Assembly (NCBI GenBank): GCA_029862005.1
Contig: JAOTYD010000005.1
Span: 1-64,000, forward strand
Direction: 5' to 3'
Length of the DNA stretch: 64,000 nucleotides
Source of the DNA: Gammaproteobacteria bacterium
GTDB lineage: Bacteria > Pseudomonadota > Gammaproteobacteria > GCA-001735895
The notes beneath the pieces are model-generated. The model was not told the origin of the DNA, did no database searches, and was given only the letters and a program-made list of their open reading frames with translations. Position 1 is the first letter of the stretch. Each line of letters opens with the position of its first letter. The position numbers and the translations under genes were made by a program. This document shows, one piece after another, positions 1 to 64,000 of the stretch.

Positions 1-1
1 T

Positions 2-880
2 CAGCTGGATCTGAAGTCCGAATCGGACCGGGAGGCCTTGTTGGCGCTGCTCGCTGATGCCGATATTCTGCTCGAATCCTTCAGACCGGGCGTGCTGGCA
101 CGGCTTGGCCTTGGTCCCGACCGACTCGCCCAGGTTAATCCCGGGCTGATTCACTGTGCGCTCTCGGGTTACGGCCAGACGGGACCTTATGCCCGACGCG
201 CCGGACACGATATCAATTATTGCGCGCTCAGCTCCCAATCGATTGTCAGCGGCACCGCGAAGCAACCGGTGATCGGCTATCCACCGATTGCCGACCATGC
301 CGCGGCGATGCAGGCGAGTATCGCCATGCTCGCTGCGCTGCACGCACGGGCCGGCAATCCCGGCAGTATTTATCTCGATATAAGCATGACCGAATCGATC
401 CTGTCCTGGCAGTACCTGCCGATATTGACCCAATCCGGGGAACGCGCGACGTCGATACTCAGCGGCGGTGCAGCATGCTACAACCTATATCAATGCGCCG
501 ATGGTGGTTTCATCAGTCTTGGCGCCATCGAAACCGCATTCTGGAAAAATTTTTGCGATGCATTGGACAAACCGGAATGGATTGACCGTCAGTTTGAATT
601 AATGCCCCAAAAGGCCCTGATCGCCGAGGTCAATGCAGTCATATCCAGCCATCCCCGGCAGCACTGGTGCAATTTACTGGACAATGTTGATTGTTGCTTT
701 GAAGCCCTGCTTGACACGAACGAGTTGACGCAACAGGCACAATTCGTCTCTCGTGGCGCGTTAACCGAAAATGGACCAACCTACCCGGCCCGGATCAACA
801 ACCAGCCGGTTGATATAACGATTGAAGTAGAGGAGATCACATCATGTGATCAACTCCACTGGAACTCAAAGGATAGTTAA
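2..880 (+). CDS. CaiB/BaiF family CoA-transferase (class III), 5' truncated by window edge
   Basis: The reading frame is open from the first bases, so the N-terminus lies outside the window; about 292 codons are visible of the roughly 380-400 usual for the family. Class III CoA-transferases move CoA between carboxylic acids through an aspartyl-CoA thioester. Visible family features are the LLESFRPGVL and NPGLIHCALSGYGQTGPY stretches and the motif YLDISM, whose Asp is the expected catalytic residue. The substrate cannot be told from this fragment. The last codons carry an odd palindrome (see the separate entry). No partner gene follows, and the next gene is on the opposite strand. Family assignment is secure, substrate unknown. 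Confidence 0.9.
   Translation, partial: QLDLKSESDREALLALLADADILLESFRPGVLARLGLGPDRLAQVNPGLIHCALSGYGQTGPYARRAGHDINYCALSSQSIVSGTAKQPVIGYPPIADHAAAMQASIAMLAALHARAGNPGSIYLDISMTESILSWQYLPILTQSGERATSILSGGAACYNLYQCADGGFISLGAIETAFWKNFCDALDKPEWIDRQFELMPQKALIAEVNAVISSHPRQHWCNLLDNVDCCFEALLDTNELTQQAQFVSRGALTENGPTYPARINNQPVDITIEVEEITSCDQLHWNSKDS
835..851. repeat. Perfect 8-bp-arm palindrome at the end of the CoA-transferase gene
   Basis: GATCACAT and ATGTGATC flank a single C, and GGAG/CTCC lie just outside, in the last 15 codons of the CoA-transferase gene. It is AT-rich with no T-run after it, so it is not a typical terminator. It could be a dimeric regulator site, an mRNA 3' hairpin or chance. Confidence 0.4.
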
Positions 881-1183
881 GACTGCGGGAGTAACGCTCT
901 TGATAGCTACTTTCTTAAATAGGTTCTTTTCGCTCCATCCCATTGCTTAGGGCCGTAAGTCGTCGCTCGATTCTTTAATTTGTGCGTCTGTTTTGCGGAA
1001 ATTACAGGTTAGTGTCTATCGGTTCACAGAAACTGTAGGGGGCTGAAGATAATTTTAAGCGCGGAGGGGCATGTAGTTTTCGATACTGCTCAGTTGTAAC
1101 TAGAATTTCACTGTTAAGTATCGTTAATGCCCCTTCTCACTTCTTTCCGAATTCTCATTCTGCTTATTCTTATCTTGATCCCG
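881..1183. other. Intergenic stretch, nothing recognised
   Basis: About 300 bases between convergent genes. I see no plausible coding frame, no RNA gene and no strong hairpin followed by a T-run. It is more AT-rich than the flanking catabolic genes. Confidence 0.5.
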
Positions 1184-1597
1184 CTACGACATGGGGTCTG
1201 GGCGCGTCCACAGGAAAGTGCCTATGCAAAGAAAGAACAGACTCATGCCGAGCAGGAAGCCCCAGTGATAGCCTGACCAAAGCAAGAATAACCAGCTTAC
1301 GATCATCATCACAGTCGCAAGCCACTTGGCATTCGACGGCACCGCGCCCTGCTCATGCCAGTCGTTAATCAGGCGTGCAAACTGAGGCTGGCTGTAAATC
1401 CAGTCATGTACGCGTTGCGATCCTCTCGACGCCGCCCAGATGGCTACCAGCAAGAATGGTGTCGCTGGTAGCAACGGCAGGAACACCCCGGCAATGCCGA
1501 GCGCGGTGGCGGTATAAGCGAGCACCAGGTAACCCAACTGCACTCGTTTACCCGGCATCGGATGATCTTGACAGGCTTCATCTACGTCTTCAGTCAT
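1184..1597 (-). CDS. DUF454 (YbaN-like) inner membrane protein
   Basis: A 137-residue membrane protein with the hallmarks of the YbaN/DUF454 family: a first helix containing GIAGVFLPLLPATPFLL, the central AASRGSQRVHDWIY, then two further hydrophobic segments (about residues 92-110 and 113-130). The biochemical function of the family is not established. A start at the ATG at 1597 was chosen. A TTG lies directly before it and a later in-frame ATG at 1558 would still keep all membrane segments; none has a strong ribosome binding site. The gene stands alone. Confidence 0.85.
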   Translation of the reverse strand: MTEDVDEACQDHPMPGKRVQLGYLVLAYTATALGIAGVFLPLLPATPFLLVAIWAASRGSQRVHDWIYSQPQFARLINDWHEQGAVPSNAKWLATVMMIVSWLFLLWSGYHWGFLLGMSLFFLCIGTFLWTRPDPMS

Positions 1598-1662
1598 CAA
1601 AAGATTCGGGGGACTTTTGGCACATACACAAAATTAACAGATTAACAACAATACGAACAATA

Positions 1663-1680
1663 GGGGACAGATCACGTATT
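1663..1680 (+). repeat. GGGGACAG-type short element, copy 1
   Basis: The sequence ggggacagatcacgtatt resembles the short motif often seen near REP-associated (RAYT-type) elements in gammaproteobacteria; that resemblance is from memory. A related core (ggggacaggt) occurs at 13233. No transposase gene is nearby. Confidence 0.3.
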
Positions 1681-1732
1681 CTAGATTGAGAATTTCATGG
1701 GCGTGATTACCAGAAAATTACAAACCTCCGTT

Positions 1733-1793
1733 CTTGGCCGAAGATTGCCTCCTGTAACTAGTTGCCAGCGTCGGCTTTGGAGAAAGCTGCCGC
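1733..1793 (+). repeat. Diverged interspersed repeat, copy A
   Basis: About 60 bases beginning ttggccgaagattgcc and continuing through a segment ending ggctttggagaaa. A related copy at 3532-3592 shares the first 16 bases exactly and the later ctttg-gagaaa part with substitutions. It lies outside any called gene. Its origin is unknown. Confidence 0.5.
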
Positions 1794-2157
1794 TCAGAAC
1801 GAAAATTTCAGAGGCGATTGTCGACCCAATAGAGACGCTCATATTCATAGGAAAAATATTGCAGATCACCGTTTGAACTACCAATAAACTTGACAGAATC
1901 TAATAATAGGCAGACCCTGCATTCATCTACTGACGACCTCGAATGTTAACGCTGATTACAAAAGAGGTGCGGAACCTGCGGTTCAAATAGTTATTCAATG
2001 GGCCAACAATAGCCTTCCCAAGTCGCCCCTAGAGATCGTAGCTAATAAGCTAAGACCGCGATGGGATATTGCTTACATACAATTCATTATCTTGTGATTC
2101 TGGATTACATCCGACGTATTAACATCGCGCTCGTTTAATAATAATTAGGAGAGCAGT

Positions 2158-3213
2158 ATGAAAGCATTAAAAACAAGTATTCTCGCGGTTGTATTTTGCA
2201 CTTTCTCAATGGGAGCTGCGGCGCAGCAGAACTGGCCCGAAGCCATCGAGATTCCCCTCGGATTCGAGGCGGAGGGCATCGAACTGGGCAAGGGGCACGA
2301 TTTTTTTCTGGGCGCCTTTTCCTTTTCCAGCGCTTTCGACTTCCTTTCAGCCAACCCCTTCATCTGTGAAGAGCCTCAGTCTCACGACCTATCCGCTTTC
2401 GCCGGCTCCATCTACAAGGGGAACCTGCGCACTGGAGAAGGCACTATTCTGGTCCTGCCGACAGGCAAACCGGTCAGCGGCTTGTCCTATGACTCCCGCA
2501 CCGATTATCTCTACGCCGCGACAGGCTCCGGCGACTTAGTCAACGGATTTACTGCTCAAGGCGTCATCATCTATGACGCCAGCAGCGGCGAACTCATCAT
2601 GGAGATTGGGTTCGGCGATGGCATTGTTATCAACGATGTCCTGGTCACCCGCAAGGCCGTGTATTTCACGGACTCGTTCAACCCCTTCTTGTACAAGCTA
2701 CCCCTTGAGAAGGGCGGACGCCTTCCCTCGACCCCTGTGTTCGAAACGATCTTCATGCCTGACTTCGGGATGGTGCCCGGTTTCAACGCCAACGGTCTCG
2801 TCGGAGAGTTTGACGGCAGACAACTCGTGATCGTGAATATTTCCACCGGGGTGCTTTGGCTGGTGGACACGGCAAGCGGTGAGGCATCTCCCCTCGAGAT
2901 CGAAGGCGCTGAGCCACTGTTTCCGGACGGCGACGGGCTCTACCTGGACGGCCGAACTCTTTACATTATGCAGAACTTCTCCGACAAGATCGCTGTGGTC
3001 CAACTCTCGGGAGACCTCAGCAGAGGCGAGTTCATCAGGAATATTGGCGAGGGTCCAGACACTCCGTTGAATATCGCCACGACCATCATCGGTTTCGGCG
3101 ACAGCCTCTATGCCATCAATACGCACTTCTTTGAACTCATCTGTGGCGACAATCCAGCCGGGGTCCAGACGGAAGTTGTAAGACTAAAGAAGGGGAAGAA
3201 AGAGAAGAGATAG
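2158..3213 (+). CDS. Secreted SMP-30/NHL-like beta-propeller protein
   Basis: A 351-residue protein with a typical Sec signal peptide (cleavage expected after AAA at about residue 22). The mature part is a run of short beta-rich blades with repeated patterns such as GSIYKGNLRTGEG, GLSYDSRTDYLYAATG, GVIIYDASSGE and GVLWLVDTASGE, as in SMP-30/gluconolactonase or NHL-type propellers. No catalytic metal-binding set could be assigned confidently, so it may be a periplasmic or extracellular binding or lactonase-like protein. A good ribosome binding site (GGAGAG) precedes the ATG. It ends in a lysine-rich tail. It is a single gene in an otherwise sparse region. Confidence 0.75.
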   Translation: MKALKTSILAVVFCTFSMGAAAQQNWPEAIEIPLGFEAEGIELGKGHDFFLGAFSFSSAFDFLSANPFICEEPQSHDLSAFAGSIYKGNLRTGEGTILVLPTGKPVSGLSYDSRTDYLYAATGSGDLVNGFTAQGVIIYDASSGELIMEIGFGDGIVINDVLVTRKAVYFTDSFNPFLYKLPLEKGGRLPSTPVFETIFMPDFGMVPGFNANGLVGEFDGRQLVIVNISTGVLWLVDTASGEASPLEIEGAEPLFPDGDGLYLDGRTLYIMQNFSDKIAVVQLSGDLSRGEFIRNIGEGPDTPLNIATTIIGFGDSLYAINTHFFELICGDNPAGVQTEVVRLKKGKKEKR

Positions 3214-3807
3214 GTTAAGGACTCTCTGAATTAAAGGGGTCGGGCCGGTACCGAGAGGTGTGAATGGGTGGCACATCCTCCGTAAAGGTTGTGGGCGTCT
3301 CAGTTCTCGATCAACTCAAAGCCTCCTTCACGCCGCCGCGGACTTTGCGTATATCTATGAATTTCACCCGGGTGGTTGTAGAGAAACCGGACCCGGCTCT
3401 AACTGCGATCCTATCGCGAGACTCAAAACCCTTACGCATAAAATACGGGCTGTTCGGGCTTTATAACTACTTGTCCCTTTAACTATTAAGCCTCGACCCG
3501 GCGGATTTTTTATATCTACTAGTGTCTCTTGTTGGCCGAAGATTGCCCCTGGCAAAGAATTTGTCAACGTCTGCTTTGAAGAAATCACTCGGCCTTATCG
3601 ACAATAAATCCGTTTGATCTGATGTCGTTTATCTACGGGTGTCGCCGAATTCCCCAGCTCTCGGAAGGCTAAGTAAAAGTTGCACAATAGATAGTTGTCT
3701 GGATTGACTTTTATTAAAAACTTCATAATATACTTTACAAATCGGATATAAGTTATTAAATTTAAATGACTTGTTCATTCGAATTAATTGAATAAATGGG
3801 GGGATTC
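3214..3807. other. AT-rich intergenic region with second copy of a diverged repeat
   Basis: Nearly 600 bases with no convincing gene. A rightward open frame at 3264-3482 (about 72 codons) has no homology I recognise and no ribosome binding site. The region holds repeat copy B (3532-3592) and turns strongly AT-rich just before the small gene at 3808, which suggests a promoter region, but I cannot fix -35/-10 boxes. Confidence 0.5.
3532..3592 (+). repeat. Diverged interspersed repeat, copy B
   Basis: Begins ttggccgaagattgcc, identical over 16 bases to copy A at 1733, then continues with recognisable but diverged similarity (gtctgctttgaagaaa against gtcggctttggagaaa). Both copies are in the same orientation about 1.8 kb apart. 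Confidence 0.5.
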
Positions 3808-3990
3808 ATGGAATTGTCTTATGCCAACGATATGGTCGATCGGCGTGCTTCTACGCGTGATCGGCGTTTCTTCGGAGACCGGCGCTCCATCGTTTTACCC
3901 AACCTGTCAGATGAATCGCGTCGGATTACGGTGACTGATCGTCGCAGCAGGTTTGTCGATCGGCGAATGCAACAACGCGTGTCTGCGTAA
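3808..3990 (+). CDS. Small arginine-rich protein with repeated DRR motifs
   Basis: A 60-residue protein of unknown function. The ATG at 3808 is preferred over the one at 3796 because a run of G (GGGGGGA) sits at ribosome-binding distance before it. The sequence contains five DRR triplets (VDRRAS, RDRRFF, GDRRSI, TDRRSR, VDRRMQ), spread over most of its length and giving a highly charged, probably extended chain. The repeats are visible at DNA level as gatcggcg/gaccggcg. No signal peptide or membrane segment is seen. It lies next to another unknown gene in the AT-rich region. The regular motif and the ribosome binding site make a real gene likely. Confidence 0.6.
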   Translation: MELSYANDMVDRRASTRDRRFFGDRRSIVLPNLSDESRRITVTDRRSRFVDRRMQQRVSA

Positions 3991-4122
3991 GCAAATGGGG
4001 TATCGCTGCGAAATGCAAGTACATGTCCATAGTACTTTTCGATGTTAGCACCGAAATTCCTAAAAGCATCCCGGATGCGCTTGTGAACTAACTCCCTTTA
4101 TATAACGGGCTGAATTGGGGCG

Positions 4123-4578
4123 ATGATGAGTAAACGACTAATACCCTCGAAGCGTGGTTGGTTACGGCGATATCTTCAGGACCATCTGAAGGTGACCGTA
4201 CCCTCGAATACAGACGACAGTGAATTGCAGCAAATCTGCGATGAAATCCCGTCTAAGGACTGGGTCCGGGTAAAGAACGCATGGCGTCAGCATCAACACA
4301 ACGACACGCCCCGCTACATGCGATATATCCATGCCACCAACGAAGAAAACAAGCGCTTGGGATTATTCTGGCAGCGGTTGGTTGCTCAAGATTTCATCAC
4401 TAAAGAAGATGCGATACTGTTGGCCGAGAATTTTTTCCAGGGATTAGGCGGGTACAGTGACGAGATGGCGAAAAACATGGTTAGAAAAATTTTGAGTGGA
4501 GCCGCAGATCGGTACAGAACTAAAACAACCACGACCCACAGTAACTTGAAATCAGATGAGATAGTGCGGGACACTTGA
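4123..4578 (+). CDS. Hypothetical protein
   Basis: A 151-residue, soluble, charged protein that I do not recognise. It starts with two consecutive ATG codons (4123 and 4126) after a G-rich stretch. The N-terminal third (RGWLRRYLQDHLKV, DDSELQQICDEIPSKDW) and the middle (RLGLFWQRLVAQDFITKEDAILLAENFFQGLGG) look alpha-helical. There is no signal peptide, membrane segment or obvious metal-binding cluster. Codon use and length support a real gene, but no function is proposed. Confidence 0.6.
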   Translation: MMSKRLIPSKRGWLRRYLQDHLKVTVPSNTDDSELQQICDEIPSKDWVRVKNAWRQHQHNDTPRYMRYIHATNEENKRLGLFWQRLVAQDFITKEDAILLAENFFQGLGGYSDEMAKNMVRKILSGAADRYRTKTTTTHSNLKSDEIVRDT

Positions 4579-4713
4579 ATATAATCAGCAAAGAAACGGT
4601 TAACTATTTGAGATGCCTATTGATCTTTAATTAGGGCATTGAAGAAATTAGAAACGGTGTAACCGCTTGGGCACCTATCAATGAAGCCAAAACTCCGGGG
4701 CCTCTTACATGCA

Positions 4714-5472
4714 CTAACCGCGTCCGATGTAAGGCATTCTGGTCGCCATGATCGTCATGAACTGCACGTTCGTGTCGAGCGGCAGGGATGCCATCTGCAG
4801 CACGGCCTGCGCAACATGTTCGACATCCATGACCGGTTCAGCGGCGACTTCGCCATTGGCCTGGGGTACCCCTTTCGGCATGGATCGGGTCATCGGGGTC
4901 GCAGCATTACCGATATCGATCTGGCCACAGGCAATATTATGCTCGCGACAATCGAGCGAGATGGATTTTGTCAGCCCCGTTATAGCGTGCTTGGTTGACG
5001 TATAAGGAGCCGAAAAAGGCCGAGGTGCGTGGGCTGAAATGGAGCCATTGTTGATAATTCTGCCACCTTTGGGAGATTGCGCCTTCATGATCCGAATCGC
5101 CTGCTGGGCACACAGGAACGGGCCGGTCAAATTGACATCGACTGTCGACTGCCACTGCTCGTAGGACAGTTCCTCCATTGGAATTCCCGGGGTATAAGCA
5201 CCCGCGTTGTTGAACAGTAAATCGAGTCGACCGAAGCTTTGCTCGACCTGCGCGAACAAGTCTCTTACCTGCTCGGGTTTACCGACATCCGTTGGCACGC
5301 AAAGAGCCCGGGTCGAGTCCACGCCGGCAAGTTCGACAGTTTCCTGCATGGGTTCAAGTCGCCTGCCAGCCAGCACCACCGAGTAACCCTGCGTCAATAG
5401 GGTACAACTAACCGCCCTGCCGATCCCGCTTCCGGCCCCGGTTACGAGCGCAATATCCGTTTCTTTAACCAT
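4714..5472 (-). CDS. Short-chain dehydrogenase/reductase (SDR)
   Basis: A 252-residue classical SDR, an NAD(P)-dependent oxidoreductase of alcohols or ketones. Visible motifs are the cofactor-binding TGAGSGIG (residues 11-18), NNAG (88-91), the catalytic serine region NGSIS (about 144), and the YxxxK pair Y157/K161 (YTSTK). The start at 5472 was chosen because it places the Rossmann motif at the usual distance from the N-terminus and overlaps the upstream aminotransferase gene by 8 bases. It is the last gene of a leftward operon with a class IV aminotransferase and an enoyl-CoA hydratase, suggesting a shared catabolic route. Substrate unknown. Confidence 0.9.
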
Positions 5473-6376
5473 GCTCGCTGCCTCGATACTCGATCGAAGT
5501 ACTATAACGAGGATCGTCATGCAGGGCCCAGTAGGCCGCATTCAGCTTTGCCGTCAACGCACCCGGCTTACCGTCCCCAACCTGTTGATCCGCGATCCTC
5601 GTAACCGGCATAACACCGCCCGCGGTGCTGGTGATGAACATCTCGTCAGCAGTTCGTGCCAGGGCTGCGGGCAGCGCGTCCTGCACCACCTCCAGGTCTT
5701 CCTTCATCAGCAACTCAAGTATCGTCAGACGGGTCACCCCCTCGAGCACACCGCGTGCAGGCGTGATTACGGTACCACCCCGGCGCACGAATACGTTAAA
5801 CCCCGGTCCTTCTACGAGATTGCCCTCGGCGTCAACGAGCACCGCGCTATCGGCGTTATTGTCATAGGCTTCGAACAGGGCCATGACCATATCGAGCCAA
5901 TGATAATTCTTGATCGTGGAATCGACTGACTCGGGCGGGATACGCTGCTGATGGCTGATTAATAGATTGAGCCCCCGCTCGCGCAGCGCGTCATCGGCGA
6001 TCCAGATGAAGGGGATGGCGAACGCCAGAAACCGGTTTTCACAACTGCGTGGGTCGCGTGATCCGGGCGCGGGTATGCCCCGGGTACAGACAATTTCGAC
6101 ATAGGCATCTTGCAAATTGCTGCGGCTGACCAGCTCGAACATGATTGATCGAACCTGTTCGCGGCTGTAGGGCAACGACATGCGCAGTTTTGCCACGCTG
6201 GCATGAAAACGGTCCAGGTACTCATCAATGCGAAAAAATTTACCCCGCCAGGCGTGTGCGACATCGTAGGTTGCATCTGAATGCAGGAATCCCCAATCCA
6301 GCACAGGGATTCTGGCCTCGGCAACCGGTATGTAGCTGTCATCGATAAATGCAATGCCCTGTGAAAAATCCGCCAT
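5465..6376 (-). CDS. Class IV PLP aminotransferase (D-amino acid / branched-chain type)
   Basis: A 303-residue fold-type IV aminotransferase; these enzymes exchange an amino group between an amino acid and a 2-oxo acid using pyridoxal phosphate. The probable PLP lysine is K156 in TIKNYHW, and E189 in [12 protein letters not shown] matches the conserved glutamate facing the cofactor ring. The open frame continues upstream, but the start at 6376 (MADFSQG) follows the preceding enoyl-CoA hydratase by only seven bases and fits family length. It could be a D-alanine, branched-chain or omega-type aminotransferase; sequence alone does not decide. It is co-transcribed with the SDR, which it overlaps by 8 bases. 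Confidence 0.9.
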
Positions 6377-6383
6377 CGCAGCG

Positions 6384-7175
6384 CTACCCCTGTTCAAATT
6401 CCGGTTTACGCTTTTCGACAAAAGCCTGGATTCCCTCACGCCCGTCGGGTGACGCGGCGCAGCGTGACAAGAGTTTTCCCTCGAGTTCCATCTGGGCCTC
6501 GAGATCGTTATCCACGCTTGCGAGCAGCAGTTTCTTGACGTAGGCGGTAGACAGGCGCGCACTGTTGACAAGATCGTTCGCAACCTGGTCGGTCTGCGCC
6601 GCTAGTTCGTCATCGGCCACGACGCGTGTTACCAGACCCATTGAAGCGGCTTCTGCCGCATCCAGGGTGCGGTTGGTTAACATCAGCTCCTGGGCCCGGC
6701 GTAATCCCACCAGGCGTGGCAGGAAATAACTCGAGCTGCCGTCCGGGCACAGCCCGGCCCGGGTATAGGCCATCGTAAAACTGGCGGATTCTGAAGCCAA
6801 CACGATGTCACCGATCAACGCCAGGCTGAATCCGGCACCCGCAGCGACACCGTTAACCGCGACGATCAAGGCCGCCTGCATACGCGACAACGTGGAAATC
6901 GAACTGTGCAAGTCATCCGCCAGCGATTTGACTGCCCCGCCAACCTCGTCGCCATGCGACAGCATTTCCTTGATATCGCCCCCGGCACAAAAAAACCGGC
7001 CGCCGGCGGTCAGCACGACTGCCTTGAGCCCTGGGTCAGTGCTACATAAGTGGGCTGCCTGGTTTAACTCACTGGCCATGAGGCTATCGAGCCCGTTGGC
7101 TGCATCAGGACGATTTAACGTAATCCTCGCAATCGCATTCTGCGTTTCTAATTTTATGTGTTTGAATTGATTCAT
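6384..7175 (-). CDS. Enoyl-CoA hydratase/isomerase family protein (PaaG-like)
   Basis: A 263-residue crotonase-fold protein acting on acyl-CoA thioesters. The oxyanion-hole segments are visible: FFCAGGDIKEM and NGVAAGAGFSLAL. The region YTRAGLCPDGSSSYFLPRLVG has Asp/Gly where classical hydratases carry a catalytic glutamate, a pattern typical of PaaG-type isomerases, so ring-opened or unsaturated acyl-CoA isomerisation is as likely as hydration. It is the first gene of the leftward three-gene operon and is transcribed divergently from the DUF1330 gene. The exact substrate is not deducible. Confidence 0.9.
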   Translation of the reverse strand: MNQFKHIKLETQNAIARITLNRPDAANGLDSLMASELNQAAHLCSTDPGLKAVVLTAGGRFFCAGGDIKEMLSHGDEVGGAVKSLADDLHSSISTLSRMQAALIVAVNGVAAGAGFSLALIGDIVLASESASFTMAYTRAGLCPDGSSSYFLPRLVGLRRAQELMLTNRTLDAAEAASMGLVTRVVADDELAAQTDQVANDLVNSARLSTAYVKKLLLASVDNDLEAQMELEGKLLSRCAASPDGREGIQAFVEKRKPEFEQG

Positions 7176-7269
7176 CTCGAACTTGATCGGATCTGGTTAA
7201 ACGCAGTATAACGATTCACCGAACCATGCAGAACATAATTTCTACCTGCCAACACAACGGGAGTCAACC

Positions 7270-7560
7270 ATGAGCGCATACCTGATCGTCGATACAATGA
7301 TTGAAAACGCGGACCAATACGAAAACTACAAGCAACTGGCGAAACCAATTGCTGAAAAATATGGGGGCGTTTACCGGGTGCGGGGCGGTGACATGGATGT
7401 TCGCGAAACGGATTTGTGGACACCGACACGCATGGTCATCATCGAGTTTCCGGATATGGATTCAGCGCGTGCATTTGTCGACTCGGAGGAATATGCCCCG
7501 GTTAAACCGCTGCGTCGCGACAATGCCAGGTGCACGCTGGCGATTTTAGATGGGGCCTAG
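7270..7560 (+). CDS. DUF1330 family protein
   Basis: A 96-residue ferredoxin-like-fold protein of the DUF1330 family, recognised by AYLIVDTMIENADQY, the central YRVRGG and the motif RMVIIEFPDMDSARAF. Members are small cytosolic proteins of unproven activity, often beside aromatic or fatty acid catabolic genes. A ribosome binding site (GGAG) precedes the ATG. It is divergent from the enoyl-CoA hydratase gene, with 94 bases between them that could hold a shared promoter. Confidence 0.88.
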   Translation: MSAYLIVDTMIENADQYENYKQLAKPIAEKYGGVYRVRGGDMDVRETDLWTPTRMVIIEFPDMDSARAFVDSEEYAPVKPLRRDNARCTLAILDGA

Positions 7561-7583
7561 CGGGTGAGATAAAACCGACAGGT

Positions 7584-8483
7584 TCAGGTTTGCCTGGCGT
7601 GAACATTGGCAATCGCCAGGTCAAAGGCATCCAGGGATTCGGATTCACGGTTGCTCACGTCCGGATCACCGCTGCTGACATTGTTGTGTTCCGATTTGTT
7701 CCACAGGATTTCCGAGGCCGAGTTAAAGGCATCGACAATTTCGACATAGATATTGGTTGGCGAAAGCAGGGTATTGAGGAAGCTCATGATTATCGACAAC
7801 ACGATGCCGAGTATCGACGTGCTCAGCGCGAATGAAATTTTGATCAGGAAATTATCGATGACAATCTTACTGGCCTCGGCATTGGTGATATCCATCGCAG
7901 TCAGTTCAGGTAGAGCTCTCATAATTCCGAGAAAGGTACCGAATATTCCGCCGACGATGAAAATGCTCGGCAGGATGTTTAGTACGTCATTGGTTCGACT
8001 TAACGAGAATATACCCAACACCCGGTTGAATACCGGGTTCGAGCCAAACACGCTGTTTGAAATCTCGTGAAAATCGGGCTGGTGGCCGGATTCCTTGCGC
8101 AGGTACCGGATGTGCTGCAAAAAATCATCGATCAGGCGAATAATGCCATCCTGGATTAAAAATACGCGGTCGCCAACCGTCATAATATGATCCTCGTTAC
8201 GACGCTTGTAACGCGCACGTAACTCGAAGTTTTCAAAATAGGTTCGCGTCATTGCCCTTTTGACATGATGATAAAAAGAGCCCCGCGGTTCCGGCCGGGC
8301 CATGATGTCTTCATGCACGCGTTTGCAGAACTCTTTGACGAAACGTCGCTGCCGGTGAATCGTTACCGTGATCAACAGTCGCATGATTACGGCGAGAATA
8401 AAGGCGAATAACAACACCGGCATCAGATAGTCGGTCGCGTATTGCACCACCACGTTAATTAACTCGACAATAAATTCGTTCAT
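7584..8483 (-). CDS. MotA/TolQ/ExbB-like proton channel subunit (ZorA-like core)
   Basis: A 299-residue membrane protein. TM1 is at about residues 18-40, followed by a large basic cytoplasmic domain (41-165). TM2 (168-190, with GGIFGTFLGIMRALPEL) and TM3 (214-239, with ISFALSTSILGIVLSIIMSF) match the MotA/TolQ/ExbB signature, which forms a pentameric ion channel around a dimer of a MotB/TolR-like partner. The three-TM layout is ExbB/ZorA-like rather than the four-TM MotA. Unlike ZorA of Zorya, there is no long C-terminal tail, only about 55 polar residues. The start at 8483 overlaps the stop of the partner gene by one base (TAATG), implying translational coupling. Role unknown; a proton-driven motor or force generator is inferred. 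Confidence 0.85.
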   Translation of the reverse strand: MNEFIVELINVVVQYATDYLMPVLLFAFILAVIMRLLITVTIHRQRRFVKEFCKRVHEDIMARPEPRGSFYHHVKRAMTRTYFENFELRARYKRRNEDHIMTVGDRVFLIQDGIIRLIDDFLQHIRYLRKESGHQPDFHEISNSVFGSNPVFNRVLGIFSLSRTNDVLNILPSIFIVGGIFGTFLGIMRALPELTAMDITNAEASKIVIDNFLIKISFALSTSILGIVLSIIMSFLNTLLSPTNIYVEIVDAFNSASEILWNKSEHNNVSSGDPDVSNRESESLDAFDLAIANVHARQT

Positions 8484-10786
8484 TAGGTGTTCCTTTTTTC
8501 TATTAGCCCAAACTTGATAATTACGCGTTGTGATTCCAGGCAATTATAGAGCTTGCAAAAATCTCTGCGTGACAGGTTGCCGGTATCGTTCGGGTCCACC
8601 TGCTCGGTGAAGAAACTTCTACCGGTTACCTTGATTAACGGCAACATGGCGTCCTGGTGTTTGAACTTAAGCTTCTGGGTATCGAAAACATACTCGAAGA
8701 TCGATCGCGCCCGCGCATAACTCAAATCCAGGTTGTAGTTAACCGCTTTGCGGTTCGCTAATGACAGTGAATTGGGATTGACCGGCTTGCCGCCATAGGT
8801 CGGGGATGCGAATCCAATAATCTCGATTGACGAAATATCGGCGGTCGCCGATTCACGGTCAAACAGGCTCTTGGCGTAGACCGGAATAGCCCTGCGGATG
8901 GTCGTGCGCATACCCGGCTTGAGTTTATAACTATCAGTATCAAAATAATCGTTGCCGAAATCCAGTATCACGTCACCGGTGCTCTTATCAACGTCGGCGA
9001 TGATACCCGCCTTGGCAAAATCATCTTTAATGCGTTGCGCAACATCCTGGCGATTCTTGGCCAGTTCAAGCGCCTTTTGCAGCTCCTTGGAAGTTTCGGT
9101 CAGATCAGATTCGGCCTTGCTCAGGTTTTGCGCGGTATCCTCGAGATCTTCCTTGGCACTGCCCAGGTCCTCCTGCAAACGCGCCACTTCAGCCTGGTTT
9201 GCTTCGTAGGCATCCTGTAAACCCTTGAACTTGTCTTCGAGTTCCTTGACCTGCCCCTGGTGTTCTTCTTCAAGACCTGCTATCTGCGACCTGCCCTTCT
9301 CGATATCGTCTTCCAGCGATTCAAGTTCACCGCGTTTCTTATCATAATCACCCTGCAGGTTTTCATATTTTTCTTCCAGGTCGGCCAATTCCGCGGCACT
9401 CGCGTTTTTCAACGCGGCTTTCTCCGCAGCCTGCTGGTCCAACTGATCTTCGAGCGCTGCGAGCTCCTCCTGGCTTTGACCCTGTTTTTGTGTGAGCTCC
9501 TGGATCTTGCCTTCAAGGTTTCTGGTTTGTTCAGCCAGGGATTCTTCCAGCGCGGCTTTTTCGTTCGCTTCCCTGGCCAGGGTTTGCGCCAGCGCCGCAA
9601 GTTGCAGTTCGCTTTCGTTGCGCTGGGCACTCAATTCCGAGATCTTGCCTTCGAGGTAATCGGTTTGCGTAATCAGGGTTGCTTCCAGGGCCTGTTTTTC
9701 GGCAGCACGCTGTTGCAGTTGCTGTTCAAGCGTGGCCAGCTTGGTCTGATTCTTACCATACTCACTGGCCAACTGCTTTAGCTGGTCTTGAAGGCCCTCG
9801 GTCTGCCTGGCATAGGCGACTTCAAGCGCGGCCTTTTCCTGGGTTTCCTGCTCAATTTGCCCCTCGAGTGAAGCCAGGTTACTCAGACTCTGATCAAACT
9901 CTGATTTCAGCGAGGAGAACTTTTGCTCCAGCGCCTCGGTTTGCTTCGTGTGCAGTTTTTCCAGGCGTGCCTTCGCTTCCGCTTCTGCGACCAGGGTTTC
10001 CTCCAGTGTAGCGACCTGGCTTTTACCCTGCTCGTGTTGCGCTTTCAGCTCTTCGTATTCGGCAGCGAGTTTTTGGGCTTCCAGGGCATGCGCTTTTTGC
10101 AACGCTTCGCGTTCCTGTGCCTCGGTACGGATGAAATCTTCCAGCGAGGCGAGTCGGGTCTGATCGTCCTCGAACCTGGAGCGCAGGGTTTCAATTTTCT
10201 GTTCCTGCTTTCGGGTTTCGGCGGCGTACTGTTTTTGCAGCTGAGCCAGTTCCGCTTCTTCCTGCTGTAACTGTTGCTGTAGTGTTTGGAGGTCCGCACT
10301 ACGCTCGTAAACGGTTTGCTGCAGTCGCTGGTTCTGTTGCTTTTGCGATGAAAGTTGCCGCGATGCCTCCGCCTTGGCAACCGCGTTGGCGTTCATCATC
10401 GAAACTATCATTTGCTGGTATTTATTAAGCTCGGCCTCGCGCTGTTCCTGATCCTTCGATTGCTGTGCCAGCTTTTTCTTCTTGGCCGATGCTTCGTCTT
10501 CTAGCAGGGCAATCTGGTCGATGATTTCCTCGTATATTTTTTGTTCCTGCTGGCTGGCTTGCTCGGCCAGGTACTCATCCTTTACCGTTTCATATAGTTC
10601 AAGCTCCTGTTTGACTTCCTTGATCCTGGCGTGAGAGGTGACCGAGATCATGCCGGTGCGCAGGCTCGATACCATGTACATGACGAGAAAAATAAAGGCG
10701 AGCACCATAAACAGGTCGCTGTACGAAGCCCACTGGGTACCGCTTGCATGTTGACTTGCACGAATTTCGTTGTAGTCGAAGCTCAC
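8483..10786 (-). CDS. MotB/OmpA-like stator protein with a giant repeated coiled-coil linker
   Basis: A 767-residue protein. A short N-terminal tail leads into one membrane helix (about 25-45) preceded by SYSD, where D24 occupies the position of the proton-carrying aspartate of MotB (MotB-like pattern YSDLFMVLAFIFLVMY). Residues about 50-580 are an almost unbroken coiled coil, of which 166-579 are nine tandem 46-residue units. The C-terminus (about 580-767) is an OmpA/MotB-type peptidoglycan-binding domain, with VILDFGNDYFDTDSYKL, IEIIGFASP and the Arg-containing SYARARSIFEYV. The topology puts linker and OmpA domain in the periplasm. It is the first gene of a two-gene operon with the channel subunit. 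The long linker on the B subunit is the reverse of Zorya, where ZorA carries the long tail. Function unknown. Confidence 0.85.
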   Translation of the reverse strand: MSFDYNEIRASQHASGTQWASYSDLFMVLAFIFLVMYMVSSLRTGMISVTSHARIKEVKQELELYETVKDEYLAEQASQQEQKIYEEIIDQIALLEDEASAKKKKLAQQSKDQEQREAELNKYQQMIVSMMNANAVAKAEASRQLSSQKQQNQRLQQTVYERSADLQTLQQQLQQEEAELAQLQKQYAAETRKQEQKIETLRSRFEDDQTRLASLEDFIRTEAQEREALQKAHALEAQKLAAEYEELKAQHEQGKSQVATLEETLVAEAEAKARLEKLHTKQTEALEQKFSSLKSEFDQSLSNLASLEGQIEQETQEKAALEVAYARQTEGLQDQLKQLASEYGKNQTKLATLEQQLQQRAAEKQALEATLITQTDYLEGKISELSAQRNESELQLAALAQTLAREANEKAALEESLAEQTRNLEGKIQELTQKQGQSQEELAALEDQLDQQAAEKAALKNASAAELADLEEKYENLQGDYDKKRGELESLEDDIEKGRSQIAGLEEEHQGQVKELEDKFKGLQDAYEANQAEVARLQEDLGSAKEDLEDTAQNLSKAESDLTETSKELQKALELAKNRQDVAQRIKDDFAKAGIIADVDKSTGDVILDFGNDYFDTDSYKLKPGMRTTIRRAIPVYAKSLFDRESATADISSIEIIGFASPTYGGKPVNPNSLSLANRKAVNYNLDLSYARARSIFEYVFDTQKLKFKHQDAMLPLIKVTGRSFFTEQVDPNDTGNLSRRDFCKLYNCLESQRVIIKFGLIEKRNT
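9050..10291 (-). repeat. Nine tandem 138-bp (46-residue) coiled-coil repeats
   Basis: Eight clear units and one degenerate one, all exactly 46 residues with no gaps. They begin at residues 166, 212, 258, 304, 350, 396, 442, 488 and (degenerate) 534. Each starts with L/V-x-x-L-(E/Q), as in LASLE, LATLE, LAALE and LESLE. Most carry a central AxEKxALE-type segment at positions 12-19 and an aromatic or hydrophobic cluster near 33-40. Nucleotide identity between units is only partial, so the array is old and length-conserved rather than a fresh slippage product. Confidence 0.9.
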
Positions 10787-10939
10787 AACCTGTCCTTAGA
10801 TACTGTTAGAGTATGTGTGGACAATTAAGGTTAGCACGGAAACACCCCTTTTGTTAATTGAACTGCGTAACAGTTTTGAGATAAATGTTACTGAATTTAA
10901 TGGAATAACGGGGTCTGAGAAGGGCCTGCGGAGGGCAAT

Positions 10940-12517
10940 TTGGTTTCCTTGATACAGGCCATCGGCGGTATTGGTGTTTTTCTGCTCGGTATGGTCGTCA
11001 TGACCGAGGGTCTGAAAGCACTCACCGGGGCACGCATCAGCCAGTGGCTGGCGGACGCCACGCACAGTCCCTGGAGCGGCGCTACCACCGGGGCCATTAG
11101 TACCGCAATCCTGCAATCCTCGAGCGCAACCACGGTCGCCGCGGTCGGCTTTGTCGGCGCTGGGCTGCTCGGTTTTTCACAATCGCTCGGGATTATCATC
11201 GGCGCCAATATTGGCACCACGATCACCGGCTGGATGGTCGCACTCCTCGGATTCAAGTTGCAATTGGGAAGCCTGTTGCTGCCGATTATTTTCGTTGGTG
11301 TGATGATGCGCATTTTTGCGTCCGGCAGAATTAGGCAAATTGGTTTCTCGCTGGCCGGATTTGGTTTGATATTTATCGGCATCGACCTGTTGCAACAGGC
11401 GGCGGCGCAGTACACGGATTTCGTCAACCTGGATCTGCTGCCGGCAGACAACCTGACGGGTCGCCTCAAGCTTTTACTGCTGGGCATTATCATCACCATT
11501 CTTACCCAGTCATCCAGTGCCGGTGTCGCCACGGCACTGGTCGCGATCAACGCCGGTGCGATAAATTTTGAGCAGGCCGCAGCGCTGGTGATCGGCATGG
11601 ACGTCGGCACTACCGTGACCGCAGCAATCGCCACGATCGGTGGCACTGCCGGCACGAAACGCACCGGCTTTTCACATGTCATCTACAACTGCTTTACCGC
11701 GATCGGTGCCCTCATCCTGATTACACCTTTCGTCTACCTGTGGGAGGCGTTAATTGAAATTCAGATCCTGGACAACCCGGAAATCGCACTGGTCGCCTTT
11801 CACACCAGTTTTAATCTGCTCGGTGCACTGCTGGTGCTTCCATTCACGCAACAGTTTGCGGCGATGATGGTAAACCTGATTCCCGATACCGGCCCACGCT
11901 ACGCGCGTAGCCTTGACAAGGCACTGTTGAGGGAACCCGACGTCGCACTCATGGCAGTAGAGAAAATTATTGTCAGCGAGTTTCTGACCCTGATGGTTAA
12001 CATCAACCTGATACTGGAGCAGGAAGAGCATGAAATTCGTGCCGACATGCCGAAGCTGCAAACCATACTCGATGAAACACACGACTTCCTCGACCAGATC
12101 GAACTACGCAATCCGCAGAGCCGGGAAGCACAAAAACTGATTGCACTGATTCATGCCACCGATCACATGCAGCGTCTGCACGAGCGCTGTGACGAGGATC
12201 TGCAGCGAGCCATTATTGCCAGCCAGCGTCCTGAATTGACCGATGTCGAAATCATCATGGATAGCCAGATCGATGAAATTATCGACGCCGTCGAAGCCCG
12301 CCAGTTCGAACGAGCCTGTGAACTGTCCGAGCAATCCTATCAGCGTACACACGGCATGGAAGATCCCCAACGTGAAAAAATTTACCAGGCGGTAGCACGC
12401 GGTGAAATCGATATTCGTTATGCTACCGAGTCGGCCGAAGCGCTGCGCTGGTTAACCCGCGTCAGCCACCACATCGATCGCATTTGCCATTATCTGCACA
12501 ATACACAACAGCAATAG
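10940..12517 (+). CDS. Na/Pi cotransporter family protein with C-terminal PhoU-like domain
   Basis: A 525-residue membrane transporter of the PNaS (NptA/YjbB) family, which couples phosphate movement to sodium. The two inverted-repeat signature motifs are present: ILQSSSATTVAAVG and ILTQSSSAGVATAL. Nine or so hydrophobic segments fill residues 1-320, and the C-terminal 190 residues are helical and soluble, as in PhoU-like domains that tune transport. The start codon is TTG at 10940 with GGAGGG four bases upstream; no ATG fits. The gene is divergent from the stator operon and convergent with the histidine phosphatase gene. In bacteria these proteins can also export phosphate. Confidence 0.92.
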   Translation: MVSLIQAIGGIGVFLLGMVVMTEGLKALTGARISQWLADATHSPWSGATTGAISTAILQSSSATTVAAVGFVGAGLLGFSQSLGIIIGANIGTTITGWMVALLGFKLQLGSLLLPIIFVGVMMRIFASGRIRQIGFSLAGFGLIFIGIDLLQQAAAQYTDFVNLDLLPADNLTGRLKLLLLGIIITILTQSSSAGVATALVAINAGAINFEQAAALVIGMDVGTTVTAAIATIGGTAGTKRTGFSHVIYNCFTAIGALILITPFVYLWEALIEIQILDNPEIALVAFHTSFNLLGALLVLPFTQQFAAMMVNLIPDTGPRYARSLDKALLREPDVALMAVEKIIVSEFLTLMVNINLILEQEEHEIRADMPKLQTILDETHDFLDQIELRNPQSREAQKLIALIHATDHMQRLHERCDEDLQRAIIASQRPELTDVEIIMDSQIDEIIDAVEARQFERACELSEQSYQRTHGMEDPQREKIYQAVARGEIDIRYATESAEALRWLTRVSHHIDRICHYLHNTQQQ

Positions 12518-12536
12518 CCGCAACTACGGCAATGGT

Positions 12537-13136
12537 TCAGCCGAATTGCAACTCTCGAATCTGAGCGGTGTGCAGGTGCTCCAGCTGGCGATGTTCGGAA
12601 CCATCCATCCGGGCAAATGCCGTTTCTAAAATCTGCAGTGCGTCACCGTGGGAAACCAGCAAAATGCTGGTATTCGAACAGCAATTTTCATACTCGACAA
12701 TCACCGATGTAACCCGCTCCATTACCTGGTTTACACTCTCCACTCCCATCACCTGGTGGTCGGGATTCTCCGCGTCTGCTTTCCACACATCGTCGTAGCC
12801 ACTATCCGCGGTGAGTTCCAGCTCGCCAAAATTGCGCTCACGTAATCGCCGATCGAGATTAATTGCCTCGACAGCGTCAAGCGAATGGGCCGCGATTTCG
12901 GCCGATTCCCGGGCGCGACAGAAATCAGAACTGACAATAATGGTGTTGGCAAATGGAAATTGAATCAGCTGTAGACTTTCCCTGACCTGTACCCGTCCCT
13001 GGTCGCTTAAGCCGAAACCGTCGAGACCGTTTTCGGGCTGACTAACGATAATAGCCCGCTGGTTAGCCAGGCTATGACCATGCCGCATCGCGAAGTAGCG
13101 GTTATTCAAATGCTCGAATTCAAGCAGGCAATTCAA
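12537..13136 (-). CDS. Histidine phosphatase family protein (phosphoglycerate-mutase-like)
   Basis: A 199-residue protein of the histidine phosphatase superfamily. The catalytic motif RHGHS carries the phospho-accepting histidine (residue 19), an RxxExA-type element appears in CRARESAEIAA, and the second active-site histidine is in LLVSHGDAL. E. coli SixA and CobC are relatives, but the substrate cannot be deduced. It lies convergent to the Na/Pi transporter gene and upstream of, but opposite to, the phosphonate transporter genes. Confidence 0.88.
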   Translation of the reverse strand: MNCLLEFEHLNNRYFAMRHGHSLANQRAIIVSQPENGLDGFGLSDQGRVQVRESLQLIQFPFANTIIVSSDFCRARESAEIAAHSLDAVEAINLDRRLRERNFGELELTADSGYDDVWKADAENPDHQVMGVESVNQVMERVTSVIVEYENCCSNTSILLVSHGDALQILETAFARMDGSEHRQLEHLHTAQIRELQFG

Positions 13137-13232
13137 ACTGAATCTCTACAGTAACATGGGAAGTCGGGATTCTCCCGCGGGTTGAACAACAGTTGCATCA
13201 CCGGTATCAAAGGATAATAATGAACCCACAGC

Positions 13233-13250
13233 GGGGACAGGTCTAATTTA
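13233..13250 (+). repeat. GGGGACAG-type short element, copy 2
   Basis: The sequence ggggacaggtctaattta shares its core with the element at 1663. It sits between the phosphatase gene and the phnD-like gene, close to where the promoter of the transport operon should be. Confidence 0.3.
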
Positions 13251-13302
13251 CTGACACCGATAATAATAGCCCGCTCAATACAACAAACCGAGGAGAATTT
13301 TA

Positions 13303-14274
13303 ATGAATAAGCCGATATCGATCCCGGCCCGTCTTTGCGGGATGCTTTTAATCTTTTGTTTTTCTAGCCTTGCAATGGCCGCAGACTGCTTTCGCGGTAC
13401 GCTGGATGAACAATACTGTGACCGCGACCATGACCTGGTCGCCGACCTGCCGCTTGACCCGGCCGAGTGGATCAATCCCGACACCATCATCTTTTCTTAT
13501 ACTCCGGTCGAAGATCCCGCGATCTACGCCAAGGTCTGGGATGGTTTCATCAAGCACATGTCCGAGGTTACCGGTAAGAAAGTCGTATTTTTTCCGGTCC
13601 AATCCTATGCCGCCCAGTACGAAGCAATGCGCTCCGGGCGACTGCATATTGCAGGGGTAAACACCGGCGGCAATCCGGTTGCAGTTTCCTGCGCCGGCCT
13701 GGTGCCATTTGCAATGATGGCGTCGAAAGACGGATCTTTCGGCTACGAAATGGAAATCATCGTGCCCAAGGGTAGCGCTATCAAATCACCCTCTGACATC
13801 AAGGGCCGCACGCTCGCATTTACCTCACCGACATCCAACTCGGGCAACAAGGCCCCGTCGGCACTGCTGAAATCCGAATTCGGCCTGGTCAAGGACGTTG
13901 ATTTCAAGACCGTGTTTTCCGGTAAGCACGATAATTCCGTGCTCGGCATCGCCAACAAGGACTACGAGGTCGCCGCGGTGGCAAACTCGGTCATGAATCG
14001 CATGATCGATCGCAAGGTAATCGACCCAGCCAATATAACCTCGATCTACAAATCGGCGACCTTCCCGACCACCGGTTACGGGCACGCACACAACCTGCAC
14101 CCCGAAGTCGCGGCCAAGGTCAAACAAGCCTTTTTTACCTTCAAATGGGAAGGTTCTGATCTGCAGAAAGAGTTCAAGAAAGAAGGCCGTTTCGTCTCGA
14201 TACACCATAAATCCGACTGGAACGTCATCCGCAAGATCGACACTGCCAATGGTGTCAGCTACGACTGTAAGTAG
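13303..14274 (+). CDS. phnD: Phosphonate/phosphite ABC transporter substrate-binding protein (PhnD-like)
   Basis: A 323-residue periplasmic binding protein with a signal peptide (cleavage after AMA, about residue 25). The mature protein starts with a Cys-containing extension (ADCFRGTLDEQYC) before the binding lobe. Family motifs are NTGGNP, SFGYEMEIIVPKGS and TSPTSNSG, the last matching the phosphonate-oxygen-binding loop of PhnD/PtxB/HtxB proteins. Ligand could be a phosphonate, phosphite or another small oxyanion. The start has a strong ribosome binding site (GAGGAG). It is first in an operon with ATPase and two permeases, separated from them by a hairpin. Confidence 0.9.
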   Translation: MNKPISIPARLCGMLLIFCFSSLAMAADCFRGTLDEQYCDRDHDLVADLPLDPAEWINPDTIIFSYTPVEDPAIYAKVWDGFIKHMSEVTGKKVVFFPVQSYAAQYEAMRSGRLHIAGVNTGGNPVAVSCAGLVPFAMMASKDGSFGYEMEIIVPKGSAIKSPSDIKGRTLAFTSPTSNSGNKAPSALLKSEFGLVKDVDFKTVFSGKHDNSVLGIANKDYEVAAVANSVMNRMIDRKVIDPANITSIYKSATFPTTGYGHAHNLHPEVAAKVKQAFFTFKWEGSDLQKEFKKEGRFVSIHHKSDWNVIRKIDTANGVSYDCK

Positions 14275-14299
14275 GTGCTGCCTGCATTATTGAAACACT

Positions 14300-14325
14300 G
14301 AGCCGCGAAAACTTTTTCGCGGCTC
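14300..14325 (+). promoter_or_regulatory. Intra-operon stem-loop after phnD
   Basis: GAGCCGCGAAA and TTTCGCGGCTC form a perfect 11-bp stem around a 4-base loop. No T-run follows, so it is probably not a full terminator. It is more likely an mRNA 3' stabiliser or attenuator that lets the binding protein be made in excess over the membrane components. Confidence 0.65.
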
Positions 14326-14369
14326 GGATTCTCTACACGCCTGCATAACACTTCCACCGGATCAGCAAA

Positions 14370-15209
14370 ATGCTTCGCATCGAAAACCTGGATAAACAGT
14401 ATAAAACCGGCGATCACGCACTTAAAGACATTCATCTTGTGATCCCTGGAGGCCAGGTTATGGCATTGATCGGCCCGTCAGGAGCAGGCAAGAGCACTCT
14501 GATACGTTGCGTTAATCGACTGGTTGAGCCGACCTCGGGCCAGGTTTATCTCGGTGATCTTGAGCTGACCGGTCTGGGTTCGACCGCGTTGCGGCGCGCA
14601 CGCCGGCGCATGGGCATGATATTCCAGGAATACGCACTGGTGGAGCGACTCAGCGTGATGGAAAACGTATTGTCCGGACGCCTTGGCTACGTAGGCTTCT
14701 GGCGCAGCTATTTCCGCAAATTTCCGCAATCCGACATCGACGAGGCTTTCAAATTACTGGGCCGCGTTGGCCTCGATCACATGGCCGACAAACGCGCAGA
14801 TGAACTATCGGGTGGACAACGCCAAAGAGTTGGTATTTGCCGGGCCTTGATCCAGAATCCGGAATTGTTGCTGGTCGATGAACCCACTGCGAGTCTCGAT
14901 CCCAAAACCTCGCGCCAGATCATGCGTCTTATCTGCGAACTCTGCGACGAACGGCAACTGGCCGCAATCATCAATATTCACGATGTGCTGCTGGCGCAGA
15001 TGTTTGCACGGCGCATCGTCGGTCTGCAACTGGGCACCATCGTCTACGATGGTCCTCCAGAGGATCTGACCTCCGAAGTGCTGACCGATATCTACGGTGA
15101 AGAGGACTGGGAAGCGACCATTGAAGCCGTCAAGGATGACGATGACCTGGATAATGACCTGGATCTCGATGCAGATTCCAAGGTCGCAAAATTGAAGCCC
15201 GTCTCTTGA
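14370..15209 (+). CDS. phnC: Phosphonate-type ABC transporter ATP-binding protein (PhnC-like)
   Basis: A 279-residue ABC ATPase that powers the phosphonate-type importer. Walker A is GPSGAGKST, the signature is [15 protein letters not shown] and Walker B is [13 protein letters not shown]. The N-terminal [21 protein letters not shown] and the [14 protein letters not shown] segment are typical of PhnC. The C-terminus carries an unusual acidic extension rich in Asp (about residues 252-272) not usual for the family. It overlaps the following permease gene by four bases. Confidence 0.93.
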
Positions 15210-16009
15210 ATCAGACCGCACCAATCCGCACCTGGAAACGGCCACCGTTTATCAAGAACCCAACCCTGCGCTGGGGGCTTTGGGTCGGCGTTGCAATTTA
15301 TCTCGCGCTGGCGCTCGGCACGATGGAAATTGACTGGATCCGTGTTACCGAAGGCGCGACCCGCGGCAAGCGTTTTATCATGGCGTTTTTTCCACCCGAT
15401 TTCGTGTCACGCTGGGATTCGATCGAGGAAGGCATTATGGAAAGCCTGTGGATGACGATTACATCGACCGTAATCGGTATCCTTCTATCGATACCGGTAG
15501 GTCTTGGTGCTGCTAGAAACCTTTCCTACAGACCGATCTATCTTTTCTGTCGCGGAATACTCGCGGTATCACGGACATTTCCCGAAATAATACTGGCCAT
15601 CTTCTTTGTCAAACTGTTTGGCTTTGGTCCGTTCGCTGGATTTCTGGCACTCAGCGTGGGTACCATTGGTTTTTACGGCAAGCTCCTCGCCGAGGATATC
15701 GAATCCATGGATCCGGTACAGGCAGAGGCAGTCAAGTCCGTTGGTGCCGGCTGGCTGCAATGGTTGAACTATGCGGTGCAACCGCAGGTGATGCCGCGCA
15801 TGATCGGCCTCGGAATATATCGGCTCGATATAAACTTTCGCGAATCGGCCGTGGTTGGAATCGTCGGTGGTGGCGGCATCGGAGCGACCCTGTTGACATC
15901 CTTTGATCGCTACGAGTTCGATTCCGCGGCGGCGATCCTGCTGGTCATTATCGGCATCGTCATGGCGATGGAGTATTCCTCCGGTTACATTCGGCGCTGG
16001 GTGCAATAA
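15206..16009 (+). CDS. phnE: Phosphonate-type ABC transporter permease (PhnE-like, first copy)
   Basis: A 267-residue inner membrane permease with about six hydrophobic segments and the ABC permease coupling helix region [14 protein letters not shown]. The [22 protein letters not shown] end is typical of PhnE. The start codon is TTG at 15206, overlapping the phnC stop as TTGA. The gene is followed by a second, related permease, so the channel is probably a PhnE1/PhnE2 heterodimer, as in several phosphite and phosphonate systems. Confidence 0.9.
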
Positions 16010-16824
16010 TGCCGACACTGGAAATAGCGGGTAGCAAGATCTGGAAACGACGCACCACGCCGGCACAGTTCGCCGTGTGGTTTGGGTGGCTAACCGGGGT
16101 TGCAATATTTGTTTATTGCTGGGAATTGATTTCGGAAAAAACCATCTGGTTTTTCGTTACCGACGCACCCAAGCAGGCCGCCGATATGGCCGAACGCATG
16201 GTACCACCGAAGTGGTCCTATATGGATACACTATGGGCACCTGTCTGGGATACGATTAATATCGCCACGCTGGGCACGATGATTGCCATCGTGATCGCAG
16301 TACCGGTTGCTTTTTGCGCGGCGCGCAATACAACGCCCAGCGTGCATTTCGTGCGCCCCGTGGCCCTGTTTGTCATCGTCTCGTCGCGTTCGATCAATTC
16401 GCTGATCTGGGCATTGATGCTGGTGACGCTGATCGGCCCCGGTGTGCTCGCCGGCGTCATTGCGATCGGCTTGCGCTCGATCGGTTTTTGCGCCAAGTTG
16501 CTGTACGAGGCCATCGAAGAGATCGATCACAATCAGGTCGAGGCAGTTATCGCGACCGGTTCATCACGCGGTCAGCAGTTAAGCTTCGGTATCGTGCCGC
16601 AGATCATGCCGGCGTTTGCCGGTATTTCCGTGTTTCGCTGGGACATCAATATCCGCGAATCGACCGTATTGGGACTGGTCGGCGCCGGTGGAATAGGCCT
16701 GCAACTCGACGCATCTATCTCGACCCTGGCCTGGACCCAGGTGTCATTGATTCTACTCGTGATTCTGGCAACCGTCATAGTAAGTGAGTGGGTCTCGGCG
16801 AAAATCCGACACGCGATTATTTGA
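16009..16824 (+). CDS. phnE: Phosphonate-type ABC transporter permease (PhnE-like, second copy)
   Basis: A 271-residue permease related to the one upstream and overlapping its stop by one base (TAATG). The coupling motif EAVIATGSSRGQQL and the end GLVGAGGIGLQLDASI match PhnE. The N-terminus is longer and more polar than in the first copy (residues 1-20). Together with the binding protein and ATPase it completes a PhnDCE1E2 importer. No C-P lyase or phosphonatase genes follow in this window. Confidence 0.9.
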   Translation: MPTLEIAGSKIWKRRTTPAQFAVWFGWLTGVAIFVYCWELISEKTIWFFVTDAPKQAADMAERMVPPKWSYMDTLWAPVWDTINIATLGTMIAIVIAVPVAFCAARNTTPSVHFVRPVALFVIVSSRSINSLIWALMLVTLIGPGVLAGVIAIGLRSIGFCAKLLYEAIEEIDHNQVEAVIATGSSRGQQLSFGIVPQIMPAFAGISVFRWDINIRESTVLGLVGAGGIGLQLDASISTLAWTQVSLILLVILATVIVSEWVSAKIRHAII

Positions 16825-16837
16825 TCCAGAAAACTTC

Positions 16838-17692
16838 ATGACACGCGCCATACCCGTCGATCCTCTGCTCGAAGACAATTACAACAATATGGCCCGGCGC
16901 CCCGATGCGCCCGAACTGTTGCGTCAATGGTCAGAGCGCAGCGAACGTTATCGAAGCAAGGCGGATGCGATACTCGATTGTGCCTATGGCAGTAGCGAAC
17001 GGGAACGAATCGATTTGTTTCGTTGCGGTGAAAAAGATGCCCCGCTCCTGGTTTATATTCATGGCGGCTACTGGCAGCGTGGTGATAAATCGATCTACAG
17101 TTTCGTTGCCGCCGCTTTTAATGATTCAGGAGTAGACGTGGCAATCATCGGCTATCCATTGTGCCCGCAGGTCACGCTATCCGAAATCGTCGCCAGCATC
17201 CAGGACGCGCTGGCCTGGTTGTACCTGAGTGCGTCATCCCTTGGCATCTGTGCCGAACGCATCAATCTTTGCGGTCATTCAGCGGGCGGACATCTGACCG
17301 CAATGGCACTGATCACAAACTGGATCGCCCGTGACAATGGCTTTCCCCTTGACCTGGTCAAGACTGGAATCCCCATGAGCGGCCTGTATCAACTTGAACC
17401 ATTGCTGCACACAACGATCAGCGACGCGCTGCACCTTAGTACAGACGAAGTGCAACGACTCAGTCCCGGTTTCTCAAGGCCGACATCATCGGCACCTGTG
17501 CTGGCGATTGTGGGCGGTGCCGAAACCCCCGAGTTCTTCCGGCAAACCGACGCACTGGTTGAACACTGGTCTGAATCCGGCCAACAAATTGAAAAGTTTG
17601 TCGAATCCGACGTCGATCATTTCGACCTGGTCGATCGGCTCGCATCCACCGACAGTGAAATTTTTCGGCGCGTTACCGGCTGGCTCAGGTAA
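16838..17692 (+). CDS. Alpha/beta hydrolase, kynurenine-formamidase-like
   Basis: A 284-residue alpha/beta hydrolase. The oxyanion loop YIHGGYWQRGDKS is the HGGYW pattern of arylformamidase-like enzymes. The nucleophile elbow is GHSAGGH, and VDHFDLV supplies the likely catalytic histidine. The ATG at 16838 was chosen, 13 bases after the permease stop, over an in-frame upstream start inside that gene. It appears to be the last gene of the phosphonate transport operon; whether it acts on an imported compound or on formylkynurenine is open. Confidence 0.85.
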   Translation: MTRAIPVDPLLEDNYNNMARRPDAPELLRQWSERSERYRSKADAILDCAYGSSERERIDLFRCGEKDAPLLVYIHGGYWQRGDKSIYSFVAAAFNDSGVDVAIIGYPLCPQVTLSEIVASIQDALAWLYLSASSLGICAERINLCGHSAGGHLTAMALITNWIARDNGFPLDLVKTGIPMSGLYQLEPLLHTTISDALHLSTDEVQRLSPGFSRPTSSAPVLAIVGGAETPEFFRQTDALVEHWSESGQQIEKFVESDVDHFDLVDRLASTDSEIFRRVTGWLR

Positions 17693-17744
17693 ATTCAATT
17701 CCGGAAAGTTTGCTGTCGTCTAAACTGCTTCAATCGCGCTCGCG

Positions 17745-18881
17745 CTATGCATCGAGATAATCTTCGTAGGCAGTGATGAAATCGGGTGACAGCTTACGCA
17801 AACGCTCCATGTCAATCCTGCCCGAGCGAGCCAGGTAGCTGTAGGCAAATTCCATCGGCGGCAGCTGCATGTGCTCAGCAAAATGATCGTACCATCGCGC
17901 CGAGCTGTTGGCGGCGTCGACGATCTTGCGCGCGATCGGCTGACGTTGCCGCTGAAAATCAGCGAGGGCGGATTCAAGTTCCAGGTTGTCTTTAATCGCC
18001 TTACCCAGTGCAATCGAATCCTCGAGCGCCAAGCGCGTGCCCGAGCCGATCGAAAAATGTGCGGTATGCGCTGCATCACCGAGAATTACGCGATTGCCAG
18101 CAACCCAGCGCTCGCACCACAGCCGCGGGAACTGCCGCCAGTGCGATTTATTGACCAATAGCGGCGCCTCGTCAAGCGTTTCGAAAAACAGTTCGCCACA
18201 GACGCGTGCACTTTCGCACTCGTCCATGTCTGCAAAACCGTAGGCGGCGAAGCTCGCCGGGTCGCACTCGACAATGAAAGTGCTCCGGCCCGGCGCATAG
18301 CGGTAATGGTGCGCGTTCAACACCCCGTGTGGACCTTCGATGAAGGTTTGCGTCAACGTGGCAAAGTCCCGCGGCGTGCCGAACCAGGCAAAGTGATTAT
18401 CGAAATTTGTCAGCTTTGGCGCGAAAGCTCCCGGATCGCTGCGGCGCACCAGCGAATTCAGGCCGTCGGCGCCGACGACTAAATCGGCCTCGATACCGTC
18501 AAGGGATTCGATTGTCTGTCCGAATGTGATTTCGACGCCGCAGTCCTGCGCCCGCCGCTGCAGGATTTGCAACAGCTCGAGCCGCCCGATGGCGGCAAAA
18601 CCGATACCGTCCAGCTTGATTCGTTTGCCCTTGAGCGAGAGCGTCATGTCACGCCAGCGCTCCATCTGCGGCGTGATCAATGCATGCGTCGCGGGGTCGT
18701 CGGCTTGCAGAAAATCGAGTGACTGGTCGGAAAACACCACGCCGAAGCCGAAGGTAGCATCTGTCGGGTTCTGTTCGGTGATCCGGATGCGGGATCGTGG
18801 CAATGCGACCTTGAGCAAAATCCCGAGATACAGACCAGCCGGCCCGGCGCCAATGATTTCAACCTGTTTCAGTTCGACCAT
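17745..18881 (-). CDS. FAD monooxygenase similar to salicylyl-CoA 5-hydroxylase / aryl-CoA hydroxylases
   Basis: A 378-residue flavoprotein with an N-terminal GAGPAGLY dinucleotide motif and a distinctive FGFGVVFSDQSLDFL segment that I associate with aryl-CoA hydroxylases (salicylyl-CoA 5-hydroxylase, 2-aminobenzoyl-CoA monooxygenase). The second FAD motif is GDAAHTAHFSIGSGTRLALEDS. Length equals the flavin domain alone; the C-terminal reductase-like half found in the bifunctional enzymes is absent. It is the distal gene of a leftward set with a branched-chain-type ABC transporter and a benzoate-CoA ligase. A role in hydroxylating an aromatic CoA thioester is inferred from both homology and context. 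Confidence 0.8.
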   Translation of the reverse strand: MVELKQVEIIGAGPAGLYLGILLKVALPRSRIRITEQNPTDATFGFGVVFSDQSLDFLQADDPATHALITPQMERWRDMTLSLKGKRIKLDGIGFAAIGRLELLQILQRRAQDCGVEITFGQTIESLDGIEADLVVGADGLNSLVRRSDPGAFAPKLTNFDNHFAWFGTPRDFATLTQTFIEGPHGVLNAHHYRYAPGRSTFIVECDPASFAAYGFADMDECESARVCGELFFETLDEAPLLVNKSHWRQFPRLWCERWVAGNRVILGDAAHTAHFSIGSGTRLALEDSIALGKAIKDNLELESALADFQRQRQPIARKIVDAANSSARWYDHFAEHMQLPPMEFAYSYLARSGRIDMERLRKLSPDFITAYEDYLDA

Positions 18882-18914
18882 GAATTATCCTGCCCGCGAA
18901 TTGGTAGCCGCGTT

Positions 18915-19616
18915 TCAAACACCGAGATAACGCGCCTTCAATTCGCCATCGCCGGCCAGCGACTCGGAATCGCCAGACCAGACAATGCACCCTTTTTCGA
19001 TAATAAAATGGCGATCGGCAATCTGCGTCAGCTCTTCAATGTTTTTGTCGATCAGCAAGATGGTCAGGCCGGTTTGTTTTAACTGCTCCAGTCGGCGCCA
19101 GATTTCCTGACGGATTAACGGCGCCAGCCCCTCGGTCGCTTCGTCCAGGATCAACAGGCGCGGATTGAGCATTAACGCGCGGCCGATGGCGAGCATTTGC
19201 TGCTCGCCTCCCGACAGCAGGGCGCCCTGATTACCGAGACGCTCGGCCAGCCGTGGGAAAAACTCGAGCACCTTTTCAAGCGTCCATGGATCGTCGCTGC
19301 CGCTGTAGTTGGCGGCGGTCGCGAGCAGATTCTCGCGCACGCTCAAATTGGGAAAAACCTGGCGGCCTTCCGGTACCAGGCCGATACCGAGCTGTGCCAC
19401 TTCATAGGCCGGTCGGCCATCGACGCGCACACCGTCGAAACGAATCTCGCCCTGGCGGCACGGAATGATGCCGAGGATCGAGCTGATCGTCGTGGTCTTG
19501 CCCATGCCATTGCGACCAATCAGTGTGGTAACCTGCCCTTCGTCGCAATTTAGGCTGACGCCGAACAGAGCCTGGATCGGACCATAGAAGGTCTCGACTC
19601 CGTCGAGCTCAAGCAT
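18915..19616 (-). CDS. livF: Branched-chain-type ABC transporter ATP-binding protein LivF
   Basis: A 233-residue ATPase of the LivF class. Walker A is GRNGMGKTTT, the signature is LSGGEQQMLAIGRAL and Walker B is LLILDEATEGLAP. The start at 19616 (MLELDGVETFYG) overlaps the livG stop by eight bases and fits family length; an upstream in-frame ATG would add 23 unrelated residues. Together with LivG, LivM, LivH and a periplasmic protein it forms a HAAT-type importer. Beside benzoate genes such importers commonly carry aromatic acids, which is inferred here. Confidence 0.92.
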   Translation of the reverse strand: MLELDGVETFYGPIQALFGVSLNCDEGQVTTLIGRNGMGKTTTISSILGIIPCRQGEIRFDGVRVDGRPAYEVAQLGIGLVPEGRQVFPNLSVRENLLATAANYSGSDDPWTLEKVLEFFPRLAERLGNQGALLSGGEQQMLAIGRALMLNPRLLILDEATEGLAPLIRQEIWRRLEQLKQTGLTILLIDKNIEELTQIADRHFIIEKGCIVWSGDSESLAGDGELKARYLGV

Positions 19617-20361
19617 GACTGTCCCCGAGATAAGCGCGCTGAACTTCCGGATTGTTGCGGATATTCTCAACCGTGTCGGTGGCAATAATGTGGCCGTTAA
19701 CCAGCACCGACAGGCGGTCTGCCAGGCTGAACACCGCGTCCATGTCGTGTTCGACCAGCAGGATCGTCATCTCGCCCTTCATGCGGTTTAAGATTTCCAC
19801 CATCATCGCGCCCTCCTCCTTGCCCATGCCGGCCATGGGTTCGTCGAGCAACAGCATACGTGGTTGCATCGCCAGTGCCATTGCCACCTCGAGCTGGCGT
19901 TGCTCACCGTGGGAAACATTGGCGGCAATGCGGTCGGCTCTATCGTCGAGGCCTACCTGCGCCAGGCCCGCCAGTGCAGCCTGTTTCAATTTATCGTCCT
20001 GATTGACCGGCGCCCAAAAGCGAAACGAATGTCCGCTACGCCCCTGCACCGCGAGCATGACATTTTCCAGCAGCGTCATCGGCAGCACCACGCTGGTGAT
20101 CTGGAACGAGCGCGCCAGACCCTCGCGGGCACGCCGCGCCATGCTGAAGCCGGTAATGCTGTGCCCGGCAAACTCAATTTCACCGCTGTCGGGTTTCAAT
20201 TGTCCGGACAGCTGTGCCAGCAGCGTGGTTTTACCGGCGCCATTGGGACCGATGATCGCATGTATCTGCCCGCGCTCGATTTCAAGGTTGACGTTTTCAG
20301 TAGCGACGATGCCACCGAAATACTTGTGCAGACCACTGATCCTGAGCAGTATTTCAGCCAT
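19609..20361 (-). CDS. livG: Branched-chain-type ABC transporter ATP-binding protein LivG
   Basis: A 250-residue ATPase with Walker A GPNGAGKTTL, signature VSHGEQRQLEVAMAL (SHGEQ instead of SGGQ, usual for LivG) and Walker B MLLLDEPMAGMG, a LivG hallmark. It overlaps livM upstream by eight bases and livF downstream by eight, so the four membrane-complex genes are tightly coupled. Confidence 0.93.
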   Translation of the reverse strand: MAEILLRISGLHKYFGGIVATENVNLEIERGQIHAIIGPNGAGKTTLLAQLSGQLKPDSGEIEFAGHSITGFSMARRAREGLARSFQITSVVLPMTLLENVMLAVQGRSGHSFRFWAPVNQDDKLKQAALAGLAQVGLDDRADRIAANVSHGEQRQLEVAMALAMQPRMLLLDEPMAGMGKEEGAMMVEILNRMKGEMTILLVEHDMDAVFSLADRLSVLVNGHIIATDTVENIRNNPEVQRAYLGDSHA

Positions 20362-21319
20362 CTTCGTCTCGCTTGCGATCGAGCAGGCTCATCCAGCCGT
20401 GAATGCCGCCCTTGCCGTAGAGTACCAATACCACCAGCATCAGGCCGAAGATCAGGTGCCAGTAAACCGTAATCGCCGACAGAAACTCCTCTAGGGTGAT
20501 AAAGGCTATGGTGCCGATCAGCGGCCCGAACAGACTGCCGACGCCACCGATCAGGACCATGAAGATCAGCTCACCGGAACGCGCCCAGCCGATCATGTCC
20601 GGGCTGATAAAGCCGGAGAAGTTACCCAGCAGCATGCCGGCCAGGCTGCATAACATTGCCGAGATCACGTAACAGGCGAGCCGGTAGCGGTATGTGTTGA
20701 AGCCGAGCGCCTGCATCCGCTGTTCGTTGAACTTGGCGCCGACGATGACCCGGCCGAAGCGCGCATGCACCAGGCGATGAATCAAAAACAGCGACAGGAT
20801 CAAAAGGCCGAAAATCCAGTAGTAAAGACGGGCGCTGCCATCCATGCTGAGCCAGGCCGGGAATTCGCTGCGCGAATAGATCACCAGGCCATCGTCGGCG
20901 CCGTATTCTTCGAGGCTCAGGAAAATAAAATAAACCATCTGGCTGAAAGCCATCGTGATCATGATGAAATAAACGCCTTTCGTGCGCAGGCTTATCGCGC
21001 CGGTTATCAACGCAAAAATCCCGCCGACCGATAACGCCAGCGCCAGATGCAGCCAGCCATTGTATAAATCGTAATAAGACGGGATGCCGACGCAGTAGGC
21101 GCCGATGCCAATATAGGCGGCGTGGCCGAGGCTGACCATGCCACCGAAGCCGAGTATCAGGTTCAGGCTGATTGCCGCGATGGCGAAGATCAGCGCGCGG
21201 CTGAGCAGATCGAGATAAAACGGCTGACCGATCCATTCGAAAATAAACGGCGCCGGCGCGAGGATCAGCAGAATCGCCGCATATACTCTGCCCGAGACCG
21301 TCGGCGGCAGCCAATTCAC
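20354..21319 (-). CDS. livM: Branched-chain-type ABC transporter permease LivM
   Basis: A 321-residue permease with eight or so hydrophobic segments. The conserved LNLILGFGGMVSLGHAAYIGIGAY motif region of LivM starts near residue 50, and the cytoplasmic loop with RFGRVIVGAKFNEQRMQALGFN is characteristic. The start codon is GTG at 21319, overlapping the livH stop by one base (TAGTG). Confidence 0.92.
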   Translation of the reverse strand: MNWLPPTVSGRVYAAILLILAPAPFIFEWIGQPFYLDLLSRALIFAIAAISLNLILGFGGMVSLGHAAYIGIGAYCVGIPSYYDLYNGWLHLALALSVGGIFALITGAISLRTKGVYFIMITMAFSQMVYFIFLSLEEYGADDGLVIYSRSEFPAWLSMDGSARLYYWIFGLLILSLFLIHRLVHARFGRVIVGAKFNEQRMQALGFNTYRYRLACYVISAMLCSLAGMLLGNFSGFISPDMIGWARSGELIFMVLIGGVGSLFGPLIGTIAFITLEEFLSAITVYWHLIFGLMLVVLVLYGKGGIHGWMSLLDRKRDEDG

Positions 21320-22242
21320 TATTTCATCCCGGCCGGTGGAAACAATCCCTGCGGGCGAAACGCGAGCACGGCCGCCATCAGGATGTAAATCAGCATCGCC
21401 GACAGCGCCGGCGCCGCCGTCTCGGCATAGGTGACGGGCATTGCCAGCTTTAAAATGGCATCGAGATACGACCGGCTCAGCGTATCGATCAGACCCAGGA
21501 TCAGGGCCGCGTAAAACGCGCCCTTGACCGAGCCAATGCCGCCGACAATGACCACCACGAAGGCAACGATAATGATGTCGTTACCCATGCCGATACTGGC
21601 CTCGGTAATCGGAGCGATCAGCATGCCGGCCAGTCCGGCCATCGCGGCGCCGAGCGCAAACACGATCAGGAACAGGCGGTTGATGTTGATCCCGAGCGCC
21701 TCGACCATGGTGCGATTCGAAGCACCGGCACGGATCAGCATCCCGAGCCGGGTGCGGCTGACCAGGAAATACAGGATTGCCGCTACGCTCAAACCGGCGA
21801 CGATAATCAACAGGCGGTAGCTCGGCAGCACCAGGCTACCGATCGTAATTTGACCGTTTAATATATCCGGTAACGGTATCGCCATGCCGGCAGCACCCCA
21901 GATCAGATGTACCAGCGTGTCGAAGATCAGAATCAAGCCAAAGGTGACGAGTACGTGATCGAGATGATCCTCGCGGTATAGTTTGCGCGCGATCAGCCAC
22001 TCGACCGCCGCCCCCACGGCAAACATACCAAGCAGGCCGAACACGACGCCGGCGAGAAACGAACCGCTCTTGGCCACCACCGTGCCGCAAAAGTACGCCC
22101 CGATCATGTAGAAAGAGCCATGCGAAAGATTGATGAAATCCATGATGCCGAAGATCAGCGTCAGGCCGGATGCGAGCAGGAACAGCAGCAGCCCGAGCTG
22201 CAGCCCGTTCAACAATTGCGTGATCAACAAGTTCCAATCCAT
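21319..22242 (-). CDS. livH: Branched-chain-type ABC transporter permease LivH
   Basis: A 307-residue permease. It has the family motif GLTLIFGIMDFINLSHGSFYM in the N-terminal part and the loop RTRLGMLIRAGASNRTMVEALGI in the middle. It is first of the four overlapping transport genes and follows the binding-protein gene after a 77-base gap that contains a hairpin. Confidence 0.92.
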   Translation of the reverse strand: MDWNLLITQLLNGLQLGLLLFLLASGLTLIFGIMDFINLSHGSFYMIGAYFCGTVVAKSGSFLAGVVFGLLGMFAVGAAVEWLIARKLYREDHLDHVLVTFGLILIFDTLVHLIWGAAGMAIPLPDILNGQITIGSLVLPSYRLLIIVAGLSVAAILYFLVSRTRLGMLIRAGASNRTMVEALGININRLFLIVFALGAAMAGLAGMLIAPITEASIGMGNDIIIVAFVVVIVGGIGSVKGAFYAALILGLIDTLSRSYLDAILKLAMPVTYAETAAPALSAMLIYILMAAVLAFRPQGLFPPAGMK

Positions 22243-22281
22243 GCGCTTCGGCCCATAGTGGAATCGGTAGGGAAACGGAGT

Positions 22282-22307
22282 CGCCCGGTTCAGTTTGGAA
22301 CCGGGCG
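22282..22307 (-). promoter_or_regulatory. Intra-operon stem-loop between the binding-protein gene and livH
   Basis: CGCCCGGTTC and GAACCGGGCG form a perfect 10-bp stem with a six-base loop, just downstream of the binding-protein stop on the minus strand. No T-run follows. The placement parallels the hairpin after phnD and suggests 3' stabilisation or partial attenuation that favours binding-protein synthesis. Confidence 0.65.
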
Positions 22308-22319
22308 CTTCGGTTCAGT

Positions 22320-23507
22320 TTACATCTTGCAATCTTTGGCGTAGGGATCCTGGTGGTTGGTCAGGACGGTCGAGACGATCTTCGTAGTCCAGCGACCCTG
22401 GGAGTCCTCGACGACCTCGCGCAGGTAAAAGTTCTGGATCGGCATATGGTTTTTGCCATAGCTGTACTTGCCGCGCACCGAATCGAAGTCGGCCTCCATC
22501 AGCGCCGCTCGCAAAGCATCCTTGTCTTTCAGATTGCCACCCACCTTCTCGACCGCGCTCTTGATCAGCATGATCGCATCGTAGGATTGCGCACCGTAGA
22601 AAGACGGGTATTTGCCGTGTTTCGCCAGATAATCGTTGACGAAGCGCTGGTTGGCCGCATTCAGGATATCGGGCGACCATTCCTGGGTATTCTTCGATCC
22701 CAATACGCCGGACAGTCCGGCCGCCTGCAGTTTCGGCAGCGCGATCGAATCGACAGTGAATACCGAGTAAAGGTCCATCTCGCCCTGCAAACCGGCCTGC
22801 TGGTACTGCTTGATGAAGGCACCGCCGGCCTTGCCGGGGTAAAAGACGAATATGCCTTCCGCACCCGAGGATTTAGCCTTGGCCAGTTCGGCGGAAAAAT
22901 CAAGCTGGGCATCAGCACCCCACTTGGTCATGTCCTTGCCCAGAACCTTCCCCTTGAAGGTGGATTCGACACCGCGCACCATGTCCTTGCCGGCGGCATA
23001 GTTCGGCGCCATGACGTAGATCGACTTGACGCCTTTCTGGTTCAGGTGCTCACCCATTGCCATCGGCGTCTGATCGTTCTGCCAGGACGACGAAAAGAAA
23101 TTCTTGTGGCAGCGCTTGCCAGCCATCTGTGACGGACCGGCGTTGGCGCTGATCAGGAACTTGTCCGCGTCGAGCACTGACTTCGCCGACGCCAGCAGCA
23201 CGTGCGACCAGATGTAACCGGTGACGAAATCAACGTCGTCCTGCTTCACCAGCTTGTCGGTTTTCTGCTTGCCGATATCGGGCTTGAAGCCATCGTCTTC
23301 CATGATCAGCTCGACGTCGAGCGGACCCATTTTGCCGCCGATGTGCTCAAGCGCCAGTTCGACCGAGTTTTTCATGTCTTCACCGATAACGGCCGCGGGC
23401 GTAGTCAACGTCGTAACAAAGCCGATCTTGACCTTCGCTGCCTGCGCGGATCCGGTCGCCAGCACGGCGGCCGCGATCATTGTGGTAGTAATTATTTTTC
23501 GAAACAT
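22320..23507 (-). CDS. ABC transporter periplasmic binding protein, branched-chain/aromatic type
   Basis: A 395-residue type I periplasmic binding protein with a signal peptide (cleavage near AQAA, about residue 23). The mature part follows the LivJ-like pattern: VKIGFVTTLTTPAAVIGEDM, the ELIMEDDGFKPDIGKQKTDKLV segment and FVTGYIWSHVLLA. The subgroup resembles binding proteins found beside benzoate and other aromatic-acid genes, so an aromatic carboxylate ligand is inferred. A strong ribosome binding site (GAGGAG) precedes the ATG. It is the first gene of the transporter operon on the minus strand. Confidence 0.9.
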   Translation of the reverse strand: MFRKIITTTMIAAAVLATGSAQAAKVKIGFVTTLTTPAAVIGEDMKNSVELALEHIGGKMGPLDVELIMEDDGFKPDIGKQKTDKLVKQDDVDFVTGYIWSHVLLASAKSVLDADKFLISANAGPSQMAGKRCHKNFFSSSWQNDQTPMAMGEHLNQKGVKSIYVMAPNYAAGKDMVRGVESTFKGKVLGKDMTKWGADAQLDFSAELAKAKSSGAEGIFVFYPGKAGGAFIKQYQQAGLQGEMDLYSVFTVDSIALPKLQAAGLSGVLGSKNTQEWSPDILNAANQRFVNDYLAKHGKYPSFYGAQSYDAIMLIKSAVEKVGGNLKDKDALRAALMEADFDSVRGKYSYGKNHMPIQNFYLREVVEDSQGRWTTKIVSTVLTNHQDPYAKDCKM

Positions 23508-23724
23508 CTTATATCTCCTCTTCGGTTAGTGGCGACCTGCGACGAGCGCCTCCTGGTACAACAGCCAGAGCATTATCATGCCTGGTTTGTCAAAAATCGA
23601 TTCCGGATTGCCAGATATCGCTATTATTATTTCCGTGTAGCCGCCGTCGCCTGCGCGTCGTAGCATCACGGAATCACATTAACGCTATATCTTACCTCAA
23701 AATATTACCGAATAGATCGTCCGA

Positions 23725-24564
23725 TTAGGTTAATACCCGGGTTTCCGTGGTAACTGGCTGTTGCCGGTTGCGCGCGATAAATCCGGCCGCGTGGCGAATT
23801 AATGCCTCGGCCTGGTCGCGGTGCGGTGAATGGCCACAATCGGGTAACTCGATGATTTCGGTTTGGTCGACGCTGGCGGCGATGCCGTGAATCTGCGCCA
23901 GGGTTCCGTATTCGTCGTCGAGGCCCTGGATTGCGAGCACGGGGCATTCGATTGCGTCGATTTCGTCTTCGATCGACCAGGCACGAAATGCCGGATCGAG
24001 CCAGATATCGTTCCAGCCCCAGAAGGCCGAATCGGGATCGTCGTGATAGCGCGACAGGCGCTGTTTCAAATCGGTTTCGAGATAGGCCTGGCGTGCCAGT
24101 TCAATGCTTTCGACGGATATGTCTTCCACCATGATATGCGGCGAAAGCACGATCGCACCGGCCAGCCGTTGTGAAAAGCGCGCCGCGTACACTAGTGCAA
24201 TCGAGCCGCCGTCACTATGACCGAACAGCCAGGGTGGCTCGGTTGCGGTATCGACATCGAGTGCCCGCAACAAGGCTGGCAGTAGTTCGTAGGCCTGATA
24301 GTGCATGAAATCGACCCCCCAGCGCTCATCGACGGCGCGCGGCGACGAACGACCGTAACCCGGTCGCGAATAAACCAGTCCGCGACACGAGGCGCGGGCG
24401 CACAGCTGCAAGGGAAAATCCTTCCACATCGCGCGCGAGCCGAGGCCTTCGTGCAGGAAAACTATAAGCGGCGCGGCGCGATCGTTGCTACCAACCCACT
24501 GATATTCGATCCGTTGCGGTGGCTCCTGCAGGCGCAGCGTTACGAACTCGACCGCCGCGCTCAT
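23725..24564 (-). CDS. Alpha/beta hydrolase in the benzoate operon
   Basis: A 279-residue alpha/beta hydrolase. HEGLGSRAMW forms the oxyanion loop, FGHSDGGSIAL the nucleophile elbow with the serine, and DCGHSPHRD the catalytic histidine, with an aspartate in IQGLDDEYG. Its gene overlaps the benzoate-CoA ligase gene by four bases (ATGA), which ties it to aromatic-CoA metabolism. In several box clusters a similar hydrolase has been suggested to release CoA from dead-end thioesters; that role is inferred here. Confidence 0.87.
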   Translation of the reverse strand: MSAAVEFVTLRLQEPPQRIEYQWVGSNDRAAPLIVFLHEGLGSRAMWKDFPLQLCARASCRGLVYSRPGYGRSSPRAVDERWGVDFMHYQAYELLPALLRALDVDTATEPPWLFGHSDGGSIALVYAARFSQRLAGAIVLSPHIMVEDISVESIELARQAYLETDLKQRLSRYHDDPDSAFWGWNDIWLDPAFRAWSIEDEIDAIECPVLAIQGLDDEYGTLAQIHGIAASVDQTEIIELPDCGHSPHRDQAEALIRHAAGFIARNRQQPVTTETRVLT

Positions 24565-26132
24565 GTACTCGCGGCGGCCTCGCGCTCGCGCAGGCGGAAG
24601 CGCTGGATTTTTCCGGTGGCAGTCTTGGGCAACTCGTCAACGAACTCGATATATCGCGGGTATTTATGCGGCGCCAGTCGATCCTTGACGAAGGCCTGCA
24701 GATCCTCGGCACTGGCCTGCTGGTCTTCGGCAAGCACGACGAAGGCCTTGGTTTTGACCAGCCCATCGGCGTCGGTTTTGCCGATGACCGCCGATTCGAG
24801 CACCGCCGGGTGCTCGACCAGCGTGGCCTCGACCTCGAACGGTGACACATACATGCCGCTGACGCGCAGCATGTCATCGCTGCGTCCCGAGCAGGTAAAG
24901 CTGCCGTCGTCGTTAAGCACGTACTTGTCGCCGCTCTTGGTCCACTCGCCCTGAAAGGTTTCGCGACTCTTGTCGCGATTGTTCCAGTACATCAGGGCTG
25001 CACTCGGCCCGCGCACGTAAAGATCGCCAATGTCGCCCGCCGCAACCGCCAAACCATCGTCGCTGCGCAGCTCGATATCGTAACCCGGCACCGGATAACC
25101 CGAAGATCCGAGACGCACCGCGCCCGGACGATTCGAAATATAAATGTGCAGCATCTCGGTCGAGCCGATACCATCGATCACATCGACGCCAAACTGATCG
25201 CTGAAGCGCTGCGCCAGGTCGGCTGGCAAAGCCTCGCCGGCCGAAACCGCGAGGCGCAATGCAAGCTGCTCGCGTGCGGGCTTATCCGCATAGGCCAGCA
25301 TGGCTACATACCCGGTCGGCGCCCCGAAAAACAGGGTCGGTTGGTGATCGATCAGGCGTTGAAATATGACGTCGGGTGTCGGACGGCCGCCGAGCAACAC
25401 GCTGGACGCACCGACGCATAGCGGAAAGGTCAGGGCATTGCCGAGCCCGTACGCAAAAAACAGCTTGGCTGCCGAAAAACAGACGTCCACCTCGGTAATG
25501 CCCAGCACCCCCTTACCGTAGAGTTCGCTGGTCCAATAGGGATTGGCATGGGTGTGCACCGTGCCCTTGGGCTTGCCGGTCGAGCCGGACGAATACAGCC
25601 AGAATCCGGGGTCATCAGGACTGGTGGCCACCGCCTGGTCGAGCGCTTGCGCCTGCTGCATAAAGTTGTCGAAGGCCGTTTCGGATGCTGCCAGATCGCC
25701 ATCTGGCCGCGACACGATAACCGACTCGACTTCGTGATTTCCGCTTTGCATGGCCTCGCGTAGCACCGGCAATAGCGCGCTCGAGACCAGCGCGGCACGT
25801 GCGCGGCTGTGTTGCAGCATGTAACGGTAGTCGTCCGCCGGCAGCAGCGTGTTGACCGCAACCGGCACGATACCGGCATACATGGCACCGAGAAACGCAA
25901 CCGGCCAGTCGTTGCAGTCGTGCATCAGCAGCAGTACTCGTTCTTCACGACGCAGACCGGCAGCGAGTAGTGCACCTGCGACACGGCGCACGTCGTTGGC
26001 GAGGTCGCCGTAGCTCAGCGTACCAGCATCATCGATATAGGCGGTTTTTTGTGCCCGCCCCTGGTTGAGTTCGAGCAGATACCCGGCGTAATTGAATATC
26101 TCGCCCGGGGCTTTGACGTCTTCGCTATTCAT
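24561..26132 (-). CDS. Benzoate-CoA ligase family protein
   Basis: A 523-residue adenylate-forming enzyme that would activate an aromatic carboxylate to its CoA thioester with ATP. The P-loop-like motif SSGSTGKPKG is at residues 181-190, the aromatic acid-binding part has FFAYGLGNALTFPL, and the C-terminal PKTATGKIQRF carries the catalytic lysine. The overall pattern, including GIGSTEMLHIYISNRPGAVRLGSSG, is that of benzoate- and hydroxybenzoate-CoA ligases (BclA/BadA). It starts the leftward ligase-hydrolase pair, facing away from boxR. Benzoate is the likeliest substrate given the boxBC genes, but hydroxy- or aminobenzoate is possible. Confidence 0.92.
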   Translation of the reverse strand: MNSEDVKAPGEIFNYAGYLLELNQGRAQKTAYIDDAGTLSYGDLANDVRRVAGALLAAGLRREERVLLLMHDCNDWPVAFLGAMYAGIVPVAVNTLLPADDYRYMLQHSRARAALVSSALLPVLREAMQSGNHEVESVIVSRPDGDLAASETAFDNFMQQAQALDQAVATSPDDPGFWLYSSGSTGKPKGTVHTHANPYWTSELYGKGVLGITEVDVCFSAAKLFFAYGLGNALTFPLCVGASSVLLGGRPTPDVIFQRLIDHQPTLFFGAPTGYVAMLAYADKPAREQLALRLAVSAGEALPADLAQRFSDQFGVDVIDGIGSTEMLHIYISNRPGAVRLGSSGYPVPGYDIELRSDDGLAVAAGDIGDLYVRGPSAALMYWNNRDKSRETFQGEWTKSGDKYVLNDDGSFTCSGRSDDMLRVSGMYVSPFEVEATLVEHPAVLESAVIGKTDADGLVKTKAFVVLAEDQQASAEDLQAFVKDRLAPHKYPRYIEFVDELPKTATGKIQRFRLREREAAAST

Positions 26133-26193
26133 GCGCTCCTCCAGCAGTCGGTCGGGTCGCGACCCGGCGCGGGGCCCGGGCCGAAATTATTTG

Positions 26194-26658
26194 TTATCGG
26201 GTAAATTCTATGCTGCCACCCGGTAACAGGTACAGCACTAATGCGCGTCCGTCGGAGATCGTCGGCTGATGGGCGCTGCCGGCCGGGTAGACCACCCATC
26301 CGGCCGGATGATCGTCGAACCGGGCCTCGCCCTCGAGCGGCATCACCAGGTCGATCTCGCCATTGGGGTGCGCATGATGCGGACCGACGACATTGTCCAT
26401 GTCGACGACATCGACTGAGAAATCCTGCAGGTCATCGGCCGGCTTGAATACTCGACCGTAGCGTATCCCGCCGGCCTCATGCTGGCATAACCAGCCTTCG
26501 GTGACGCCCTGGCGACAGATCCGCTCGAGATTGCGAAAGGTATCGCTACCGACTCCGTGCTCCCGGTTGAGCCAGATTTGCAGGTTCTCGTTCAGGCTTT
26601 TACCCGCGATCTGGCGGGTTAAATCGGCTATTTGTTGACGTAATTCGGTATCGCTCAT
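26194..26658 (-). CDS. DUF4863 family cupin-like protein
   Basis: A 154-residue protein of the DUF4863 family. After a helical N-terminus, the C-terminal part is cupin-like, with the metal-ligand-like run GPHHAHPNGEIDLVMPLEG and a second histidine in GSAHQPT. I recall the 4-hydroxylaminobenzoate lyase PnbB as belonging to this group, and members are common in benzoyl-CoA (box) clusters without assigned function. It lies between the ligase and boxR, reading away from boxR, so it may share the BoxR-controlled divergent promoter region. Confidence 0.8.
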   Translation of the reverse strand: MSDTELRQQIADLTRQIAGKSLNENLQIWLNREHGVGSDTFRNLERICRQGVTEGWLCQHEAGGIRYGRVFKPADDLQDFSVDVVDMDNVVGPHHAHPNGEIDLVMPLEGEARFDDHPAGWVVYPAGSAHQPTISDGRALVLYLLPGGSIEFTR

Positions 26659-26716
26659 GGTGCGGCCTCCCCGTTGCCCGGATTCGTTATTTTACTTGCC
26701 TGGCGAACAAATATGA

Positions 26717-26770
26717 ATTATTGTGCATAATATTTCTCTATTTCACCAAGAAATGGCATTATATTGCATT
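26717..26770. promoter_or_regulatory. Candidate BoxR operators in the divergent promoter region
   Basis: Two TGCA-containing AT-rich sites lie at 26724-26727 and 26765-26768, 41 bases apart (about four helical turns). The first sits in an inverted repeat ATTAT-N5-ATAAT (26717-26731); the second is within the direct repeat GCATT-N5-GCATT (26756-26770). BzdR/BoxR-type regulators are known to use TGCA-containing operators, and the location between the DUF4863 gene and boxR fits autoregulation. Confidence 0.45.
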
Positions 26771-26785
26771 TTATATGGCTAGTCG

Positions 26786-27751
26786 ATGAATAGCGTAACA
26801 AAATCCGCCGGCGCACGAACGGGTAATCCTCGCAGTGCAGATGGCAATCGCCTGCTGATCGAGCTGGGCGACCGGGTGCGCGCGCTACGCGAGCGCCGTG
26901 AGATTACCCGCAAAGCGCTGTCCTTGGCCACCGGGGTATCGCAACGCCACCTGGCCAACCTCGAATACGGCGAAGGCAACGTCTCGGTGCTGGTACTGGA
27001 ACAGGTCGCGGCTGCGCTGCACTGTTCGCTGGCCGAACTGATCGGCGATTTTACAACCCGTTCGCCCGAATGGCTGCTGCTGCGCTCGCTGTTAAAAAAC
27101 CAGAATGAAGACACGCTGCGCAGAATTCGTATTGCCGCCGGTGAGATGCTGGATAGCGGCGAGAATGAATATTCCGAAAGCAGCCGGATCGCGTTGATCG
27201 GCCTGCGTGGCGCCGGCAAATCGACCCTGGGCGCGATGCTGGCGCAGCACCTGGACTGTAAATTTATCGAACTGAGCCGCAGCATCGAAAAACTGGCCGG
27301 GTGTACGATCGGCGAAATACAGGATCTGTACGGCACTGACGCCTTTCGCCGCTACCAGCACCGCGCACTGGTGGAAGTCATCGAGCATGACCCCACTGCG
27401 GTCATCGCCGTTCCGGGCGGACTGGTATCCGATGCGTCGACCTTCGACCTGCTGCTGTCCAGTTGCCACACCGTCTGGCTGCAGGCAAAACCAGAAGATC
27501 ACATGCAACGCGTGGTCGAACAGGGTGACCTGCGCCCGATGGCGGGCAGCAGCGAAGCGATGGAGGACCTCAAGGACATCCTCGCCTCGCGCTCGCCGTT
27601 TTACGCCAGGGCACAGCACCAGCTTGATACCAGTGAACTGCCGCTGCAGCGGACATTTAAACAGCTGTGCGGTCTGGCAGGCCGGATTGGGCAAAACACG
27701 AGTATTGATTCAGTACTCAATCAGCAACCTATCGAGGAGATAAGATCGTGA
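26786..27751 (+). CDS. boxR: BoxR/BzdR-type regulator (HTH plus shikimate-kinase-like domain)
   Basis: A 321-residue regulator. Residues about 25-88 are an XRE-type helix-turn-helix (TRKALSLATGVSQRHLANLE). After a linker, residues about 134-300 are shikimate-kinase-like with the P-loop GLRGAGKST (139-147) and the kinase-like IAVPGGLV segment. This fusion is the hallmark of BzdR and BoxR, which repress benzoate catabolic genes and respond to benzoyl-CoA. No clear ribosome binding site precedes the ATG. Its stop overlaps the boxC start (GTGA), so regulator and pathway enzymes are co-transcribed. Confidence 0.93.
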   Translation: MNSVTKSAGARTGNPRSADGNRLLIELGDRVRALRERREITRKALSLATGVSQRHLANLEYGEGNVSVLVLEQVAAALHCSLAELIGDFTTRSPEWLLLRSLLKNQNEDTLRRIRIAAGEMLDSGENEYSESSRIALIGLRGAGKSTLGAMLAQHLDCKFIELSRSIEKLAGCTIGEIQDLYGTDAFRRYQHRALVEVIEHDPTAVIAVPGGLVSDASTFDLLLSSCHTVWLQAKPEDHMQRVVEQGDLRPMAGSSEAMEDLKDILASRSPFYARAQHQLDTSELPLQRTFKQLCGLAGRIGQNTSIDSVLNQQPIEEIRS

Positions 27752-29406
27752 TCGCTTCGGATCGAGTCGACTATCAAACCCACCCTTCGCAGTACCGGCA
27801 CTGGAAACTGAATTTCGATGGACCGGTAGCAACGCTGCAGGCCGACTTCGACGAAGACGGCGGTTTGCGTCCCGGCTACAAGCTCAAGCTCAACAGCTAC
27901 GATCTCGGTGTCGATATCGAGCTCAATGACGCGATAAACCGTATCCGTTTCGAGCATCCCGAGGTGCGCAGCGTCGTGATTACGAGTCTCAAGGATCGCA
28001 TCTTCTGTTCCGGCGCAAATATCTTCATGCTCGGTACCAGCAGCCACGCGTGGAAGGTCAATTTTTGCAAGTTCACCAACGAAACCCGCAACGGCCTCGA
28101 GGATTCTTCGCACCACAGCGGACTGAAATTTATTGCCGCGGTTAACGGCGCCTGCGCCGGCGGCGGCTACGAGCTGGCACTGGCCTGTGACGAGATAATT
28201 CTGATCGACGACCGCTCGAGCAGCGTCAGCCTGCCCGAAGTGCCGCTGCTTGGCGTCCTGCCCGGAACCGGGGGATTGACTCGAGTCACCGACAAGCGCC
28301 ACGTGCGCCATGACCTCGCGGATATCTTTTGCACCACCACCGAGGGCGTGCGTGGCCAGCGCGCCAAGGACTGGCGCCTGGTCGACGAAATCGCCAAACC
28401 CGCCGCCTTCGACGCAACCGTGCGCCAGCGCGCGCTGGCGCTGGCCGAACAAAGCGATCGCCCTGCCGTTGCCGCCGGGATTGAACTGACACCGCTGCAA
28501 CGCAGTATCGAGGATGATGCATTGCGTTACTCGCAAGTTAAAGTCGAAATGAATCGCACGGCGCGCACCGCAACCTTTACCGTCAACGCCCCCAAAGGTG
28601 AGCCATTGACAGATATTGCCGCGATCGAGGCCGCCGGTGCTGACTGGTACCCGCTCGTACTCGCGCGCGAACTCGACGACGCCATTCTTTCGATGCGCAC
28701 CAACGAGCTCGCTCTAGGCACCTGGATCATACGCACCACCGGCGAGACGCAGGCGATGCTGGCAATGGACGCCACCCTGCTCGAATTCCGCGATCACTGG
28801 CTGGTGCGCGAAACCATCGGCTTTTTACGGCGCAGCTTGAGTCGATTCGATGTATCGTCGCGCAGCCTGTTTGCACTGATTGACGAGGACTCCTGTTTTG
28901 CCGGCACGCTGTTCGAGCTGGCTCTGGCCTGTGATCGCAGCTACCACCTGGCGCTGCCGGACGACGAGGCCGCGGCACCGGTGATTACGTTGAGCGAGGC
29001 CAATTTCGGCCTGTATCCCATGATCACCGGCGAAACCCGCCTCGAGCGTCGCTTTTATCGCGAGCAGGTCGCGCTAGCAGCCGCGCACGCGGAAATATCG
29101 CAGCCGCTGGATGCCGACGCCGCTTTCGATCTCGGGCTTGTGACCAGCAATCCGGACGATCTCGACTGGGAAGACGAGGTTCGTATCGCAATCGAAGAGC
29201 GCGTGGCGATGTCGCCGGATGCGCTCACCGGCATGGAGGCAAACCTGCGCTTCAACGGCAGTGAAAACATGCTGACCCGAATATTCGGTCGCCTTACCGC
29301 GTGGCAAAACTGGATCTTCCAGCGTCCGAACGCGGTCGGCGACAGCGGCGCACTCAAAGTTTACGGTACCGGTGAAAAATCGCAGTTCGACTGGAACCGG
29401 GTCTAA
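27748..29406 (+). CDS. boxC: 2,3-epoxybenzoyl-CoA dihydrolase BoxC
   Basis: A 552-residue crotonase-superfamily enzyme that opens 2,3-epoxybenzoyl-CoA hydrolytically to 3,4-dehydroadipyl-CoA semialdehyde and formate. The length equals characterised BoxC. The N-terminal crotonase-like part shows RIFCSGANIFMLG and NGACAGGGYELALACDE, and a second, diverged crotonase-like domain follows (SLFALIDEDSCFAGTLFELALACDRSY). The start is GTG at 27748, overlapping the boxR stop, with the ribosome binding site GAGGAGA just upstream. boxB follows after 20 bases. Confidence 0.95.
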   Translation: MIASDRVDYQTHPSQYRHWKLNFDGPVATLQADFDEDGGLRPGYKLKLNSYDLGVDIELNDAINRIRFEHPEVRSVVITSLKDRIFCSGANIFMLGTSSHAWKVNFCKFTNETRNGLEDSSHHSGLKFIAAVNGACAGGGYELALACDEIILIDDRSSSVSLPEVPLLGVLPGTGGLTRVTDKRHVRHDLADIFCTTTEGVRGQRAKDWRLVDEIAKPAAFDATVRQRALALAEQSDRPAVAAGIELTPLQRSIEDDALRYSQVKVEMNRTARTATFTVNAPKGEPLTDIAAIEAAGADWYPLVLARELDDAILSMRTNELALGTWIIRTTGETQAMLAMDATLLEFRDHWLVRETIGFLRRSLSRFDVSSRSLFALIDEDSCFAGTLFELALACDRSYHLALPDDEAAAPVITLSEANFGLYPMITGETRLERRFYREQVALAAAHAEISQPLDADAAFDLGLVTSNPDDLDWEDEVRIAIEERVAMSPDALTGMEANLRFNGSENMLTRIFGRLTAWQNWIFQRPNAVGDSGALKVYGTGEKSQFDWNRV

Positions 29407-29426
29407 ACCAACCAGAGAGTAATAAA

Positions 29427-30854
29427 ATGTCATCCATTGATTACAACGAAAAAATCCCGAACAACGTGGACCTCGCCGGGGACCGCGCGCTCAAACGCGC
29501 GCTCGAACAATGGCAGCCCAACTACCTTGAATGGTGGCAGGACATGGGACCCGAGGAATCGCAGGACATGGACGTTTACCTGCGCACCGCAACCAGCGTC
29601 GACAAGGACGGCTGGGCGCAGTTCGGTTATGTCAAGATGCCCGAATACCGCTGGGGAATATTTTTGAACCCGTCCAAAGAGGACCGAAAAATCCATTTCG
29701 GCGACCATAAGGGTGAAGACGCATGGCAAAGCGTGCCGGGCGAATACCGCGCCAATTTGCGCCGCATCATCGTCACCCAGGGCGACACCGAGCCAGCCTC
29801 GGTCGAACAGCAGCGCCACCTCGGGCTGACTGCGCCGAGCATGTACGATCTGCGCAACCTGTTCCAGGTCAACGTCGAAGAAGGCCGTCATCTGTGGGCC
29901 ATGGTTTACCTGCTGCACAAGTATTTCGGCCGCGACGGCCGCGAGGAAGGAGAAGCCCTGCTCGAGCGCCGCAGCGGCGAGGAAGACAACCCGCGCATCC
30001 TGCAGGCCTTCAACGAAAAGACGCCCGACTGGCTGGCGTTTTACATGTTTACCTATTTCACCGACCGCGACGGCAAGTATCAGCTTCACGCCCTGTCCGA
30101 GTCGAGTTTCGACCCGCTGGCGCGCACCACGCGGTTCATGCTGACCGAGGAAGCGCACCACATGTTTGTCGGTGAGACCGGCGTGGCGCGCATCATCGAA
30201 CGTACCTGCGATGTCATGAATGACCTGAAAAGCGACGATCCGGCCGCGTTGCGTGCCGCCGGCGTGATCGATTTACCGACCATCCAGCGCTATCTCAATT
30301 TCCACTTCAGCGTTACCGTCGACCTGTTTGGCGCCGACGAATCGAGTAATGCGGCGATATATTACTCGACCGGACTCAAGGGCCGCTTTGCGGAGGGCAA
30401 GCGCAAGGACGATCACCTGCTAAAAGATGATTTTTACCCGGTGCTCGAGGTACGCGATGGCAAGCTGGTGGAAAAACAGGTGCCGATGTTAAACGCGCTC
30501 AACGAAGTGCTGCGCGACGATTACATCCGTGAGGCCGCGTCGGGGGTCAAACGCTGGAATCGTGTCATCGAAAACGCCAGCCTGCCGTTTCAGCTCAAGG
30601 TGCCGCACAAGGCATTCCATCGTAAAATCGGCGCGCTCACGGGTACGTCGATCAGCCCCGATGGTCAGGTTCTGAGCCGGGATCAGTGGAATCAGCAGGC
30701 CGCGCAGTGGTTGCCGACCGACGAAGACCGCGCGTTTGTTGCCAGCTTGATGGGGCGCGTGGTCGAGCCGGGCAAATTTGCGCACTGGATTGCACCGCCG
30801 GCGCTTGGGATCAATAACCAGCCGGTCGATTTCGAATACGTGCGATTTAGTTGA
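29427..30854 (+). CDS. boxB: Benzoyl-CoA 2,3-epoxidase oxygenase subunit BoxB
   Basis: A 475-residue diiron oxygenase that epoxidises benzoyl-CoA with O2. The helix VNVEEGRHLWAMVYLL and the later LTEEAHHMFVGETGV carry the Glu/His ligands of the diiron centre. A ribosome binding site (AGAGAG) precedes the ATG. BoxB needs electrons from the reductase BoxA, whose gene is not in this window; either it is encoded elsewhere or another reductase serves. Start, length and neighbours leave little doubt about identity. Confidence 0.95.
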   Translation: MSSIDYNEKIPNNVDLAGDRALKRALEQWQPNYLEWWQDMGPEESQDMDVYLRTATSVDKDGWAQFGYVKMPEYRWGIFLNPSKEDRKIHFGDHKGEDAWQSVPGEYRANLRRIIVTQGDTEPASVEQQRHLGLTAPSMYDLRNLFQVNVEEGRHLWAMVYLLHKYFGRDGREEGEALLERRSGEEDNPRILQAFNEKTPDWLAFYMFTYFTDRDGKYQLHALSESSFDPLARTTRFMLTEEAHHMFVGETGVARIIERTCDVMNDLKSDDPAALRAAGVIDLPTIQRYLNFHFSVTVDLFGADESSNAAIYYSTGLKGRFAEGKRKDDHLLKDDFYPVLEVRDGKLVEKQVPMLNALNEVLRDDYIREAASGVKRWNRVIENASLPFQLKVPHKAFHRKIGALTGTSISPDGQVLSRDQWNQQAAQWLPTDEDRAFVASLMGRVVEPGKFAHWIAPPALGINNQPVDFEYVRFS

Positions 30855-30921
30855 GATCACTCTGGGTCGACAGCGTCACCGCATTCGATTTACTATCGAC
30901 TTGCGAGTAGGAGACCCAACG

Positions 30922-31713
30922 ATGAGCGAATCAAACCTGGAAATCAGCCAGCGCCGCAACGGCGTGGCGCAAATCACGATGGTGCGCGTGGACGTATTCA
31001 ACGCTTTCGATGAGGCCATGATCGCCGAAATCGATACGGCCTTCGAGCAGCTCGGTGCCGACGCAAAGGTGCGCGTTATAGTGCTCGCGGGCGAGGGCAA
31101 ACATTTCAGTGCCGGCGCCGATCTCACGTGGATGAAACGCGCCAGCGAGGCCACGGTCGAATGGAACCTCGAGGATGCCCGCCGACTCGCGGCAATGCTC
31201 GACCGCATCGACCGCTGCCCCAAGCCTACCATTGCCCGGGTACAGGGAGCCGCGCTTGGCGGCGGTGTAGGTCTGGTCTGCTCCTGCGATATCGCGATTG
31301 CCGCTGACAACGCGAGCTTTGCCGTCAGTGAAGCCAAGTTCGGTATCCTGCCGGCCACCATCGGCCCCTACTTGATCAACGCGGTCGGCAAGCGTCACGC
31401 ACGCCGGCTGGCCCTGACCACAACCCGCATCCGTGCCGCTGAAGCATTGACACTGGGTTTGGTGCACCAGGTCACGTCGCCGGATGAGCTCGATGTGGCA
31501 ATCGATGCAATCCTCGATGAATTACTGGCTGGGGGACCCAATGCGCATCGCGAAATCAAGGACTACTTCGCCGGGCTCGAAGTCGGTCCGATTACCGACG
31601 AGGTTCGCGAACACAGCGCGCAAACCATCAGCCGTGTTCGCGGCAGCGACGAGGCACGCGAGGGTTTTGCCGCTTTCTTCGACAAACGCCCGGCCGACTG
31701 GATTCCCAAATGA
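30922..31713 (+). CDS. Enoyl-CoA hydratase/isomerase family protein
   Basis: A 263-residue crotonase-family protein. The oxyanion-hole motifs are HFSAGADLTWMKR and GAALGGGVGLVCSCDIAIA. SEAKFGILPATIGPYLI holds the region of the catalytic glutamate. The HFSAGADLTWM pattern resembles the LiuC/methylglutaconyl-CoA hydratase subgroup, but its position between boxB and a 3-hydroxyacyl-CoA dehydrogenase suggests hydration of 2,3-dehydroadipyl-CoA. The ATG at 30922 was chosen because it follows a GGAG-type site; upstream starts lie within boxB. It overlaps the next gene by four bases. Confidence 0.9.
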   Translation: MSESNLEISQRRNGVAQITMVRVDVFNAFDEAMIAEIDTAFEQLGADAKVRVIVLAGEGKHFSAGADLTWMKRASEATVEWNLEDARRLAAMLDRIDRCPKPTIARVQGAALGGGVGLVCSCDIAIAADNASFAVSEAKFGILPATIGPYLINAVGKRHARRLALTTTRIRAAEALTLGLVHQVTSPDELDVAIDAILDELLAGGPNAHREIKDYFAGLEVGPITDEVREHSAQTISRVRGSDEAREGFAAFFDKRPADWIPK

Positions 31714-33215
31714 CACAACGCAAGGACCTGGACCCGGTGCTCGTCGTCGGTGCCGGCATCATGGGTGTCGGCATCACCCAGGTCGCGGCGCAGGCCGGGC
31801 ACAGGGTATTGTTATACGATCTGCAAGCGGGCACGGCTGCCGACGCGCGCGATCGCCTGAAAGCAACCTTCGACAAGCTGGTCGATAAAGGCAAGCTCGA
31901 CAGCGCCGATGCCGCCCAGGCTCTCGAACGCATTATCCCGATCGACAATCTCGGCGACGCCGCCGACGCCAGGCTGGTGATCGAGGCGATCGCCGAGCAA
32001 CTCGACGCCAAACACGAGTTGCTGCAGCAGTTGCAGGGTATCGTCAGCCAGGATTGTATTCTCGCGACGAATACGTCGTCACTGTCGGTCACCGCGATCG
32101 CCAACGGCCTGGACCATCCAGAGCGCTGCGTCGGCATGCATTTCTTCAACCCGGTGCCGCTGATGCGGCTGGTCGAAGTGGTCAGCGGTTTGCAAACCTC
32201 GTCGTCGACGGTGGACACGATCGCCGAACTGGCGGTTTCCTGGGGAAAGACCGCGGTGCACGCGAGTTCGACCCCGGGATTTATCGTCAACCGCATCGCG
32301 CGACCCTTCTATGCCGAAACCCTCGCACTGTTACAGCAACAGGTGGCGACGCCAGCCGAGCTGGATGCGTGCCTGCGCGGTGCGGGCTTTCGCATGGGGC
32401 CATGCGAACTCATGGACCTGATCGGTCACGACACTAATCTAGCGGTGACAAAATCGGTATACGAGGCCAATTATTACGATAAACGTTACGTCCCGTCGCT
32501 GCTGCAACAGAGCCTCGTCGACGGCGGCCTGCTCGGGCGCAAGACCGGGCTTGGTTTTTACGATCATAAGAGTGGCAAAAAAATAGAGTCACCGTCTTAT
32601 GCTGCGCCGAGGCAACCGCCATCAAGTGAAAATCTCGCGGTGCGTGGCGACAACCCGATCGCCGAGCGCATTGCCGCCGCCCTGAAACAACACGGATGCC
32701 GCTTCGAGCGAAATACCGAGAGCAAGTGGACCGGCCTGCAGGTCGACGGCGCCCGGCTGCGCCTGACCGACGGCCGTGCTGCGGCCGAACTCGGTCGCGA
32801 TGTCGCCGTGTTCGATTTTCCCCTGAGCGACGAAACCGGCGCCGTACTCGCCTGGAGTCATGCCGCGCGCTCATCCGACGAATGGCTGCAAGCAGTGCCC
32901 GACTGGCTCGCGATATGCGGCTTCACGCCGCTGAAAATTGCCGATGCACCGGGCCTGGTGGTCGCACGCACGATCGCGATGCTGATCAACGAAGCCGCCG
33001 ATGCCGTGCATCAGGGCGTATGCAGCGAGGCCGACGCCGACACGGCAATGCAACTCGGGGTCAATTACCCGGCGGGCCCATTCGCCTGGTTGGCCGCCTG
33101 GAATGTTCACGCAGTGGTATGTCTGCTCGATGCTCTGGACGACTTTTATCGCGGCGAACGTTACCGCGTAAGCCCGTGGCTGCGCCAACTCGCGTGGCAA
33201 ACCCCGAAAAGATGA
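31710..33215 (+). CDS. 3-hydroxyacyl-CoA dehydrogenase, PaaH/PaaC-like
   Basis: A 501-residue NAD-dependent dehydrogenase with a long two-copy C-terminal domain, as in PaaH. The Rossmann motif is VVGAGIMGVGITQVAAQAGH at about residues 11-30, followed by the family motif HFFNPVPLMRLVEVV and the catalytic-region TPGFIVNRIARPFYAE. Expected reaction: oxidation of 3-hydroxyadipyl-CoA to 3-oxoadipyl-CoA. Its start overlaps the hydratase stop (ATGA), and the MaoC and thiolase genes follow directly. Confidence 0.93.
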   Translation: MTQRKDLDPVLVVGAGIMGVGITQVAAQAGHRVLLYDLQAGTAADARDRLKATFDKLVDKGKLDSADAAQALERIIPIDNLGDAADARLVIEAIAEQLDAKHELLQQLQGIVSQDCILATNTSSLSVTAIANGLDHPERCVGMHFFNPVPLMRLVEVVSGLQTSSSTVDTIAELAVSWGKTAVHASSTPGFIVNRIARPFYAETLALLQQQVATPAELDACLRGAGFRMGPCELMDLIGHDTNLAVTKSVYEANYYDKRYVPSLLQQSLVDGGLLGRKTGLGFYDHKSGKKIESPSYAAPRQPPSSENLAVRGDNPIAERIAAALKQHGCRFERNTESKWTGLQVDGARLRLTDGRAAAELGRDVAVFDFPLSDETGAVLAWSHAARSSDEWLQAVPDWLAICGFTPLKIADAPGLVVARTIAMLINEAADAVHQGVCSEADADTAMQLGVNYPAGPFAWLAAWNVHAVVCLLDALDDFYRGERYRVSPWLRQLAWQTPKR

Positions 33216-33231
33216 TCGCCGCCCTGCGCTC

Positions 33232-33681
33232 GTGAAATTTGCTGATTTCCATCCGGGGCAAAGACTCGAGGCCGGTCCTTACGAGATCAACGAGGCCGAA
33301 ATTATCGAATTCGCCAGGGCTTACGATCCGCAATGGTTTCATACCGATACGCAAGCTTCGGCCACGGGCCGTTTCAGTGGCCTGATCGCGAGCGGCTGGC
33401 ACACCTGTGCCATCGCGATGCGGCTAGTCGTCGACACCGCGCTGAAAGGCTCGGAGTCTTTCGCCTCTCCCGGCCTCGAATACGTCAAGTGGCCGGCGCC
33501 GGTGCGCCCGGGCGATTCATTGTCGCTACGGGTCCAGGTGCTTGACGTGCGCCGGTCGTCGAAGTCCCCGAAACTTGGTATTCTGCACTGGCGCTGGCAC
33601 CTGGTTAACCAGCAACAGATCGAGGTACTCGAACTCGAGGCCACCAGCTTTTTCGATTTAACCGACGAGGACAAGGCATGA
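33232..33681 (+). CDS. MaoC-like hot-dog dehydratase
   Basis: A 149-residue R-specific hydratase-like protein. The motif FARAYDPQWFHTDTQAS carries the Asp/His pair of MaoC-type hydratases, followed by SGWHTCAIAMRL. The start is a GTG at 33232, with no clear ribosome binding site but immediately after the dehydrogenase stop. The stop overlaps the thiolase start by four bases. It may hydrate an unsaturated dicarboxyl-CoA intermediate of the aromatic pathway, parallel to the enoyl-CoA hydratase. Confidence 0.88.
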   Translation: MKFADFHPGQRLEAGPYEINEAEIIEFARAYDPQWFHTDTQASATGRFSGLIASGWHTCAIAMRLVVDTALKGSESFASPGLEYVKWPAPVRPGDSLSLRVQVLDVRRSSKSPKLGILHWRWHLVNQQQIEVLELEATSFFDLTDEDKA

Positions 33682-34880
33682 ACGATGCGTTTATCTGCGA
33701 TGCGATCCGCACCCCGTTCGGCCGTTACGGCGGGGCCCTGGCATCGGTGCGCACCGACGATCTCGCTGCCGTACCGCTGCAGGCGCTGATGGCGCGTAAT
33801 CCTGGCCTCGACTGGGCCGCGGTCGACGACGTTATACTGGGCTGCGCCAACCAGGCCGGCGAGGATAATCGCAACGTTGCGCGCATGGCGCTGTTGCTGG
33901 CCGGGTTGCCCGAAAGCGTGCCTGGATCGACAATTAACCGCCTCTGCGGCTCGGGTATGGACGCGCTCGGCAGTGCCGCACGCGCGATCAAGTGCGGCGA
34001 GGCGCGATTAATGATTGCCGGCGGCGTCGAAAGCATGAGCCGCGCACCGTTTGTCATGCCCAAGGCCGAGAGCGCATTCAGCCGCGGCAACGAAATTTAT
34101 GACACGACGTTGGGCTGGCGTTTCGTCAATCCACTGATGACGGAACGTTTTGGTATCGACTCGATGCCAGAGACCGCGGAGAACGTGGCCCGCGAATTTA
34201 AAATCGAGCGTGAGGCGCAAGATGAAATGGCCTTGCGTTCGCAGCAAAACGCCGCCCGCGCAATCGACGACGGATTCTTCGACGCCGAGATTACGCCGGT
34301 CAGCGTACCGCAACGCCGAGGCGCTGCGGTCAGCGTCGACAGCGACGAACATCCCCGCGAAACCAACCTGGATAAACTCGCGGCGCTGAAACCGATCGTT
34401 AGCGTCGATGGTACCGTGACCGCCGGCAACGCGTCTGGCATCAACGATGGCGCCTGCGCACTGCTGCTCGCAGACGCGACCAGCGTCAAAAAATTCGACC
34501 TGATACCGAGGGCGCGCGTGCTCGGCATGGCCACCACGGGTCTGGCGCCGCGTATCATGGGTATGGGCCCTGCGCCGGCGACGCGCAGGGTGCTCGAACT
34601 GACCGGCCTGGAGCTGGGACAGCTAGACGTGATTGAACTCAACGAAGCCTTTGCCGCGCAGGGTCTCGCCGTGCTGCGCGATCTGGGGCTCGACGATGCC
34701 GATCCGCGGGTCAATCCCAACGGCGGTGCCATCGCCCTCGGTCATCCGCTCGGCGCCAGCGGCGCGCGCCTGGTTACCACCGCCGTCAACCAGTTACAGC
34801 GCAGCGGCGGGCGCTACGCGCTGTGCACCATGTGCGTCGGCGTGGGCCAGGGTATTGCAGTCATCGTCGAGCGGGTTTAA
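33678..34880 (+). CDS. Thiolase, probably beta-ketoadipyl-CoA thiolase
   Basis: A 400-residue thiolase. The acyl-accepting cysteine is C90 in INRLCGSGMDAL. The C-terminal catalytic elements are GHPLGASGARL (His) and LCTMCVGVGQG (Cys). The sequence is of the PaaJ/PcaF type, which splits 3-oxoadipyl-CoA into succinyl-CoA and acetyl-CoA, the expected last step of the box pathway. It closes the run boxR-boxC-boxB-ech-hcd-maoC-thiolase, all tightly spaced on the plus strand. Confidence 0.92.
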   Translation: MNDAFICDAIRTPFGRYGGALASVRTDDLAAVPLQALMARNPGLDWAAVDDVILGCANQAGEDNRNVARMALLLAGLPESVPGSTINRLCGSGMDALGSAARAIKCGEARLMIAGGVESMSRAPFVMPKAESAFSRGNEIYDTTLGWRFVNPLMTERFGIDSMPETAENVAREFKIEREAQDEMALRSQQNAARAIDDGFFDAEITPVSVPQRRGAAVSVDSDEHPRETNLDKLAALKPIVSVDGTVTAGNASGINDGACALLLADATSVKKFDLIPRARVLGMATTGLAPRIMGMGPAPATRRVLELTGLELGQLDVIELNEAFAAQGLAVLRDLGLDDADPRVNPNGGAIALGHPLGASGARLVTTAVNQLQRSGGRYALCTMCVGVGQGIAVIVERV

Positions 34881-35050
34881 TCCCGACCCGATGCAGCAAA
34901 CGTCCTGGCTCAAGATCTGGGTTGCATTCCTGTTTTCAGCCTTCGGCGGCATATTTCCCGGTAACGCCTGATTTAAGGTGATTTTTATCAAGCTGGTATG
35001 GTGGTCATTGTGGTAAGTTTAAATTTCGAATCCTTTGTCAGGAGCAATTG

Positions 35051-35629
35051 ATGCGCGCGATCTTGATTATCAAGCGGGAACATAACAACCTCGGCGCAGT
35101 GTTATATAGCCTCGAAAAACTGGTGGAAGAAATCGACAGCGGCAAGCAACCGGACTTCCCTATTTTTCACGGCTTATTGACTTATCTGGACCGCTTTCTC
35201 GATCGCTACCATCATCCCAAGGAAGATCAATATCTTTTTCCCCGACTGCTGGCGCGCGCTCCCGAATCCGAAAACCTGGTCCGGGAACTCGGTCAGCAGC
35301 ACACCGAGGGCGAAATTCTTCTGGTCGCAATGCTCAAGGCGCTATCGGCCTACGAGTTTTCCGGCGACGCCGAGTACCCCCATTTTCGCGACACGGTTCT
35401 GGCCTATTGCGACTTCGAGCGCAGGCACGCGCAAAAGGAAGAGGACGAAGTGCTGGAGCGTGCCCGGCAGGTGCTCGAGCCCGCGGACTGGGAAGAGATC
35501 GATGCCGCTTTCGAAGAGAATGTGGATCCGATGTTTGGCCAGCAGTGGAATAACGAATTTTCGGATTTGCTCAACCATTTGATTAACCGGCTGCCCGCGC
35601 CGCTGGGCCTTGGTGAGGAGTGGAAGTGA
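35051..35629 (+). CDS. Hemerythrin-like HHE domain protein
   Basis: A 192-residue four-helix protein of the hemerythrin/HHE family, which binds a diiron site used for O2 or NO sensing, storage or iron-sulfur repair. Candidate ligands are spread over REHNNLGAVL, RYHHPKEDQYLFP, QQHTEGE and DFERRHAQKEEDE. The ATG at 35051 is preferred over the directly preceding TTG because AGGAGC lies six bases upstream. It stands alone between the thiolase and a hydrolase gene. Confidence 0.88.
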   Translation: MRAILIIKREHNNLGAVLYSLEKLVEEIDSGKQPDFPIFHGLLTYLDRFLDRYHHPKEDQYLFPRLLARAPESENLVRELGQQHTEGEILLVAMLKALSAYEFSGDAEYPHFRDTVLAYCDFERRHAQKEEDEVLERARQVLEPADWEEIDAAFEENVDPMFGQQWNNEFSDLLNHLINRLPAPLGLGEEWK

Positions 35630-35701
35630 TTGCGATCGATAGAGATGGAGGCGCGGTTTAGCCCGGCAAATCAACCCCGATTCAGGTAGCGGAGGTTTGT
35701 T

Positions 35702-37147
35702 CTGACCCTGCCCTGCCCGGCGAGGAGACAAGCAATAAAAATTAAAAATATCAGCGACCTCATAACGGGTCACAAGCTACCCGCGGAAACCGGCGCAATC
35801 ACGTGGATGCGCGGCCCGCTCGGCGGCCTGTTCACGCTGCCCTGGTTCGACCCGGCGTCGATATATTTTCTGCGCAATTGGTATCTGCCCCTGTCGCGCT
35901 TGTGGGGAGTGGCGGACGAGGCACAGGGCTCGGTGGCCAGATTCGTCGAGATTGCTCAATTCGAGCTCGGCGACAGCCGGTACCAGCGCCTCGGCAAGGT
36001 ACTGTTTCGCTTCGAAGTCTCTCGCGCCCGGGTAAACGCCATCGACGCCGCCTGGCGGTGTGCTTTTTTCGGGGACAATGCGCCGACCGCTTCTGATCTC
36101 GTCGCCATCGAAAAGGCGCGCAAGGATGCGCATCAGGCACATAACATGAGGCGCGGCGATTTACGCTTTTTATTGCGCTTCAAGCCGCAAACCTCGCGTT
36201 ACGTCATTCCTTCCCAGACCGAGGTCGAAGCACTGTACGGTGGGATTCGCGCCGATCCTCAAGCTTATTTCACGCTGCCCGCGGCAATGCCGCCGGTTGA
36301 GCAGTCTCGGGGATTCGATGCCGCCGACGGCAGGCAATACTGGATTCGATTTCAATCGCCGTCGCAACGCACCGGCGACCTGGTTTATGCCCGGGTGCAT
36401 GAGCCGGCCGGCGTCAACAACCCACCCACGATTATTTACGGGCATGGTATTTGTGTCGAATTTGATTACCTCGAAGGACTGGTCGACGAAGTCGACGTGC
36501 TGTGCCGTCTCGGTTTTCGCGTGGTGCGTCCAGAGGCACCGTTTCACGGACGCCGCCGACCCCAGGGCTATTACGGTGGCGAATACATCAGCGCAACCTC
36601 GCCGCTCGGAGTCCTCGACACATTTACCGCCGCGGTCGCCGAGCGTGCCGTGCTGATGGACTGGTGCCGGCGCAGTTCTACCGGGCCGGTGACCATGGGC
36701 GGCAGCAGCCTGGGTGCGTTGATAGCACAACTGTTGACCGGAGCGGCAGCCAACTGGCCGCAGGCATTGCGGCCCGACGCGTTGTTGTTGATCATGCATT
36801 GCTCGAAGATGGAAGATGCCTTGATCCATGGCTCTATCGCAAAATTGTTCGGTGCGCTCAAGGCCAAGCACGAGGCAGGCTGGAGCGTCACCACGGTAGC
36901 CGAGTACCTGCGTGCGCTGAATCCGCCGGCGCAACCCTCGGTAGCTGCAGCCAACATTGTTTCCGTGCTGGGCACCAGGGACGCGGCAACGCCATTCAGC
37001 GGCGGCCTGGAATTACTCGATCGCTGGCAGGTGCCGCCGTCGAACCGGTTCGTCTGGCCGCAGGGTCATTTTTCCCTGCCGATCGCGTTAACGCGCAACG
37101 ATGCGCCGCTGCGGCATTTCCAGCAGGTGGTAAAAGGGCTGACTTGA
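35702..37147 (+). CDS. Alpha/beta hydrolase with uncertain, possibly non-AUG, start
   Basis: A large alpha/beta hydrolase, 446 residues if read from the ATG at 35807. The N-terminal 160 residues are a helical domain I do not recognise; the hydrolase core has IIYGHGICVEFD and the nucleophile elbow GGSSLGAL, with H in WPQGHFSLP. No ribosome binding site precedes 35807, but the frame is open back to a stop at 35687. A perfect GGAGG (35691) lies six bases before an in-frame CTG at 35702, and a GAGGAG before ATA at 35735. The upstream codons read as plausible protein (KIKNISDLITGHKLPAETG), so an earlier start is likely. It ends one base before the acyltransferase gene. Confidence 0.75.
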   Translation: MTLPCPARRQAIKIKNISDLITGHKLPAETGAITWMRGPLGGLFTLPWFDPASIYFLRNWYLPLSRLWGVADEAQGSVARFVEIAQFELGDSRYQRLGKVLFRFEVSRARVNAIDAAWRCAFFGDNAPTASDLVAIEKARKDAHQAHNMRRGDLRFLLRFKPQTSRYVIPSQTEVEALYGGIRADPQAYFTLPAAMPPVEQSRGFDAADGRQYWIRFQSPSQRTGDLVYARVHEPAGVNNPPTIIYGHGICVEFDYLEGLVDEVDVLCRLGFRVVRPEAPFHGRRRPQGYYGGEYISATSPLGVLDTFTAAVAERAVLMDWCRRSSTGPVTMGGSSLGALIAQLLTGAAANWPQALRPDALLLIMHCSKMEDALIHGSIAKLFGALKAKHEAGWSVTTVAEYLRALNPPAQPSVAAANIVSVLGTRDAATPFSGGLELLDRWQVPPSNRFVWPQGHFSLPIALTRNDAPLRHFQQVVKGLT

Positions 37148-37148
37148 A

Positions 37149-38570
37149 ATGACCGAACCTGTCGTCATTCCGCTCTGGTTATTGCTGCTGCTGGTGTTAG
37201 TGGCGCTGCCGACGCTGCTGACCCAGCTGCTGATTCCGCTATGGCTCAAAGTCTGGAATCGCTGGTCACGGCAGGCGTTTCACGAGGTCAACCCGCAGCT
37301 ACAACTGAAACTGTCGCCATTCACACTGACCCGTTATCGCGCACTGGCCGATCAGCTGGCGACAGACCCACAACTGCTAGAGGCGGCCACGGAAATCGCC
37401 GAAAGTCAAGGCATGACGCTGCAAGACCTGCGCGAAAGGCTGCACCGGATCGCGCTCGAAATCGTGCCGGCGTTCAATCCATACTTTTACTTCCGTGTCG
37501 GTTACCGCCTTGCGCGCGGCATGCTGCGCGGGTTTTACCGGGTGTCGATCGGCTTTATCGACGAGGCATCGCTGGAAACCGTCAGCAGCGACGACAGCGT
37601 CATCTTCCTGTCGAACCATCGCACCAACATGGACTACCTGCTGGTTACCTACCTCACGTCGCAGCGCACAATGTTATCTTTCGGTGTCGGCGAATGGTCC
37701 GGTATTTTTCCGGTGCGCCAGTTAATGCGTAGCGCCGGTGGTTATTTTATCAAGCGCGATTCGAATGACTTACTGTACCGCCGTGCGTTGGAACGCTACG
37801 TGCAGCTGGCTACCGCGGCCAGGGTACCGCACGCGATCTTTCCCGAAGGCGCGCTATCGCCTGACGGTGGCCTGCAACCCGCCCGATTCGGCCTGTTCAG
37901 TTATGTTACCAGGCACTTCGATCCGACGACTTCACCCGACATCGTGGTCATACCTATCGGCACCAACTATGATCGCGTGGCCGAAGACAACAACATGCTG
38001 CGCGTCAGTTCGGCTGAATTCAAGGCAAGAGGAAAGCCCTTCGTGGTCTGGTCGGGTATAAAATTTGGTCTGCGTACGCTCGCCGAAGTCTTGCTGCAGC
38101 GCCGCTCGTTCGGATACGCCTGCGCTAATTTCGGCCGCCCGGTATCGTTTCGCAAGTGGCTCGAGCAGCATGAAGTCGACTGGCCAGCGCTCGATCGCGA
38201 GCAACGTTTTCAATGGTTGAATCGATTCGGTGAGGAGTTGATGAACGCAGTGAGCGCTCTGATTCCGGTACCGCCGGTGGCAACCCTGTGCTGGGTGCTG
38301 CAGCAGGCGCCACAACAGGGGCTGGATAAAGTCGAACTGCTGGGTGCCTTTAAAGCGGCGCTAAACCACGCTCGCGCACGCAATGCCTTTATCGTCCTGC
38401 CGCGCTCGAGCGCACAGTATGCTTTGCAGCACGCGATCGAATTGACCCTGCTCAGGGGAATGATCCGGCATCAGGCCGGCGGAAAATACTGGATCAATCC
38501 CGACAAACAGGCACTGGTTGCCTATTACGCGAAATCGATAGCACATCACTTCGAACCGGTCGAGGACTGA
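37149..38570 (+). CDS. Glycerol-phosphate acyltransferase-like protein (PlsB/PlsC superfamily)
   Basis: A 473-residue membrane-associated acyltransferase. An N-terminal membrane helix (about 6-32) is followed by the LPLAT core with the catalytic HX4D motif in NHRTNMD, GYFIKRDS, and the FPEG motif in HAIFPEGALS. It resembles the PlsB core but is much shorter than PlsB (about 800 residues). A long C-terminal helical part follows. The gene starts one base after the stop of the alpha/beta hydrolase, so the pair may act together on lipids. Confidence 0.88.
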   Translation: MTEPVVIPLWLLLLLVLVALPTLLTQLLIPLWLKVWNRWSRQAFHEVNPQLQLKLSPFTLTRYRALADQLATDPQLLEAATEIAESQGMTLQDLRERLHRIALEIVPAFNPYFYFRVGYRLARGMLRGFYRVSIGFIDEASLETVSSDDSVIFLSNHRTNMDYLLVTYLTSQRTMLSFGVGEWSGIFPVRQLMRSAGGYFIKRDSNDLLYRRALERYVQLATAARVPHAIFPEGALSPDGGLQPARFGLFSYVTRHFDPTTSPDIVVIPIGTNYDRVAEDNNMLRVSSAEFKARGKPFVVWSGIKFGLRTLAEVLLQRRSFGYACANFGRPVSFRKWLEQHEVDWPALDREQRFQWLNRFGEELMNAVSALIPVPPVATLCWVLQQAPQQGLDKVELLGAFKAALNHARARNAFIVLPRSSAQYALQHAIELTLLRGMIRHQAGGKYWINPDKQALVAYYAKSIAHHFEPVED

Positions 38571-38724
38571 TGGTTGCGACGCGCTGGCGTAACGACGGAT
38601 TGGACGCAACCCCACCGACTCGGCCACGCCTGCCATACTTGCTGCAGGCATTTGACATCATGTTCCCGGCACCGCAGGATAAAACCCGATTACGAATGTT
38701 GAACAGGCAGAGCATAAGACACAA

Positions 38725-39909
38725 ATGAGTGCCTTACCCGTTATCATCGCTGGCGGTGGTATTGGCGGCCTGGCCGCCGCGCTCGGTCTGGCGCGCAAGG
38801 GATTCACGTCGATTGTGGTCGAGCGCGCGCCCGAGATCGGCGAAATTGGCGCCGGCATCCAGATCGGTCCGAATGCATTTCACTGTTTTGATTATCTCGG
38901 TGTCGGCGACGAGGCACGTGCGATAGCAGTTTATATCGACAGCCTGCGACTGATGGACGCGGTCGGCGGCGAACAGATCGCGGCGATTCCGCTCGACGAT
39001 GCATTCCGCGAACATTTTCGCAATCCGTATGCCGTGGTGCACCGTGCCGATTTACACGGTGTCCTGCTCGACGCCTGTCGCGCGAGCGACCTGATCGAGC
39101 TACGCACCCACCACCAGGTGGTCGCTTATGCACAAGATGGCGCGTCGGTGCAGGTATCATGCGCCGGCCAGGCAAGGCTCGATGGCAGTGCTTTGATCGG
39201 AGCCGATGGCCTGCGCTCGGACGTGCGTCAGCAATTGGTCGGCGACGGCGAACCGCGCGTCTCCGGGCACACGACCTATCGATCGGTGATCCCGACCGAG
39301 CAAATGCCCGAGGATTTACGCTGGAACGCGGCCACGCTTTGGGCCGGCCCCAAGTGCCATATCGTGCACTACCCGTTGAAAGGCTGGAAAGTCTTCAACC
39401 TGGTCGTGACTTATCACAACGACGTCACCGCAGCGGTTGCGGGCAAACCGGTCGACAAGGAGGAGGTACGCCAGGGTTTCGAGCATATACACCCGCGGGC
39501 ACGGCAAATCATCGAGCACGGGGAAGACTGGAAACTCTGGGTTCTATGCGATCGCGACCCGATCCTGAACTGGGCCGACGGCCGGGTCGCGCTGCTCGGC
39601 GATGCCGCCCACCCGATGTTGCAATACTTCGCCCAGGGCGCGTGCATGGCAATGGAAGATGCGGTTTGCCTGAGCCACATGTTTGAACAGCATGGCGACG
39701 ATATCGAGACCGCGCTCGAACGGTATACGCGCCAGCGTCGCGTGCGCACCGCGCGGGTACAACTCGATTCACGCCTGATCGGCGAATACATTTATCACGC
39801 CGCCGGCGCCACCGCCGAGGTTCGCGATCACATCATGTCGGCCTTGACGCCCACGCAATGGTACGACAAGCTCGGTTGGCTTTACGGCGGCACCGGCCTG
39901 GATAGTTGA
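38725..39909 (+). CDS. 3-hydroxybenzoate 6-monooxygenase-like FAD enzyme
   Basis: A 394-residue single-component FAD hydroxylase. GGGIGG (residues 10-15) binds the ADP part of FAD. The region IGEIGAGIQIGPNAFHCFDYLG and the second FAD motif GDAAHPMLQYFAQGACMAMEDA are typical of 3-hydroxybenzoate 6-hydroxylase and salicylate hydroxylase. The next two genes act on gentisate and its product, so conversion of 3-hydroxybenzoate to gentisate is the best fit. It is followed closely by the gentisate dioxygenase gene. Confidence 0.88.
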   Translation: MSALPVIIAGGGIGGLAAALGLARKGFTSIVVERAPEIGEIGAGIQIGPNAFHCFDYLGVGDEARAIAVYIDSLRLMDAVGGEQIAAIPLDDAFREHFRNPYAVVHRADLHGVLLDACRASDLIELRTHHQVVAYAQDGASVQVSCAGQARLDGSALIGADGLRSDVRQQLVGDGEPRVSGHTTYRSVIPTEQMPEDLRWNAATLWAGPKCHIVHYPLKGWKVFNLVVTYHNDVTAAVAGKPVDKEEVRQGFEHIHPRARQIIEHGEDWKLWVLCDRDPILNWADGRVALLGDAAHPMLQYFAQGACMAMEDAVCLSHMFEQHGDDIETALERYTRQRRVRTARVQLDSRLIGEYIYHAAGATAEVRDHIMSALTPTQWYDKLGWLYGGTGLDS

Positions 39910-39926
39910 CGCCATCGGAGTCAGAT

Positions 39927-40973
39927 ATGTCATTAACCGAAAAACCCGAAGAGACCCCCGAGCGCCTCGCGTTTTACCGCAAAATCGACGCTGAAGCCTA
40001 TACCCCGCTATGGGCGGTATTCGCTGACATCATCACGCCGCAACCCAAAAGCCCTTGCCTGCCGCATTTGTGGCGCTTCGACCAGGCGCGTGAATGGCTG
40101 CTCGAAGCGGGTGAATTGATTACCGCCAGAGAAGCCGAGCGGCGCGTGCTGATACTCGAGAATCCAGGTCTGCGCGGTCAATCGAGAATCACCACATCGT
40201 TGTACGCCGGATTACAGCTGGTGTTACCCGGCGAGGTCGCCCCGGCACACCGGCACAGCCAGTCGGCACTGCGATTGGTGCTCGACGGCGGCGGCGCCCA
40301 CACGGCGGTCAACGGTGAGCGTACGATCATGCACTATGGCGATTTTGTCATTACCCCGCCCTGGGCCTGGCACGATCACGGCAACGAAAGCGAGCAGCCG
40401 ATGATCTGGCTCGACGGCCTCGATATCCCGGTGGCGAGTTTTTTCGATGCGTCTTTCGCCGAAGGCTACGACGCCGACGAACAACCGGTGGCGCGTGCGA
40501 CCGGTGATAGCCTGGCGCGCTATGGCGCCAACATGCTGCCGGTTGACTATCGCCAGCAGGAACTGGCCTCGCCCCTTTTCAACTACCCTTACGCCCGTTC
40601 GCGCGAGGCGCTGGACTCGATGCAGCGGCAGGATGAATGGGATCCCTGCCACGGCCTGAAAATGCGCTACGTTAATCCGGTTGACGGCGGTTTCGCAATG
40701 CCGACGATTGCGCCGTTTCTGCAGTTATTACCGAAGGGCTTTAAAACCAAACCGTATCGCAGCACCGATGCGACCGTATTCGCCGTCACCGAGGGCCACG
40801 GGCGCAGCACCATCGATGATCAGACCTTCGCCTGGGGCCCGAAGGATATTTTTGTCGTACCAAGCTGGAAACGAATCGTGCACGAGGTCGACGAGGAGTC
40901 GGTCCTGTTCAGCTACTCGGACCGGGTAGCGCAGGAAAAACTCGGCTTCTGGCGCGAACAGCGCGAAACATAA
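39927..40973 (+). CDS. Gentisate 1,2-dioxygenase
   Basis: A 348-residue bicupin ring-cleavage dioxygenase that opens gentisate to maleylpyruvate with Fe(II) and O2. Likely iron ligands are H108 and H110 in PAHRHSQSALR and H149 in WAWHDHG. The second, C-terminal cupin (VFAVTEGHGRSTIDD) lacks the full ligand set, as usual. The ATG at 39927, with a GGAG-type site upstream, is preferred over a TTG at 39906 that overlaps the previous stop. Its neighbours are a gentisate-forming monooxygenase and a fumarylpyruvate hydrolase. Confidence 0.93.
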   Translation: MSLTEKPEETPERLAFYRKIDAEAYTPLWAVFADIITPQPKSPCLPHLWRFDQAREWLLEAGELITAREAERRVLILENPGLRGQSRITTSLYAGLQLVLPGEVAPAHRHSQSALRLVLDGGGAHTAVNGERTIMHYGDFVITPPWAWHDHGNESEQPMIWLDGLDIPVASFFDASFAEGYDADEQPVARATGDSLARYGANMLPVDYRQQELASPLFNYPYARSREALDSMQRQDEWDPCHGLKMRYVNPVDGGFAMPTIAPFLQLLPKGFKTKPYRSTDATVFAVTEGHGRSTIDDQTFAWGPKDIFVVPSWKRIVHEVDEESVLFSYSDRVAQEKLGFWREQRET

Positions 40974-40983
40974 ACAATGAACA

Positions 40984-41694
40984 ATGGAGCACACAGTGAC
41001 TGAGTATGTTTTCGATCCACCCGCGGTGCCGTCGGTGGCGGTGGCCGGTGCCGACGCACGCTTCCCGGTAAGACGGATTTTTTGCGTCGGGCGTAACTAC
41101 GCCGCGCACGCACGGGAAATGGGTAAGGATCCCGAGCGCGAACCGCCGTTTTTCTTCAGCAAGCCGGCCGACGCGTTGGTAGACGACGGCGCCACCGTGC
41201 CCTACCCGCCCGCAACCGAGAACCTGCACTACGAGGCCGAAATGGTGGTCGCCATGGGCCGGGGTGGAATCGACATAGACGAGGCGGCCGCACTCGAACA
41301 CGTCTGGGGTTACGCCATCGGCAATGAATTGACCCGGCGCGATTTGCAGCTCAAGGCGCGCGACATGGGACGGCCATGGGATTTCGGCAAAGGTTTTGAT
41401 CGCTCCGCGGTATGCGGGCCAGTGCACCCGGTCGCCGAGGTCGGTCATCCGGCCGATGGCATGATTCGCCTCTACGTCAACGGCGAGATCCACCAGGACG
41501 CCGATCTCAGCGAAATGATCTGGAATATCCCCGAGCAGATTTCGATTTTGTCGCGTAGCATGGAAATCAGACCTGGCGATCTGATTTACAGTGGCACCCC
41601 GGCCGGTGTCGGAGCGTTAGTACCGGGTGACGTCTGCGTGGTTGAAATTGGCGGGCTCGGTAAGCTGACGACAACCATCGGGCCGCGGCGCTAA
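40984..41694 (+). CDS. Fumarylacetoacetase-family hydrolase, probable fumarylpyruvate hydrolase
   Basis: A 236-residue FAH-fold enzyme that would cleave fumarylpyruvate to fumarate and pyruvate. The motifs FCVGRNYAAHAREMG, PFFFSKPADALVDDG and the metal-binding YEAEMVVAMG are clear, as is the closing GDLIYSGTPAGVGALVPGD. The start may be the ATG at 40984 or a GTG at 40996, which has a GGAG six bases upstream. No maleylpyruvate isomerase gene is seen in the window, so isomerisation must be encoded elsewhere or be bypassed. The gene overlaps the convergent AsnC-type gene by four bases. Confidence 0.9.
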   Translation: MEHTVTEYVFDPPAVPSVAVAGADARFPVRRIFCVGRNYAAHAREMGKDPEREPPFFFSKPADALVDDGATVPYPPATENLHYEAEMVVAMGRGGIDIDEAAALEHVWGYAIGNELTRRDLQLKARDMGRPWDFGKGFDRSAVCGPVHPVAEVGHPADGMIRLYVNGEIHQDADLSEMIWNIPEQISILSRSMEIRPGDLIYSGTPAGVGALVPGDVCVVEIGGLGKLTTTIGPRR

Positions 41695-41960
41695 ATCGAG
41701 AACATCGACTCCAGATCGTGCTTGGAAAAGGTTTTAAACGCGAGCATGGTGTCGGTTTTCTTGATCCCGTCGATAGTGCCGAAGTGACTGGTAACCAGTT
41801 CGGCAACATCGTCATTGGTTTTGGTGCGAACAATCGCAACCAGGTCGTAAATGCCGGTAACCGAATAGACTTCCGAGATTTCGGCCATGTCCGCTAGCTG
41901 TTCCGCCACCTCGGTAATCTTGTTTTTCTTGACGTTAATTAAAACGATGAATGTAACCAC
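41691..41960 (-). CDS. Stand-alone Lrp/AsnC ligand-binding (RAM) domain protein
   Basis: An 89-residue protein equal to the C-terminal RAM domain of Lrp/AsnC regulators, without the DNA-binding helix-turn-helix. The pattern VYSVTGIYDLVAIVRTKTNDDVAELV fits the effector-binding beta-alpha-beta fold that assembles into rings. Such small proteins may modulate other regulators. It faces the gentisate operon tail to tail. Confidence 0.88.
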   Translation of the reverse strand: MVTFIVLINVKKNKITEVAEQLADMAEISEVYSVTGIYDLVAIVRTKTNDDVAELVTSHFGTIDGIKKTDTMLAFKTFSKHDLESMFSI

Positions 41961-42012
41961 ACCGGGCTCCTCCGCCGATCGATTTACCCGTCATTATAAT
42001 GGATTCTGGAGT

Positions 42013-42462
42013 TTAAACGGTAACGTCGATCGTGTTTTCGACGGATAACATTTTTCGCACCTCTTCCGGCATGCGCACCGCAACCAGCTTTTCCGGTTGA
42101 TCGGGATCGGAAGATCCCCAGACCCTGACCTCGTTGCCGGTCGCAGCCGGTTCAGGATTATCGCCATGATGAAAGGCATGCGCGACGACAAACGACGTAT
42201 TGCCGAATTTCTCGACGCGCGATGTGAGCACGGTAACGTCACCGAAGTAAAGCGGCCGCTTGAAAGCCATGTTGCTTGCCACCAGGGGACAACCGCGAAA
42301 CAGTTTGTCCTTGTGAGTGTTACCGATCAAATCGAATCCGGCTGCCTGCAACAGGGCATGCGTGCCGGAGTCCATCCAGATATAGTAGTGCGGATTAAAT
42401 ATGATCCCGGCGGGGTCACAATGTGCCCATTCGACTCGAATTCTCTGCGTTGCTGTTAGCAT
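42013..42462 (-). CDS. 4-hydroxybenzoyl-CoA thioesterase-like hot-dog protein
   Basis: A 149-residue hot-dog thioesterase. The N-terminal RVEWAHCDPAGIIFNPHYY is the signature of the 4-HBT/YbgC group, with the catalytic Asp in HCDPAGI. The middle section FKRPLYFGDVTVLTSRVEKFGN is also typical. Placed beside gentisate genes, it could release a hydroxybenzoate or gentisate from its CoA thioester. A general acyl-CoA thioesterase role cannot be excluded. Confidence 0.88.
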   Translation of the reverse strand: MLTATQRIRVEWAHCDPAGIIFNPHYYIWMDSGTHALLQAAGFDLIGNTHKDKLFRGCPLVASNMAFKRPLYFGDVTVLTSRVEKFGNTSFVVAHAFHHGDNPEPAATGNEVRVWGSSDPDQPEKLVAVRMPEEVRKMLSVENTIDVTV

Positions 42463-42652
42463 TTCTGGGATCTCTTTCGTGTTCTCTGCAAATGGGCAAA
42501 GCGTCAGCTAAATGCGTTAAACTGGCACGTGAAGCGGAGCCAGTATATCGAAAATCAGGTTGCTTGCGTCAATTCAGGGCTGGTCAACACATCAGCTGCT
42601 AAATACAACCGCAATGACTTACGGCGAGCTCCAGTTTAGGAATAGAAAACCC

Positions 42653-43531
42653 ATGTTTCCTGAAAATTTCAAACAGCAGATTATTTCCGTCAATGGTGTG
42701 GCGCTCAGCGTCACGACCGGTGGCGACGGCCCGCCGCTATTTCTCCTGCATGGTTTTCCACAAACCCATGTCATCTGGCACCGAATTGCACCCGAACTGG
42801 CGCAGCACTTTTCGCTGGTCATGCCGGACCTGCGCGGTTATGGCGACAGTGCCGCGCCGCCGGGTGATCCGGAACATGAAGTATATTCGAAGCGGATGAT
42901 GGCTATGGATATTATCGCTCTCGCCGATTACCTTGGCTTCGACCGCTTCGCACTGGCCGGGCATGATCGTGGCGGGCGCGTTGCTTATCGCCTGGTGCTC
43001 GATCATCCGGGACGGGTTACAAAATACTGTGCCATCGATATCGTACCGACGCTCGACGTCTGGGAAGAAATGAATACGGCGTCGACCGTCTCCGCGTTTC
43101 ACTGGTCGTTTCTGGCGGCAGAATCGCCATTACCGGAAGAGGTGATCGGACAAAATCCGACACTATTCTATCGATTCCTGCTGGAACGCTGGGCGTCAGA
43201 CATCACCAGACTGGATCCGTCGGCGGTACAGGCCTATCTCGACCAGTACCGGGATCCGCGCACGATTCATGCACAATGCGAGGATTACCGCGCGGGTGCG
43301 TCTGTCGACCGCGCGCTCGACCAGGCAAGCCGGGATGCCGGCGATCGGCTGGCTTGCCCGGTACTGGTGTTATGGAGTACCGGTTACCTCAGCGACAAGG
43401 CCAACTCGCCGCTCGAAACCTGGCGTAAATGGGCCGTTGACGTGGCAGAGATGCCGATCGATTGCGGCCATTTTATCGTCGAGGAGGAACCGCATCTCGC
43501 GGCACTGGCGCTGATCGATTTTTTCGGTTAA
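42653..43531 (+). CDS. Fluoroacetate/haloacetate dehalogenase-like alpha/beta hydrolase
   Basis: A 292-residue alpha/beta hydrolase whose residues match the defluorinating group. The nucleophile is Asp105 in GHDRGGRVAYR, with Arg106 and Arg109 for the substrate carboxylate. H150 and W151 (AFHWSFLA) and Y212 (CEDYRAG) match the halide pocket, and H273 (CGHFIVEEEPH) is the catalytic base. HGFPQTH gives the oxyanion loop. Asp instead of Ser as nucleophile excludes a simple esterase. The ATG at 42653 fits family length; earlier in-frame starts at 42560 and 42614 have no ribosome binding site. It is a single gene. Confidence 0.85.
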   Translation: MFPENFKQQIISVNGVALSVTTGGDGPPLFLLHGFPQTHVIWHRIAPELAQHFSLVMPDLRGYGDSAAPPGDPEHEVYSKRMMAMDIIALADYLGFDRFALAGHDRGGRVAYRLVLDHPGRVTKYCAIDIVPTLDVWEEMNTASTVSAFHWSFLAAESPLPEEVIGQNPTLFYRFLLERWASDITRLDPSAVQAYLDQYRDPRTIHAQCEDYRAGASVDRALDQASRDAGDRLACPVLVLWSTGYLSDKANSPLETWRKWAVDVAEMPIDCGHFIVEEEPHLAALALIDFFG

Positions 43532-43657
43532 CCAACCTAGCACTAATCAATCAAATTGATCGCGTCACTGGCTAATACCGGCGCAAGCGCGCCGTAGGCA
43601 AACGCTTATTCACTCGACGCATTACCATCGAACGCGGGATCTGCCTTAACGCTTTAG

Positions 43658-44359
43658 TTACGCTGTTTCTGCGGGCTCAGTTTTGGATTCGTCCGAGGCA
43701 GATGTAACCTTTCGCTTCTGCTTACCCGGTTTCGCTGCCATTTTTTCCGCCTCGCCGTCGCTGCCCTTCGCTGATTCAGCCCTGTCAGCACTTTGCTCAG
43801 GGATAGGGTCGGCTTCTCCGTCATTGAGTGCCGGCTCGCTTTTTTCATCTGGTTCTGCCGATGACTCTGACGATTCTGGCTCTTTAACTTCGGCCGCGAT
43901 ATCGGCGTCGACTTCAGAAGATCCTTCCTGTTCGACCACGTGATCGAGGGGCTCCGACACTTCCTGTACTTCAGGCGCATCTGCCGGCACTTCGCTGACA
44001 ATAGTATCCTGCACCGCTGATTCACCGTCGACCGAAATCAGGACTTTGCCCTGGTGCTGCTCGAGCACGTGGGTGAATTCCCTGCCGTCACCCAGCACCT
44101 GGGCGCCTTCCGCCAGGTGCTTATAGACCTTGACATAATCCTGGGTCAATTCGTTAACCAGTTCCGAGGTCTTATCGAAGTGGCTGTTGACACTGGTCTT
44201 ATAGCTCTCCATCTCCTCCCTGGCCTGGTCCAGCTCGGCCTTGAGGTTGCTGGCCTCTTTCCTGGCTGGAGCCAGGTTTCGGTAAGCGATGGCGCCAATT
44301 ATGCCGCCACCGATCAATGCGCCTATGCCCATCAGCCATACAAATTGAACAGGATCCAT
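43658..44359 (-). CDS. YhcB/ZapG-like (DUF1043) envelope protein with acidic tail
   Basis: A 233-residue protein with an N-terminal membrane helix (about 6-27), a coiled coil (30-75) and the DUF1043 signature KTSVNSHFDKTSELVNELTQDYVKVYKHLAEGA. YhcB/ZapG proteins of gammaproteobacteria link cell division and envelope growth. Here the usual core (about 130 residues) is extended by a Glu/Ser/Asp-rich stretch (about 120-210) and a basic end (GKQKRKVTS). The gene stands alone, reading left. Confidence 0.85.
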   Translation of the reverse strand: MDPVQFVWLMGIGALIGGGIIGAIAYRNLAPARKEASNLKAELDQAREEMESYKTSVNSHFDKTSELVNELTQDYVKVYKHLAEGAQVLGDGREFTHVLEQHQGKVLISVDGESAVQDTIVSEVPADAPEVQEVSEPLDHVVEQEGSSEVDADIAAEVKEPESSESSAEPDEKSEPALNDGEADPIPEQSADRAESAKGSDGEAEKMAAKPGKQKRKVTSASDESKTEPAETA

Positions 44360-44727
44360 GGCAAAACCCCCGTTTTTTCTATTTTTCGTTTAGGAAACTC
44401 GATTGTAAGGTATCCAATTCTCGAATAACAGGATCGCTATCCGAGTCCGGGGTAGTCAACAATCGAAAGGCAGGGTTACAGCTTAGTGATACTGAAAGCT
44501 GACGCGAGGATAGTAGCGGTCTGCTCATCCAGGTTTGACCGAGTGGCGCCATTTGTCGTAGCCTCTCCCGCTAGGGCACCGAGCGGCGCCCTGGTGGCCA
44601 GTCTCAAGCAGGCGAGCGTCGTGCCGATATTTTAGGTATCATTTGCAGACGGGCGCGGCCCAATAGAACAATAATTCAGTCAAGTTTTGCCTGACATATA
44701 ACAACAAAACCAGGGGGAGCCAGGTCA
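44360..44727. other. Divergent intergenic region upstream of the TRAP operon
   Basis: About 370 bases between the YhcB-like gene and dctQ. It has no coding frame I can support. An imperfect hairpin (AGGGCACC-GAGC-GGCGCCCT, one mismatch) lies at 44573-44592. Promoters for both flanking genes should be here but no clear -35/-10 pair was found. Confidence 0.45.
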
Positions 44728-45240
44728 GTGCCCAAGTTCATCGTCAACTACGTCAAGGTGATCGACTACCTGTCGACCAAGTTTGGGCGCCTGGCCATGT
44801 ACCTGATCTTTGTCATGATCGCTACCCTGCTCATCAACGCCTTCACGCGCAATATCATCAACTTGCCGCTATCGTGGTGCATCGAAATGGCGCAGTTCAC
44901 GATGACCGCCTATTACATCGTCGGCGGCCCCTACTCAATGCAGCTCGACAGTCATGTCCGCATGGACTTGCTGTATTCAAGATTCAGTCCTAAAAACCGG
45001 GCCCGCCTCGACAGTTTTACCGCGATTTTCCTGGTGGTATATCTCGTCTGCCTGTTGATCGGTGCAATCTCGAGCACGATGTACGCGATCGAATACGATC
45101 AGCGCAAGTTTTCACAATGGAATCCGTCGATGATTCCGATCAAGGTGATCATGGTGTTCGGCATTTTCCTGATGCTGCTGCAGGCCATTTCCACCTTCTT
45201 CAAGGACCTGGCCAAATCCAGGGGTATCGAGCTGTCATGA
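44728..45240 (+). CDS. dctQ: TRAP transporter small permease (DctQ-type)
   Basis: A 170-residue four-helix membrane protein, the small subunit of a tripartite ATP-independent periplasmic transporter. Segments GRLAMYLIFVMIATLLINAF, the WCIEMAQFTM helix and VRMDLLYSRFSPKNRARLD are characteristic. The start is GTG at 44728 with a strong G-rich ribosome binding site (GGGGGAG). It overlaps the large permease gene by four bases (ATGA). Confidence 0.92.
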   Translation: MPKFIVNYVKVIDYLSTKFGRLAMYLIFVMIATLLINAFTRNIINLPLSWCIEMAQFTMTAYYIVGGPYSMQLDSHVRMDLLYSRFSPKNRARLDSFTAIFLVVYLVCLLIGAISSTMYAIEYDQRKFSQWNPSMIPIKVIMVFGIFLMLLQAISTFFKDLAKSRGIELS

Positions 45241-46559
45241 GTTACGAAACCATTGCCATCTTCATGTTCGTGTCGATGTTGCTGATGCTGTTGACCGGGC
45301 AACGCGTGTTCGCCGCAATCGGTATCGTTTCGTCGGTCGCGGCGCTGTTACTGTGGGGTGACGGTGCGGTTGAGATGCCGTTTAACGCGGCGTTTAAACT
45401 GTTTAACTGGTACCCGTTGCTGACCCTGCCACTGTTTATCTACATGGGCTACGTCCTCGCAGAATCGGGCATTGCAGATGACCTCTATGCCATGTTCCAC
45501 GTCTGGTTCGGCGGCCTCAGGGGAGGCCTCGCGGTCGGCACCATACTGCTGATGGTGGTTATCTCCGCGATGAACGGACTCAGCGTGGCTGGTATGGCCA
45601 TCGGCGCGACGATTGCGTTACCGGAAATGCTCAAGCGGGGTTACGACAAGATAATGATCACCGGGGTCATCCAGTCGGGCAGTTCGCTCGGCATCCTGGT
45701 GCCGCCAAGTGTCGTGCTGGTGCTCTACGGCATGATCGCGCGCCAACCGGTCGGCCAGCTCTGGCTTGCCGGGGCAATTCCGGGCCTGATGATGGCGACT
45801 CTGCTGATCATCTACATCGTCGTAAGATGTCATTTCCAGCCTCATCTCGGACCGACCGTCGCTCAATCGGAACGCGACATGCCGATGTCGGAAAAACTAA
45901 AGCTACTGCGCGCGGGCATTACCCCGTTCCTGATTTTCTTTTTCATGACCGGCCTGTTCATCATGGGGATTACGAGCCTGGTGGAGAGTTCAGCCGTCGG
46001 TGCAACCGCTGCCACGATAGCGGCCCTGGTACGCAAGCGCCTGAACCGCAAGGTGATGGAAGAAACCATCCGTAAAACACTGGCCATATCCTGCATGTTC
46101 ATGTGGGTAATCCTTGCAGCGCTCGGCTTTGGTGCAGTATTCGACGGCATCGGTGCTGCGCGCGCGATCGAATCACTGTTTATCACCAACTGGAATCTGA
46201 CTCCCTGGGAAGTGCTGATCATGATGCAGCTTTCCTACCTGGTTATGGGCATGTTCCTCGACGATACCGCGATGCTGGTCATCGTCGCCCCGCTCTACGT
46301 ACCGCTGGTCAAACTGCTGGGGTTCGACCCGATCTGGTACGGCGTGCTCTATACCATCACCTGCCAGATTGCATACATGACACCGCCATTTGGATACAAT
46401 CTGTTCCTGATGCGCGCAATGGCGCCACCTGAAATAACGTTGATGGATATTTATCGATCGATAATACCTTTTGTCATGGTCATGACCTTTGCACTGGTCC
46501 TGGTCATGGTTTTTCCGCAGATCGCCCTCTGGTTACCCGAATACGTGTATTCGAAATAA
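45237..46559 (+). CDS. dctM: TRAP transporter large permease (DctM-type)
   Basis: A 440-residue permease with about a dozen membrane helices, the sodium-coupled transport core of the TRAP system. Motifs typical of DctM include GGLRGGLAVGTILLMVVISAMNG, SGSSLGILVPPSVVLVLYGM and the end QIAYMTPPFGYNLF. The start at 45237 overlaps dctQ; longer versions of the frame run inside dctQ. The substrate-binding gene follows. TRAP systems of this set usually import organic acids. Confidence 0.93.
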   Translation: MSYETIAIFMFVSMLLMLLTGQRVFAAIGIVSSVAALLLWGDGAVEMPFNAAFKLFNWYPLLTLPLFIYMGYVLAESGIADDLYAMFHVWFGGLRGGLAVGTILLMVVISAMNGLSVAGMAIGATIALPEMLKRGYDKIMITGVIQSGSSLGILVPPSVVLVLYGMIARQPVGQLWLAGAIPGLMMATLLIIYIVVRCHFQPHLGPTVAQSERDMPMSEKLKLLRAGITPFLIFFFMTGLFIMGITSLVESSAVGATAATIAALVRKRLNRKVMEETIRKTLAISCMFMWVILAALGFGAVFDGIGAARAIESLFITNWNLTPWEVLIMMQLSYLVMGMFLDDTAMLVIVAPLYVPLVKLLGFDPIWYGVLYTITCQIAYMTPPFGYNLFLMRAMAPPEITLMDIYRSIIPFVMVMTFALVLVMVFPQIALWLPEYVYSK

Positions 46560-46630
46560 CGGGAAAGAGGTTTATTATTGGGAGTCCAGTGGAAAATTAA
46601 CTGAAGCCTAAACCTTAGGAGCCTTTAAAT

Positions 46631-47728
46631 ATGAAACAAGATAAGAAAGCATCCAAACCGGACGCAACCCAACCGAAAGACAACAGCAGACGAAGTTTTG
46701 TCAAAAAAGTAGGTGCCGGAACAGCGGGCATCCTGGCGGCAAGCACGGCACCCTATGCCTACTCCGCAAGCAATCCGATCAAGTGGCGTTTGCAAACCTA
46801 TTCAGGCGCACCGCTAGGCGCGCACGTTATCCTGCCGCAAATCGAGGAGTTCAACAAGGCAGCGCATGGACGGATGGAGATCGAACTCTATTACGCCGAC
46901 CAGCTGGTGCCGACCGACGAACTGTTTCGTGCGATGCAAAATGGCACCATCGACGCGGTACAGAGCGACGATGCTACGATGGCATCACCGGTGGATATCA
47001 GCGTGTTCGGCGGTTACTTCCCGTTTTCGACCCGTTACAGCCTCGACCTGCCGGTCCTGTTCAAGTATTACGGCCTCGACGATATTTGGGCGGAAGCCTA
47101 CGGAGAAGTCAAGAACGTTGAATGGATCAGCGCCGGCGCCTGGGATCCGCTGCATATTTTTACCAAGGAACCGATCCGTTCTATAGCCGACATGAAAGGC
47201 AAGCGCGTATTCGGCGTGCCGACCGCGGGTAAATTCCTGTCACGTTACGGCCTGGTGCCAGTCACGCTGCCCTGGGACGATATCGAAGTCGCAATCCAGA
47301 CCGGCGAACTCGACGGGGTGGCCTGGTGCGGCTTTACCGAGGCCTACGAAGTGGGCTGGGCGGATGTCTGTAACTATGCGCTGCTGAACAACGTGACCGG
47401 TGCCTGGTGCGGTTCCTACTTCGCCAACTCGAAGAGCTGGAACGCGCTGACACCGGATTTGCAGGCTCTGTTCCGCATGTCCTGTAACGATTCGCACTAT
47501 TATCGCCAGGTCTGGTACTGGGGTGGAGAAGCCGATCTGCGCGTCAACGGCAAGAAGATGGAACTGACCACGATACCTGCCGATGAATGGGACAAGGTGG
47601 TGGCCGACTCGGCTGAATTCTGGGAAGAGCTGGCATCCATCAGCCCGCGCACCAAGAAGGTCGTGGACGCGTTCAAGAAGTACTCCGAGGTCATGGAGAA
47701 AACCGGCGTACCCTATCGTTACAGCTAG
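46631..47728 (+). CDS. dctP: TRAP transporter substrate-binding protein (DctP-type) with Tat-like signal
   Basis: A 365-residue binding protein. The N-terminus SRRSFVKKVGAG followed by a hydrophobic stretch is a twin-arginine signal, so it is probably exported folded. The mature part follows the DctP pattern, with WRLQTYSGAPLGAHVILPQ, VQSDDATMASPV and GKRVFGVPTAGKFLSRYG; the conserved ligand Arg should lie near this last segment. Close relatives act on 2-oxo or aromatic acids, but ligand identity is open. The gene is third in the TRAP operon and is followed by a terminator. Confidence 0.9.
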   Translation: MKQDKKASKPDATQPKDNSRRSFVKKVGAGTAGILAASTAPYAYSASNPIKWRLQTYSGAPLGAHVILPQIEEFNKAAHGRMEIELYYADQLVPTDELFRAMQNGTIDAVQSDDATMASPVDISVFGGYFPFSTRYSLDLPVLFKYYGLDDIWAEAYGEVKNVEWISAGAWDPLHIFTKEPIRSIADMKGKRVFGVPTAGKFLSRYGLVPVTLPWDDIEVAIQTGELDGVAWCGFTEAYEVGWADVCNYALLNNVTGAWCGSYFANSKSWNALTPDLQALFRMSCNDSHYYRQVWYWGGEADLRVNGKKMELTTIPADEWDKVVADSAEFWEELASISPRTKKVVDAFKKYSEVMEKTGVPYRYS

Positions 47729-47753
47729 AACGAGGTATTAAACCGGGTAAATT

Positions 47754-47784
47754 AACGGTGATGCTGAAGCATCACCGTTTTTTA
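47754..47784 (+). terminator. Rho-independent terminator of the TRAP operon
   Basis: AACGGTGATGC and GCATCACCGTT form a perfect 11-bp stem with a TGAA tetraloop, followed by six T. It lies 25 bases after the dctP stop, and in the other direction close to the end of the convergent dehydrogenase gene. Confidence 0.9.
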
Positions 47785-47802
47785 TGCTCAGGTCAGAGTC
47801 GT

Positions 47803-48897
47803 TCAGTCGGGTGGTATCAGCACCAGTTTACCGGTGAACTTTTTTTCCAGGAATACCTGTTGCGCATTACCGATTTCAGCGAGTGGGAAAGTTTTCGCAA
47901 CCAACGGTCGGATTTCACCGCGCTCGATATAACCAACCAGGTTTTCAAAAACAACATCATCCTGGAATGTACAGCCGATCAAGGTCAAATCCTTGAGATA
48001 CAGTGTGCGCACATCCAGTTCGACCAGGGGTCCGGCGATCGCGCCTGCGGTTACGTAACGACCACCCCGCTTGAGCACTTCGAGCAACAACGGCCATCCC
48101 TCGCCGGCAACCAGGTCGACAACTACGTCGATACTGACGGCTCCAATGGCAGCAACCAGATCCGCACCACGGTCGATAACCTCGTCTGCGCCAAGCGCGC
48201 GCAAGTCTTCCATCTTCGCTGTACTGGCAATCGCGATGACATGGGCACCGCGGCGTTTGGCAAGCTGAACGGCGGCCGAACCAACCCCGCCAGAGGCGCC
48301 GGTAACAAGCACGCGCTCCGCACCGACAGCGGCCCGATGTAGCATGTTCTCAGCGGTCGAGTAGGCGCAAGGAATCGAAGCGAGTTCGGCATCGGTCCAG
48401 TCGCATTCAACCTGGTAAGTCTCGCGTGCCGGCGCCCTGGTATATTGCGCGAAGGCGCCATCGCATTCAGAGCCCAAGGTCCAGCACTCGAAGGGCCGGT
48501 AATCGACATAGCTACGCAACATGTTACGTACTATTACTCTTTCGCCAATTCGGTCGCCATCGACACCGTCACCGACTGCAACGATAGTCCCACAGCAGTC
48601 CGCACCCTGTATACGCGGAAATTCCATCGGCACTCCGGACCAGGTCGCATCCTCATTGTCGACTTCGTCGAAGCCGTCCGCACCCCCGTCATTGGTCGCA
48701 TCCCTGACTTTCTTGGAATACCAACCTATGCGGGTATTGATGTCGGTGTTGTTGGCGCCGGCAGCTGCCACTTTTATCAATACTTCGCCTGGGCCAGGCA
48801 TCGGCACAGGAACATCTTCTCGATATTGAAGGGTTTCGATACCGCCGTGACCGGTCAGGTAAACCGCCGTCATGTGCTGTGGGATTTTATTGTCCAT
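47803..48897 (-). CDS. Zinc-type alcohol dehydrogenase / quinone oxidoreductase family protein
   Basis: A 364-residue medium-chain dehydrogenase/reductase. The N-terminal catalytic domain has PGPGEVLIKVAAAGANNTDIN and the core IQGADCCGTIVAVG. The Rossmann motif is VTGASGGVGSAAVQLA. The structural zinc cysteine cluster is not evident, so it may be zinc-free, like quinone oxidoreductases. It ends in EKKFTGKLVLIP. It follows the broken FAD oxidase gene in a leftward set with hydantoinase genes, so a role in the same route is possible. Confidence 0.88.
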   Translation of the reverse strand: MDNKIPQHMTAVYLTGHGGIETLQYREDVPVPMPGPGEVLIKVAAAGANNTDINTRIGWYSKKVRDATNDGGADGFDEVDNEDATWSGVPMEFPRIQGADCCGTIVAVGDGVDGDRIGERVIVRNMLRSYVDYRPFECWTLGSECDGAFAQYTRAPARETYQVECDWTDAELASIPCAYSTAENMLHRAAVGAERVLVTGASGGVGSAAVQLAKRRGAHVIAIASTAKMEDLRALGADEVIDRGADLVAAIGAVSIDVVVDLVAGEGWPLLLEVLKRGGRYVTAGAIAGPLVELDVRTLYLKDLTLIGCTFQDDVVFENLVGYIERGEIRPLVAKTFPLAEIGNAQQVFLEKKFTGKLVLIPPD

Positions 48898-48963
48898 TAT
48901 TTTGCTCTGTTAAGAAAATTCGATGCCTCACAGCCGCCCAACGTCGCCACATTCAGACGCTAT

Positions 48964-50184
48964 TCATATGATAGCCTTTTCATTGAAAGGCTCATTGCGT
49001 TCTATACGCTGGAAATTAAATGGTGTCAGATCGAGCGAGCGGTATTCACCGTAGGTAATCAACTCTGATGTACCGCGACCCATCGCTGGAGACTGTTGCA
49101 ATCCATGGCCGGAGAAACCGTTAACGAAAATAAAATTTTCGATGATAGTATGCCGGCCGAGTATCGCATTTTGATCAAACGTATTAAAGGCATAGTGACC
49201 GGCCCAGGAATTGACCAGCTTGATCGCCTCGAACTGTGGGATTCGAGCCGCAATTATCGGCCATACTTTGTCCTGCCATAGACTATGGTCCTGTTCGAAA
49301 TCATCGTAGTCGACAGCTGGATCATCGTCAGGTGGGCAACCGGCCAGGTAGTAGGTGCCATCGGTACGCATATGCACGCCCGACGGATCGATGGTCAACG
49401 GCAGATCCCGATCCAATGGCTGTTCGGCATCAAAAATAAAAGTGTATCGCTTACGTGGCTCGACCGGCAATTCGATGCCCGCCATGCGTGACGTCAATAC
49501 CGCTCTTGGGCCGGAGGCGTTGACGACGGTACCGCAAACGACCACTTCGCCTGATCGAAGCGTTACGTTTTCAACCCTGGTATCACTGCTATTTCGGGTC
49601 ATTGCGATCACCTCGTTGCCAACGTATTCAGCCCCTTTTTCCCTTGCCGAACGCCGCCACCAGTCAAACAGCGTAGCACCGTCAAAGTAACCCTCGTCGA
49701 CCAGGTTGTGACTGCCAACCACGATATCGTCCACGTTATAAAAAGGGTAATCGTGCTTAATCTCTTCCGCAGTCATGATTTTTGTGCCCGCACCGCAGCT
49801 CGCCTGTACTGACTGGCTTTCACGCAATACATCGGCAAAGGCTTCGTTGTCGGCCAGGTACATGTAGCCATAGCTTCGAAAAGGTAAATCAGGCACGCGC
49901 GGATCGTTACCGAGATAGGCGCAAAAGTTTTTTACGAATTCAGCTGCGAATTGTGAGATGCGAACGTTGATCTCGCGTGAGAATTGCTGGCGCATACAGC
50001 TGTTGGTATACGCAGTCTAGCAGGCCGTATACATCGGATCTTTCTCGACCACCAGTATGGAACCATCGAAATCCGGATTGTCGGCGAGAAACCAGGCCAC
50101 CGCAGAACCGTAGATGGCTCCACCGACGATAACAACATCGTAGCTTGAATGCTGCGGGGGATTTAAGACTGGATCCTGGCCCAT
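48964..50184 (-). pseudogene. FAD-dependent amine oxidase (DAO family), interrupted by an in-frame amber codon
   Basis: Reading from the ATG at 50184 (overlapping the hydantoinase B stop as TAATG) gives the FAD motif VVIVGGAIYGSAVAW and continues to DPMYTAC. A TAG at 50017-50019 (codon 56) follows, and the same frame then continues as TAYTNSCMRQQFSREINVRI to the normal end, 406 codons in all. Relatives have sense codons here. A second start at 49995 would give 343 residues lacking the FAD-binding N-terminus, so it would not be active. No base shift is needed, only one stop. It may be a real pseudogene, a sequence error or a rare readthrough case. Neighbours suggest sarcosine- or amino-acid-type oxidation. 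Confidence 0.85.
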
Positions 50185-51893
50185 TACAAAACATCACCGC
50201 GCTTGACCGCATCGACGACGCCGGCGATTTCAGAATCGCTCAATCCGTACTCGGTGCGGGCGACTGCTGCCGAAATATAACCGCGCGCCAGGTCTCTACG
50301 CACCAGTGCTTTACCTCTTTCACGTGGATCGCCGTAACCCGCACCTCCCGGCATCGCCAGCATCACGCGCCGACCAGCCGGAACGAACTGCTTGCCCTTG
50401 CCCTTCATCGCCTGGCCGTCGTCGCGGGCTATGGTCATGGCAGCGCCGTGTTTACCACCCTGCCGACCTCTTGCCGGATGGTCGACCCGATCGAACATTG
50501 CGGAAAAATCAAATTCGTGACCCTCGGTGGCACCGACTTCCATATATTGCCCGAGGCCACCACGGTACTTGCCGGCGCCACCACTATCTGGACGCAACTC
50601 CTTGCGCCAGATAATCACCGGGCCGGTGTGCTCGGTTGCCTCGACGGGCATAGTCATAACACCCGACGGGAACGCGGTGGCATTGAGACCATCCGACGTC
50701 GGGCGCGCACCGGAGCCTCCCGAGTTGAAGGCCAGGACTTCGGCCCTGACCGTATTCGCCGGCGCCTCGGTGTCGGTCCTCGGGCGCAGCGACAACTGGA
50801 AATTACACAAGGTACCGGCGCCTTCCGCCGGCACCGTAGCGGGCAGGATCTGGTCGAGCGCGGCGTAGACCGCGTCGGGAATCATGTGGCCGATCACATG
50901 TCGCAGGGCTACCGGCGCGGGATGCACCGCGTTGACGATCGTGTTCTCGGGAGCGGTGATCTCGAACGGTGCCAGCGACGCTGCATTGTTCGGAATCTCC
51001 GGCGCGATGGCGCATTTCAATGCAAAACAGGCATAGGCCTTGGTGTAAACCAGTGGCACGTTGATACCTTTGCGGTCGAGCCCCGAGGTGCCGGTAAAAT
51101 CGCACAGGATCCGATCGGGCTGGATATCCAGCGTCACCTCGAGTTTTACCGGATGACTATAGCCGTCGATCGTCATTGAGCCCGAGGCCTGCGCACGCGG
51201 TAATGCGGCGATGCGCTCCAGCGTCGCGCGACGAGAATTATCCAGGATGAAGTCCGCGATGTCGTCCAGGTCCGATAAGGCGAACTCGTTCATCATGTCG
51301 ATCAGGCGCCGGTGACCGATCTCGTTGCAGGTCGCCAGCGCATAAAAATCGCCGACCGCCTGGTCCGGTTCGCGTACATTTCCACGCACGATTCGAATCA
51401 GGGTCTTGTCGACTTCTCCCCTTTCGGCGAATTTCATGATCGGGATATAGAGACCTTCTTCATAAATCGAATTGGCGTCGGCGCCAAATCCGCGACCGCC
51501 GATATCGACGATATGCGCGGTACAACCGAGGAAGCCAACATGCCGGCCCTCGTGGAAGGCGGGCGTGACAACCGTTATGTCATGCAGGTGGCCGGTGCCT
51601 TCCCAGGGATCATTGGTGATATAAACGTCACCTTCGAACATGTTGTCGTAGCCGATCCGACGAATGAAATGTGCGACCGCATCGGCCATCGCGTTGACGT
51701 GGCCGGGTGTCCCGGTAACGGCCTGCGCCAGCATCTGCCCGCGGGTGTCATAAACGCCGGCCGACAGATCACCGGCTTCGCGCACCGAGGCTGAAAAAGC
51801 GGTTCGAATGAGCGCCTGGGCCTGCTCTTCGACGACGGATATCAAGCGATTCCACATGACCTGGTGAGATACTGTCGAGGTTTTGCGGGTCAC
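50184..51893 (-). CDS. hyuB: Hydantoinase B/oxoprolinase family protein (HyuB)
   Basis: A 569-residue subunit of an ATP-dependent hydantoinase or acetophenone-carboxylase-like enzyme. The start MWNRLISVVEEQAQALIRTAFSASVREAGDLSAGV is a clear HyuB signature, as are GTPGHVNAMADAVAHF and GGSGARPTSDGLNATAFPSGVM. It is paired with HyuA upstream, with only nine bases between. It likely opens an N-methylhydantoin-like or 5-oxoproline-like ring. Confidence 0.93.
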   Translation of the reverse strand: MTRKTSTVSHQVMWNRLISVVEEQAQALIRTAFSASVREAGDLSAGVYDTRGQMLAQAVTGTPGHVNAMADAVAHFIRRIGYDNMFEGDVYITNDPWEGTGHLHDITVVTPAFHEGRHVGFLGCTAHIVDIGGRGFGADANSIYEEGLYIPIMKFAERGEVDKTLIRIVRGNVREPDQAVGDFYALATCNEIGHRRLIDMMNEFALSDLDDIADFILDNSRRATLERIAALPRAQASGSMTIDGYSHPVKLEVTLDIQPDRILCDFTGTSGLDRKGINVPLVYTKAYACFALKCAIAPEIPNNAASLAPFEITAPENTIVNAVHPAPVALRHVIGHMIPDAVYAALDQILPATVPAEGAGTLCNFQLSLRPRTDTEAPANTVRAEVLAFNSGGSGARPTSDGLNATAFPSGVMTMPVEATEHTGPVIIWRKELRPDSGGAGKYRGGLGQYMEVGATEGHEFDFSAMFDRVDHPARGRQGGKHGAAMTIARDDGQAMKGKGKQFVPAGRRVMLAMPGGAGYGDPRERGKALVRRDLARGYISAAVARTEYGLSDSEIAGVVDAVKRGDVL

Positions 51894-51902
51894 GGTTCGC
51901 TC

Positions 51903-53981
51903 CTAGGTCTGTTGCACGACATCGATACAGCCATCCGACTGGCGTAGCGCCTGGCGGCTGGTCGGCAAAATAATCGTGGTTTCATCTTCCGTGATCGCAG
52001 CGGGTCCCGGCACCAGGTCGCCGGGTAACAGGCCTGAACGCGGCACTATTGAAGACTCCACGTGCTGACCTACGGCAGGGTCGAATATATTTCTGTGACC
52101 GTTGGCCGGCACCCTGGCGCCTGCCGTAAGTGCCTGCGTCGCTTCAACTTTTTGCGCCAGCGTGGTCGCGTTCGCAGACCAGACCGTAATCTCGATATCC
52201 ATGCCCTCCACGGCGCGGCCAAACAGCGCTATGTAATCCTGTTCAAACAATTGCTGATAGTTTGATGCATCCGGCTGCGTCGCCTGTTCTGTACTCAGCA
52301 CAACTGGAATTTCCTCGCCCTGCCCGGTGTAGCGCATGTAGGCTTTATATTCAGACTGGATGGTGGCGTTTGCATCACAGGAACGCACAAATGCAGTCGC
52401 CTCCGCTTCCAGGTCCGCTAAAAGGTTTCGAACCGTGTCCGGTTTGAAATCGGCCAGGCGCATGTAAACGCTGCGATTTGCCTCGAAACTGAACGGTGCC
52501 CGCAGGAAGCCGATAGCGGAACCCACACCGGCACCCGGTGGTACCAGCAGACGCTCAACCCCCAGTTTTTCGCACAGGCGACCCGCGTGCAGCGGCGCGG
52601 CACCTCCAAAGGCGATCATGGTGTACTCGGACAGGTCCTCGCCATTTTCGACGGCATGGACGCGAGCAGCATTTGCCATGTTTTCATCGACTACTTCGGC
52701 AAGTCCGTAGGCTGCGGTCAGGGCGTCCATTTCGAGAGGTTTACCGAGCGTGTTCAGTAATGCATCGGCAGCACGTTGAGCGTCAAGCTTTATCGAGCCA
52801 CCGGCAAAATTATCGGGGTCGATTTTTCCCAGTACCAGGTCGGCATCGGTGACCGCGGGTCGCTCGCCACCGAGACCATAACAGGCCGGGCCCGGCTCGG
52901 AGCCCGCGGACTCGGGCCCAACCCGGATCTGGTGCATCGTATCCACGCGCGCCAGCGAACCGCCACCTGCTCCAATCTCGACCATGTCAATCACCGGGAT
53001 TGAAATCGGCATACCCGAACCTTTTTTGAAGCGATAGGTCCTGGCGACTTCGAATACGCGGCTGGTTTTCGGCGCCTGGTTCTTGATCAGGCAAATCTTG
53101 GCGGTGGTGCCGCCCATGTCGAAGGATAGAACCTTATCGAGACCATATCGAGCAGCGATATGCGCCGCAAAAACGGCGCCACCCGCAGGACCGGATTCAA
53201 CCAGCCTGACCGGGAACTCCGCTGCACTTTCAATGGAGATGATGCCGCCACCCGAGTGCATCAGAAAGATTTTGCAGGCGACACCCTCATTCTGCAGTTG
53301 CCCGCCCAGCCGATCGAGATAACTTTTCATCATGGGCTTGATGTAGGCATTGGCGACCACAGTGTTGAAGCGCTCGTATTCGCGCATCTGGGGCGATACT
53401 TCCGATGACAGTGAAACCGAGACCCCCGGAATGGATTCGGCGAGCACGTCGCGAATCATGGTTTCATGGCGATCATTCAGGTAGGCGTGCATCAGACCTA
53501 CCGCGATGCTCTCGTACCCTGCCGGTTTAATTTTTTCTGCCAGCGCCTCGACTTCAGAACGCTGCAATGGTATCAGCACGTCACCGTTGGCGCCGATGCG
53601 TTCCTCGACGGTATAGCGTTGCTGGCGCGGTAACAACGGTTCGGGCAGCGTCAGGTTGAGATCATACTGCTCAAACCGCGACTCGCTGCGCATTTCGATA
53701 ACGTCGCGAAAGCCCCGGGTTGTAATCAACGCGGTCCTGGCACCATGTCGCTCGATCAAGGCGTTGGTCGCCAGGGTCGTACCGTGAATAATCTGCTCGA
53801 TCTGGGCCGGTTCTATCCCGGCCTGGTCGCAAACCTGCTTCATGCCCGCGATAATCGCGTCTTCGGGTGCAATGTAGGTGGTCAGTACCTTGGTCGAAAA
53901 TTGCCGGGTACCGACTTCGAGCACGACGTCGGTAAACGTCCCCCCGATATCGACACCCATCCGAATTGACGATTGATTCAT
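51903..53981 (-). CDS. hyuA: Hydantoinase A/oxoprolinase family protein (HyuA)
   Basis: A 692-residue ATPase-like subunit. The N-terminus MGVDIGGTFTDVVLE is the acetate/sugar kinase-like phosphate motif of HyuA. HGTTLATNALIERHGART, LSFDMGGTTAKICLI and the FGGAAPLHAGRLCEKLG segment are also typical. It works with HyuB in ATP-driven opening of hydantoin-like rings. The pair, followed by a DAO-family oxidase, is compatible with N-methylhydantoin to sarcosine metabolism, which is inferred. Confidence 0.93.
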   Translation of the reverse strand: MNQSSIRMGVDIGGTFTDVVLEVGTRQFSTKVLTTYIAPEDAIIAGMKQVCDQAGIEPAQIEQIIHGTTLATNALIERHGARTALITTRGFRDVIEMRSESRFEQYDLNLTLPEPLLPRQQRYTVEERIGANGDVLIPLQRSEVEALAEKIKPAGYESIAVGLMHAYLNDRHETMIRDVLAESIPGVSVSLSSEVSPQMREYERFNTVVANAYIKPMMKSYLDRLGGQLQNEGVACKIFLMHSGGGIISIESAAEFPVRLVESGPAGGAVFAAHIAARYGLDKVLSFDMGGTTAKICLIKNQAPKTSRVFEVARTYRFKKGSGMPISIPVIDMVEIGAGGGSLARVDTMHQIRVGPESAGSEPGPACYGLGGERPAVTDADLVLGKIDPDNFAGGSIKLDAQRAADALLNTLGKPLEMDALTAAYGLAEVVDENMANAARVHAVENGEDLSEYTMIAFGGAAPLHAGRLCEKLGVERLLVPPGAGVGSAIGFLRAPFSFEANRSVYMRLADFKPDTVRNLLADLEAEATAFVRSCDANATIQSEYKAYMRYTGQGEEIPVVLSTEQATQPDASNYQQLFEQDYIALFGRAVEGMDIEITVWSANATTLAQKVEATQALTAGARVPANGHRNIFDPAVGQHVESSIVPRSGLLPGDLVPGPAAITEDETTIILPTSRQALRQSDGCIDVVQQT

Positions 53982-54085
53982 TGTTTCCCGTATCTGCGAT
54001 TAGCCGTGCTTATCAGGTGAGCAGTGTAAAACGGGACAGGTCACAAGCGCCAATTATTTAATCGAAATCACCCTGTAACGCCCGA

Positions 54086-54514
54086 TCAGCGCCCGCTAAC
54101 CGCCTCGTAGCCCTCGAGTCCCGAGTTTACGAAATTCGATCTGATTTCATCGACTGCGCGATCATCATAGGGCAGCGCCGGCACTTTCCCCCACACTGGT
54201 GCCGGCCAGGCAGGGTCCGACACGTAGCGTACGACATGGTGCAGGTGTAGTTGCGGAACCTGGTTGCCGAGTGCGGCCAGATTGAGTTTCTCGCCGTCGA
54301 AAGTGCGCATCAGGAAATCGGACAGTCGGCAGGACTCGTCCATCAATTGCGTACGGTCTGCCCGTTCGAGTTGGTAGATTTCACGAATATCTTCGCGATC
54401 AGGAACCAGGATAAACCAGGGATAATTGCGATCGTTCATTAACAGCAAATGACACAACACAAATCGTCCGAGGTAGATGCAGTCTGCTTCAAGCTGGTCA
54501 TGTATTGCGGCCAT
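54086..54514 (-). CDS. HIT domain protein
   Basis: A 142-residue HIT-family nucleotide-binding protein. The catalytic stretch is PQLHLHHVVRY: compared with the usual HxHxHxx the first histidine is Gln, while the nucleophile and the next histidine are kept. WFILVPDREDIREIYQL is another typical region. The start at 54514 has GGAGG four bases upstream; a TTG at 54529 overlaps the previous gene. Substrate unknown; members often hydrolyse nucleoside phosphoramidates or dinucleotides. Confidence 0.88.
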   Translation of the reverse strand: MAAIHDQLEADCIYLGRFVLCHLLLMNDRNYPWFILVPDREDIREIYQLERADRTQLMDESCRLSDFLMRTFDGEKLNLAALGNQVPQLHLHHVVRYVSDPAWPAPVWGKVPALPYDDRAVDEIRSNFVNSGLEGYEAVSGR

Positions 54515-54525
54515 GCTGCCTCCGA

Positions 54526-56040
54526 TCAAGCATTTTTCTGTTGGTGTTGGCGTTGGCGTTTATTCGCCACACCCGTGCGGGTAACGATCTCGAGCCCCGG
54601 GTTGTCCAGATCAAGGATCCCTTTTTGCCCGGACCGCCTGTAATCTAGCTCTAATGCCGGGCGGACCCGGTCTGGTCGAAGTTTCAGTGGCCCGGTCAGT
54701 GCCTTAAACAGCAACGCGTACAGTCGGCGCAGCGAGATTTTCCAGGTGCTGCCCGCGAGTTCATACAGGCAGTCGCTCAGCGCGAGAAAGTTTTCGAAGG
54801 GTTGCTCTGCCAGTACCAGTGGCAGGGTATTGCCGAAGCGACCCGAGTTTCCAATCATGTCCCAGAATCGTGCGAAGCGGCTGATGCGCTGCATGGTCGC
54901 AAAATCAATATCCCGGGTACTCAGGATGTTGTAGGGGGCCACCGGGTTATAGCGCATTTGATATTCATCGACGCGTCGATTAATCGGGGCTCCGCGCAGA
55001 CGTTTGAGAATGCCAAGCTGTATTTCCTGCGGGTTCAAAGCCACCAGCTGATCAAAACTCCGGGCAAAATTTTCCAGTGAATCTCCAGGTAAACCGAATA
55101 TGAGGTCAGCATGTAGGTGAGCCCCGGTGTTTTCACGTAACCAGCGCAGATTATCGCAGGTATTTCTGTTGTTCTGCCTGCGGCTGATGATTTGCTGGAT
55201 TTCGGGATCGAAGGTTTGCACGCCAATTTCGAACTGCAGTGCTCCGGGCGGAAACCGGGTTAGAACCTGTTTCAGCTGCTCCGGCAGGTAGTCAGGTATA
55301 ACTTCAAAATGCAGGTAGAGATCATCGTCTATTCGCTGCAGGAAAAACTCCAGGATCGCAATGCTGGTGCTGATCTTTAAATTGAAAGTACGGTCAATGA
55401 ACTTGAAGTTGCGCGCACCCCGTTGGTACAAGTCATCCATGGCATCGAGAAAGCGTTTTAACTCGAACGGTTTTGCCGTTTTATCCAGCGAAGACAGGCA
55501 AAATTCGCATTTGAAGGGACAGCCACGCGACGCCTCGACATAAATCAGGCGATTGCGAATATCCTCGGTGTTGTAATAGGCGTAAGGCAACTCGAGCGTA
55601 TCGAGGCTGGCCGTTACCCCGGCAATGATGCCCGGTGCTACCGGCTTTTCGCCGAGCAGGTCTTCGCACAATTCACGAAAACTGGTTTCTCCCGGACCCG
55701 TAATAATGTAGTCCACCAGCTCGGTGAGTTCAGGCAAGTCATCGGCGAAGCTGACTTCGGGGCCACCCGCAACAATAATGGTTTGCGGTGAAACCTGCTT
55801 CAGTAAAGCGATAACTGCCGTGGTTTCGTTTACATTCCATATATAAGTACTGAAGCCGATTATTCTCGGCTCTAGCGCGAGCAATTGCTCGACGATATCG
55901 ATGGGCCGCTGCTGGATCGTGAATTCCCTGATTTGCACAACCGATTTCAGGGCACCCAGGTTCGCATACAGGTAACGCAAACCGAAAGCACAATGCATGT
56001 AGCGTGCATTCAGCGTGGTCAGCAGAATTTTATGATTCAT
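54526..56040 (-). CDS. B12-binding-domain radical SAM protein (DUF4080-type)
   Basis: A 504-residue radical SAM protein. Residues about 1-130 form a B12-binding-like domain (ILLTTLNARYMHCAFGLRYL, FSTYIWNVNET, GGPEVSFADD). The radical SAM core carries the [4Fe-4S] motif CxxxCxxC in RGCPFKCEFCLSS, with EVIPDYLPEQL and FGLPGD later in the barrel. The C-terminal domain of about 170 residues is characteristic of this subfamily. The reaction is unknown. Confidence 0.9.
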   Translation of the reverse strand: MNHKILLTTLNARYMHCAFGLRYLYANLGALKSVVQIREFTIQQRPIDIVEQLLALEPRIIGFSTYIWNVNETTAVIALLKQVSPQTIIVAGGPEVSFADDLPELTELVDYIITGPGETSFRELCEDLLGEKPVAPGIIAGVTASLDTLELPYAYYNTEDIRNRLIYVEASRGCPFKCEFCLSSLDKTAKPFELKRFLDAMDDLYQRGARNFKFIDRTFNLKISTSIAILEFFLQRIDDDLYLHFEVIPDYLPEQLKQVLTRFPPGALQFEIGVQTFDPEIQQIISRRQNNRNTCDNLRWLRENTGAHLHADLIFGLPGDSLENFARSFDQLVALNPQEIQLGILKRLRGAPINRRVDEYQMRYNPVAPYNILSTRDIDFATMQRISRFARFWDMIGNSGRFGNTLPLVLAEQPFENFLALSDCLYELAGSTWKISLRRLYALLFKALTGPLKLRPDRVRPALELDYRRSGQKGILDLDNPGLEIVTRTGVANKRQRQHQQKNA

Positions 56041-56174
56041 CGGGTTGTATCAGCACATTGCTGTGAGCAAAGAGGACAAGTATTGGAACCAGGCAATCCA
56101 GTTCGGGCAGTATATCGATTAAAGCCGCGATATTAAGGCCTTTTTGCCTGTCGGAGCCAATTACGGGGAAAAAG

Positions 56175-56250
56175 TGGTGGGGCGTGGGCGGCTCGAACGC
56201 CCGACCACCTGATTAAAAGTCAGATGCTCTACCAACTGAGCTAACGCCCC
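56175..56250 (-). tRNA. tRNA-Lys (anticodon TTT)
   Basis: Read on the minus strand it gives a 76-base cloverleaf with acceptor GGGGCGT/ACGCCCC, D arm GCTCAGTTGGTAGAGC and the anticodon loop CTTTTAA with TTT at positions 34-36. The T arm is GGGCG-TTCGAGC-CGCCC, followed by an encoded CCA end. All stems pair. It reads lysine AAA/AAG codons. A promoter lies upstream. Confidence 0.97.
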
Positions 56251-56267
56251 CCCGGGAAAGGTCTGGA

Positions 56268-56295
56268 ATAATACCGATACGCGGACCGATTTCAA
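56268..56295 (-). promoter_or_regulatory. Sigma-70 promoter for tRNA-Lys
   Basis: On the minus strand TTGAAA (-35, 56290-56295) and TATTAT (-10, 56268-56273) are separated by 16 bases, and the tRNA begins 17 bases after the -10 box. Both boxes are close to consensus. It lies between the cpoB stop and the tRNA. Confidence 0.7.
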
Positions 56296-56318
56296 GCGAA
56301 TTCTAAAAGGCGATAATG

Positions 56319-57284
56319 TTAGTGGCCTTCCTTACGAATACGATCCAGCCGCTTGGCGGCCAGGCTTGCCGCGGTCGTTTTCGGAAATCGCTTGCTCAGA
56401 TCCTGCAGTATTGCCTTGGACTGATCGAATTGCTTGCGTTCGTAGAAGGTATAACCGAGTTTCAACATCGCGTCCGGCACCTTGTTACTGTTCGGGTAGC
56501 TCTTGAGCACCTTTTCGAATTCGATTATGCCCTGGTCGAAGTTGCGCGTTACGTAATGCGCCTCGCCAAGCCAGTACTGTGCGTTACCGGAATAACTGCT
56601 GTTGGGATACTTGTCCAGAAAGGTCTTGAGTTCGGTCTTGGCCTTTTTGTATCGACCCTCCTTCAGGACATCAAATGCCGCCTGGTAGGCCTCTTTTTCG
56701 GCACTCTGTGTCACCGACGGCGTTTGCGAGATTGACGCGGTCGTTGATTCGGTCGTTGTTACCGGCTCGGGCAACGACGGCTCCACTGACGGCGTTTGTT
56801 GGCCGGCTGTCGATGAGGTTCCGGCCGGAGGCGTGGTCGCAACCTGGGGCAGGGTTACCTGGCCGCTGGAAGCCTGCGAACCGGCGCCGCTTTCCAGGCC
56901 CCGCAGGCGTCGATCGATATCGAGGTATAGTTCACGCTGGCGTTTTTTGATCTCGGTGATATCGTTACCCTGCACTTCGATATCGCCGCGCAGCAAACCA
57001 ACTTCTTGCGATATCTCGTCAACCTGCTGAATCATGTCCAGCACTGCCCGGTTGTCGATCAGACGGCCCAGACGAGACATTTCTTCAGACAGCTTCTTCA
57101 ACTGGGTCTGTACCGCCGACAGCTTGGTATCGGAACGCTGTGACAATTCAGTCAGGCGTTCGACCCGCAGCGTCAATTGTTCGGGGGTCAGGGTGCCTTG
57201 CGCAAATGCCGCGGTGGTGAATAACCCGGCCAGCAGGCTACCGGCCAGGGTAACCTTGCGAATCGAACCTATCGCCGCACTCAT
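56319..57284 (-). CDS. cpoB: Cell division coordinator CpoB (YbgF)
   Basis: A 321-residue periplasmic protein with a signal peptide (cleavage after AFA, about residue 28). An N-terminal coiled coil for trimerisation (about 35-120) is followed by a Ser/Thr/Pro-rich linker (about 135-195) and TPR-like repeats at the C-terminus (AYQAAFDVLKEGRYKKAKTE, NAQYWLGEAHYVTRNFDQ, DAMLKLGYTFYERKQFDQSK). CpoB tunes PBP1B and Tol action during division. It is the last gene of the tol-pal set. Confidence 0.95.
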   Translation of the reverse strand: MSAAIGSIRKVTLAGSLLAGLFTTAAFAQGTLTPEQLTLRVERLTELSQRSDTKLSAVQTQLKKLSEEMSRLGRLIDNRAVLDMIQQVDEISQEVGLLRGDIEVQGNDITEIKKRQRELYLDIDRRLRGLESGAGSQASSGQVTLPQVATTPPAGTSSTAGQQTPSVEPSLPEPVTTTESTTASISQTPSVTQSAEKEAYQAAFDVLKEGRYKKAKTELKTFLDKYPNSSYSGNAQYWLGEAHYVTRNFDQGIIEFEKVLKSYPNSNKVPDAMLKLGYTFYERKQFDQSKAILQDLSKRFPKTTAASLAAKRLDRIRKEGH

Positions 57285-57285
57285 A

Positions 57286-57879
57286 TCAATTCACCGTATA
57301 GATCAATTCAACGCGGCGGTTTTTGCTCCAGGCCTCCTCGGTGTGACCCGACATTGCAGGTTGCTCTTCGCCGTAGCTCACGGTATCGAGCTGATCGGTC
57401 GAAGCACCCTGAAACAGCAGAACGCGCCTAACCGACTGGGCCCGTCGATCACCGAGGGCAATGTTGTACTCACGGCTGCCGCGTTCATCGGCGTGGCCCT
57501 CGAGGCGCACAGTTACTACACCGTTACCGGCGATAAAACTGCCGTGAGTTTCGAGGATCTGGATCGACTCGCTGCTCAGCTTGGCGCTGTCAAACTCGAA
57601 ATAAATAGTGCGACTTGCCAGCGCGCCTTCGGTTTGTTCGAGCATTGCGATTGCGTCAATCGGCGCACCATCCGCGATCGAAGTTCCATCACCGGCCATA
57701 TCGTCACTAATACCGGTTGCATCCGCACCACCGCTGATGCTGCCGTCATCGGCCATCCCGGTCTGATCGTCTATCGGTGCGCCATCAATCATCTCTTCCT
57801 GCGTGGTGGCACAGGCGCTGACAAAGATCGCTACCAGTCCGGCGATCATCCATGGTTTCATTCGGTTACGTAATTTCAT
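57286..57879 (-). CDS. pal: Peptidoglycan-associated lipoprotein Pal
   Basis: A 197-residue outer membrane lipoprotein. The lipobox VSAC sets Cys23 as the lipidated residue. A long acidic Gly/Asp-rich linker follows (about 30-78), beginning and ending with the same IDGAPID/ADGAPID phrase. The OmpA-like domain is at about 90-197, with IYFEFDSAKLS, LEGHADERGSREYNIALGDRRAQSV and the peptidoglycan-binding residues therein. Pal anchors the outer membrane to peptidoglycan and binds TolB. Confidence 0.96.
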   Translation of the reverse strand: MKLRNRMKPWMIAGLVAIFVSACATTQEEMIDGAPIDDQTGMADDGSISGGADATGISDDMAGDGTSIADGAPIDAIAMLEQTEGALASRTIYFEFDSAKLSSESIQILETHGSFIAGNGVVTVRLEGHADERGSREYNIALGDRRAQSVRRVLLFQGASTDQLDTVSYGEEQPAMSGHTEEAWSKNRRVELIYTVN

Positions 57880-57908
57880 TTCTTTCCTGCTCCATTCGTG
57901 TTCAGTGG

Positions 57909-59207
57909 TTACTTACTTTCAAAAGGCCCCCAAACCGGTTCGCGTATATCGCCGGCCTGGTCGGATAACCTGTGTTTTGCGCGCCCGTCAATCGAAACCG
58001 CGTACAGGTAGCCCCTGTTTCCGCGTGTCGATGCATAGAGCACCATTTTGCCATTCGGGGAAAATGAGGGTGATTCATCGAGCGTACTGTCGGTGAGTAC
58101 CGTCAAATTACCGGTTCCGCGTTCATACTGCGCTATTTTATATTGCCCCTGCTCGCCATGCACCATCGCAATATACTTGCCGTCAGGCGATAAACTGGCG
58201 GCGGTATTGTAACGGCCTTCGAAAGTCACGCGCTTCGGCTTGCCGCCATCCACGTTAACACGGTATAGCTGCGGTGATCCTGCACGGTCCGAGGTAAAAA
58301 TTATCGTCTTGCCATCACTTGCCCAGACTGGTTCGGTATCGATGGCACGATGGGTAGTCAGGCGCTTGAGGCGCTTGGTAGCCGTATTCAGGGTATAAAT
58401 GTCCGGGCTGCCATCCTTGGACAGGACCAGCGCCAGGAACTTGCCATTCGGTGACCAGCTCGGTGCGCTATTCAAACCCTTGAAGCCTGCAACCTTGGAA
58501 CGCCGCGCGGTGGCGAGGTGCTGGATGTATATCTCCGGGCGTTCATTTTCGAACGAAACGTAGGCCAGGGACTTACCATCAGGAGACCAGCTCGGGGACA
58601 TGATCGGCTCATCTGATTCGAGCACATTCTGGGCATTGAACCCGTCGGTATCGGCAACCTGCAGCACGTACTTGCGCGCGGCATCCTTTTGCGCACGTAC
58701 GAAAGCGATGCGGGTATTGAAGGCACCGCGAGTACCGGTGATTTGCTCGTAAATATAATCGCTGATCTGGTGTGCGCGTGAACGCAGGTTACGTTTCCTG
58801 GCAGGCATACTGCGACCCAGAAGTTGCTTTTGCTTAAGCACGTCGAGCAGCTGGAATTCTATGCTGTAAAGCCCCGGAGATTTTTCCAGCACGCGTCCAA
58901 CCACGAGATAATCCTGTCCGACTTTACGCCAGCGGGCATACTGCACCTGGTTGCTATAATGCGGGTTAGCCGGCAGTTTGGAGCGGCTCATGGATTTCAA
59001 TACGCCGCTGCGATTCAGATCACTGGCGACAATCTCGGCCAGGTCGACCGGCAGTTTACTGCTGAGGCGCGAAGTGTCAAACGGGACAACCGCGATCGGC
59101 AACGCACCTTCTACACCGCCGGTAATTTCGATGGTCAGAGCAGCTTTAACAGTCAATGGCATAAGCCAGAGGATTCCGGCCAACAGGTATGTTATTGGAT
59201 GCTTCAT
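57909..59207 (-). CDS. tolB: Tol-Pal system beta-propeller protein TolB
   Basis: A 432-residue periplasmic protein. A signal peptide (cleavage after VKA) is followed by the TolB N-terminal alpha/beta domain (about 25-165) and a six-bladed propeller with repeated DGKSLAYVSFENERPEIYI, SPNGKFLALVLSKDGSPDIYTL-like blades. TolB shuttles between TolA and Pal to pull on the outer membrane during division. It starts 13 bases after the tolA stop. Confidence 0.96.
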   Translation of the reverse strand: MKHPITYLLAGILWLMPLTVKAALTIEITGGVEGALPIAVVPFDTSRLSSKLPVDLAEIVASDLNRSGVLKSMSRSKLPANPHYSNQVQYARWRKVGQDYLVVGRVLEKSPGLYSIEFQLLDVLKQKQLLGRSMPARKRNLRSRAHQISDYIYEQITGTRGAFNTRIAFVRAQKDAARKYVLQVADTDGFNAQNVLESDEPIMSPSWSPDGKSLAYVSFENERPEIYIQHLATARRSKVAGFKGLNSAPSWSPNGKFLALVLSKDGSPDIYTLNTATKRLKRLTTHRAIDTEPVWASDGKTIIFTSDRAGSPQLYRVNVDGGKPKRVTFEGRYNTAASLSPDGKYIAMVHGEQGQYKIAQYERGTGNLTVLTDSTLDESPSFSPNGKMVLYASTRGNRGYLYAVSIDGRAKHRLSDQAGDIREPVWGPFESK

Positions 59208-59220
59208 TTATGTGTAATTT

Positions 59221-60195
59221 TTACTCGGGCCTAAAATTAAAGTTCAACTCTCGCTCGAACAAGGACGGGTCCCCTGGCTTCGGCAGGGGCTCTGCCTTGT
59301 ACACTGCATTTTCGATCGAAGCGCGATATGTTGCGGTACTGCCTTTACAGGTACCGAAGGTGACATCGAGAATTATGCCGCCCGGCCCTTGCAATACCCT
59401 GACCCAACATTCGGGTATTTTCTCACTTCCGGCCGGTCTAATCCAATTCCGCTTAACCTTTTGAAAAATAGCCAGTTTATAAGCTTCCCGCAATGAATTG
59501 AGCCGGCGCTCGTTTTCCTCGGCCAGTAGCTTGGCCTTCAGTTCCGCCTCCTTGCGTTTTTGTTCCTCCTCGGCAAGACGACGTTCTTCGGCTTCCTTAC
59601 GTTTGCGCTCTTCCTCGGCCTTGCGTTTCTCCTCGGCCTTGCGCTTTTCCTCGGCGATACGTGCTTCCTCGGCTTTACGCTTTTCCTCGGCGATACGTGC
59701 CTCCTCGGCTTTGCGCTTTTCCTCGGCTTTGCGCTTTTCCTCGGTTTTTTGTTTTTCTTCAGCCTTGCGCTTTTCCTCGGCAACACGTGCCTCCTCGACT
59801 TTGCGCTTTTCTTCCGCTTTCTTTTTCTCGGCGACCTTGCGCTCGGCTTCTTTCTTGCGTTTTTCTTCGGTTTCCTGTTTGCGCTTCAATTCTGCTTTTT
59901 TCTTCGCTTCCTGCTGACGTTTCTCTTCTGCCTCTATTTTCTTCTTCTCGGCGAGTTTTTTAGCCTCGAGCGCTTCCCGTTTACGCTTTTCTTCAAACTG
60001 CTTTTGCTCCGTTTTCGCATCAAGCTGCTGTTGATCAACTACCTCGGCCTTGACGGTCTTGGCAACGGGTCCCGCTTTCATGGTTTTCGGCTTGTCGACG
60101 AAGGTGAAATTGATGATCATTGCTCCGATAACCAGCGCGTGAAATACAAGTGAAACGACCAATGCCCGGGGATGTTTGCGTAACTCCGATAGCAC
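59221..60195 (-). CDS. tolA: Tol-Pal force-transmitting protein TolA
   Basis: A 324-residue protein with an N-terminal membrane helix (about 12-30), a long Lys/Glu/Ala-rich helix (about 63-232) and a C-terminal domain (about 235-324) with FQKVKRNWIRP and a ligand-binding fold. The central helix contains multiple EEKRKAEEARI-type units. TolA is energised by TolQR and contacts TolB and Pal at the outer membrane. The start is GTG at 60195, overlapping the tolR stop by one base (TAGTG). Confidence 0.94.
   Translation of the reverse strand: MLSELRKHPRALVVSLVFHALVIGAMIINFTFVDKPKTMKAGPVAKTVKAEVVDQQQLDAKTEQKQFEEKRKREALEAKKLAEKKKIEAEEKRQQEAKKKAELKRKQETEEKRKKEAERKVAEKKKAEEKRKVEEARVAEEKRKAEEKQKTEEKRKAEEKRKAEEARIAEEKRKAEEARIAEEKRKAEEKRKAEEERKRKEAEERRLAEEEQKRKEAELKAKLLAEENERRLNSLREAYKLAIFQKVKRNWIRPAGSEKIPECWVRVLQGPGGIILDVTFGTCKGSTATYRASIENAVYKAEPLPKPGDPSLFERELNFNFRPE
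59500..60020 (-). repeat. TolA low-complexity array with 36-bp tandem units
   Basis: The TolA helix is coded by near-identical AEEKRK-type units. Two adjacent 36-base copies (from about 59652 and 59688, containing gcgatacgtgc) differ at only a few positions, and a third is more diverged (about 59781). This is the usual slippage-prone low-complexity part of tolA; its antisense frames are open only because of the repeat. Confidence 0.8.
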
Positions 60196-60611
60196 TAGGG
60201 TTTTTCCTCCGGTTCGGTCACCAACCCGACTGACTCCACGTTTGCCTGCTGCAGCAGTACCAGCGTTGCCACGACATTCTGGTAGGGACCATTGGCGTCG
60301 CCGCGCACCATGACCGGTCGTTTCGGTTCCCTGGATAATGCTGCCTTGACTTGCTTGATCAACGCTTCCTCGCTGATCTCGTTGTCGGGTTTCAGCGCGA
60401 TATTGAGGAACATCATTCCCCGTTTATCGACCGTAATGACGATAGGTTCCGGGCTTTCTGCGTCCAGTGGATTTGCCGGTGCGGTGGGCAGATCAACCTC
60501 GACGCCCTGTTTTAACAAGGGTGCCGTCACCATGAAGATGATTAACAGCACCAGCATGACGTCGATGTACGGTACTACATTGATCTCGGAAACTGAGCGG
60601 CGCTTCTTCAC
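60195..60611 (-). CDS. tolR: Tol-Pal proton channel subunit TolR
   Basis: A 138-residue single-pass protein. The membrane helix contains the proton-binding Asp in PYIDVMLVLLIIFMVTAP, and the periplasmic domain carries VITVDKRGMMFLN. It pairs with TolQ to turn proton flow into force on TolA. The gene sits 11 bases after tolQ. Confidence 0.96.
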   Translation of the reverse strand: MKKRRSVSEINVVPYIDVMLVLLIIFMVTAPLLKQGVEVDLPTAPANPLDAESPEPIVITVDKRGMMFLNIALKPDNEISEEALIKQVKAALSREPKRPVMVRGDANGPYQNVVATLVLLQQANVESVGLVTEPEEKP

Positions 60612-60622
60612 AACTGTAGTCC

Positions 60623-61294
60623 TTACTTTGTTGACTGGGCCTGACGCTGCAGGATACCTGTAAATTCCTCGAGAAAATTCTCGTAGCGCACGATCATCGC
60701 GTCGATTTCACTGGTGAACTTGTTGTAGGCAACCACTGCTGGAATTGCCGCCAGCAGTCCCATCGCCGTGGCAATCAGGGCTTCCGAAATACCGGGTGCA
60801 ACCATCGCAAGCGTGGCCTGCTGCACACCGGCAAGGGCACGGAACGACTCCATGATGCCCCAAACGGTACCGAACAGCCCAACGTAGGGGCTGACCGAAC
60901 CTACTGTTGCCAGGAACGGCAGATTATTCTCGAGCATTTCGATCTCGCGCGACATTGAAACCTTCATCGCACGATGCGCCGAACGCACGACTTCACTGTT
61001 GCCGAGGTCAGCCTTGCGGGCGCGGGCAAACTCCCGAAAACCGTTTTCAAAAATTGCCTCGAGACCGAAACGCCGGTCCTGGCGTACGCTCATTTGTGCA
61101 AACAAATCGCTCAGGTTTATTCCGGACCAGAAACGGCCTTCAAAGGTCTTGGCCTCGACCTGTGACTGGCGGATATAACCCCGCTTGACATACATTAATG
61201 CCCAGGAAAGTACCGAGGCCGCAAGCAGCAGTATCATCACCAGCTGCACCGGTATACTGGCGTTCATGATAAGCGTTAACAGTGAATCATTCAT
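60623..61294 (-). CDS. tolQ: Tol-Pal proton channel subunit TolQ
   Basis: A 223-residue protein with three membrane helices (about 13-33, 130-150 and 165-190) and the TolQ/ExbB signature LPFLATVGSVSPYVGLFGTVWGIM and ISEALIATAMGLLAAIPAVVAYN. It lies 44 bases after ruvB. In many gammaproteobacteria a YbgC thioesterase gene comes first in this operon; here none does. Confidence 0.96.
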   Translation of the reverse strand: MNDSLLTLIMNASIPVQLVMILLLAASVLSWALMYVKRGYIRQSQVEAKTFEGRFWSGINLSDLFAQMSVRQDRRFGLEAIFENGFREFARARKADLGNSEVVRSAHRAMKVSMSREIEMLENNLPFLATVGSVSPYVGLFGTVWGIMESFRALAGVQQATLAMVAPGISEALIATAMGLLAAIPAVVAYNKFTSEIDAMIVRYENFLEEFTGILQRQAQSTK

Positions 61295-61338
61295 AGCGTT
61301 AGTTCATCTGGTTTTTAAGGATTAGTTGCAGGGCCCGG

Positions 61339-62358
61339 CTATAACTCTATTTCACCCTGTTTTGAATGTTTAAATCCGAAATGCGAGTACGCGCGCGATG
61401 TTACCACACGCCCTCGCTGGGTACGCATCATAAAACCCTGCTGTATCAGGTAGGGCTCGATCACATCCTCGATAGTACCGCGCTCTTCGCCGATCGCAGC
61501 CGCAAGACTCTCCACGCCGACCGGCCCACCATCAAACATCTCGATGAGGGCAAGAATCAGGCGACGATCCATGTGGTCGAGCCCGGTTTTGTCGACCTTG
61601 AGCATGTCCAGCGCAGCGCAGGCAATCTCGGCGGTGATCGTACCGTCAGCCCTGACCTCGGCATAGTCACGCGCGCGTCGCAGCAGTCGATTGGCAATAC
61701 GCGGCGTGCCACGCGACCGACTGGCAATTTCACTTGCGCCTTCTGCTTCCAGCTCGATGCCGAGTAAGCCCGCGGAGCGCATAATGATTCGACCCAGTTC
61801 CTCGGCGCTGTAGAATTCAAGGCGATGCACAATCCCGAAACGATCACGCAGGGGCGATGTCAGCAGCCCCGCACGCGTGGTTGCTCCAACCAGCGTAAAC
61901 GGGGGCAAATCCAGCTTGATCGAACGCGCTGCCGGTCCTTCGCCTATCATGATATCGAGCTGAAAGTCCTCCAGCGCCGGGTAGAGTATTTCCTCGACCA
62001 CGGGACTGAGGCGATGAATCTCGTCGATAAACAGCACGTCATGCGGTTCGAGATTGGTTAGAATCGCGGCAAGATCACCAGCCTTCTCCAGCACCGGTCC
62101 TGACGTCTGGCGCAAATTCACCTGCATTTCGTTGGCGATAATATGCGAGAGGGTGGTTTTACCCAGGCCCGGTGGGCCGAATACCAGTACATGATCAAGC
62201 GCCTCGCTGCGTTTTATCGCGGCCTGAACAAAAATACTCATCTGTTCGCGAACTTCATCCTGGCCGACGTAATCACTGAGTAGCCTGGGTCGCAGCGCAC
62301 GATCCAGCGATAACTCCTCTGCGATCGCTTCCGGGTCGATCAATCGATCTTCGTTCAT
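61339..62358 (-). CDS. ruvB: Holliday junction branch migration ATPase RuvB
   Basis: A 339-residue AAA+ ATPase of normal length. Walker A is GPPGLGKTT (residues 61-69), and the Walker B region includes [16 protein letters not shown]. The sensor arginine lies in [15 protein letters not shown], and the C-terminal winged helix ends in [12 protein letters not shown]. RuvB hexamers drive branch migration with RuvA. The start overlaps ruvA by four bases. Confidence 0.97.
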
Positions 62359-62957
62359 GCCTTAACCGACGTTTGCAACGCCTTTTTGATCAATTCCGAG
62401 GCGCTCGCTTGCGTTCCGTCCTGCTGCTGTACCCGACCGATCATCTTTTCTGCATCGGCCGGCCTGTAACCCAGTGCCTGCAGGGCTTCGATGGCCTCGC
62501 CCATGATCGAATGCCCGCCAGATGAAACCTCGGAAGCAGGCGAATCGCCCGCCAGGACCTCGACCTTGTCCCGCATTTCAATGATCAGTCGCTCGGCCGT
62601 TTTTTTACCAACTCCCGGCAATCTTGTCAGCATCGCGACGTCGTTATTCAAAATGCAGAGCCCGAACTGCTGACCATCGATTCCGGACAGAATCGTCAGT
62701 GCCATTTTCGGGCCAACGCCATTAATCCGTATCAGCTGTCGGAACAGTTTGCGTTCCTGCTCGTCTTTGAACCCAACCAGACTGTGGGAATCGTCCTTAA
62801 CCAGCAAATGCGTCCAGATTGATATCCGATCGCCGACTTCGGGTAGCCGGTAAAATGTCGTCATCGACACATCGGCTTCGTAACCCACTCCGTTGCAGTC
62901 GATCAATATTTGCGGAGCACGCTTGGCGGCCAGTATACCCGTCAATCGACTGATCAT
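62355..62957 (-). CDS. ruvA: Holliday junction-binding protein RuvA
   Basis: A 200-residue tetrameric protein that holds the Holliday junction open. The OB-fold N-terminus [15 protein letters not shown] is clear, as are the helix-hairpin-helix motifs [15 protein letters not shown] and [16 protein letters not shown]. The C-terminal domain (about 150-200) binds RuvB. The gene overlaps both ruvC (four bases) and ruvB. Confidence 0.97.
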
Positions 62958-63478
62958 CTTCGGCGACTTCTCCTGCGCTTAAGTAAACTGGCGTCGATAC
63001 CCGTTTTCTGACGCGTAGCATAAAATTGTGCATGACAGATAGCAATTGCCAGGCCGTCGGCCTCGTCAGCCTTCAACTGCAGACGAATGCCGAGCAAACG
63101 TTTCACCATGTGCTGCACCTGCTCCTTGTTGGCAGCACCCGAGCCGACAATAGCCTGCTTGATTTCTCGCGGGGCATATTCGGCAATTTCAAGGCCGGCC
63201 CGGTAAGCGGCACAGATAGCGGCACCACGCGCCTGGCCAAGCTTCAATGCGGAATCCGGGTTACGCGCCATGAAAACGTTTTCGATGCTCATCTGTTCTG
63301 GCCGGTGTATTTGAATCACATTTTCGATTTCATTAAAAATACAACCCAGGCGTTGTGGCAGGCTATCGCCGCTGACCCGGATATTGCCACTGTCGATATA
63401 CCTCAAGCGATTAGCCTGATTCTCGACGAGACCAAAACCGGTAGTACGTGATCCAGGGTCAATGCCCAGGATAATCAT
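62954..63478 (-). CDS. ruvC: Holliday junction resolvase RuvC
   Basis: A 174-residue endonuclease. The catalytic acids include D7 in ILGIDPGSRTTGFGLV and Glu in MSIENVFMARN, with further Asp residues in ADEADGLAIAICH. It resolves junctions prepared by RuvAB. Its start overlaps the yebC stop by one base (TAATG), and its stop overlaps ruvA. Confidence 0.97.
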   Translation of the reverse strand: MIILGIDPGSRTTGFGLVENQANRLRYIDSGNIRVSGDSLPQRLGCIFNEIENVIQIHRPEQMSIENVFMARNPDSALKLGQARGAAICAAYRAGLEIAEYAPREIKQAIVGSGAANKEQVQHMVKRLLGIRLQLKADEADGLAIAICHAQFYATRQKTGIDASLLKRRRSRRR

Positions 63479-64000
63479 TAAGCCTGGGCCTCGTACGCTT
63501 CCTCTGGAATTTCAGCGTTGTAATAAACATCCTGCACGTCATCCGAGCTTTCCAGCAGGTCGACCAGGCGCAGCACCTTCTGGGCGTCCTCTAGATTCAG
63601 CTCGGCATTGGTGAACGCGCGCATCGTCAGGTCCGAATCGCCCGGTTCAAGCCCAGCATCCGTCATTGACTGCTTCACGGTCACGTAATCTTCAGCCGCG
63701 GTGAGCACTTCGATACTACCATCATCGGCAACTATGACATCGTCTGCGCCCGCTTCCAGCGCGGCCTCCATGACACTGTCTTCGTCATGCTCGGGTGAAT
63801 AGAGCAGCACGCCCACATTATCGAACAGGTAAGCCACCGAACCGCTCTGCCCGAGATTTCCACCCGCCTTGGTAAAGGCATGACGGACCTCGGCAACCGT
63901 ACGATTTCGATTATCGGACAGGCAATCGACGATCACCGCCACACCTGCTGGGCCGTATCCCTCGTAACGAATTTCCTCGTAATCGGAACCATCGAGTTCG
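63478..64000 (-). CDS. yebC: YebC/PmpR family protein, 5' end outside window
   Basis: About 174 codons are visible of the usual 240-250; the frame is open to the window edge. The segment YEGYGPAGVAVIVDCLSDNRNRTVAEVRHAFTKAGG is the YebC signature, and the C-terminal part has VQDVYYNAEIPEE. YebC proteins act as DNA-binding regulators, and the TACO1-like group helps ribosomes at polyproline. It precedes ruvC, as in many gammaproteobacteria. Confidence 0.95.
   Translation of the reverse strand, partial: ELDGSDYEEIRYEGYGPAGVAVIVDCLSDNRNRTVAEVRHAFTKAGGNLGQSGSVAYLFDNVGVLLYSPEHDEDSVMEAALEAGADDVIVADDGSIEVLTAAEDYVTVKQSMTDAGLEPGDSDLTMRAFTNAELNLEDAQKVLRLVDLLESSDDVQDVYYNAEIPEEAYEAQA

Follow-up and report, generated by a model that had tools for sequence, protein, structure and literature searches.

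The question raised by this locus is which membrane machine is encoded by two overlapping genes, B and A, found in contig C5 of a gammaproteobacterial genome of 3.99 Mb. From the window, that is, the whole stretch of 64,000 nucleotides that was analysed, the original prediction had described a coupled pair made of a three-transmembrane (TM) subunit of MotA/TolQ type and a single-TM partner with an aspartate, D24, and an OmpA-like domain. Both open reading frames were found where that prediction had placed them, and the TM segments and Asp24 were recovered as well. The features are the following:

8483-10786, minus strand: gene of the B subunit, 767 aa, GTG start, MotB/ZorB-like
10661-10717, minus strand: TM helix of B, aa 24-42, beginning at Asp24 (codon 10715-10717)
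9032-10654, minus strand: coiled coil of B, aa 45-585, 541 residues with zero proline
8486-9019, minus strand: OmpA/ZorB-like domain of B, approximately aa 590-767, with ZorB matches
8481-8485, minus strand: TAATG overlap of the B stop and the A start, probable translational coupling
7584-8483, minus strand: gene of the A subunit, 299 aa, ATG start, ZorA/TolQ/ExbB-like
7905-7991, minus strand: TM2 of A, with an invariant G-T-F motif (Thr183)
7770-7871, minus strand: TM3 of A, with the invariant Ser223

The two genes and their products

The gene order is B then A, and one base is common to the stop codon of B and the start codon of A. A Shine-Dalgarno-like stretch, AAAAAAGGAA, precedes the ATG at 8483, and because of this stretch and the overlap with the B stop the start of A is likely this ATG and not the TTG at 8543. 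The position of the overlap behind the same stretch also suggests that translation of B and A is probably coupled. On the 5' side the pair is flanked by a divergent Na/Pi cotransporter and on the 3' side by a convergent DUF1330 gene followed by an enoyl-CoA hydratase, so that it forms an isolated two-gene unit. Promoter and terminator scans around the pair gave results near chance.

Subunit A has three hydrophobic segments (around residues 18-38, 165-193 and 205-238) and a short cytoplasmic tail, its C-terminus lying about 60 aa past TM3. The Pfam MotA_ExbB match was just above the cut-off. With the AlphaFold model (pLDDT 82) as query, ZorA, TolQ and ExbB chains came at the top of the Foldseek list, although with E values no better than 0.004 and with TM-scores under 0.6, and the profile of A matched ZorA structures at 2.5e-8. 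By Pfam, Foldseek and the ZorA profile, A is a three-TM protein of the MotA/TolQ/ExbB fold. Gly182, Thr183 and Ser223 were invariant across 43 A homologues. The pair was originally said not to be the Tol pair of this genome, and we also reject a TolQR/ExbBD identity since B is of another type, with no match to PF02472 (ExbD/TolR), and TolQ/ExbB-type genes are found separately in the genome. An extra flagellar stator is highly improbable. The MotB-like N-terminus of B, its weak MotB_plug match and the presence of flagellin in the genome would agree with it, but A is a three-TM protein that does not match MotA_N in Pfam, the gene order is reversed and no flagellar gene was recognised among the neighbours read. 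Furthermore, another MotA-like protein, which matches MotA_N weakly, is encoded elsewhere in the genome of the window and the Bdellovibrio-type genomes searched carry MotA_N proteins of their own, and the existence of such separate MotA-like genes led us to reject this identity.

In B, the TM helix carries the family signature W.SYSDLFMVL..VFLLLYV..SLR.G, whose SYSD aspartate (Asp24) was kept in every homologue inspected; B is a single-TM protein with the conserved Asp of the 5:2 motor superfamily. The coil that follows has a hydrophobic period of 3.54 and a heptad periodicity above all 300 shuffles. It contains a 46-residue internal repeat, visible at the protein level only, and no tandem DNA repeats underlying it were found by TRF. 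Coil length differs among B orthologues, and one step within the genus, from 554 to 600 residues, corresponds to precisely 46 residues. Across two phyla the B coils measure approximately 290-830 residues and are nearly always proline-free, so that the combination of a short A and a very long B pointed out for the window holds in both. If straight, the coil of the window's B would be some 80 nm long (from 0.15 nm per residue), far exceeding the width of the periplasm, and therefore must tilt, bend or fold back.

The C-terminal domain of B matched PADLOC ZorB1 at 4.8e-25, and the profile of the family domain had a single PDB match, ZorB II (8vvi, 2.3e-8). Ser661 (at the usual position of the DAP-binding Asp), Arg692, Cys744 and Cys749 were invariant in 39 B homologues, and the invariance of the two cysteines would fit a periplasmic site of the OmpA-like domain. 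Of the residues that usually bind peptidoglycan, the Arg is retained but Asp and His are exchanged (GHTD to GFAS), a change with which peptidoglycan binding by B would not be assured. In ZorB II, too, a Ser occupies the Asp position, and this protein does bind peptidoglycan (PMC11890865).

Since ZorA and ZorB are the nearest relatives of the two subunits among solved structures, and the window's B matches PADLOC ZorB1, a Zorya-like module of anti-phage defence that has diverged and whose nuclease effector was lost or moved elsewhere has to be considered, but we regard it as very unlikely. The NCBIfam ZorA and ZorB scores were far under the cut-offs (best 27 of 500 and 25.6 of 400 bits), the gene order is reversed and A has no long cytoplasmic tail, which Zorya requires (PMC11890865). 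As had been noticed at the outset, no flagellar gene or Zorya effector was recognised next to the pair, and this extended from the neighbours in the window to the flank proteins compared with family models and the other neighbourhoods read. No ZorC, ZorD or ZorE was recognised in the window or in the homologous loci read, and PADLOC gave zero Zorya effectors for nine proteins from the flanks and from the third gene described below. The pair is stable in its genus and not scattered in defence islands, and none of the viral contigs searched encodes A. A complete Zorya system was rejected on the sub-cut-off scores, the reversed order, the missing tail of A and the lack of a nearby effector.

Distribution, selection and the third gene

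Homologues of A, mostly full length, were found in about 21 of the 31 genomes of the window's genus and in none of 26 sampled genomes outside it. B accompanies A wherever the contig extends far enough. Within the genus the pair sits at several different loci in several unrelated contexts, with no recurring third gene beside it. In comparisons between species with unsaturated dS, dN/dS was approximately 0.03-0.13 for A and 0.05-0.2 for segments of B, and both subunits are under strong purifying selection. About one third of the genomes do not have the pair, some of them being incomplete MAGs, and it is therefore dispensable. One further genome keeps only a remnant of A, on contig G014:C64 (L029, L032), with an internal deletion that leaves aa 1-46 and 257-298 as the matching parts, which indicates an ongoing loss of the system in one species. 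One genome has a DrmC-like protein (PADLOC) near the pair (L042, 3601-4710). A second, distinct pair in reverse order is present in the same genome as the window's pair (L038, G000:C2:273000-290000, at 8095-9144 and 9185-11173, minus strand); its A2 has 349 aa and its B2 662 aa with an Ala/Glu-rich coil, and it recurs in some 13 more genomes from this genus as well as in a second gammaproteobacterial family (L138).

When named genomes were scanned, relatives were recovered in further gammaproteobacterial MAGs and in Bdellovibrionota, where the carriers are Bdellovibrio, Bacteriovorax, Halobacteriovorax, Pseudobacteriovorax and Oligoflexia. The reverse-order pair (38-51% identity), with the strong form of A, was found in 87 of 241 Bdellovibrionota genomes, this main form being absent from approximately 64% of those sampled. 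B directly precedes A in at least 53 homologous loci, namely those with enough sequence. Among 398 sampled Pseudomonadota genomes only the window's own matched at E 1e-15. In the tree of A the gammaproteobacterial copies make one clade (100/99) beside a row of Bdellovibrionota; the direction of transfer between both groups is not provable, since the support for their joining (89/65) is too weak and the row too long-branched.

Whether the pair stands alone or beside a recurring third gene had been proposed as a check of the original prediction, and the answer depends on the lineage. It is stand-alone in the window's genus. In most Bdellovibrionota loci B and A are followed by a third gene, C, that was found in 75 of the 87 genomes with the strong form of A versus 1 of the 154 others, a contrast among related genomes for which a Fisher p-value is only formal. 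The C proteins have 750-1440 aa, with an FHA domain at the N-terminus of the majority (E 1e-12 to 1e-17 for most of those scanned), a long coil predicted to lie in the cytoplasm, one TM and an all-helical C-terminal domain. No TonB domain was matched in C, and its periplasmic domain gave zero significant matches in sequence and fold searches against the PDB. A divergent form of A occurs without C in 24 Bdellovibrionota genomes, and in all four loci of this clade read with a B partner (L169, L172, L173 and L175) the gene next to A codes for a cNMP-binding (CNB) protein of 146-155 aa (cNMP_binding matches of 1e-14 to 6e-20). In the 3.6-Mb single-contig chromosome G873:C1 (L164), C (C1:1196393) is unlinked from B-A (C1:2113581), yet retained, and in one Bdellovibrionota contig the place of C immediately behind A is taken by a repeat protein of 2559 aa (L100, 9150-16829).

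The C domain was found in none of the 31 genomes of the window's genus with a model that recovered C in five of seven check genomes, the two negatives being gammaproteobacterial. FHA proteins of the window's own genome were considered as a hidden C and rejected: among eight places with FHA, one of them (L148) with an unresolved ORF, the ORFs read were short FHA, cyclase-FHA or multi-TM proteins and none was FHA-coil-TM.

The nature of C bears on two further readings. It shares with GltG the order FHA, TM and periplasmic domain, and GltG (FHA, TM and TonB) binds the A-type motor subunit AglR (PMC3169522), so that the operon might be a gliding or prey-invasion motor of Bdellovibrionota, present here by descent, analogous to AglRQS-Glt and with C acting as transducer in the manner of GltG. 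The machinery by which Bdellovibrio glides "remains unidentified" (PMC13104615), and most carriers, among them several complete Bdellovibrio-type chromosomes, have the B-A(-C) operon in a single copy. However, C has no TonB domain, AglRQS/Glt clusters are already present in Bdellovibrio, where predation suffers from an insertion in aglS (PMC6561027), no predatory or gliding habit is known for the gammaproteobacterial genus of the window, and most sampled Bdellovibrionota do without the main form. We consider this reading rather unlikely. About the same standing is given to a complex that is mainly an envelope sensor, in which strain on the peptidoglycan-tethered rod would open a path for ions and the signal would be relayed to the cytoplasm by C or by the CNB protein. 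FHA and cNMP-binding domains are signalling modules, the rod of B is long and variable in length, and the predicted cytoplasmic coil of C would lie where Zorya has the ZorA tail (PMC11890865). On the other hand, no downstream target was identified, and with no C or CNB protein beside the pair in the window's genus the signal there would go without a known receiver.

A putative tethered-rod motor

The reading that we favour, and think likely to be right, is that the B-A pair forms a non-flagellar, ion-driven inner-membrane A5B2 motor complex that is nearest to ZorAB within the MotA/TolQ/ExbB superfamily, with a peptidoglycan-tethered rod and, in Bdellovibrionota, coupling to C. The original description of an uncharacterised energised envelope machine is supported overall. 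Five A subunits would ring the TM helices of two B subunits, and ions would pass Asp24 of B against Thr183 and Ser223 of the A ring, by homology to ZorA5B2, where D24/D21 lies in a Ser/Thr ring (PMC11890865). The ion flow would make A rotate or rock about B, and both B chains would run on as a continuous, proline-free, parallel coiled coil ending in the OmpA-like domain, presumably tethered to peptidoglycan, and the movement between ring and rod might do mechanical work on the envelope or report its state. In Bdellovibrionota, C would couple the motor to the cytoplasm and phosphorylation, read by the FHA domain, would gate or steer it, and in the divergent clade the cNMP-binding protein would take this position and perhaps the gating. 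The proposal of C or the CNB protein as gate or transducer draws on the analogy with GltG and AglR. The window's genus keeps the two-gene form, and since C is missing there the C-based mechanism cannot simply be transferred to it. What the sequences establish is the anatomy of the domains, the conservation of candidate channel residues, the overlap of the genes, the selection on them, their distribution and the co-occurrence of C; the output may be force (gliding, envelope remodelling) or a signal, as proposed for Zorya.

Our literature search found no named Bdellovibrio operon of the B-A-C kind. In a 2025 survey of the superfamily, B was taken to be the gene that follows A, and B subunits other than the flagellar ones were reported to lack homology to OmpA (PMC12505986). 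The B-A family breaks both rules, and by the first of them C would be mistaken for B here. As the gliding machinery of Bdellovibrio has been described as unidentified (PMC13104615), the B-A-C operon is a concrete, deletable candidate, and it may take part in the gliding or the predation of Bdellovibrio. It would be a bolder and doubtful step, less probable than either of the two alternatives of the previous section, to see in B-A-C (read by phosphothreonine, with a sister form read by cyclic nucleotides) the missing Bdellovibrionota motor for gliding, for entering and leaving prey, or for both, with one gammaproteobacterial lineage having a two-gene version.

Comparison with known 5:2 motors

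For each of the 5:2 motors known so far the output is defined: flagella, Ton, Tol, gliding, T9SS and Zorya. ZorAB of Zorya types I and II shares with the window's pair a three-TM A and a single-TM B with Asp and an OmpA-like domain, and ZorB II even the Ser at the DAP-Asp position. However, the order there is A-B, the long tail is on ZorA and cytoplasmic, whereas here the long coil is on B and periplasmic, and Zorya has a ZorC/D/E effector and family scores that this pair is far from reaching. AglRQS with GltG, from Myxococcus gliding, is a non-flagellar motor of TolQR type with an FHA, TM and periplasmic protein comparable to the C of Bdellovibrionota, but AglQ/S are short ExbD/TolR proteins unlike B, and GltG has a TonB domain where C, itself absent from the window's genus, has an all-helical periplasmic domain. 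Flagellar MotAB/PomAB are similar in the Asp of the B TM, the OmpA-like domain (peptidoglycan-binding in the flagellar motors, putatively so here) and the A-type ring subunit, and different in that the present pair has three TMs in A without MotA_N, a 541-aa coil replacing the short plug linker, and the reversed order. TolQR/ExbBD have the same three-TM A fold, but TolR and ExbD lack both an OmpA-like domain and a long coil. The order of a MotB-like gene ahead of a MotA-like gene is also that of SiiA-SiiB, the accessory motor of a type I secretion system, in which SiiA is a short protein; no type I secretion genes were recognised beside the window's pair, and the profile of B points to ZorB II. 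Reverse gene order, a very long B coil and a partner that alternates between FHA and cNMP reading are the three unusual traits of this family, spread over a phylum of predatory bacteria, and we regard it as an undescribed branch of 5:2 ion motors, in which ion flow would probably drive motor action and an output at the envelope.

Follow-up and report, generated by a model that had tools for sequence, protein, structure and literature searches.

The closest described counterparts of the gene analysed here are the flavoproteins of the DAO/GR2 family (PF01266). For one of these, PA4991, the available part of the structural description assigns Glu36 to binding of the ribose and Ser45 to binding of the FAD phosphate, and places Ser48 against the flavin ring (PMC4741190). 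The solved folds nearest to the model of an intact homologue, L050, include the L-proline dehydrogenase of Pyrococcus horikoshii (1y56_B; TM-score 0.79 by query length and 0.85 by target length; phmmer E 8.1e-28), with only 25% identity in the Foldseek alignment, and SoxB, the beta subunit of heterotetrameric sarcosine oxidase (1vrq_B, 2gag_B). With regard to the lesion itself, the nearest cases are recent bacterial pseudogenes, which, in the available parts of two reports (PMC7918605, PMC1852416), likewise have one nonsense codon in a conserved frame and purifying selection until recently. The survey in PMC7918605 concerns stops common to at least two species, whereas the stop described below occurs in none of the best 80 of 171 homologues.

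The oxidase frame and its neighbours

The window, which is the whole stretch of 64,000 nucleotides that was analysed, contains a gene that matches the DAO profile and is interrupted at codon 56. The features of this locus are as follows.

48964..50184, minus strand: DAO-family (PF01266) oxidase frame with one internal TAG (ORF list, Pfam)
50017..50019, minus strand: premature TAG at codon 56, where all of the best 80 of 171 relatives have Ser
50020..50184, minus strand: 55 N-terminal codons before the stop, with the first beta strand (from the L050 model), GGAxxG and Glu47
50107..50124, minus strand: glycine motif GGAIYG, residues 21-26 (role from fold knowledge and the available part of PMC4741190)
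50008..50010, minus strand: codon 59, TAT (Tyr); in 79 aligned loci His 73, Arg 3, Cys 3, Tyr 0
48964..49995, minus strand: ATG-started ORF past the stop, 343 residues, without the main FAD-binding segment (ORF list)
50184..51893, minus strand: HyuB-like hydantoinase/oxoprolinase subunit (PF02538), open frame, overlapping the oxidase start
51903..53981, minus strand: HyuA-like hydantoinase/oxoprolinase subunit (PF05378, PF01968, PF19278), open frame, ending in TAG
47803..48897, minus strand: alcohol dehydrogenase-like (ADH-like) gene (PF08240, PF00107), 66 bases downstream of the oxidase

The oxidase frame comprises 406 codons, from an ATG at 50184 to a TGA that ends at 48964, and the TAG at codon 56 is its sole internal stop; as the initial annotation had stated, the frame is intact on both sides of it, and the start overlaps the hydantoinase stop as TAATG, in which the TAA belongs to HyuB. 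The sequences on the two sides of the TAG match the Pfam DAO profile in order (positions 1-32, then 79-353), the 350-residue part alone scoring 116.1 bits and the 55-residue piece alone scoring 22.3 bits, below the cut-off of 27.9 bits. When the genome was searched with the same profile, one match spanned the stop, with 144.6 bits over profile positions 1-353 and "1 TAG" inside, and the gene thus belongs to PF01266, with a domain-wide score above the curated cut-off. The arrangement is no accidental overlap of ORFs, because the read-through frame aligns with 79 of the best 80 homologous loci; the remaining locus, L057, was left out of this alignment because its contig ends inside the gene.

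The N-terminal segment carries the expected glycine motif, which belongs to the dinucleotide-binding fold, and an acidic residue, Glu47, after the second strand. The FAD motif reported in the initial annotation is therefore present, with the adjustment that the glycine motif is the variant GGAxxG, in which the third Gly is replaced by Ala; this variant is shared by the window gene and all 79 aligned loci, and the more distant homologue L016 has GGGxxG instead. As in a pseudogene, the premature stop removes conserved sequence: the part downstream of the TAG lacks the main FAD-binding segment (GGAxxG and Glu47), in agreement with the earlier reading, and keeps the later conserved segments of the domain.

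The row HyuA-HyuB-oxidase-ADH probably forms one operon, and the ADH-like gene is possibly its last member. In 71 homologous loci, the sequence upstream of the oxidase extends for at least 1000 bases; HyuB is the immediate upstream neighbour in 38 of them, HyuA precedes HyuB in 37, and an ADH-like neighbour was found in the sister alone. Neither Hyu gene lies next to the oxidase in the four relatives that were compared closely (L047, L050, L067 and L080). The oxidase may act on an amino acid, secondary or N-substituted, that the hydantoinase releases. More specific assignments were not obtained: against the profile for sarcosine oxidase beta (TIGR01373, cut-off 529.45 bits), L050 scored 59.1 bits and the window fragments 44.1 and 19.3 bits, the curated cut-off for N-methyltryptophan oxidase was not reached, and HyuA and HyuB scored 458.9 and 179.2 bits against the caprolactamase profiles CapA/CapB (NF050156, NF050157), each with a cut-off of 1000. 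In literature listings on the hydantoinase/oxidase/TRAP gene row, symbiont pseudogenes and L-proline dehydrogenase, nothing was found on this oxidase gene. TRAP transporter genes on the plus strand (44728-47728 of the window; DctQ and DctP by Pfam) end near the oxidase row, and an ORF between DctQ and DctP (45117-46559) resembles a putative DctM; this transporter is possibly the uptake system for the substrate of the row.

Codon 56 in relatives and selection on the gene

A scan of contigs found 171 relatives of the oxidase, of which the best 80 were retained for comparison of codons. All 80 have Ser at codon 56, encoded by TCC in 26, TCG in 25, TCA in 20 and TCT in 9. The oxidase gene is present in 8 of the 31 genomes of the genus (E <= 1e-60), the window's own included, and the nearest relative, or sister (L052, CALZHS010000213.1, genome G020), whose DNA is 91% identical across the gene, has TCG at this position. 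The same codon is found in two further genomes of the genus (L013 and L015), in L016, which is 46% identical and comes from another family of the class, and in L047, L067 and L080; L050 has TCC. Because the codon of the sister is TCG, a single C-to-A change accounts for the TAG. The initial annotation had likewise explained the stop by one substitution, from TCG or CAG, and had called for comparison with related genomes; the comparison supports the former origin and rejects the latter, Gln being encoded at codon 56 in none of the best 80 of the 171 relatives.

Ser56 lies within a stretch that is invariant in 40 sequences, S56-T57 ... T60-N61-S62-C63 ... R65-Q66-Q67. It follows Glu47 at a spacing of 9 residues, as Ser45 follows Glu36 in the available description of PA4991 (PMC4741190), and by spacing only it would correspond to the FAD-phosphate-binding Ser45 of that enzyme. 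By the same spacing only, residue 59, which is Tyr in the window copy, would take the place of Ser48 of PA4991 as partially described there.

Comparison of the window oxidase with that of the sister gave dS 0.391, dN 0.026 and dN/dS 0.067. The hydantoinase genes gave similar values (HyuA, dS 0.362 and dN 0.027; HyuB, dS 0.402 and dN 0.025), and the ADH-like gene, within which the L052 contig ends, is more diverged (dS 0.739, dN 0.065). When changes were polarised by four outgroups, which left 15 unresolved, the window branch had 30 synonymous changes and, with the stop counted, 13 nonsynonymous ones, and the sister branch had 35 and 11, respectively. With the stop omitted, 12 nonsynonymous against 30 synonymous changes on the window branch do not differ from 11 against 35 on the sister branch (Fisher p = 0.64), and a simple Poisson bound, also with the stop omitted, limits the neutral share of the window branch to at most about 11%. 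Judging from these substitution rates, purifying selection appears to have acted on the oxidase, as on its hydantoinase partners, until very recently, and any loss would fall in about the last 11% of the branch.

Decay clustered around the stop (S28A, H59Y, R88C, G201D) was also considered, and these changes were not taken as proof of decay. At columns that are at least 90% conserved, 3 changes were counted, within the range of 0 to 5 in other close pairs, and A28 is found in two intact homologues as well, namely one of 78 loci and L016.

Probable recent inactivation and competing explanations

The TAG is probably a very recent, ordinary nonsense mutation that inactivates the oxidase within its gene row. 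The C-to-A change would have converted the conserved Ser codon 56 (TCG in the sister) to TAG, at which ribosomes would halt after 55 residues and leave no FAD-binding oxidase. Should translation restart at the ATG of codon 64, the resulting 343-residue piece would lack the GGAxxG/Glu47 segment, and no activity is expected of it. The species as a whole may be fixed for the mutation, or only the sampled strain may carry it, and the null allele is most likely very recent or still polymorphic. That the organism truly has this TAG, and that the oxidase product is inactive, is our inference. Among the three causes listed in the initial annotation, recent loss thus fits best, error is possible and suppression is unlikely in view of the tRNAs, release factor 1, the PylS search and TAG usage described below. 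Rescue by a close paralogue was considered and set aside, because none was found in the genome; among 12 matches, the one that ranks next after the oxidase itself shares 29% identity with part of the protein.

Less likely than recent inactivation, yet a possibility to be taken seriously, is a consensus error or a minority-strain base in the draft assembly (105 contigs), the organism itself then having an intact gene. Constraint that stayed normal until very recently is compatible both with a wrong base and with a null allele that is very young, and because there is no nonsynonymous excess apart from the stop, the normal purifying selection on the rest of the frame could equally be that of an intact gene with one wrong base. 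Moreover, 28 of 73 interrupted genes of M. smegmatis proved to be sequence errors on resequencing; in the available part of that report, however, none of the 28 was a substitution miscall, an absence that the authors attributed to the detection program (PMC1852416). Two further observations weigh against an error. Residue 59, three codons after the stop, is unusual as well, and a stop is found in just 1 of the 127 domain matches examined, the window oxidase itself (1 of 51 DAO matches in the genome, many of which are short, and none of the 76 ABC-transporter matches), so that no general abundance of errors is visible in the assembly.

Functional readthrough or amber suppression, by which the TAG would be decoded at some rate to give a little full-length oxidase, is very improbable. 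It would agree with the purifying selection across the frame and with a survey arguing that many bacterial in-frame stops are not pseudogenes (PMC7918605), but TAG stands at codon 56 in none of the best 80 of 171 homologues, the sister included. The search for an amber suppressor tRNA that the initial annotation had suggested gave none with a CUA anticodon, nor any other TAG-reading tRNA, among the 32 tRNA matches in the genome; because no match was labelled Ala, Ile, Glu or Trp, this set is incomplete, and a tRNA gene may have escaped it, which is a point in favour of readthrough. The genome encodes release factor 1 (558 bits; cut-off 423.25). Of 60 window ORFs that span at least 120 codons and for the most part do not overlap, 12 terminate in TAG, HyuA among them. 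No TAG-interrupted match other than the oxidase was found among those domain matches. Genome-wide recoding of TAG was rejected in view of release factor 1, the terminal use of TAG and the rarity of internal stops. A pyrrolysine system was likewise rejected: the best match to PylS in the genome scored 23.2 bits, far below the cut-off of 178.15, and 13 of 14 control genomes likewise have PylS matches at E <= 0.01. A tRNA-Sec was found, but it reads TGA and has no bearing on TAG.

A two-gene arrangement, in which the 343-residue ORF functions by itself from the ATG at codon 64, 8 codons past the stop, can practically be dismissed, because the corresponding residue in the 79 loci is Met (59) or Ile (20), inside a frame continuing from upstream, and because the GGAxxG/Glu47 segment is missing from the fragment.

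The oxidase TAG is thus most likely one nonsense mutation in an unremarkable metabolic gene rather than a new way of reading the genetic code, about which it tells nothing new. Its main consequence is a correction of annotation, since a pipeline would call a 343-residue "oxidase" without the usual FAD-binding start.

Lesions in other homologues and further observations

The oxidase gene of the sister (L052 4028-5191) retains the Ser codon 56 and lacks 54 bases in frame, corresponding to the 18 residues 112-129. When the window gene was compared with 78 loci, L057 and L122 being left out, this was the only gap of at least 3 core residues among the 79 sequences. The missing residues cover helix 114-129 in the AlphaFold model of the intact L050 (mean pLDDT 80.2), and the deletion may therefore inactivate the oxidase copy of the sister too. 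The model of the shortened protein has a mean pLDDT of 59.4, which only hints at misfolding, the underlying alignments differing in depth (27 rows against 40 for L050). Among the 80 fully read frames (the window and 79 loci), an internal stop after residue 30 is found in two, the window and L122 (DGOK01000015.1, Rhodospirillaceae UBA4468), which has TAA at codon 308 (5733-5735), a position held by Trp in the other 78 aligned loci. Both L052 and L122 come from draft assemblies, so that errors are possible there as well.

A real loss, paralleled in the sister, would indicate that one amino-acid-type oxidation step is disappearing from part of the genus. A joint proposal, that there is either a real and tolerated TAG, with leaky readthrough at a flavin-contacting Ser keeping the oxidase at a low level, or independent loss of the enzyme by two sister species, one through the stop and the other through the deletion, appears doubtful; in its second form, the way of life of the two species would have made the enzyme useless or harmful.

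Some further features of the window and its genome were noted. About 900 bases of the window (3214-4122) contain no ORF of at least 120 codons, which is the longest such gap among the listed ORFs. The genome has 51 matches to PF01266, of which 29 are at E < 1e-30 and several lie in frames of about 800 codons. The tRNA-Sec mentioned above (contig C1 of genome G000, L019 2936-3031; anticodon tca) makes selenoproteins possible, and TGA-interrupted genes of this genome therefore merit care.
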